A DNA stretch of 22,882 nucleotides from a virus. Positions 1 to 22,882 of this stretch are shown piece by piece. The position numbers and the translations under genes are program-made. Under the pieces are notes generated by a model. The model worked only from the letters and a program-made list of their open reading frames with translations. It was not told the origin of the DNA and searched no databases. Each line of letters opens with the position of its first letter. Within the stretch, counting starts at the first letter, position 1. The stretch is from IMG/VR virus record IMGVR_UViG_3300020172_002077, positions 1 to 22,882 of that record. One strand, written 5' to 3'.

Positions 1-680
1 AGAAGCCCGACGCTCAAGTGAGCCGAGAGGACTACGAGGCACTTCGGAAGAGAGTCGAAGGACAGGAACTACTTCTAAAGAGACGCACAAGCGATCTCGC
101 AGATGTAAAAAGACAGCTTCGGGACTTCATAGAGAAGAATACGCAGAATCTTGACGAACAGTGGTTAGAGTCACCGACTCAAGCCTACGCCAAAGCGCGG
201 CAGGTAGAGATGGCTCAACAGAAGCTCCAAGAGACTGAAGCCGAAGAACAGGCTTTAACCAACGCACACCAAGCGCAGGTATTGCTTGAGCATCATGTAG
301 GGCAGGACAACTACGATGTGGAAGCTATCGCTCAATCATTGATTGACGATGGTATGCCGCAAGAGTTTGTTCAAGGCTTCGTACAAAACCCGTACCAAGC
401 CGCTTTACCTGAGACGCTCATTCAGCTCGCAAAGAGAGCTAGTGCCGAGAAGAAGGTAAGAGCAATGGAGCAAGCGCTCCAGCAGCTAGTACCCTATACG
501 AAGCAGCTCTTAGAGGAGAGAAAGCAGTTGCCTCAAAACGTGCTTAAAAATGTGTCGTCGGCTCTGCGACAGTCACCCCAAGTTACAGCAGCAGCGGGTG
601 GTACTGGGCAGTCTGCATCGCGGACTGTTGACCCTAGTTTGATGAGCGACTCTGAATTGGAGCAGTTCCTGAAAGGCTAA
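1..680 (+). CDS. Scaffolding-like head protein, C-terminal part (5' partial)
   Basis: The frame is open to the left edge: codons from base 3 read K-P-D-A-Q before the GTG at 18, so that GTG is probably internal and the true start lies outside the window. The visible part, about 225 residues, is very hydrophilic and helical, with a coiled-coil-like N-terminal stretch, many Gln/Glu/Lys/Arg residues, an Ala/Gly/Thr linker and an acidic tail ending DSELEQFLKG. This composition, and the position 18 bases upstream of the major capsid gene, fit a capsid scaffolding protein, which directs procapsid assembly and leaves before or during DNA packaging. No catalytic motif is visible. The family is inferred from composition and gene order rather than from a recognised signature. 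Confidence 0.6.
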   Translation, partial: KPDAQVSREDYEALRKRVEGQELLLKRRTSDLADVKRQLRDFIEKNTQNLDEQWLESPTQAYAKARQVEMAQQKLQETEAEEQALTNAHQAQVLLEHHVGQDNYDVEAIAQSLIDDGMPQEFVQGFVQNPYQAALPETLIQLAKRASAEKKVRAMEQALQQLVPYTKQLLEERKQLPQNVLKNVSSALRQSPQVTAAAGGTGQSASRTVDPSLMSDSELEQFLKG

Positions 681-698
681 AAACTTTTAGGAATTAAA

Positions 699-1988
699 AT
701 GGCAAAGACAAGTTTTGCTACTAACGATGCCTTAACAAAAAAGGCATGGGAAGAGAAGCTCTTTCGCGACAGCGTGAAAGAGTCGTACTTCAGTAAGTTC
801 GTTGGCTCAGGCGCTGACACGATTGTAACGGAGAAGACACAGCTTTCGAAGGACAAGGGTATTTAGTTGCCCCTCGCTTATGAAGCGAGAAAATTGGGGA
901 AAATCGGTGAACCCTGAGATGGGAATACCGAGGTAAGCGAGGGAAGTAACGAGCCCCTGCCACCGTAGAGCGTAGGAGATGAAACTCGGTAACGAGAATA
1001 TAAGCTCCCAAGAGTCCCCGACACCGAAAGGTGAAAATGTACGCCGAGCTTACTGGAATAGAACGGTAAGAAGCAGAGGATAAAAAGCCTTTGCGATAAC
1101 AGACTGGACGAGATCACCATCGGCCTTCGCATGAAGCTCGCTGGCGCTGGCGTTACTGAGGGTCAGATACTTGAGGGCAACGAGGAGAAGCTTTCAACCT
1201 ACAGCATGAAGGTAACACTCAAGCAGTATCGTCACGCGGTTCGTGATGATGGTGCAATGAGCCGTAAGCGAGCAATGTTCGACATCGGCGCTGAGTCCGA
1301 GGCTGCGTTGAAGGATTGGACGTCTGAGAAGATTGACCAGCTTCACTTTGATGAGGCTGGTGTTGGCGCGGGAGCTTCGGCTAATCCGTCCAAGATATTC
1401 TACAAGACATCTTCAGGTGTATTGGCAACGGGAACTGCGGCAACAGCTAAGTCGGCTCTTACAACGGCTGATGGAAAGCTTACGCTTAACATGCTCTCGT
1501 TCCTCAAGACCTGGGCTTTGACTGGTGGAAATCGTTCGTACATTCCGCTTCGTCCAGTAAAGGTTGAGGGTAAGCCTTACTTCGTGCTCCTGACTCACCC
1601 AGATGCCGTGTATGACCTTCGAGCTAGCTCGGAGTTCCAACAGGCTATGCGTGAGGCTGAATTGCGGGGTCCACAAAACCCTTTATTTTCCGGGGCAGTT
1701 GCAATCTGGGACGGTGTCGTAGTTCACGCGCATGAAAACTGCGCTATCGCTACTGACTCTGGAGCTGGATCGAACGTTCCGTGGGTTAAGTCTGCACTTC
1801 CTGGAGCGCAAGCCTTATGCGTTGCATACGGTAAGCGTCCTGAGGTCGTTCAGAAGACCTTCGACTACGACAATGAGGAAGGATACGCGACGGGCGTAAT
1901 CATGGGCGTGAAGAAGTCTATCTTCAACTCGCTCGATTACGGTTCGCTTGGTGTTTACCTCGCTCGTACTAACGTGGCTGGAAGCTAA
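699..1988 (+). CDS. Major capsid protein, N4-gp56 family; join(699..860,1107..1988), split by a group I intron
   Basis: Exon 1 (699-860, 54 codons) starts with ATG preceded by an AGGA ribosome site and ends ...TEKTQLSKDKG. Exon 2 (1107-1988) continues DEITIGLRMKLAGAGV and runs to TAA. Joined, they give 347 residues, a normal length for this family, and restore the typical N-terminal block: a basic Lys-Gly-Asp-x-Ile-Thr turn, then G-L-R-M-K-L-x-G-x-G-V, then LEGNEE and a Tyr-Arg-His-Ala-Val-Arg motif. The family forms the icosahedral shell (HK97 fold). Reading exon 2 from the ATG at 1131 alone would lose about 62 N-terminal residues that include conserved sequence, so that short reading is not the real product. 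Family assignment is from recognised motifs; the splice is inferred from RNA structure and frame restoration. Confidence 0.88.
861..1106 (+). ncRNA. Group I self-splicing intron in the capsid gene
   Basis: The 246-base insert has the order of helices of a group I intron. P1: exon GGGU (857-860) with GCCC (869-872), giving U860.G869 at the 5' splice site. P2: 873-879/883-889, 7 bp. P3: 894-900/1015-1021. P4: 904-908/927-931. P5: 912-914/921-923, with A-rich J4/5. P6: 932-934/962-964 plus an inner stem. Extra hairpin 985-988/993-996 with GUAA loop. P7: 1002-1007/1046-1051. P8: 1022-1025/1030-1033 with GAAA loop. P9: 1052-1055/1064-1067. P9.1: 1073-1079/1088-1094. The last intron base is G1106. 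P10 can form between 866-868 and exon bases 1107-1109. There is no homing endonuclease gene. An in-frame TAG lies at intron bases 4-6. The subgroup and exact P7 pairing are uncertain. Confidence 0.85.
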
Positions 1989-2003
1989 TAGGAGGATACT
2001 GAA

Positions 2004-2417
2004 ATGGCTACTTTTCAATCTGATAAGACAGTATCAACCGTACAAGCTCGTAACGGTATCGACATTACGTCGGTCACTGGAACGTTCACGGTTAGTGCTA
2101 ACCTCGCTGCAAACGATGTAGTTGAGATGGTAAAGATTCCTGCGCGGGCAACCGTTCAGGAGGTTATCGTTTCCTCGTCTGCATCAATCGCAGCAACATC
2201 AACTGGTGAAGTCGGAGACGGAGCGGACACAGACCGATTCGTTACTACTGGCTCTATCGGCGGTGGTGCGGCTTCGTTGGGGCGTCTTAACGCTGCAACG
2301 GGTCACGGGTATACTTACACTAGCGATGATACGATTGACATTAAGTTTACTGTTCAGACGACCCCCACAACGGGCGCTGTCATTAAGCTGACTGCAATCT
2401 ACACGCTTCAGTCGTAG
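2004..2417 (+). CDS. Small beta-rich protein after the capsid gene (possible head decoration protein)
   Basis: This 137-residue protein begins 15 bases after the capsid stop, with a strong GGAGGA ribosome site at 1991-1996. It is rich in Thr, Ala, Ser and Val and has almost no Cys or Trp. It has alternating strand-like segments (TVQEVIVSSSASIAATS, IDIKFTVQT, AVIKLTAIYTLQS) and looks like a compact beta protein. I do not recognise a named family. Its place between the major capsid gene and a terminator means it shares the capsid transcript and may be made in similar amounts, which fits a decoration or minor head protein. That role is inferred from position only. Confidence 0.65.
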   Translation: MATFQSDKTVSTVQARNGIDITSVTGTFTVSANLAANDVVEMVKIPARATVQEVIVSSSASIAATSTGEVGDGADTDRFVTTGSIGGGAASLGRLNAATGHGYTYTSDDTIDIKFTVQTTPTTGAVIKLTAIYTLQS

Positions 2418-2427
2418 GTTTTTTAGG

Positions 2428-2460
2428 GGGGAGTCGCCCGTATGGGGCTCTCCCCGTTTT
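2428..2460 (+). terminator. Rho-independent terminator after the capsid operon
   Basis: A G-rich arm GGGGAG (2428-2433) pairs with CTCCCC (2450-2455); an inner CCC/GGG pairing can extend the stem across a small internal loop. The stem is followed by G and TTTT (2457-2460). It lies in a 54-base gap between the 137-residue protein and the gp4-like gene. It would separate high-level head transcription from lower tail-gene transcription, probably with some read-through because no promoter is obvious downstream. Confidence 0.65.
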
Positions 2461-2471
2461 AAGAGGGTGAC

Positions 2472-3149
2472 ATGGCTGCATCGGATTACGACTTCAACTC
2501 CACAAGAAACGAGATCATCGAGAGAGCGTTCCGCATTATCGGCAAGAATCCGATAGGCGAGCCGCTACCTGGCGAGATGATGACTCAAGCCGTAATCGCT
2601 CTGAACTCGATGGTTAAGAGCTGGCAGAGCAAGCATGTGTTTCTCTGGACCATTCAGGACTTCACCCAGACGCTAAGCGCTGGAGTCGCTAGCTACTCCC
2701 TGGCAGCCTCTGACCCTCCTGTGTACGCGCTCGATAGGGCGTACCTTCGCATTGATAACTTCGACCGCAAGTGTGACATAGCCTCATGGCGGCAGTATTG
2801 GGACATTCAGGACAAGACAAGTACAGGCGACCCCTCGGTTGTGGCGCTAACTACAAGCATCACCCCGACTCTTTATGTTTGGCCAGTCCCGACGCAGACC
2901 CGAAGCCTAAAGTTCTCAGCGCTTGTAAAGCTAAAAGACTTCGACACGGCAGGCGGCAATCCAGACTTCCCAGTTCGCTACCTCGATGCTCTGACATTCG
3001 GACTAGCTCATGCTCTATCCTTTGAATACGGACTACCCCTCCCAGAGAGACGAGAGCTTGAGCGGCAATACCAGACTTCCTTTGCGGAAGCTAAGAGCGG
3101 CGAGAGAGAGCGGGCAGACTTTGAGTTTTGTGATGGAGCGTTTAACTAA
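2472..3149 (+). CDS. P22 gp4-like head-to-tail adaptor (tail accessory factor)
   Basis: This 225-residue protein opens with helical sequence after a short acidic start (NEIIERAFRIIGKNPIGE), followed by a helix ending in a Leu-Asn-x-Met-Val-Lys-x-Trp signature. Next comes a strand-rich middle containing LYVWPVP, and a C-terminal helix with LPERRELERQY. This is the pattern of the P22 gp4 family, which binds the portal after packaging and forms the first ring of the short tail; the length is slightly above that of P22 gp4. An AGAGGGTG ribosome site precedes the ATG. The stop overlaps the fibre-gene start by one base (TAATG). The gp10-like hub gene lies two genes downstream, which supports the assignment. 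Confidence 0.78.
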   Translation: MAASDYDFNSTRNEIIERAFRIIGKNPIGEPLPGEMMTQAVIALNSMVKSWQSKHVFLWTIQDFTQTLSAGVASYSLAASDPPVYALDRAYLRIDNFDRKCDIASWRQYWDIQDKTSTGDPSVVALTTSITPTLYVWPVPTQTRSLKFSALVKLKDFDTAGGNPDFPVRYLDALTFGLAHALSFEYGLPLPERRELERQYQTSFAEAKSGERERADFEFCDGAFN

Positions 3150-4699
3150 TGGCAACCGCAGTACAGGTAGAATCCCTCTGGAACGGTCTCACTGATAACA
3201 GTGGTCAGCCATTAGCGGCAGGCAAGGTGTATACATACAACGCTGGCACCACGAATCCAGTGTCTCTGTTTACCGCCTCCGACAAGACTTCCTCCGCCAC
3301 GAACCCGCTTATCCTCGATGCTTACGGCAAGGCTCAAGTATGGGCTGACGGGCGATACAAGTTCGTTGTTAAGACTAGCGCAGATGTCACTCTCTACACG
3401 TTGGATAATCTCCTCTACGGATTCGACGACACGACGGTACTCTACGGAGGTACTTCCACTGGTTCCGCTAACGCCCAGATAGTAAGTGTTCCAGCCACGG
3501 TGACGAGTTACGCCAATGGACAGACTATCTCCTTTATCGCTGGGTACACCAACACTGGCGCTACTACTATACAGTTCAATAGTCTTTCGGCTGTAAATCT
3601 TGTTAAGGGTCCGACACCTTCAAGCCTTCAAGCGGGAGACCTGATCGTAGGACAGCTCTACACGGCTACATATCACGGAGGGGCTTTCCGTCTTCAGGAC
3701 TATCCGAGCGTGGCTGATGTTCAGCGGTCGAGGTTTGAGACGCTGTCGAATGTCGGCGGTACTAATACCATCGTTGGAGACCTAACGCCCGCGATTACAT
3801 CTTATGAGTCGGGTCTGCGTGTCAGATTCAAAGCAGCAAACAGCAATACTGCGGCAGCAACTCTTAATGTTAATGGGCTCGGGGCTAAGGCGGTCCAGTA
3901 TAATAATGCTGCACTAGCAAGCGGAGAAGTCGCTCAGAATCTTTATCATGACGCTGTTTATGATGGCACCCAATTTCAACTTCTTAATCCAGCACTAAGC
4001 GCATCGACTAGAACGCTACCAGCTCAGGTGGGGCAGGTTCAGGATGGCGACTATATCTGGCTGGGGACTACCGCTGGAACAGCAACTGCTCAGACAGCTA
4101 GCGCCGCTCCCGCTATTACTGCTTACAAGGCTGGGCAAAAGTTTCGGCTAAGAGTAGGCGCTGGGCTCGGAAGCACTGGTAATTCAAATACAACCCATAC
4201 AATCAATATAAACGGGCTTGGGGCAAAGAATCTGTGCCTATTTGATTATAGTCTCCCCACGTTAGGAACTTGGGCTGCCAATTCGATCATCGAGTGTGTC
4301 TACGAGGGCACCAATTTCATAATCACTAACAATCCAGGAGGAGTGGTGAGCTTTACGCCAGCGGTCACGGCTAGTGGAAGTATGACCATTTCCTCTCTTG
4401 TTGTGAACGATGCTCGCTTTGTGAAGCAGGGGCGCCTCGTGACGATCAATGTTGATCTGAGCCTAACAACGGGTGGTACCGCTGCTCAACAGATCTTAGT
4501 CTCGATGCCAGTTAATGCTACGGGCTATCAATACCTGACGGTTTTGCCTGCTATCAACTACGATGCAGGAACCTCTATCGGCTATGTTCAGCTTTCGTCC
4601 CCGCCTACGTTTGTCGTTACTAGAGACCTTAACGCAACAAACTGGACCATTGGAGCTGGCAAGTCTGTTCGTTTCCACTTTACCTACATTTCGGTCTAG
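3149..4699 (+). CDS. Tail fibre / receptor-binding protein with three internal repeats
   Basis: A 516-residue virion surface protein. Residues 1-90 form a particle-binding head of the type found at the start of many tail fibres and spikes: Gln-Pro-Leu-Ala-Ala-Gly-Lys-Val-Tyr-Thr-Tyr, then Pro-Leu-Ile-Leu-Asp-Ala-Tyr-Gly-Lys-Ala, then a Trp-Ala-Asp-Gly-x-Tyr-Lys segment. About residues 95-180, 199-280 and 303-395 are three diverged repeats sharing Pro-x-Ile-Thr-x-Tyr-x-x-Gly, Asn-Thr-x-x-x-x-x-x-x-x-Asn-Gly-Leu-Gly-Ala-Lys and a closing Tyr-x-Gly-Thr-x-Phe. The last 115 residues are a beta-rich fibre tip. No lyase or hydrolase motif is visible, so receptor binding rather than enzymatic depolymerisation is favoured. 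The next gene is a tail-assembly chaperone homologue. Confidence 0.75.
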   Translation: MATAVQVESLWNGLTDNSGQPLAAGKVYTYNAGTTNPVSLFTASDKTSSATNPLILDAYGKAQVWADGRYKFVVKTSADVTLYTLDNLLYGFDDTTVLYGGTSTGSANAQIVSVPATVTSYANGQTISFIAGYTNTGATTIQFNSLSAVNLVKGPTPSSLQAGDLIVGQLYTATYHGGAFRLQDYPSVADVQRSRFETLSNVGGTNTIVGDLTPAITSYESGLRVRFKAANSNTAAATLNVNGLGAKAVQYNNAALASGEVAQNLYHDAVYDGTQFQLLNPALSASTRTLPAQVGQVQDGDYIWLGTTAGTATAQTASAAPAITAYKAGQKFRLRVGAGLGSTGNSNTTHTININGLGAKNLCLFDYSLPTLGTWAANSIIECVYEGTNFIITNNPGGVVSFTPAVTASGSMTISSLVVNDARFVKQGRLVTINVDLSLTTGGTAAQQILVSMPVNATGYQYLTVLPAINYDAGTSIGYVQLSSPPTFVVTRDLNATNWTIGAGKSVRFHFTYISV

Positions 4700-4701
4700 C
4701 C

Positions 4702-4944
4702 ATGAAATACCTTGATATCTGCCCACCACCATTCAGACCCGATGAGTGTTCAGACGCGTTCATCGCCGAGTATTGCAAAGCGTGGCGAAACCGCCAGCTT
4801 GCCGCCTCAGACTGGACGCAGCTCTCAGATGCTCCCGTTGCCAACAAGGTAGAATGGGCGACATATCGACAAGAGCTGCGAGACCTTCCGACTCAGAACG
4901 CCGACCCCAAGCTTTGGGTATTACCTCAACCTCCTCAGGACTAA
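4702..4944 (+). CDS. Tail fibre assembly chaperone-like protein
   Basis: An 80-residue protein two bases after the fibre gene. Its C-terminal half has the pattern of the phage tail assembly chaperone domain: Asp-Trp-Thr-Gln-Leu, then a Trp-x-x-Tyr-Arg-Gln-x-Leu-Arg-Asp-Leu-Pro core, then a Trp-Val-Leu-Pro-Gln-Pro-Pro end. Proteins of this family help fold or trimerise fibre tips and usually sit directly downstream of their fibre gene, as here. Whether it remains in the virion is unknown. No separate ribosome site is clear, so its translation is probably coupled to the fibre gene. Confidence 0.75.
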   Translation: MKYLDICPPPFRPDECSDAFIAEYCKAWRNRQLAASDWTQLSDAPVANKVEWATYRQELRDLPTQNADPKLWVLPQPPQD

Positions 4945-6363
4945 ATGCCAACCGTCAAGCTCCCCATCTTTGCTCCGATACAGAAAGGCGTAGACGGAAT
5001 AGAGCTATCCGACGACAACTTCTCGCTATTCGATGGCTATCGCACGATAGGCGGTGGAACAATTAAGCGCCCTGGCACAAAGGCTCTCTTCACAGCTAGT
5101 GCAGCTCTCGGCGTTGGTGTGGATGGTCTCTTCTACTGGGCAGAGAAGGATGTTGTGATGATGGTGGGCGGTGGGGACATCTACCAGCTCTCTTACATCT
5201 CAAACACTCCAGTAGTCACGAAGCTCACCTCTACGCCACTCCTCAATCAAGGCGCTCCTGTCTCAATGACGGTGGACGGTACGAACTTCTATGCGGCTAA
5301 TGGCGGCAAGATAGTTTACACGCCCGTAGGTGGAGTGCCTGCGTACATAACTGATGTGGATGCTCCAACGACGGTTTCGCAGATAGCCTTTCTTGATGGC
5401 TATGTCATAGCGATTGACGCGAGCAACAAGTTTTACTGGTCTGATGTAAACGCGGGAACGAGTTGGAACGCTCTTAGCTTCGCTAGTGCGGCGGGCAGCC
5501 CTGACTTGATATCAGCCATGAAGGTGTTCAACCGAGAGATATACCTGCTTGGGCAGCGCAGCGTTGAAGTCTGGGAGAACGACGGCACTACTCCTTTCTC
5601 GCGTATCCCTGGCGGCTTTATTCAATCTGGATGCTCAGCTCCAAATGCGGTGATAGAGGACGAGAATGGTCTCTATTGGCTAGACGAAAACAGGCGATTG
5701 GTTCGGTTTGCTGGAAAGTCAGTAGAGCGTCTAAGCACTAGGTTCGATAGAGAGCTTCAAAGCTTGAGCAAGGTGTCTGATGCAGTCGCGTGCAAGATAC
5801 AGATCGACGGTTATGTGTTCTTTGTCTTCACGTTTAAGTTCGACAATCGGACTCTCGTATACAATCAGACCGTGGACGACTGGGGCGAGTGGGGTAAGTG
5901 GAATCTCACGGACGCTAAGTATGATAAGTGGGTTGGTAGCGGCTATTGCTACGCAGAGCGATGGGGATTGCACCTGACGGGACGCGCTGATTCGCTGATA
6001 GTCTGTGAGCTAAGCAAGGACCTTGCTGACGACAACGGCGACATGATTCGGCTTGCTCGAATTACGGGACATATCGACAACGGCACCTCCAAGACCAAGC
6101 AATGTGATGAGGTTAGGTTTCGCGCAAAGCGTGGAGCAGGGCTCTCCGATAGAACCCCGAAGCTAATGTTGCGATACAAGCTGGATAATCGTGGCTGGTC
6201 TACTATCAAAGAGTTCTCGCTGGGAGATATTGGCAACTACGAGTTCGTTCTGCGGGATATACGCCGTCACCAATACAGGACCAAGCAGTACGAGTTCACA
6301 GCTACAGATGCGGTAGACGTGGTATTTTCTAACGCAGAGGAAGACATTGAGGTGCTTCGATGA
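4945..6363 (+). CDS. P22 gp10-like tail hub / packaged-DNA stabilisation protein
   Basis: A 472-residue protein beginning directly after the preceding stop codon. It has repeated strand blocks such as VDGLFYWAEKDVVMMVGGGDIY, then YVIAIDASNKFYWSD, then SVEVWEND and GLYWLDENRRLVRF, consistent with a propeller-like body. The opening (Ile-Phe-Ala-Pro with Gly-Val-Asp-Gly-Ile-Glu) and a Trp-Glu-Asn-Asp-Gly block followed by Phe-x-Arg-Ile-Pro-Gly-Gly resemble the P22 gp10 family. That protein binds below gp4 and seals the packaged head. The length matches the family (P22 gp10 is 472 residues). It overlaps the next gene by ATGA at 6360-6363. Unusually, a fibre gene and its chaperone lie between it and the gp4 homologue. 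Confidence 0.75.
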   Translation: MPTVKLPIFAPIQKGVDGIELSDDNFSLFDGYRTIGGGTIKRPGTKALFTASAALGVGVDGLFYWAEKDVVMMVGGGDIYQLSYISNTPVVTKLTSTPLLNQGAPVSMTVDGTNFYAANGGKIVYTPVGGVPAYITDVDAPTTVSQIAFLDGYVIAIDASNKFYWSDVNAGTSWNALSFASAAGSPDLISAMKVFNREIYLLGQRSVEVWENDGTTPFSRIPGGFIQSGCSAPNAVIEDENGLYWLDENRRLVRFAGKSVERLSTRFDRELQSLSKVSDAVACKIQIDGYVFFVFTFKFDNRTLVYNQTVDDWGEWGKWNLTDAKYDKWVGSGYCYAERWGLHLTGRADSLIVCELSKDLADDNGDMIRLARITGHIDNGTSKTKQCDEVRFRAKRGAGLSDRTPKLMLRYKLDNRGWSTIKEFSLGDIGNYEFVLRDIRRHQYRTKQYEFTATDAVDVVFSNAEEDIEVLR

Positions 6364-6754
6364 CGATCAGAAGACCGCCGCGAGAATCGACTGATAGCTT
6401 CAGAGACCGCAAATGGAAGGAACAAGCCTTCTATGACGCCAACCGTCCAACTGGAGCGCAGGGTATACAAGGTCCAGCGGGTCCACAGGGTCCTACTGGC
6501 CCTACTGGTGCTACTGGTGCTCAAGGTCCCCAAGGCATCGCAGGTCCGACGACTGTGAATGTTGGCACAACAACAACCGTATCGTATGGAACTCCAGCGG
6601 GAGTGAGCAATGGCGGCGACTCCACGAATGTGGTGCTTAACTTCACTATCCCTCAGGGGACCCCTGGATTGACCGTAGCTTACATATTTGATGGTGGCGA
6701 CCCATACTCATCTTATTCGGTTGGCCCCGCCTTTGACTGCGGAGGGGTGAGTTA

Positions 6755-6755
<1 letters not shown>
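6360..6755 (+). CDS. Short collagen-like virion protein
   Basis: A 131-residue protein. Residues 1-30 are basic and charged. Residues 32-64 are eleven uninterrupted Gly-X-Y triplets, mainly GPT, GAQ and GPQ, which should form a collagen triple helix. The rest is a Thr/Val/Gly-rich strand region with [14 protein letters not shown], common in phage fibre proteins after collagen repeats. Start and stop overlap both neighbours (ATGA before, TAATG after). It probably forms a trimeric fibre or a spacer attached to the neck or tail. The exact role is unknown. Confidence 0.65.
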
Positions 6756-7501
<746 letters not shown>

Positions 7502-7518
7502 TCGAAATAGGATAAATC

Positions 7519-7944
7519 ATGGCAAATGCAATTTACCCAACAGCAAAAGACAAGTGGTTAAACCCTGGGACGCTAGGAACCTCGGTAGGTACTTCTATCG
7601 ACCTTATCGATGACACTATCAAAATAGCGTTGATCGACACTGGAACTTATACTTATAGCGCAGCTCATGAGTACTGGATATCAGCATCCAGTTCACTTGT
7701 AGGAACTGCTCAAACGCTCGTTACTAAGACTGTAGCAAGCGGCGTATTTGATGCAGCGGATGTCACGTTTCCTCTGGTAACTGGAGCAAGCATTGAAGCT
7801 CTTATTATCTTTAAGGATACGGGAGCGCCAAATACATCACCACTTATTCTTTACATCGACGTAGTAGCAAGCGGTCTACCCTTAACTCCATCAGGCGGAA
7901 ATGTTACGGCAACTTTCAACGCAAGCGGAATCTTTGCGCTCTAA
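7519..7944 (+). CDS. Conserved phage structural protein of unknown role (141 aa)
   Basis: A beta-rich protein with the pattern Lys-Ile-Ala-Leu-Ile-Asp-Thr-Gly-Thr-Tyr-Thr-Tyr, then Gly-Val-Phe-Asp-Ala-Ala-Asp-Val-Thr-Phe, then an IIFKDTGAP block and a closing Gly-Leu-Pro-Leu-Thr-Pro-Ser-Gly-Gly segment before Gly-Ile-Phe-Ala-Leu. Proteins of this shape are found widely among tailed-phage structural genes, usually near fibres, and to my knowledge have no proven function. An AGGA ribosome site lies ahead of the ATG. It is probably a virion surface or fibre-attachment component. Function is inferred from neighbourhood only. Confidence 0.6.
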   Translation: MANAIYPTAKDKWLNPGTLGTSVGTSIDLIDDTIKIALIDTGTYTYSAAHEYWISASSSLVGTAQTLVTKTVASGVFDAADVTFPLVTGASIEALIIFKDTGAPNTSPLILYIDVVASGLPLTPSGGNVTATFNASGIFAL

Positions 7945-7945
7945 T

Positions 7946-8188
7946 ATGATCGAAGAAGCACCAGCCTCTACACTCAAAAGCATATCCCTATCTCTTAACG
8001 AGTACGGGGAGCTGGTCATTGATGCCGTGGATGGTAATGACGAAGATGTAAGTAGAGCGGCGCTTCCTTTTCCACCCGGTGCTTTTTTATTAGCGTTTAA
8101 CCCTCTCACTTCCGATTGGACTACTGTACCGACGCAAGAGATTCCAGATGGATATGAGATAGCGAAAGTTATTAAGAAGGTAGAGTAA
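7946..8188 (+). CDS. Small acidic protein of unknown function (80 aa)
   Basis: The start is the ATG at 7946, right after the preceding stop (TAATATG); the longer upstream in-frame reading would overlap the previous gene and is less likely. The protein is acidic, with strand-like Ser-Leu-Asn-Glu-Tyr-Gly-Glu-Leu-Val-Ile-Asp-Ala and an exposed Asp-Gly-Asn-Asp-Glu-Asp turn. It has no signal peptide or membrane segment. Its stop overlaps the next start by one base (TAATG at 8186-8190). I do not recognise a family. Position suggests an accessory of the surface proteins that follow. Confidence 0.55.
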   Translation: MIEEAPASTLKSISLSLNEYGELVIDAVDGNDEDVSRAALPFPPGAFLLAFNPLTSDWTTVPTQEIPDGYEIAKVIKKVE

Positions 8189-8961
8189 TGGTCGCTTTAT
8201 CAAGCATGGACGACTACATCACAAGAGCTTCTAACGGCTATATTGTGCATCGTCATTTCAGCGTTCAGCGTGATGCGAACACTAGTATAGGAGTCTATTC
8301 CAGCCAATTGGCGACGTGGCAGTTGAGTCCTCTCATATATCAAGTGGAAACAATGCCGACTGGCGTTACTGCGTTTAAGCTCACAAACGCAACTCTCTAT
8401 TCTTCCGTCGCTACTACTACGTTCTTTTGCGTAAAATTGATTACGCTTGGAACATTTAACATTGGCACAAATACCTATACCGATGGCGATACAATGCCGA
8501 CCGTTACCGAAGGCGGAGTTTCTCGACGTACTTACGGCGGCATCTTGCAAGTAGTTACTACAGCGTTCGACGGAGTAGCAGCAGACTGGACAATTACTTA
8601 CCGAGACCAAGATGACAACATCGCTCCGGTATCTCCTTCAATGAGTAAAGTCATCAGCGCAGGAGTTGGCACAGCAGGATTTGCGACTCTAAATACTGGC
8701 GACTATGGATGTACGGATATTTCCGGAGCAGCACGAACATCCGGCACCGGAACCGGAGTAATTACATTCTACGGCGTGGTTCCGCTTGGAACATTTGCGC
8801 CAATGCTACAAAACACGGCGACAGCGATGCAGTTTAACAATCTTACAGATACTCCGTGTCCTCCAATTCTATCCGCTGGCGATCAAATATATCTGCTAAC
8901 ACAGAACACGTTAGGAAAAAGATTTGCGGGAACTCTTACGTTTATTGGAGACCAAGCGTAA
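8188..8961 (+). CDS. Virion surface protein of unknown family, paralogue A (257 aa)
   Basis: First of three consecutive genes encoding proteins of similar size and layout. Visible shared landmarks are the start Met-Val-Ala-x-Ser with Ala-Ser-x-Gly-Tyr-Ile-Val (as in paralogue C), a Leu-Gly-Thr-Phe-Asn block followed by Thr-Asp-Gly-Asp-Thr-Met-Pro, then Thr-Tyr-Arg-Asp-Gln-Asp-Asp-Asn (compare Thr-Tyr-Thr-Asp-Gln-Asn-Gly-Asn in B), then Gly-Asp-Tyr-Gly-Cys-Thr-Asp-Ile (compare Gly-Asp-Tyr-Ser-Cys-Arg-Asp-Ile in C), and Gly-Val-Val-Pro-Leu-Gly-Thr. It is Thr/Ala/Gly-rich and probably all-beta. The family is not recognised. Its place among fibre genes suggests a capsid or tail surface protein. 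It overlaps both neighbours by one base. Confidence 0.6.
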   Translation: MVALSSMDDYITRASNGYIVHRHFSVQRDANTSIGVYSSQLATWQLSPLIYQVETMPTGVTAFKLTNATLYSSVATTTFFCVKLITLGTFNIGTNTYTDGDTMPTVTEGGVSRRTYGGILQVVTTAFDGVAADWTITYRDQDDNIAPVSPSMSKVISAGVGTAGFATLNTGDYGCTDISGAARTSGTGTGVITFYGVVPLGTFAPMLQNTATAMQFNNLTDTPCPPILSAGDQIYLLTQNTLGKRFAGTLTFIGDQA

Positions 8962-9737
8962 TGGCTAATAATTTTACGTCGGTCGGTCCTAACCTTAACG
9001 CCGCATACGCAGCGCAGACTACGTTTGGTACGTTTAACCGGCAAATATGGACCCGTATAAACGCAGCAACTTCAACGCTTGGCGCCGCTACTCAGGGACA
9101 GTGCGTAGCACAACGCTATCCGATTAGACCTGTCATTCCAGCAGTAGGGGCAGGGTGCGACGGGTTTATCGCTACTAACATAAGTTGTCTTAATGAAGAT
9201 GGGGTTACCGCTCACATTATCGGACTAGAGTATTTGCTAGGCACAATTACCGCTCCCAACACGTTCACCGACGGCGTAGTGATGCCAATTAAAAAAGTGC
9301 GTGGAACGTCAGTGCAAACAGCGGCGAGCATTATTTTTGCCGTAACGGATGCAACTATTTCAGGCGGTCCGACCGTCAACGTGACCTATACAGATCAAAA
9401 CGGAAACACTGGCAATACCTTTAATTTTGTATGTCCGACCACGGCATTGGCAAATACAGCCTTAATGATTAATAACCGCATGACGACCGATACGGGAATT
9501 AGAGATATCACCGCAATGTCGGTGACAGGATTAACAGCGGGGAATATAAAAGTATACGGCATACTACCGCTCTATCTTAGCGTTAATCAAAATACGGAGT
9601 ATCGAGTGCCATTGTTAGCAGCTCCGCTTGTTCCCTATCTTTTGCAAGCGGGAGAGTTTCTCGGAGCGTACCGATTATTTAGCAGCACAACCAACGAAGT
9701 ATTTATCTCGATGAACTTAACGCCGGAGCCGACTTAA
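8961..9737 (+). CDS. Virion surface protein of unknown family, paralogue B (258 aa)
   Basis: The start is the ATG at 8961, which overlaps the stop of paralogue A (TAATG). An upstream in-frame extension from 8856 lies within gene A and is not favoured. The protein begins MANNFTSVGPNLNAAYAA and has the shared central layout: Leu-Gly-Thr-Ile-Thr with Phe-Thr-Asp-Gly-Val-Val-Met-Pro, Thr-Tyr-Thr-Asp-Gln-Asn-Gly-Asn, then Thr-Gly-Ile-Arg-Asp-Ile and Tyr-Gly-Ile-Leu-Pro-Leu. The N-terminus differs from A and C, while the middle and C-terminal parts keep the pattern. It is probably beta-rich and virion-associated. No enzymatic motif is visible. Confidence 0.6.
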   Translation: MANNFTSVGPNLNAAYAAQTTFGTFNRQIWTRINAATSTLGAATQGQCVAQRYPIRPVIPAVGAGCDGFIATNISCLNEDGVTAHIIGLEYLLGTITAPNTFTDGVVMPIKKVRGTSVQTAASIIFAVTDATISGGPTVNVTYTDQNGNTGNTFNFVCPTTALANTALMINNRMTTDTGIRDITAMSVTGLTAGNIKVYGILPLYLSVNQNTEYRVPLLAAPLVPYLLQAGEFLGAYRLFSSTTNEVFISMNLTPEPT

Positions 9738-9738
9738 C

Positions 9739-10584
9739 ATGGTAGCAACGAGCGCAGATATTTTAATACAACAAGCCAGCGGAAAGTACGTCGTTCGCAC
9801 GGCCTCGACTATATTAACTACAGTTAGTACAGCCGCTAGTGCGACAAGTGGTTTTCTCAACTTGCAGTTTAGTGGAACTACTGGCTCAGCGTTTCCCAAT
9901 ACTATTACCTCCTGCGAAGGTCCAGCCAGTGTACCAAGCGATTTGATGTTTCTTAATTTGATTAGCTCTACTACAGCAGGACGGCATAGTGGGATAGGAC
10001 GTATATACAAATTGGGAACTTGTAATTTCACAGCTCTCGGCGAAGCGTTTACCCATGGCGCAGCGACTTTTCCGCTACTCAGAAATGAGATGGGAGCGAC
10101 AAACGTACCGCAAAGTTTTATTCCAATAATGCAAGTAACTACCAGCACCGGAGGTACGGCGGCTCAATTCCAAATTAGAAACGCAGGATCTACGGCGGGA
10201 TACGTAAACTCGCAAGGAACTACCGTTGTCGGTAACAAAACATTCACGTTTCCATCGGCCTCAACTCAAGTAAACTCGACGTTTTATTTACCGCTCAACG
10301 ACGGCGATTACTCTTGCCGTGACATTACAAACATTACTTGTACCACAATTAGCACTAATGCTTTCGCTACGATCTGGTTACTGGAAGATCTTGGAATAGG
10401 TGCTTCTATCGGTGGTGCGGGTATCACAGAACATTTGTACGGCTCAGGATTAAGACTTACACAGTGCGCCGCAGCGACAGCAACGACAGGAACAGCAACG
10501 AGTGCTCTTGTACCTTTTAACATTGGTAATACAGCGGCGCTTGCCTCTCCTATGTATTTTCTTAGTCTAGGTATAGTACCGTGA
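9739..10584 (+). CDS. Virion surface protein of unknown family, paralogue C (281 aa)
   Basis: The start follows the stop of paralogue B by one base. It shares with A the opening Met-Val-Ala-x-Ser and Ala-Ser-Gly-Lys-Tyr-Val-Val, the Leu-Gly-Thr-Cys-Asn-Phe block with Phe-Thr-His-Gly, and Asp-Gly-Asp-Tyr-Ser-Cys-Arg-Asp-Ile before a strand pair near the end. It is longer than A and B by about 24 residues, mostly in a Thr/Ser/Gly-rich central insertion. The C-terminus (SPMYFLSLGIVP) is hydrophobic but too short for a membrane anchor. Its stop TGA overlaps the GTG start of the next gene (GTGA). Function unknown. Confidence 0.58.
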   Translation: MVATSADILIQQASGKYVVRTASTILTTVSTAASATSGFLNLQFSGTTGSAFPNTITSCEGPASVPSDLMFLNLISSTTAGRHSGIGRIYKLGTCNFTALGEAFTHGAATFPLLRNEMGATNVPQSFIPIMQVTTSTGGTAAQFQIRNAGSTAGYVNSQGTTVVGNKTFTFPSASTQVNSTFYLPLNDGDYSCRDITNITCTTISTNAFATIWLLEDLGIGASIGGAGITEHLYGSGLRLTQCAAATATTGTATSALVPFNIGNTAALASPMYFLSLGIVP

Positions 10585-11075
10585 CAAGGTTTCTCCGTAC
10601 TGGAAGCACGTTTTCTTATTCATATAAGAACGCTTCTACTTCTGGGGAGCAGTTTCCGACCACTCCACTAGAGTCGTTTGGCGTTACGCAAAATATCTCT
10701 CTCAACCGTGTCAATTCCACGGCACAGATATTCCTGCATACCATTACTTCGAGCGGTGGCGGCGGAAGTATCGTACTCAATCTAGTCCCTTCGACTGCTC
10801 AGGCATTCCAACCTGCCGTTAGCCTTTCAATCGCTCTTAATCGACTAGACTCTACAGCTCAAGCCTTCTCCCTAAGCCTATCCCAAGGCATTGCGTTAAA
10901 CGCTATAGCGTCTGGAGCCCAGATATTCCTGCCCTCCGTAGTGTCCTCGGGAGCCGTGACAGTGGCCTGGATACGGATAGGTGGCGTGTGGAAGACGGCT
11001 ACCCCTTGGATAAAGGTATCTGGCGTATGGAAGGCGGCCACCCCAAAAATCAAGGTATCTGGAACCTGGCGCTAG
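10581..11075 (+). CDS. Repeat-built virion protein (164 aa, GTG start)
   Basis: The GTG start at 10581 overlaps the previous stop. The protein has two sets of internal repeats. Residues 39-51, 64-76, 84-96 and 104-116 are four 13-residue copies of Ile-x-Leu-Asn-x-x-x-Ser-x-Ala-Gln-x-Phe spaced by Ser/Gly linkers. Residues 130-142, 143-155 and 156-164 are three back-to-back copies of a 13-residue unit with Ile-Lys-Val-Ser-Gly-Val-Trp-Lys-x-Ala-Thr-Pro, the last one cut short. Trp-Lys repeats of this kind are common at the ends of phage fibre or baseplate proteins. I do not recognise a named family. It closes the surface-protein block before an 88-base gap. Confidence 0.6.
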   Translation: MTRFLRTGSTFSYSYKNASTSGEQFPTTPLESFGVTQNISLNRVNSTAQIFLHTITSSGGGGSIVLNLVPSTAQAFQPAVSLSIALNRLDSTAQAFSLSLSQGIALNAIASGAQIFLPSVVSSGAVTVAWIRIGGVWKTATPWIKVSGVWKAATPKIKVSGTWR

Positions 11076-11091
11076 TATCTCTTACATGCCC

Positions 11092-11117
11092 TGAGTCAGT
11101 CCCTTAGGATTGACTTA
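11092..11117 (+). other. Strong RNA hairpin in the gap before the ejection-protein operon
   Basis: TGAGTCAGTCC (11092-11102) pairs with GGATTGACTTA (11107-11117) around a CTTA loop: an 11-bp stem with one internal G.T pair. Only TTAGATAA follows, not a proper T-run, so it is a weak terminator at best. It may instead be an RNA-processing site or may protect the downstream transcript end. The rest of the 88-base gap (11076-11163) shows no convincing promoter or ribosome site. Confidence 0.45.
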
Positions 11118-11163
11118 TTAGATAACACGTCTTCTCAGGCGAAATACGGCACGAACGATTTAT

Positions 11164-11634
11164 ATGGCACAGAACATTCCCCCCAATTTTGAGAAGTTGC
11201 TAGCGATGCTACAAGGCGGTTCGTATGGCAAAGGCATGAGAGAGGTTAAGCCTGAGGAGCGAGGCTCGCTCGGAATCAACCCCAAGGACCCCAACAAGTT
11301 TAGCGTTGGCCCAGACGGGACGCTATTTAGCACCATGATGGGGTGGAGCGAGAAGCCTCAGGATCTCTCCAAGCTATTGGAGGGTTTTAAGGGCAATGCT
11401 GGGAAACCGCTCGAAGGTCCATCTCCAGTTCCTCCTATGCAGAAGCTTCCAGGACAAATGCCAGGCGGTGGCTTGAGCGGTGTGCTTGGGATGTTGGGAG
11501 ACTCTCCCGATTCCCCAGCCCCATCTCGTCCAGGCAACATGATTCCAAAAGTAAACAAGAACGGACTCCAGCGGATGTCTCCTGGCGTTTACCGAAACAA
11601 GGATGGCGGGCTAGTTCGCAAAGTTAAGGGGTAA
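11164..11634 (+). CDS. Putative internal virion protein, small Pro/Gly-rich (156 aa)
   Basis: It begins a new gene block after the only sizeable gap in the late region. The first 30 residues look helical (NFEKLLAMLQ). The middle is rich in Pro, Gly, Met and Lys and probably disordered. The C-terminus, with Leu-Gln-Arg-Met-Ser-Pro-Gly-Val-Tyr-Arg-Asn-Lys-Asp-Gly-Gly-Leu-Val, nearly matches the N-terminus of the protein encoded at 13383. No clear Shine-Dalgarno sequence is seen before the ATG. The family is not recognised. Its place directly before putative ejection proteins suggests a particle-internal or scaffold-associated role. Confidence 0.55.
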   Translation: MAQNIPPNFEKLLAMLQGGSYGKGMREVKPEERGSLGINPKDPNKFSVGPDGTLFSTMMGWSEKPQDLSKLLEGFKGNAGKPLEGPSPVPPMQKLPGQMPGGGLSGVLGMLGDSPDSPAPSRPGNMIPKVNKNGLQRMSPGVYRNKDGGLVRKVKG

Positions 11635-11638
11635 CGCG

Positions 11639-12232
11639 ATGGAGTGGTTGGATAGCCTTTGGGATGGGATTGGCAACCTGTTTGACTCTAATGCAGGGCC
11701 GACTTGGGTTGAGCGCAACTGGGACAAGATAGAGAAAGTCGCAGGAGGCGCCAACAAGGCCTACAACGCCATCGACATGAACAACGCTGAGCAGAAGCGG
11801 CGTGGCGATATCACCGATCTTATGGCTAAGCTCGGAGCCGAAGAGGATGCCTACAACAAGCAGGTCTACGATTGGCAGAACGCTAATGCGGCATCTCGTG
11901 CGGCAGCGGCTAGAGCTAATGATGCGGCAAGAAGAAAGGCAGCTAACAAGGCTTTCGGCGTCCAGAAGAAGATGCTCAATAGCCTTATCGCTCAGTACCA
12001 GCCTTATGCCGATGCAGCTAAGACGCTCACTCCCAAGATGGCTCAGAACTATGGGCAGTTCCTCGACACGACAGCGCTCCTTAATCAGTACCTATCGCCC
12101 AAGGTAATGCAGACCTTTGGAGAGGCTCCTAAGCCAGCTTCACAGCAGGCAATCGCACAACCAACCTTCGCTAATAACGCAGGACAGGTGAGCTTCCCTG
12201 ACGTTGAAAAGATACTAGGGTGGAATAAGTAG
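11639..12232 (+). CDS. Putative ejection (internal virion) protein, helical (197 aa)
   Basis: After an amphipathic Trp/Leu/Phe-rich opening (MEWLDSLWDGIGNLFD), the protein is almost entirely helical. It has a long Ala/Lys/Asn/Arg-rich coiled-coil-like stretch at about residues 65-125 and a Gln/Ala/Pro-rich tail. Start and stop are four bases after and one base before its neighbours. Size, Ala-rich helices and position ahead of two larger ejection-like proteins resemble the small ejection proteins of short-tailed phages, which leave the head with the DNA and cross the envelope. The family assignment is by character and position, not by a firm signature. Confidence 0.58.
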   Translation: MEWLDSLWDGIGNLFDSNAGPTWVERNWDKIEKVAGGANKAYNAIDMNNAEQKRRGDITDLMAKLGAEEDAYNKQVYDWQNANAASRAAAARANDAARRKAANKAFGVQKKMLNSLIAQYQPYADAAKTLTPKMAQNYGQFLDTTALLNQYLSPKVMQTFGEAPKPASQQAIAQPTFANNAGQVSFPDVEKILGWNK

Positions 12233-12233
12233 G

Positions 12234-13382
12234 ATGGCTCTTGGTGGGGGAGATCGGCGTCTGCTCTTTCAGGCGCTACTCAAGAGGCTCCTCATGGAGC
12301 AAATGGCGCAGCAACAACAGCAGCAGCCTCCCCAGGCGAAAGGTCCCTCAGGATTACAGGACGTAATCAACAAGGTTAAGCAAGCCAAGAACACATACAA
12401 CACTGGCAAGGACCTTTATAACCTTGGGTCATCAGCCTATGACGCAATCTCAGGGACACAAGCTCTATCTCCCGCCACGCAGGCAGCCTGGAATCAAGCA
12501 GGAGGGGAAGCGTCCCAAGCGGCATGGAACTCAGGGGCAGAGGCAGCAAGGGCCGCAGAAGGGGCTGGACAGTCCTCGACCACAGCAGCAGGGGCAGATG
12601 GAGCTAGCACGGCAGGATGGGCGGCAGCAGCGGCAAGCGCTCTAAGGTCAGGGCAACGCGTTATGGACAAGAACGCTAGTGATGAGCAAAAGGCTTATGA
12701 TGCAAGCCTGGCAATCCCTCGTGCGGTTGGAGCTTTCTATACCCTTGGCGGTTCGGAGTTGGCTGAAGGTCTCGCTCGCAAGCAGTGGGGCGGCACTATG
12801 AAGAAAGTCGATAACTTCATGATGAACAACCCCTATGTCATTGCGCTAAATCCAACTATGGCGGCGAGTCGGCTCTGGACTAGCGACAAGTGGAAGACCG
12901 AAGGCAATCGACTTAAAGGCTTGCAGAAGGCAGGCGTTGAGATTCCCGAGTGGGCTCAAAGTAGAATGTTCCAAAAGAGAGGTCTCAAGAAGGAGGAGCT
13001 ATTGCACCCTGGCTATGACAACAACTTCCAAGGCGCTACCTCAGACGGCTTCGTAGATGACCTCTTCGAGAACTCCCGAGACGAAAGCAAGATGGCCCCT
13101 GAGACTATGCAGCGTTATGCGGTATGGGCAGAGAAGAGACCTGACTGGTTCCAGCTATCAGACCAGCAGCGCAAAGCGGCAACAATAGCGGCAAGAGACG
13201 CAGGAGCTCTTAGAGAGCATCACGGCACTCTGGACATCAATGACCAAGTATTCAACAAGGATGCCATGGATAAGGCGATAGCAAGCGCACCAGCGGCTCA
13301 ACAACAGGCTCGCCCACAACAGCGCCCGAGTCGTTACATGCTCAAGAATGGTGAGCTATTTTTGAAAAAAGGAATGAAGTAG
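12234..13382 (+). CDS. Putative ejection (internal virion) protein (382 aa)
   Basis: Residues 1-35 contain a Leu-rich amphipathic helix and a run of six Gln followed by Pro-Pro. Residues 40-145 are Ala/Gly/Ser/Gln-rich with low complexity (about residues 75-140). From about residue 150 the sequence is more ordered: hydrophobic Ala-Val-Gly-Ala-Phe-Tyr-Thr-Leu-Gly-Gly, then Trp/Met-rich helices and Trp-Ala-Glu-Lys-Arg-Pro-Asp-Trp. The end, after another Gln/Pro-rich linker, is Arg-Tyr-Met-Leu-Lys-Asn-Gly-Glu-Leu-Phe-Leu-Lys-Lys. Low-complexity Ala/Gln-rich segments beside helical domains are typical of ejection proteins. No muramidase motif is visible. The stop is directly followed by the next ATG. 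Confidence 0.58.
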   Translation: MALGGGDRRLLFQALLKRLLMEQMAQQQQQQPPQAKGPSGLQDVINKVKQAKNTYNTGKDLYNLGSSAYDAISGTQALSPATQAAWNQAGGEASQAAWNSGAEAARAAEGAGQSSTTAAGADGASTAGWAAAAASALRSGQRVMDKNASDEQKAYDASLAIPRAVGAFYTLGGSELAEGLARKQWGGTMKKVDNFMMNNPYVIALNPTMAASRLWTSDKWKTEGNRLKGLQKAGVEIPEWAQSRMFQKRGLKKEELLHPGYDNNFQGATSDGFVDDLFENSRDESKMAPETMQRYAVWAEKRPDWFQLSDQQRKAATIAARDAGALREHHGTLDINDQVFNKDAMDKAIASAPAAQQQARPQQRPSRYMLKNGELFLKKGMK

Positions 13383-14549
13383 ATGGCTACGACTCCATAC
13401 ACCAGCAATCTCAAAAGACAGTCGCCAGGAATCTACCGAGACAATCTTGGCGGGCTAGTTACACAGAAGACTCTCAACAACGCCAACCAGCAGTTCGGCA
13501 ACTGGGCTAATCAGATAAAGAATTATCAGTACGGCACCAAGGAGTATCACGATACTGCCACTAACCTAAGCAAGTACGGCAAGCAGTACGGGTACAATAC
13601 CAATGGGCTTATCAACTCCGCATGGAAAGGCGGGAACTGGGCAGACCCTGCGACGCAGAACAGTGGAGGAATAGCCGACGCTTCAGGGCTATCGCGGGTT
13701 CAGACACGGCTCGGATACCTACAGAAGTATCGTCCAAAGGACCCTGAGATTGCTCAGCTACAAAAGCGCATAGGCGATTACAACACAGCACAGGCCAACA
13801 AAAACACAACTACCACAGCAGAGACGGCTCCTGCGGTTCAGACGCCACAGCCACAAGAGACTCCAGCTCAGCCACAAGGCTCTGCCCAAAGCCCAATGAC
13901 TCAGGCGCTTATGAACGCTCTCGGGAAGGGCTTAAACACAATGCAGGCGTACGAGCCAAAGAACTTTGAAGGCTCTCCGATGTATCAGTTCCAGAAGCAG
14001 AAAGGTATGCAAGACCTTGAGAAGCTAATGGCATCAAGAGGGCTCACTAACTCAGGCGCGGAGGTTCAAGCTAACAGTGACTTCCTTGCTAATATCAACG
14101 CGACCGAAGCAGAGAAGCAAAGGCAGTACGCAGACCAAGCATCACAGAGAGCGCAACAGGCGATGCAGTTTATCGCTAACTACGACCAAGCGGAGCGCAG
14201 TAATCTTACCGAGCAGCAGCAGTTTGAGGCGGGGAGAGACGACCGAAGGAAAGAGCTTGCTATCAACTTCCTTAATAACATTCTTGGGCTTCAGGCTCAG
14301 AACGACGTCGCTCGAATCTCGGCGGGTGGATTGGATACTCAGACAGGGCTTAGCAAAGCTCTCTTGTCTGCAATCACTAGCAACATTGGCTCTAATGTTC
14401 CACGAGTATCAGGCGGCGCGGGCGCTCCCCCTCCACCTCCATCAAGTGTGGCAGGCAATAATGCGCTGGCTCAAATCCTTGCTCAATATGGCAATAGCGC
14501 AAACAACAACGATGTCTGGAACACTCTCTTTAAGTCCATAGGATTTTAG
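13383..14549 (+). CDS. DNA-transfer / ejection protein-like (388 aa)
   Basis: Residues 8-20 repeat the Arg-x-Ser-Pro-Gly-x-Tyr-Arg-x-x-x-Gly-Gly-Leu-Val motif seen at the end of the protein at 11164. The middle is a Gln/Pro/Thr-rich linker. The core at about residues 195-290 has a pattern common in phage DNA-transfer or internal core proteins: Asn-Phe-Glu-Gly-Ser-Pro-Met-Tyr-Gln-Phe-Gln-Lys-Gln-Lys-Gly, then Leu-x-x-Ala/Ser-Arg-Gly-Leu-x-x-Ser-Gly-Ala, then long Gln/Ala-rich helices. A Pro/Gly-rich segment with five Pro residues comes near the C-terminus. It probably travels with the DNA into the host envelope. Confidence 0.65.
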   Translation: MATTPYTSNLKRQSPGIYRDNLGGLVTQKTLNNANQQFGNWANQIKNYQYGTKEYHDTATNLSKYGKQYGYNTNGLINSAWKGGNWADPATQNSGGIADASGLSRVQTRLGYLQKYRPKDPEIAQLQKRIGDYNTAQANKNTTTTAETAPAVQTPQPQETPAQPQGSAQSPMTQALMNALGKGLNTMQAYEPKNFEGSPMYQFQKQKGMQDLEKLMASRGLTNSGAEVQANSDFLANINATEAEKQRQYADQASQRAQQAMQFIANYDQAERSNLTEQQQFEAGRDDRRKELAINFLNNILGLQAQNDVARISAGGLDTQTGLSKALLSAITSNIGSNVPRVSGGAGAPPPPPSSVAGNNALAQILAQYGNSANNNDVWNTLFKSIGF

Positions 14550-14552
14550 GTC

Positions 14553-15377
14553 ATGGCTAGAAGCAGCACATACGGCACACTACTAAACAGCCTCAAGATT
14601 CCATCGTCCGTATTCGGGGCGCAGTATGGGGATATTAGTAATCGGTTGAATGACCGAGACCTGGAGTTTGAAAAACTGCAAGCGCAGGAGCTCCTAAACG
14701 ACTCGAACAACATCAAGCTGGGAAACCAGAAGCGCCAAGAAGAGTATAACAGGTCGTTGGGAGATATCCTTCAGGACGAAAGCCCTAAGACTATGCGGGA
14801 CTTCTACGAGATGCAGCTCGGCAAGGCGATAGAGACTGGCAACGGGGATATGGCGGCAAAGATTCAAGCAGGGATCTTGGAGTACGAGGACGATCAGCGA
14901 AAGAGGAAGGCTGACGAGTTCTCGAAAGCCGTCGGTCTGGCAGACGACATATCTCCCGAAATCCTGCTTAGCCAGTATCCAGACTTCCCTAAGAGCGAGG
15001 CCCAGCGGAGATTTAATGAGGCGCGGAAGAAGGGGGATGGGGCAGCTAAAGAGCGCACCTTCGTAATGGAGAATCCGTCCACGGGAGAAATCGATCCTCA
15101 GGTTCCATACAGCAAGGCGATGGAGATGCAGAAAGGAGGATGGAAGTTCTCTCGAATCGGTCAGTACGAACCGACGGTCGGCGAGCTAGTGTCGCAGATG
15201 GGTGGCGGCAATCAGCAGTCTTCTGGCACGAGCTGGGGCGAGACTCTTAGTCCCTTTTCACAGCCAGGTACGGAAGCTCGCGGCGACAGAGCTAGACAGC
15301 AACCAGCGCCAGGGGATCAGGTAAGAGTCATTACTCGCAAACGAACAGCAGAAGTTGGCAAAGCGCCACGAGGATAA
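14553..15377 (+). CDS. Putative internal virion protein (274 aa)
   Basis: A hydrophilic protein of unknown family. Residues 30-130 are charged and helical (LNDRDLEFEKLQAQELL, then MRDFYEMQLGKAIETGNGDM). Residues 130-160 contain Ser-Pro-Glu-Ile-Leu-Leu-Ser-Gln-Tyr-Pro-Asp-Phe and an Arg-Arg-Phe-Asn-Glu-Ala helix. The last 60 residues are Gln/Ser/Gly/Arg-rich and look disordered. It has no membrane segment or catalytic motif. Short spacing (3 bases each side) to a DNA-transfer-like gene and to the 1511-residue protein places it in the ejection group. That role is inferred from position. Confidence 0.55.
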   Translation: MARSSTYGTLLNSLKIPSSVFGAQYGDISNRLNDRDLEFEKLQAQELLNDSNNIKLGNQKRQEEYNRSLGDILQDESPKTMRDFYEMQLGKAIETGNGDMAAKIQAGILEYEDDQRKRKADEFSKAVGLADDISPEILLSQYPDFPKSEAQRRFNEARKKGDGAAKERTFVMENPSTGEIDPQVPYSKAMEMQKGGWKFSRIGQYEPTVGELVSQMGGGNQQSSGTSWGETLSPFSQPGTEARGDRARQQPAPGDQVRVITRKRTAEVGKAPRG

Positions 15378-15380
15378 TAC

Positions 15381-18300
15381 ATGGCACGTTGGTTAAGGGA
15401 TGCAGATACGGGCGAGTTGTTCCGAGAGGATGAGCTTGACCCGAGTTCGTATGAGCCGTTGACTGACTTCCAGGGTATCGCTCCGAGCGAGCCTCAGACT
15501 CAATTTCCATCTTGGTTCACGTCAGGTATAGGCACGAGCGTTCCAGCTCGCTCTCTTGCGTCTATTGCCAAGGGCGGGGCTTCTATTGAGCAGATGCTAG
15601 GTGACTTAGCATCAAACATCCCTGGGCTAGAGAACAATGCGCTACAGCGAGATGCCCTACTCAATCGCCAGATGGCTGAAGACCTGGTTAATCAGGCAAG
15701 GCGGGATAATAATGTTGAGCCAGGAAGCTGGCAGGATATTGGCGGCGCGGTAGCGGGAGAGCTTATCCCATCGCTAGGAACACTGGGCTATGGACTGGCA
15801 AGAGGGGCTGGCAAAGCAGCACTTTCCATGGCTCCCGCACTACTTCCTTCAGCCACTAAGTACGGCGACCTAACAGAGCAAGGAGTAGGAGGCGGCGAGG
15901 CAGGGCTAGCAGCTCTTGGCTCCCTTGGCATGAACAGCCTTCTTAATAGGTTCGATGTTGGCGCAGCTCTTAATCCCGCGAGTTCAGCGCTTGGACGTAT
16001 TGGCAAAACAGCTCTTACTGGTGGGGCTACTAACGCTGCGGGAACATACGGCGATGCCTTGATTGATAAGGCAGTTGGCGCTCCTCAGACTCGCGACCAG
16101 TTCATAAACAACCTTCTCTCTTCTGCCGCTACTGGCGCAGCTACGGGCGCTGGGTTTGGTGCAATGTCTTCATTAAAGCCGTCACTGGATGTTCAGGCAC
16201 CCGAGGGGCAGAGCACCGCAGATCTGCTTGCGAGAATGGAGCAGGGCACCCCCCAAGCTGTGAGCGAGCCTCTACCTCCAAAGTCCTCCTTAGTATCTGA
16301 CGCTGATATTCCGCTGATAGAGGCAGCCCCTCCTGAGCCAAGACCGCTAGTGCAAGTTGAGGATGTTTACCGGGCCAGAGATTTAGCAGGTAGACAGCGA
16401 GAGATTGATGACCTCTTTTTCCCCGAAGATAGCGAGCTTTCATATCTACGCCAGAGTGACCCCACATCCACAAGTCAGGTAATCGACATCCAGAAGATGT
16501 CTCCATCTGGAGCAAAGATAATCGGCAACTTAGACGAAGGAACACCGATCACTCCGCTTGAGAGACAGGTAGCCGACCAAGTGTCTGCCAGGAGCAAGTC
16601 CAGAATTGCGGATGAGCGTATAAGCGAAAACGAAGCGGCTTTAAGGGAGCTGTTGGCTAAGCGCAGCGAGACTCGCAATTCAGGCTCGCGTTCCAGTCCA
16701 ACTCCCGACTCTGAACTATTGTTGAAAGTAGATGAGTCCAGCGAGTCCTTCCCGCAGCCGATAATTAAGAGTGTCTCTGAAGCCTCTACTAAACAGGCAT
16801 CGAACGTTATTTTGCCCCCAGGAGTTGAGACGTCCACTTCTCCACTTCCGCTATCACTCGTGCCTGACCGATTAAAACCAGCGCCTCCGCCCTCGCCTCA
16901 ACTTGAGCAAGTTGATGTTTATCAATCAAGAGGCCCAGCGGAGACCTTTCGATATGACCCTTTAAGCGAACAAGTGGCTAACCTTACGCGCGGCTCTAGC
17001 AGCGGACTTGCGGACGCAGAGCTTCCGATTATCGGACAAGAGCCACTTCAAAACCAAGCGCCTGAGCTTGTGACACCGGAGTCTTTAGGAAGCAAGCCTG
17101 GGGAGCTGTGGGTTGATCCCACCTCAGATATTGGGGCAAGACGTGAGGCGGCCAAGCGGCTCGTCAATGGGCAAAGAACAACCTCCCCAACAATTCTCTC
17201 AGCAGAAAACGTCAATCCCCCAAAAACAGACGGACCCAGCATCACTCCAGTAGAGGTCTACAATGCGCGAGTAACAGAAGACAAGGTTGCACAAGTTAAG
17301 CCCAAGGGCACTCAACCCAACGACCTCCCCAACGCACTTGGAAAGCGCGCCGCGACTCGGCGAAAGAAGCCGCTGAAGGCAGGCGAATCTGGCTATATAA
17401 AGCTAGATCAATATCCGATTGTCGGAGATGTCATAGACCTTGTTCGCTGGATGCGAGACAGGAAGGACAAGACTGGCGGTGGGGTTAATGGCTACCAAGA
17501 CTGGTCTCCAACTAACAAGCGATACGAGGAAGGTACTTGGGGTCGTCTCTGGGAGTGGATGGATACTACCAGAAGAAAAGAGCCCGCGTCGGCTGCGTTC
17601 ATTGACGGTCAGTGGAGAATCCCTCAAGACACTCATGCGATAGTTTGGGATGCGGATGAGACCCTAGCGCCTTACAAGAATCCAGACCTCACGGTTAAGG
17701 AGAGGCAGGGAGTAAATAACTACCTGCAAGCAGCTCGCGTATTAGGCTCTCGTGAGAAGGGGTACACTGTCTCGGCAGAAACAGCAGCTAAGGCAGGACT
17801 AAATCCTAAGCAGGTGGATGCGGCTCTCGCCGTAAAGCGTTGGTCTAACTTCTTTGCTGACATATTCGAGAACGACTCTCTGGCTCAGGCAGAGCACTAC
17901 GCCACCATGGAATCCATGAAGGCTCCAAACGACCAGTACCGAGCGGAGATAGCAACGAGATTAGAAGAGACGAAGGCGAAGATTGCAGAGACGTTCAAGG
18001 GGTGGAGAGATTCTAATTACGTTCCTTTCGACCGCTACGGCGAGCACTATATCAACGTACTCTCTCCCGATGGAAAGCTATTAGCTAGACAGCAGTTCGA
18101 GAGCAAGAATGACCCTGCGTTTAAGAAGGCGGTAGCCCACTACCAACAGCTTGCCACTCAGTCAGGAGAGTATGCAGGAGCTAAGGTCCAGTACGGGCGA
18201 CAGTCTCCTTCAAAGCTCTTGCAGTATGACGGCATTAGCAAAGACGTCTTAGACTTTCTGGGAGAAGACCCATCATCAGATCCAATCAACGGATTCTCTC

Positions 18301-19916
18301 GACACCTCAAGACTCCTCGAATGGTTGACGGCAAGGTTGCTCTAGTCCCTGGGCAGAACGCAGATGTAGGTAGGGCGGTCGCCGATTACACCGTGGGAGC
18401 AGCGAGGCTCTTGGCTTTCCGTCGTGCGAATCGAGTCGCAGATGTAGAGCTAGCAACGTCCCTTGCAGGTGACGACAAGATAAATCTCCGTAACAAGCTG
18501 ATAGAGTTCAAGGACTCTCTCAACAAGCCGACAGGTGGATTCAGCAAGGCTATCAATGAGTATTTCAATGCCGCATACATCGGTGGTAACGCGCGAGTCC
18601 CGATAGCTGACCAGCTTGGATTCTTCCAGATGCAGACCATGGTGCTATCGAAGTACCTAAAGGGAGTAGACCCCGAGCTGATAGAGATGAAGACCTACGG
18701 CAATCTCGCCAAATACTACTTCGGTCGTGGTATAGAGGCTGATATGAGCGTCGGAATCAAGGAGGCGCAGCGAAAGGGGCTTATCCCAACGGATACGTTC
18801 AAGACTTATCTTCGCGCACGCAGAGGTCCGAGCGATGTCATGCAGGCGATGTCTACGGTTAAGGACGCTTACTTCTCCCTGAAGTCTCTCAGTGAGAGAA
18901 CGGTAGATGCTGGTGCGTTTATGTCTGGTTGGGAGGCGTGGAAGAAGCTCCCAGCAGAGACCAAGAAGACCATCTCTCAACAGCAGTTCGCAGAGAACAT
19001 GATTCGTGAGATGAAGGCAGTGCCTTCTCAGTCCGAGCTACCACCAAACGCTCTATTTAAGAGCCCAGTAGGTAGACTCGCCACTAAGTTTAGGCTGTAC
19101 CAGGTAAAGCTTGCGAAGACTATTGGCGAGACTCCGATGCCAGGGAAACTCCGTGGCGCTCTAAGAACATTCCTCACTGTAGGAGTGTCTGGACTTCCGC
19201 TAGTAAAGGAGGCGTTTAACCTTTCGCGCGGCTTAGGCATTGAGCCAGAAGATAAGCTTCGTGAGATGGGTGCTGACGCTGCCACTATGTATGGTCCTTT
19301 TAGCGCGCTAACGGGCGTGGACTTCTCTGGAACGGCAGGCTTCGGAGAGGTGTTCCCATCACAGGCAGAGAATCCGTTTTCCAAGCTGGCTCTTGGCATG
19401 ATTGGAGCTCCGTTCGAGGCTGGTCTCAAGGCGCTGCAATACGCAGAGCGTGGGCAGGGGAAGAAAGCACTAGCGCAAATCCCAGTTTCCAACCTCCTAT
19501 CCAACTACCTCAATCAATCCGACTGGGCAGATAGAGGGGTAGTCACCATGGGCGGTCAGGCAGTCATTCCACGAGATGACGTGCGCGGCGTAGACCGACT
19601 AAAGAAGCTAGCTGGGTTGCAACCTCTTGCAGTCAAAGAGGCGATGGTCAAAGAGAATCGCTTTAAGCAAGCCGAGGCTAAGGGAAGAGACAACGACTTC
19701 GTTAATCAGCGGCTAGGGGAAGCTCTCGGTCTCGGTAAGATGGATGATGCTCGTGCTGTAATCCGCGAAGCAAGAGAGAAGGGCTTGCAGTTCAATATGC
19801 AGTCGGTAAAGAAAGCTATTGGAAAGATTCGAGGGCAACGCCCCAGTTCCCCAAAGAGAGCTAGGCAAGAAGTTGCTCAAATAGATCGGATATACGGTGG
19901 GGCGCTAAGGGATTAG
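15381..19916 (+). CDS. Giant internal virion (ejection) protein, PLxRFG-like (1511 aa)
   Basis: The largest gene here. Residues 1-120 are polar. Residues 125-265 are Ala/Gly/Leu-rich with hydrophobic helices able to enter a membrane. Residues 270-640 are Pro/Ser/Glu-rich with recurring Val-x-Val-Tyr-x-x-Arg-type modules near 326, 510 and 623. Residues 690-960 are folded and include Tyr-Val-Pro-Phe-Asp-Arg-Tyr-Gly, a variant of the PLxRFG signature of giant phage internal proteins. From about 1000 the protein is helical, with a hydrophobic Gly/Ala-rich part near 1260-1370 and a basic C-terminus. No lytic transglycosylase motif is visible. Likely role: ejected into the envelope to help form the DNA-transfer channel. 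It ends by overlapping the convergent gene by four bases. Confidence 0.7.
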   Translation: MARWLRDADTGELFREDELDPSSYEPLTDFQGIAPSEPQTQFPSWFTSGIGTSVPARSLASIAKGGASIEQMLGDLASNIPGLENNALQRDALLNRQMAEDLVNQARRDNNVEPGSWQDIGGAVAGELIPSLGTLGYGLARGAGKAALSMAPALLPSATKYGDLTEQGVGGGEAGLAALGSLGMNSLLNRFDVGAALNPASSALGRIGKTALTGGATNAAGTYGDALIDKAVGAPQTRDQFINNLLSSAATGAATGAGFGAMSSLKPSLDVQAPEGQSTADLLARMEQGTPQAVSEPLPPKSSLVSDADIPLIEAAPPEPRPLVQVEDVYRARDLAGRQREIDDLFFPEDSELSYLRQSDPTSTSQVIDIQKMSPSGAKIIGNLDEGTPITPLERQVADQVSARSKSRIADERISENEAALRELLAKRSETRNSGSRSSPTPDSELLLKVDESSESFPQPIIKSVSEASTKQASNVILPPGVETSTSPLPLSLVPDRLKPAPPPSPQLEQVDVYQSRGPAETFRYDPLSEQVANLTRGSSSGLADAELPIIGQEPLQNQAPELVTPESLGSKPGELWVDPTSDIGARREAAKRLVNGQRTTSPTILSAENVNPPKTDGPSITPVEVYNARVTEDKVAQVKPKGTQPNDLPNALGKRAATRRKKPLKAGESGYIKLDQYPIVGDVIDLVRWMRDRKDKTGGGVNGYQDWSPTNKRYEEGTWGRLWEWMDTTRRKEPASAAFIDGQWRIPQDTHAIVWDADETLAPYKNPDLTVKERQGVNNYLQAARVLGSREKGYTVSAETAAKAGLNPKQVDAALAVKRWSNFFADIFENDSLAQAEHYATMESMKAPNDQYRAEIATRLEETKAKIAETFKGWRDSNYVPFDRYGEHYINVLSPDGKLLARQQFESKNDPAFKKAVAHYQQLATQSGEYAGAKVQYGRQSPSKLLQYDGISKDVLDFLGEDPSSDPINGFSRHLKTPRMVDGKVALVPGQNADVGRAVADYTVGAARLLAFRRANRVADVELATSLAGDDKINLRNKLIEFKDSLNKPTGGFSKAINEYFNAAYIGGNARVPIADQLGFFQMQTMVLSKYLKGVDPELIEMKTYGNLAKYYFGRGIEADMSVGIKEAQRKGLIPTDTFKTYLRARRGPSDVMQAMSTVKDAYFSLKSLSERTVDAGAFMSGWEAWKKLPAETKKTISQQQFAENMIREMKAVPSQSELPPNALFKSPVGRLATKFRLYQVKLAKTIGETPMPGKLRGALRTFLTVGVSGLPLVKEAFNLSRGLGIEPEDKLREMGADAATMYGPFSALTGVDFSGTAGFGEVFPSQAENPFSKLALGMIGAPFEAGLKALQYAERGQGKKALAQIPVSNLLSNYLNQSDWADRGVVTMGGQAVIPRDDVRGVDRLKKLAGLQPLAVKEAMVKENRFKQAEAKGRDNDFVNQRLGEALGLGKMDDARAVIREAREKGLQFNMQSVKKAIGKIRGQRPSSPKRARQEVAQIDRIYGGALRD

Positions 19917-19921
19917 TCCCT
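19908..19921. other. Short inverted repeat at the convergent stop codons
   Basis: AGGGA (19908-19912) and TCCCT (19917-19921) can pair. The four-base loop TTAG holds the TAG stop of the 1511-residue protein on the + strand and the TAA stop of the convergent gene on the - strand. There is no T-run on either side, so any termination would be weak. The repeat is short enough to be chance. Confidence 0.3.
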
Positions 19922-20203
19922 CCACTGACGCCGCTTCTCAAGCTTTAACCGCTCTTCCTCGATCTCAAGCAGCTTCTTCTGGTTGTCTAGGCTCTCTTGC
20001 TGGTTCCATAACATCTGCGAATCGTTGATCTGGCGCTGTGTTCTGTCCCTCTCAATCCGCTCCCAAGCCCTTTTGGCTTCAGCCTCATCAAATCCGAAGC
20101 GATGCCTTTCCCGATAGAAGGCTTCTGACTCCTCATCATCCCAAGCCCAAGCATTCCCAGCTCCAGCCAATCCGATTACCGCCGCAAATATCCACTTCCT
20201 CAT
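19913..20203 (-). CDS. Exported small coiled-coil protein, unknown function (96 aa)
   Basis: I choose the ATG at 20203 because GGAG lies just upstream and because the product then starts with a typical signal peptide: Met-Arg-Lys, a hydrophobic core (WIFAAVIGLAGAG) and an Ala-Trp-Ala cleavage site after residue 20. The longer in-frame reading from 20269 would bury this signal. The mature part, about 76 residues, is highly charged and helical (Glu/Arg/Lys/Gln-rich), probably a coiled coil in the periplasm. It lacks a lipobox Cys and a retained membrane segment, so it is not an ordinary spanin. It is the only reverse gene between the structural and lysis blocks. Function unknown. Confidence 0.6.
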   Translation of the reverse strand: MRKWIFAAVIGLAGAGNAWAWDDEESEAFYRERHRFGFDEAEAKRAWERIERDRTQRQINDSQMLWNQQESLDNQKKLLEIEEERLKLEKRRQWRD

Positions 20204-20251
20204 AAGGTCTCCATAGGTCGCTAGTCTCATACCAGGGTAGCTTACATACCC

Positions 20252-20265
20252 CCCTAAATCTAGGG
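20252..20265. promoter_or_regulatory. Inverted repeat in the divergent intergenic region
   Basis: CCCTA (20252-20256) and TAGGG (20261-20265) surround AATC. The repeat sits in the 102-base space between divergently read genes at 20203 (-) and 20306 (+), where promoters and an operator would be expected. No good -10/-35 pair was identified on either strand, so the regulatory role is a guess from position. Confidence 0.3.
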
Positions 20266-20305
20266 ACAATTACAAAAGGACTATGTGGGCAGGGCTTCAA
20301 TGTAG

Positions 20306-20638
20306 ATGGACAGCAAGTACAACGGCACCAACGGACACCTAGACTTAGGGGTATTTTCAAGCAAGCAAGAGCAGCGGTTTGAATCCTTAGAAGCGGTATT
20401 GAGGCAAGGGTTCCAAGGCGTTACCGCCGAGCTAAAAGCTCTAAGAGAGCAAGGTTATATCCCGATATCAGTTGTAGAAAAGATGACCGAGCACCAAAAC
20501 TCGGTGATGGGAAAGATGGCCGAGCAACAGAAGAACATAATCCACCCAGTGATACGGTCTCTTTGCTACTCCCTGATCGTCGTCATCCTCTGGTTCACTG
20601 GTTTCAAAGCTGCACTCCCCCACATCTTTAATCAATGA
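20306..20638 (+). CDS. XhlA-like membrane protein of the lysis cassette (110 aa)
   Basis: The ATG at 20306 is the first possible start because TAG lies directly upstream in frame. The ribosome site is weak (AGGG about 11 bases away). Residues 18-80 are a charged amphipathic coiled coil (Phe-Glu-Ser-Leu-Glu-Ala-Val-Leu-Arg-Gln, then Lys-Met-Thr-Glu-His-Gln). Residues about 84-104 form one hydrophobic segment (Ser-Leu-Ile-Val-Val-Ile-Leu-Trp-Phe) near the C-terminus. A soluble coiled coil with a C-terminal anchor is the layout of XhlA-type lysis proteins. It overlaps the transglycosylase gene by ATGA. It may act in lysis as a holin helper, or only as a structural membrane protein. The evidence is topology and position. 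Confidence 0.5.
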   Translation: MDSKYNGTNGHLDLGVFSSKQEQRFESLEAVLRQGFQGVTAELKALREQGYIPISVVEKMTEHQNSVMGKMAEQQKNIIHPVIRSLCYSLIVVILWFTGFKAALPHIFNQ

Positions 20639-21108
20639 AATTAGCCCCGTTTATACAGCACTCATCCTCCCAGACTGGCATTAGCGTAGAGCTACTAGCG
20701 GCGGTCATTCATCAAGAGTCAGGGGGAAATCCTTTTGCCGTTCGATACGAGCCTGCCTTCCTCAAGCGATACCTAGAAGACAAGACCAAGAAGACCATAG
20801 GTGGTCACGTTCCAACTCGGTGCAGTTGGCAGACGGAGGTTCAGATGCGCTCAACCAGCTTCGGGCTTATGCAGCTTATGGGGCAGGTGGCTAGAGAGCG
20901 AGGGTTCGAGGGTGAGTTCCTTACCGAGCTATGCGACCCAGCCGTTAATCTGAAATGGGGCTCCGAACTCCTTCAAACACTTCTCCACAAACACGACACG
21001 ACAGAGAAAGCATTACTAAGGTGGAACGGTGGAGGAGATCCCAACTATGGCAAGAAGGTTCTGGGTCACATTGACTCTGGTGCTTATCACTATCTGCTCG
21101 TCGGCTAA
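20635..21108 (+). CDS. Lytic transglycosylase (SLT-type), probable endolysin (157 aa)
   Basis: A single-domain soluble-lytic-transglycosylase fold. Residues 16-29 hold Gly-Ile-Ser-Val-Glu-Leu-Leu-Ala-Ala-Val-Ile-His-Gln-Glu-Ser, with Glu28 the expected catalytic acid. Residues 75-82 are Ser-Phe-Gly-Leu-Met-Gln-Leu-Met, the usual second motif. Residues 105-112 (Asn-Leu-Lys-Trp-Gly-Ser-Glu-Leu) and 131-138 (Asn-Gly-Gly-Gly-Asp-Pro-Asn-Tyr) complete the set. The enzyme cleaves the MurNAc-GlcNAc bond of peptidoglycan. It has no signal peptide, so it needs a holin for access to the wall. Position beside membrane proteins supports a role in lysis at the end of infection; the fold is firm, the endolysin role is inferred. 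Confidence 0.82.
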   Translation: MKLAPFIQHSSSQTGISVELLAAVIHQESGGNPFAVRYEPAFLKRYLEDKTKKTIGGHVPTRCSWQTEVQMRSTSFGLMQLMGQVARERGFEGEFLTELCDPAVNLKWGSELLQTLLHKHDTTEKALLRWNGGGDPNYGKKVLGHIDSGAYHYLLVG

Positions 21109-21871
21109 CGCTCAAACCCCTGCGATATCCACATTGGGAATCTGTCATCCCTCATGGTCGTGCAGTGCTTCCATTGATGCCTTCAAAGGGCTGCCAGTCT
21201 TGCGATTCGGTTGGCTAGAACAGACGTTCGGGGAGGGCTGCGCGTGCGTAGATAAGCTTCTTCAGGATGAGCGACCCAAGGAGGTGAGAGTTCATATCGC
21301 CAATGGTCCATGTCTACGGAACAAGAGGTGCGGCAGGTATGAAATCTTCTACGGGCACACGATAGCGTCAGCCGAGAGGGACATCGGGAGAGAAAAGAGT
21401 CGCATCCTCCCTAAATACCTAAAGGTGGTAGCCAGGCTGCGCGAGCGGATAGCCAAGAGTAGGGGTCCGCTTACATGCTACGTCAGTCCCGTCCTAGAAT
21501 CTGACTTTAATGGACGAACAAGAGAAATCCTTCATAGTGCAACAGCTCCTCATCTCCCTGGCTGTACTCTCGTTGATAATCCTCTTCGCGGTAAATGCCT
21601 CAGGGGAAGAATCTGCGAACGTCACGGACCAACTCCAGGTCTCTCTGCCCCGTGCATAGCGGACCTCGATGGAATCGACGCTAAGACAATCTCTGTGCCT
21701 AAGTTCCTACGCGAAACCAAGGCTTGCGATATGAGCTTTATATGGTCGCTAGGGCTTAATTGTAACAATCACCACACGAGTACATTCGTTGACCCACGAA
21801 AGCGTAACTGCGCTCAATCTGGGGCCGATACGAAGGCGCTAGTGGGGTGGCTACGCAGAGAGTTTAAGTAG
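21047..21871 (+). CDS. Exported cysteine-rich protein of unknown family (274 aa)
   Basis: I choose the ATG at 21047 because GGAGGAGA lies 8 bases upstream and because the product then begins with a clear signal peptide: Met-Ala-Arg-Arg, a hydrophobic core (VTLTLVLITI) and cleavage after Ala-Asn-Ala at about residue 22. The GTG at 21029 adds only six residues. The gene overlaps the transglycosylase by 62 bases. The mature protein has 14 cysteines over about 250 residues, enough for seven disulfides in the periplasm. Strand-like blocks (EVRVHIANG; LTCYVSPVLESDFN; CTLVDNPL) alternate with helices, as in alpha/beta barrels, with acidic residues at strand ends, so a hydrolase is possible. I do not recognise the family. 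Confidence 0.65.
   Translation: MARRFWVTLTLVLITICSSANAQTPAISTLGICHPSWSCSASIDAFKGLPVLRFGWLEQTFGEGCACVDKLLQDERPKEVRVHIANGPCLRNKRCGRYEIFYGHTIASAERDIGREKSRILPKYLKVVARLRERIAKSRGPLTCYVSPVLESDFNGRTREILHSATAPHLPGCTLVDNPLRGKCLRGRICERHGPTPGLSAPCIADLDGIDAKTISVPKFLRETKACDMSFIWSLGLNCNNHHTSTFVDPRKRNCAQSGADTKALVGWLRREFK
21510..21659 (+). CDS. Candidate nested small membrane protein (49 aa), +1 frame
   Basis: An ATG frame lying wholly inside the exported Cys-rich gene, in its +1 frame. The product has a charged start (MDEQEKS), one hydrophobic segment at about residues 8-30 (Leu-Leu-Ile-Ser-Leu-Ala-Val-Leu-Ser-Leu-Ile-Ile-Leu-Phe) and a polar tail. This is the topology of small lysis membrane proteins, and genes nested in a neighbour are known in lysis cassettes (Rz/Rz1). 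However, no ribosome site is seen, no lipobox is present, and a hydrophobic alternative frame can arise by chance. It is listed as a possibility only. Confidence 0.3.
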   Translation: MDEQEKSFIVQQLLISLAVLSLIILFAVNASGEESANVTDQLQVSLPRA

Positions 21872-21879
21872 GAGAGGAT

Positions 21880-22053
21880 ATGTTAGAGAGCAAGGGAACA
21901 AAGAGAACGCTTAGTGCTGTGTTTGCGATACTAGCTGTCGCCGCTGACTTCATACCTGTGGTAGCTCCGTTCAAGGAGATACTCATTCAGGTGGCTGGAG
22001 TCTTGGGCATAGCTGGAATCGGACATGCTGCCGTAGTTAAGTCTCGGAAGTAA
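21880..22053 (+). CDS. Holin-like two-helix membrane protein (57 aa)
   Basis: A short gene with GGAGAGG at 21871-21877, directly after the previous stop and right before the ATG at 21880. The N-terminus is charged (MLESKGTKR). Two hydrophobic segments follow, at about residues 11-30 and 33-53, joined by a short Pro/Phe/Lys/Glu turn; the end is basic (VKSRK). This is the layout of class II-type holins, which form inner-membrane holes that set lysis time and release the endolysin. It completes the cassette with the SLT enzyme. The last 17 bases overlap the convergent nuclease gene. Family is inferred from size, topology and place. Confidence 0.6.
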   Translation: MLESKGTKRTLSAVFAILAVAADFIPVVAPFKEILIQVAGVLGIAGIGHAAVVKSRK

Positions 22054-22360
22054 TCTTAGCCAAGCGGATAAAGTCTTCCAAGAATAGGGTCGCAAGCCAA
22101 GGCTTCGAGTTCTTCCTGTGAACAACCACAGACGTCTTGTCCTTGCCGTCCCTTACTGCTTGGCTGATAGCGTCGTGGATGTTGAGAGCCTGAACGCGCT
22201 TGCATTCGATATGGTAGCCGCTCAGCTCCTCACACACCACATCAGCATCCCCGTTAGCTCCGCTAAATTGTTGTCCACGACGGGCGGTTAGTCCTAGCTC
22301 CTTTAGTCGGTTGGCTAGTTCTCTTTCGCCTGCTGCTCCTTTGGCTCTTGAGTTAGTCAT
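22037..22360 (-). CDS. PD-(D/E)xK nuclease, Holliday-junction-resolvase-like (107 aa)
   Basis: The start at 22360 is fixed by an ATGA overlap with the upstream gene; a longer reading would add seven residues. The layout is that of small phage resolvase-like nucleases: an N-terminal helix with Gly-Ala-Ala-Gly-Glu-Arg-Glu-Leu (Glu12), then Gly-Asp-Ala-Asp-Val-Val (Asp38 and Asp40), then Ile-Glu-Cys-Lys-Arg (Glu52 and Lys54), giving E...D...ExK metal-binding residues. A basic part with Val-Val-Val-His-Arg-Lys-Asn follows. Such enzymes cut branched DNA in recombination and before packaging. Its 3' end overlaps the holin gene by 17 bases in convergent orientation. Confidence 0.7.
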   Translation of the reverse strand: MTNSRAKGAAGERELANRLKELGLTARRGQQFSGANGDADVVCEELSGYHIECKRVQALNIHDAISQAVRDGKDKTSVVVHRKNSKPWLATLFLEDFIRLAKITSET

Positions 22361-22599
22361 TCCTTCTCCCCCAATCCCCATCGCACAGCTATCTCGCCAA
22401 GGGTCGTTTCGTTTTCGTGTAGCCAGTCCATCATGTTGTCTAGCATCTCTCGCCTACCCATAAGCAGGAGCTTATAGCTCTCGCTTGCCGCTTCTTTTGC
22501 CGATTCAATTTTATGATCAACTGCCTGAGCTTGCTCATCAATCCACTCCCACAAGCTTTCAGCGTTGCAGTATTTGTGCGCGGTCCAGTGGCGGCTCAC
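22357..22599 (-). CDS. Small helical protein of unknown function (80 aa, GTG start)
   Basis: It starts with GTG at 22599, which overlaps the stop of the DUF551 gene (GTGA), with GGGGGAGAA close upstream; it ends overlapping the next gene by ATGA. This chain of overlaps shows one reverse-strand operon. The protein has many Trp, Glu and Ala residues: Ala-Glu-Ser-Leu-Trp-Glu-Trp-Ile-Asp-Glu-Gln-Ala near the start, then two charged helices and a short C-terminal Trp-Gly-Leu-Gly. There is no signal peptide, zinc site or clear DNA-binding helix. The family is not recognised; an early or middle gene accessory to DNA metabolism is possible. Confidence 0.6.
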   Translation of the reverse strand: MSRHWTAHKYCNAESLWEWIDEQAQAVDHKIESAKEAASESYKLLLMGRREMLDNMMDWLHENETTLGEIAVRWGLGEKE

Positions 22600-22882
22600 T
22601 TCTCCCCCTTCGGCGCTTCGGGTAGCGGCATCCAGTGGGTGAAATATTCAATCGGAGTAGCGTTCTCAGTTTCGATTACTGGCTCAATCCCACGCCATTT
22701 CACCACGCGCTTAACTTTTTCAATGTGCGACACCTCCATTCTCCCCACTTGGCTCAGCAATAGCACATCTTCGCTATACCCATGCTTATTAAGCTCCGGC
22801 AGCCGCTCCTTAACGCTGATCCATTGTTGTGCGGCTTGGTAGCCAGCCCTATAGCCTTCACAAGCACATTGATTACATCGCT
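22596..22882 (-). CDS. DUF551-domain protein (5' end beyond window)
   Basis: The frame is open to the right edge. The visible C-terminal part, 94 residues, reads from Cys-x-x-Cys-x-Cys-Glu-Gly-Tyr-Arg-Ala-Gly-Tyr through Gln-Gln-Trp-Ile-Ser-Val-Lys-Glu-Arg-Leu-Pro-Glu to a closing Tyr-Phe-Thr-His-Trp-Met-Pro-Leu-Pro-Glu-Ala-Pro. The Trp-Ile-Ser-Val-x-Glu-Arg-Leu-Pro start and the Thr-His-Trp-Met-Pro-Leu-Pro end define the DUF551 domain, common in phages and of unknown function. The middle is slightly unusual in length. The TGA stop overlaps the GTG start of the next gene. Confidence 0.78.
   Translation of the reverse strand, partial: RCNQCACEGYRAGYQAAQQWISVKERLPELNKHGYSEDVLLLSQVGRMEVSHIEKVKRVVKWRGIEPVIETENATPIEYFTHWMPLPEAPKGEK

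Follow-up and report, generated by a model that had tools for sequence, protein, structure and literature searches.

Introns in phage major capsid genes have been described before. In mycobacteriophage LittleE, RT-PCR together with N-terminal sequencing established that a capsid intron is spliced (PMC3706429), and the capsid-gene intron of the lactococcal phage Tuc2009 is cited in that work as a precedent. The LittleE element is a probable group I intron within the major capsid gene and in this respect resembles the one analyzed here; it differs in its length of 819 bp, in occupying one site, in carrying an antisense ORF for a putative endonuclease, and in having only a tentative group I assignment (PMC3706429). 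IA2-type introns of Gram-positive phages (Staphylococcus Sextaecvirus, S. thermophilus terL, Twort) have the P3–P9.1 core with P7.1 and P7.2 in common with our intron, and the covariance model described below matches them. However, their hosts are genes for terminase, tape-measure, tail or helicase proteins, and several of them are accompanied by an endonuclease, whereas our intron is HEG-less and interrupts a PF13252 capsid gene.

Two further systems place related introns at several sites. Group I introns of fungal rDNA, for which spread by reverse splicing has been proposed (PMC1299323), are related to one another, HEG-less, located at several sites of one gene and matched to their targets by short guides, as are the capsid introns described below; there the hosts are multicopy eukaryotic rRNA genes, whereas here the host is a phage protein gene. 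IStrons (PMC4227781) likewise carry an IA2 intron core at many sites, but they contain IS605/IS607-type ORFs and have fixed target motifs and ends, none of which is found in the capsid introns. According to a review, transposition of group I introns by reverse splicing is without direct experimental evidence, the best circumstantial cases being rDNA introns (PMC3984707).

The stretch of DNA analyzed here, referred to as the window, comprises all 22,882 nucleotides of an IMG/VR virus record (IMGVR_UViG_3300020172_002077), and its start corresponds to the head-assembly region. The coordinates of all features are collected in Table 1.

Reading frame, splice sites and ribozyme core

The original prediction described a compact group I intron, folding from P1 to P9.1, in the major capsid gene, with a frame that breaks at 860/861 and resumes in phase at 1107. 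Our analysis agrees with this description. Joined exons give a stop-free translation of 347 amino acids that matches PF13252 Phage_capsid_3 (2e-46, residues 6–333 covered) and phrog_334 'major head protein' (1.6e-70). In seven IMG/VR relatives with 86–89% amino acid identity (L002–L007 and L009), KDKG-DEIT/DEVT is continuous and the insert is absent. Unspliced translation ends two codons into the insert (ATT TAG, 861–866), and the introns of two further relatives discussed below, L008 and L010, also have in-frame stops early. An intein was considered as well and rejected, because the TAG closes the host frame.

That the insert simply disrupts the gene, with the capsid protein translated from the ATG at 1131, where a 285-aa ORF begins, is extremely improbable: an AGGA motif precedes the ATG at 699 and no ribosome-binding motif precedes 1131, the PF13252 match extends over residues 6–333 of the joined product, the ribozyme core of the insert is intact, and exon 1 is still selected as protein (purifying selection), because its 54 codons differ from those of the relatives by 17–29 silent nucleotide changes and only 4–10 amino acid changes.

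The ends of the insert are those of a group I intron. The U.G pair at the 5' splice site and the end G had been noted previously, as had a possible P10; the P1 helix, G1106 and a P10 of 3 bp are indeed present. When the spliced window gene was scored, the true site alone among 249 U-preceded positions attained its P1 plus P10 pairing. The insert also folds far better than shuffled sequences (z −4.6).

For the core, a P3–P9.1 pairing set was derived from the window sequence alone and then counted on an alignment of 12 introns. Standard pairs occupy 98.4% of the alignment cells (78.2% in shuffles), and every core helix is 92–100% paired. Two-sided changes were seen in 35 of the 54 core pairs, the P3/P7 pseudoknot included, compared to a shuffle mean of 20.6 (0 of 500 shuffles as high) and 9–11 in slid controls; the covariation score was 0.58 (0.18 in the shuffles). 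The strands of P3 and P7 form the group I pseudoknot, with 5 of 7 pairs covarying in P3 and 1 of 5 in P7, where the remaining pairs are invariant. P7.1 and P7.2, located between P7 and P3' and both covarying, point to subgroup IA (IA2-like). Judged from its sequence, the insert is real and a group I intron, and we infer that it is spliced. In the proposed reaction, the guide sequence of the intron would pair with the last bases of capsid exon 1, guanosine would cut after U860, and exon 1 would then attack after G1106, leaving the capsid mRNA intact again, while the early in-frame stop would bar ribosomes from the intron core.

Table 1 Features of the window and family introns in major head protein genes of related records (strand and remarks as available).
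Feature	Record	Positions	Strand	Remarks
Capsid exon 1	window	699–860	+	54 codons; 3' end GGU at 5' splice site
Capsid exon 2	window	1107–1988	+	293 codons plus stop
HEG-less group I intron in capsid gene	window	861–1106	+	246 nt, omega-G last at 1106; site after codon 54; blastn, covariation, CM
P1: GGGU (857–860) with guide sequence GCCC (869–872)	window	857–872	+	U.G at splice site; pairing score, fold
In-frame TAG stop just within intron	window	864–866	+	reading-frame check
P10 strand GUU with 3' exon GAC (1107–1109)	window	866–868	+	3 bp; pairing score
P2 hairpin	window	873–889	+	fold
P3 5' strand, partner 1015–1021	window	894–900	+	5/7 pairs changed on both sides; 98.8% of cells paired
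P4 (904–908/927–931) and P5 (912–914/921–923)	window	904–931	+	J4/5 and J5/4 A-rich; P4 invariant, P5 covarying
P6/P6a	window	932–964	+	7/9 pairs covary
P7 5' strand GCGUA, partner 1040–1044	window	970–974	+	guanosine-binding helix; 4 pairs invariant, 1 covarying, 100% paired
P7.1 (975–978/1005–1008) and P7.2 (985–988/993–996)	window	975–1008	+	IA-type insertion; 3/4 and 3/4 pairs covary
P3 3' strand, partner 894–900	window	1015–1021	+	covariation
P8 hairpin	window	1022–1033	+	4/4 pairs covary
P7 3' strand UACGC, partner 970–974	window	1040–1044	+	covariation
P9 hairpin	window	1049–1070	+	4/6 pairs covary
P9.1 hairpin	window	1073–1094	+	best-conserved sequence block in this family; covariation, exact 21-mer
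Capsid-gene intron	L008	4766–5015		site after codon 317
Capsid-gene intron	L010	3272–3519		site inside codon 252 (phase 2)
Family intron in major-head-protein gene	L040 (also L047, L050, L046)	9592–9782		phrog_422
Family intron in major-head-protein gene	L044	7347–7459		phrog_14242

A phage intron family outside the reach of RF00028

A search with Rfam RF00028 had been suggested as a check of the group I assignment, but this model gave no match to the window insert, neither at its gathering threshold nor at E up to 10, and a family-specific model was required. RF00028 also misses most of the sibling introns that have the same covarying core; we therefore regard its failure as a limit of sensitivity. 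The model has been termed incomplete (PMC11878797). A covariance model (CM) built from eight other phage introns, with those of the capsid family left out, matched positions 889–1101 of the window with 189 bits (E = 8.7e-53). The same CM found the S. thermophilus terL intron, which RF00028 accepts at 51 bits, as well as three tandem places in Twort (16650–17537), which we take to be the gene with three group I introns known from literature cited in PMC11878797. Because the CM matches both the intron accepted by RF00028 and the Twort places, the family is assigned to group I.

By blastn, most of the insert aligns at 68–77% identity to inserts in Staphylococcus, Bacillus, Clostridioides, Oenococcus and other phages. 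One family member separates the two halves of a large terminase gene of S. thermophilus phage CHPC1042, and others adjoin an annotated endonuclease in Staphylococcus and Bacillus phages. The 21-mer AAGAAGCAGAGGATAAAAAGC of P9.1 occurs exactly in 35 viral contigs (L010 and L022–L055) and works well as a probe for this phage intron family, a whole covarying family that escapes scans with RF00028. Its members are also found in two further families of major head proteins (Table 1), and other 3' exons are tape-measure-like, terminase-like or of other types. The copies in L040 and L046 contain coding-like sequence upstream of P4', which is probably an endonuclease ORF. On the minus strand of L046, a phage contig, a near-threshold tRNA-Sec was observed at 1986–2070 (RF01852, 44 bits).

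The earlier view of an intron in a major capsid gene as unusual is thus only partly upheld: the location is unusual, but it is not new, given LittleE, Tuc2009 and the head-protein copies in L040/L047/L050/L046 and L044. This weakens the idea that phage introns are confined to genes of nucleotide and DNA metabolism, which PMC11878797 raises as a puzzle.

One intron lineage at three sites of the capsid gene

Two relatives with 83–86% capsid amino acid identity, L008 and L010, gave gapped capsid matches, and each has an intron at a different site of the gene (Table 1). The three-site claim concerns three contigs, and all capsid loci are metagenome assemblies. The three introns are 85–92% identical to one another and form one clade within the sampled family (bootstrap 94); the intron tree, with its three taxa, is not in conflict with the gene tree. 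Each copy has the U.G pair at the 5' splice site and a terminal omega-G, and each pairs with its 3' exon through a P10 of 3 bp, although the exon and P10 letters differ. P1 is formed by GGGU/GCCC in the window, GCGGU/GCCGC in L010 and CGGU/GCCG in L008, and P10 by GAC/GUU, AGC/GUU and AUG/CAU, respectively. As in the window gene, the site used in each of the two relatives is unique for P1 plus P10 (1 of 266 U-preceded positions in one gene, 1 of 260 in the other). Beyond 3–4 nt before the junction, the three target sequences are unrelated; even L008 and L010, whose guides are identical (GCCGCU), have only CGGT-A in common at their sites.

All three sites are empty in eight relatives, among them the nearest neighbours of the intron-bearing phages, L007 (of L008, 89.8% nucleotide identity) and L003 (of L010), and both occupied and empty alleles exist among relatives for each site. 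No further introns were found elsewhere in the same records. The intron cores are 93% identical, compared to 39–49% at four-fold sites of the host gene; in a pair sharing the same site, L040 and L046, the core is 87% identical at 56% for four-fold sites. These values would mildly favour movement after the phages diverged.

Three sites in one gene require at least two ectopic moves however gains and losses are arranged, provided that the three introns did not all arrive separately from outside, so this intron lineage would have changed its site at least twice within the capsid gene. Leaving aside the route of movement, we consider both the intron and its occurrence at ectopic sites nearly certain. 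For an intron that contains no homing endonuclease, the original prediction had offered two outcomes: mobility borrowed from an enzyme elsewhere, or mobility lost. Loss does not stand, because L008 and L010 hold the same intron at two other sites of the gene and the HEG-less lineage has hence moved ectopically. It is the occupation of three sites within one protein gene that a specialist would find surprising, since the case for ectopic transposition of group I introns has so far been built mostly on rDNA. With one small intron, three sites of one phage gene and an empty allele for each site, the question of transposition becomes testable in a fast genetic setting.

Another record, L011, agrees with L010 along 3268 bp (100% identity) and breaks off 3 bp short of the splice site in L010, at a base that varies among the relatives (GCG/GCA). 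This end could reflect a mixed population of intron-plus and intron-minus phages; it was not used as evidence, because the base difference could also break an assembly. L053 was tried as the missing half of L011 and rejected, as it represents an intron in a different gene.

Mobility proteins and the route of movement

As predicted for the window, none of the three capsid introns encodes a homing endonuclease: the antisense ORF at 878–1132 of the window has no Pfam match, and the capsid frame is closed by stops. Each capsid intron has a stop-free stretch of 81–83 codons in one of the six frames (antisense in the window), probably an effect of composition. No reverse transcriptase was detected in 11 records, most of them partial, no match to GIY-YIG or HNH_3 in ten or eleven records, many of them partial, and no TnpA (Y1_Tnp) in ten records. 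A classification as IStrons was rejected on the absence of Y1_Tnp in these ten records, on insertions that follow GGT and not TTGAT or a GG-ending target, and on 3' ends that read -TG instead of TCAG or CGG. Some 6 kb upstream from the capsid gene, the opposite strand carries a conserved HNH gene (L074 11331–11807 minus, with equivalents in other records), which is present in intron-bearing (the record of L008) and intron-less relatives alike. Elsewhere in the window, 6755–7498 encodes a tail protein with Mtd_N and collagen-like repeats, a diversity-generating reverse transcriptase not being found in related records, and 22037–22381 on the minus strand gives a weak match to the phage endonuclease PDDEXK_15, under the Pfam cut-off.

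We tentatively favour reverse splicing at the RNA level as the most likely route, ahead of endonuclease-driven movement and of reinvasion from outside. The excised intron would reverse-splice at matches of 4–6 nt, with the abundant late capsid mRNA as its usual target; the reverse-spliced RNA would then be copied into DNA, by a presumed source of reverse transcription, and recombine. Reverse splicing requires just a guide match of 4–6 nt (PMC3984707, PMC1299323), and the GCCGCU guide shared by L008 and L010 at CGGT-A sites fits such a mechanism. Guide–target fit alone is no proof of it, because selection leaves a functional P1 after any type of insertion. The broader proposition, in which natural transposition of a group I intron lacking an endonuclease proceeds by reverse splicing into abundant phage capsid mRNA, as one lineage at three sites with a guide fitting each, is put forward with slightly greater reserve, as a possibility.

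Site changes at the DNA level are rather unlikely. Here, a homing endonuclease (free-standing or intron-encoded; lost or acting in trans) would have cut the gene, and illegitimate repair would have copied the intron. Homing in trans is known for ORF-less introns (PMC3984707), and the nearest outside relatives, L040 and L046, lie in capsid genes and have the coding-like sequence upstream of P4' that is consistent with an endonuclease ORF; yet the three target sites share only the 3–4 nt before the junction, and no GIY-YIG or HNH_3 match was obtained. The HNH gene that several relatives have ~6 kb upstream of their capsid gene would be a candidate, but its presence in intron-less relatives argues against this role.

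Compared with reverse splicing within the gene, three independent gains, in which other phages would have supplied near-identical introns from an unsampled pool and the capsid gene was the target every time, are improbable. Such a pool would be consistent with an intron family that is widespread in phage structural genes and with an intron that has diverged less than its host gene. However, the capsid introns form one clade, and within IMG/VR the subfamily-specific pattern was confined to L008, L010 and the L040 group, with no match in 84,980 genomes.

Least credible among these routes, and quite improbable, is an ancestral capsid gene with three intron copies that were lost differentially by lineage: Twort does have three related introns in one gene (literature cited in PMC11878797), but many precise losses would be needed across ten related capsid genes, no capsid gene with two introns was seen among the related genes, and an ancestral multi-copy gene would itself need prior ectopic moves inside the gene.
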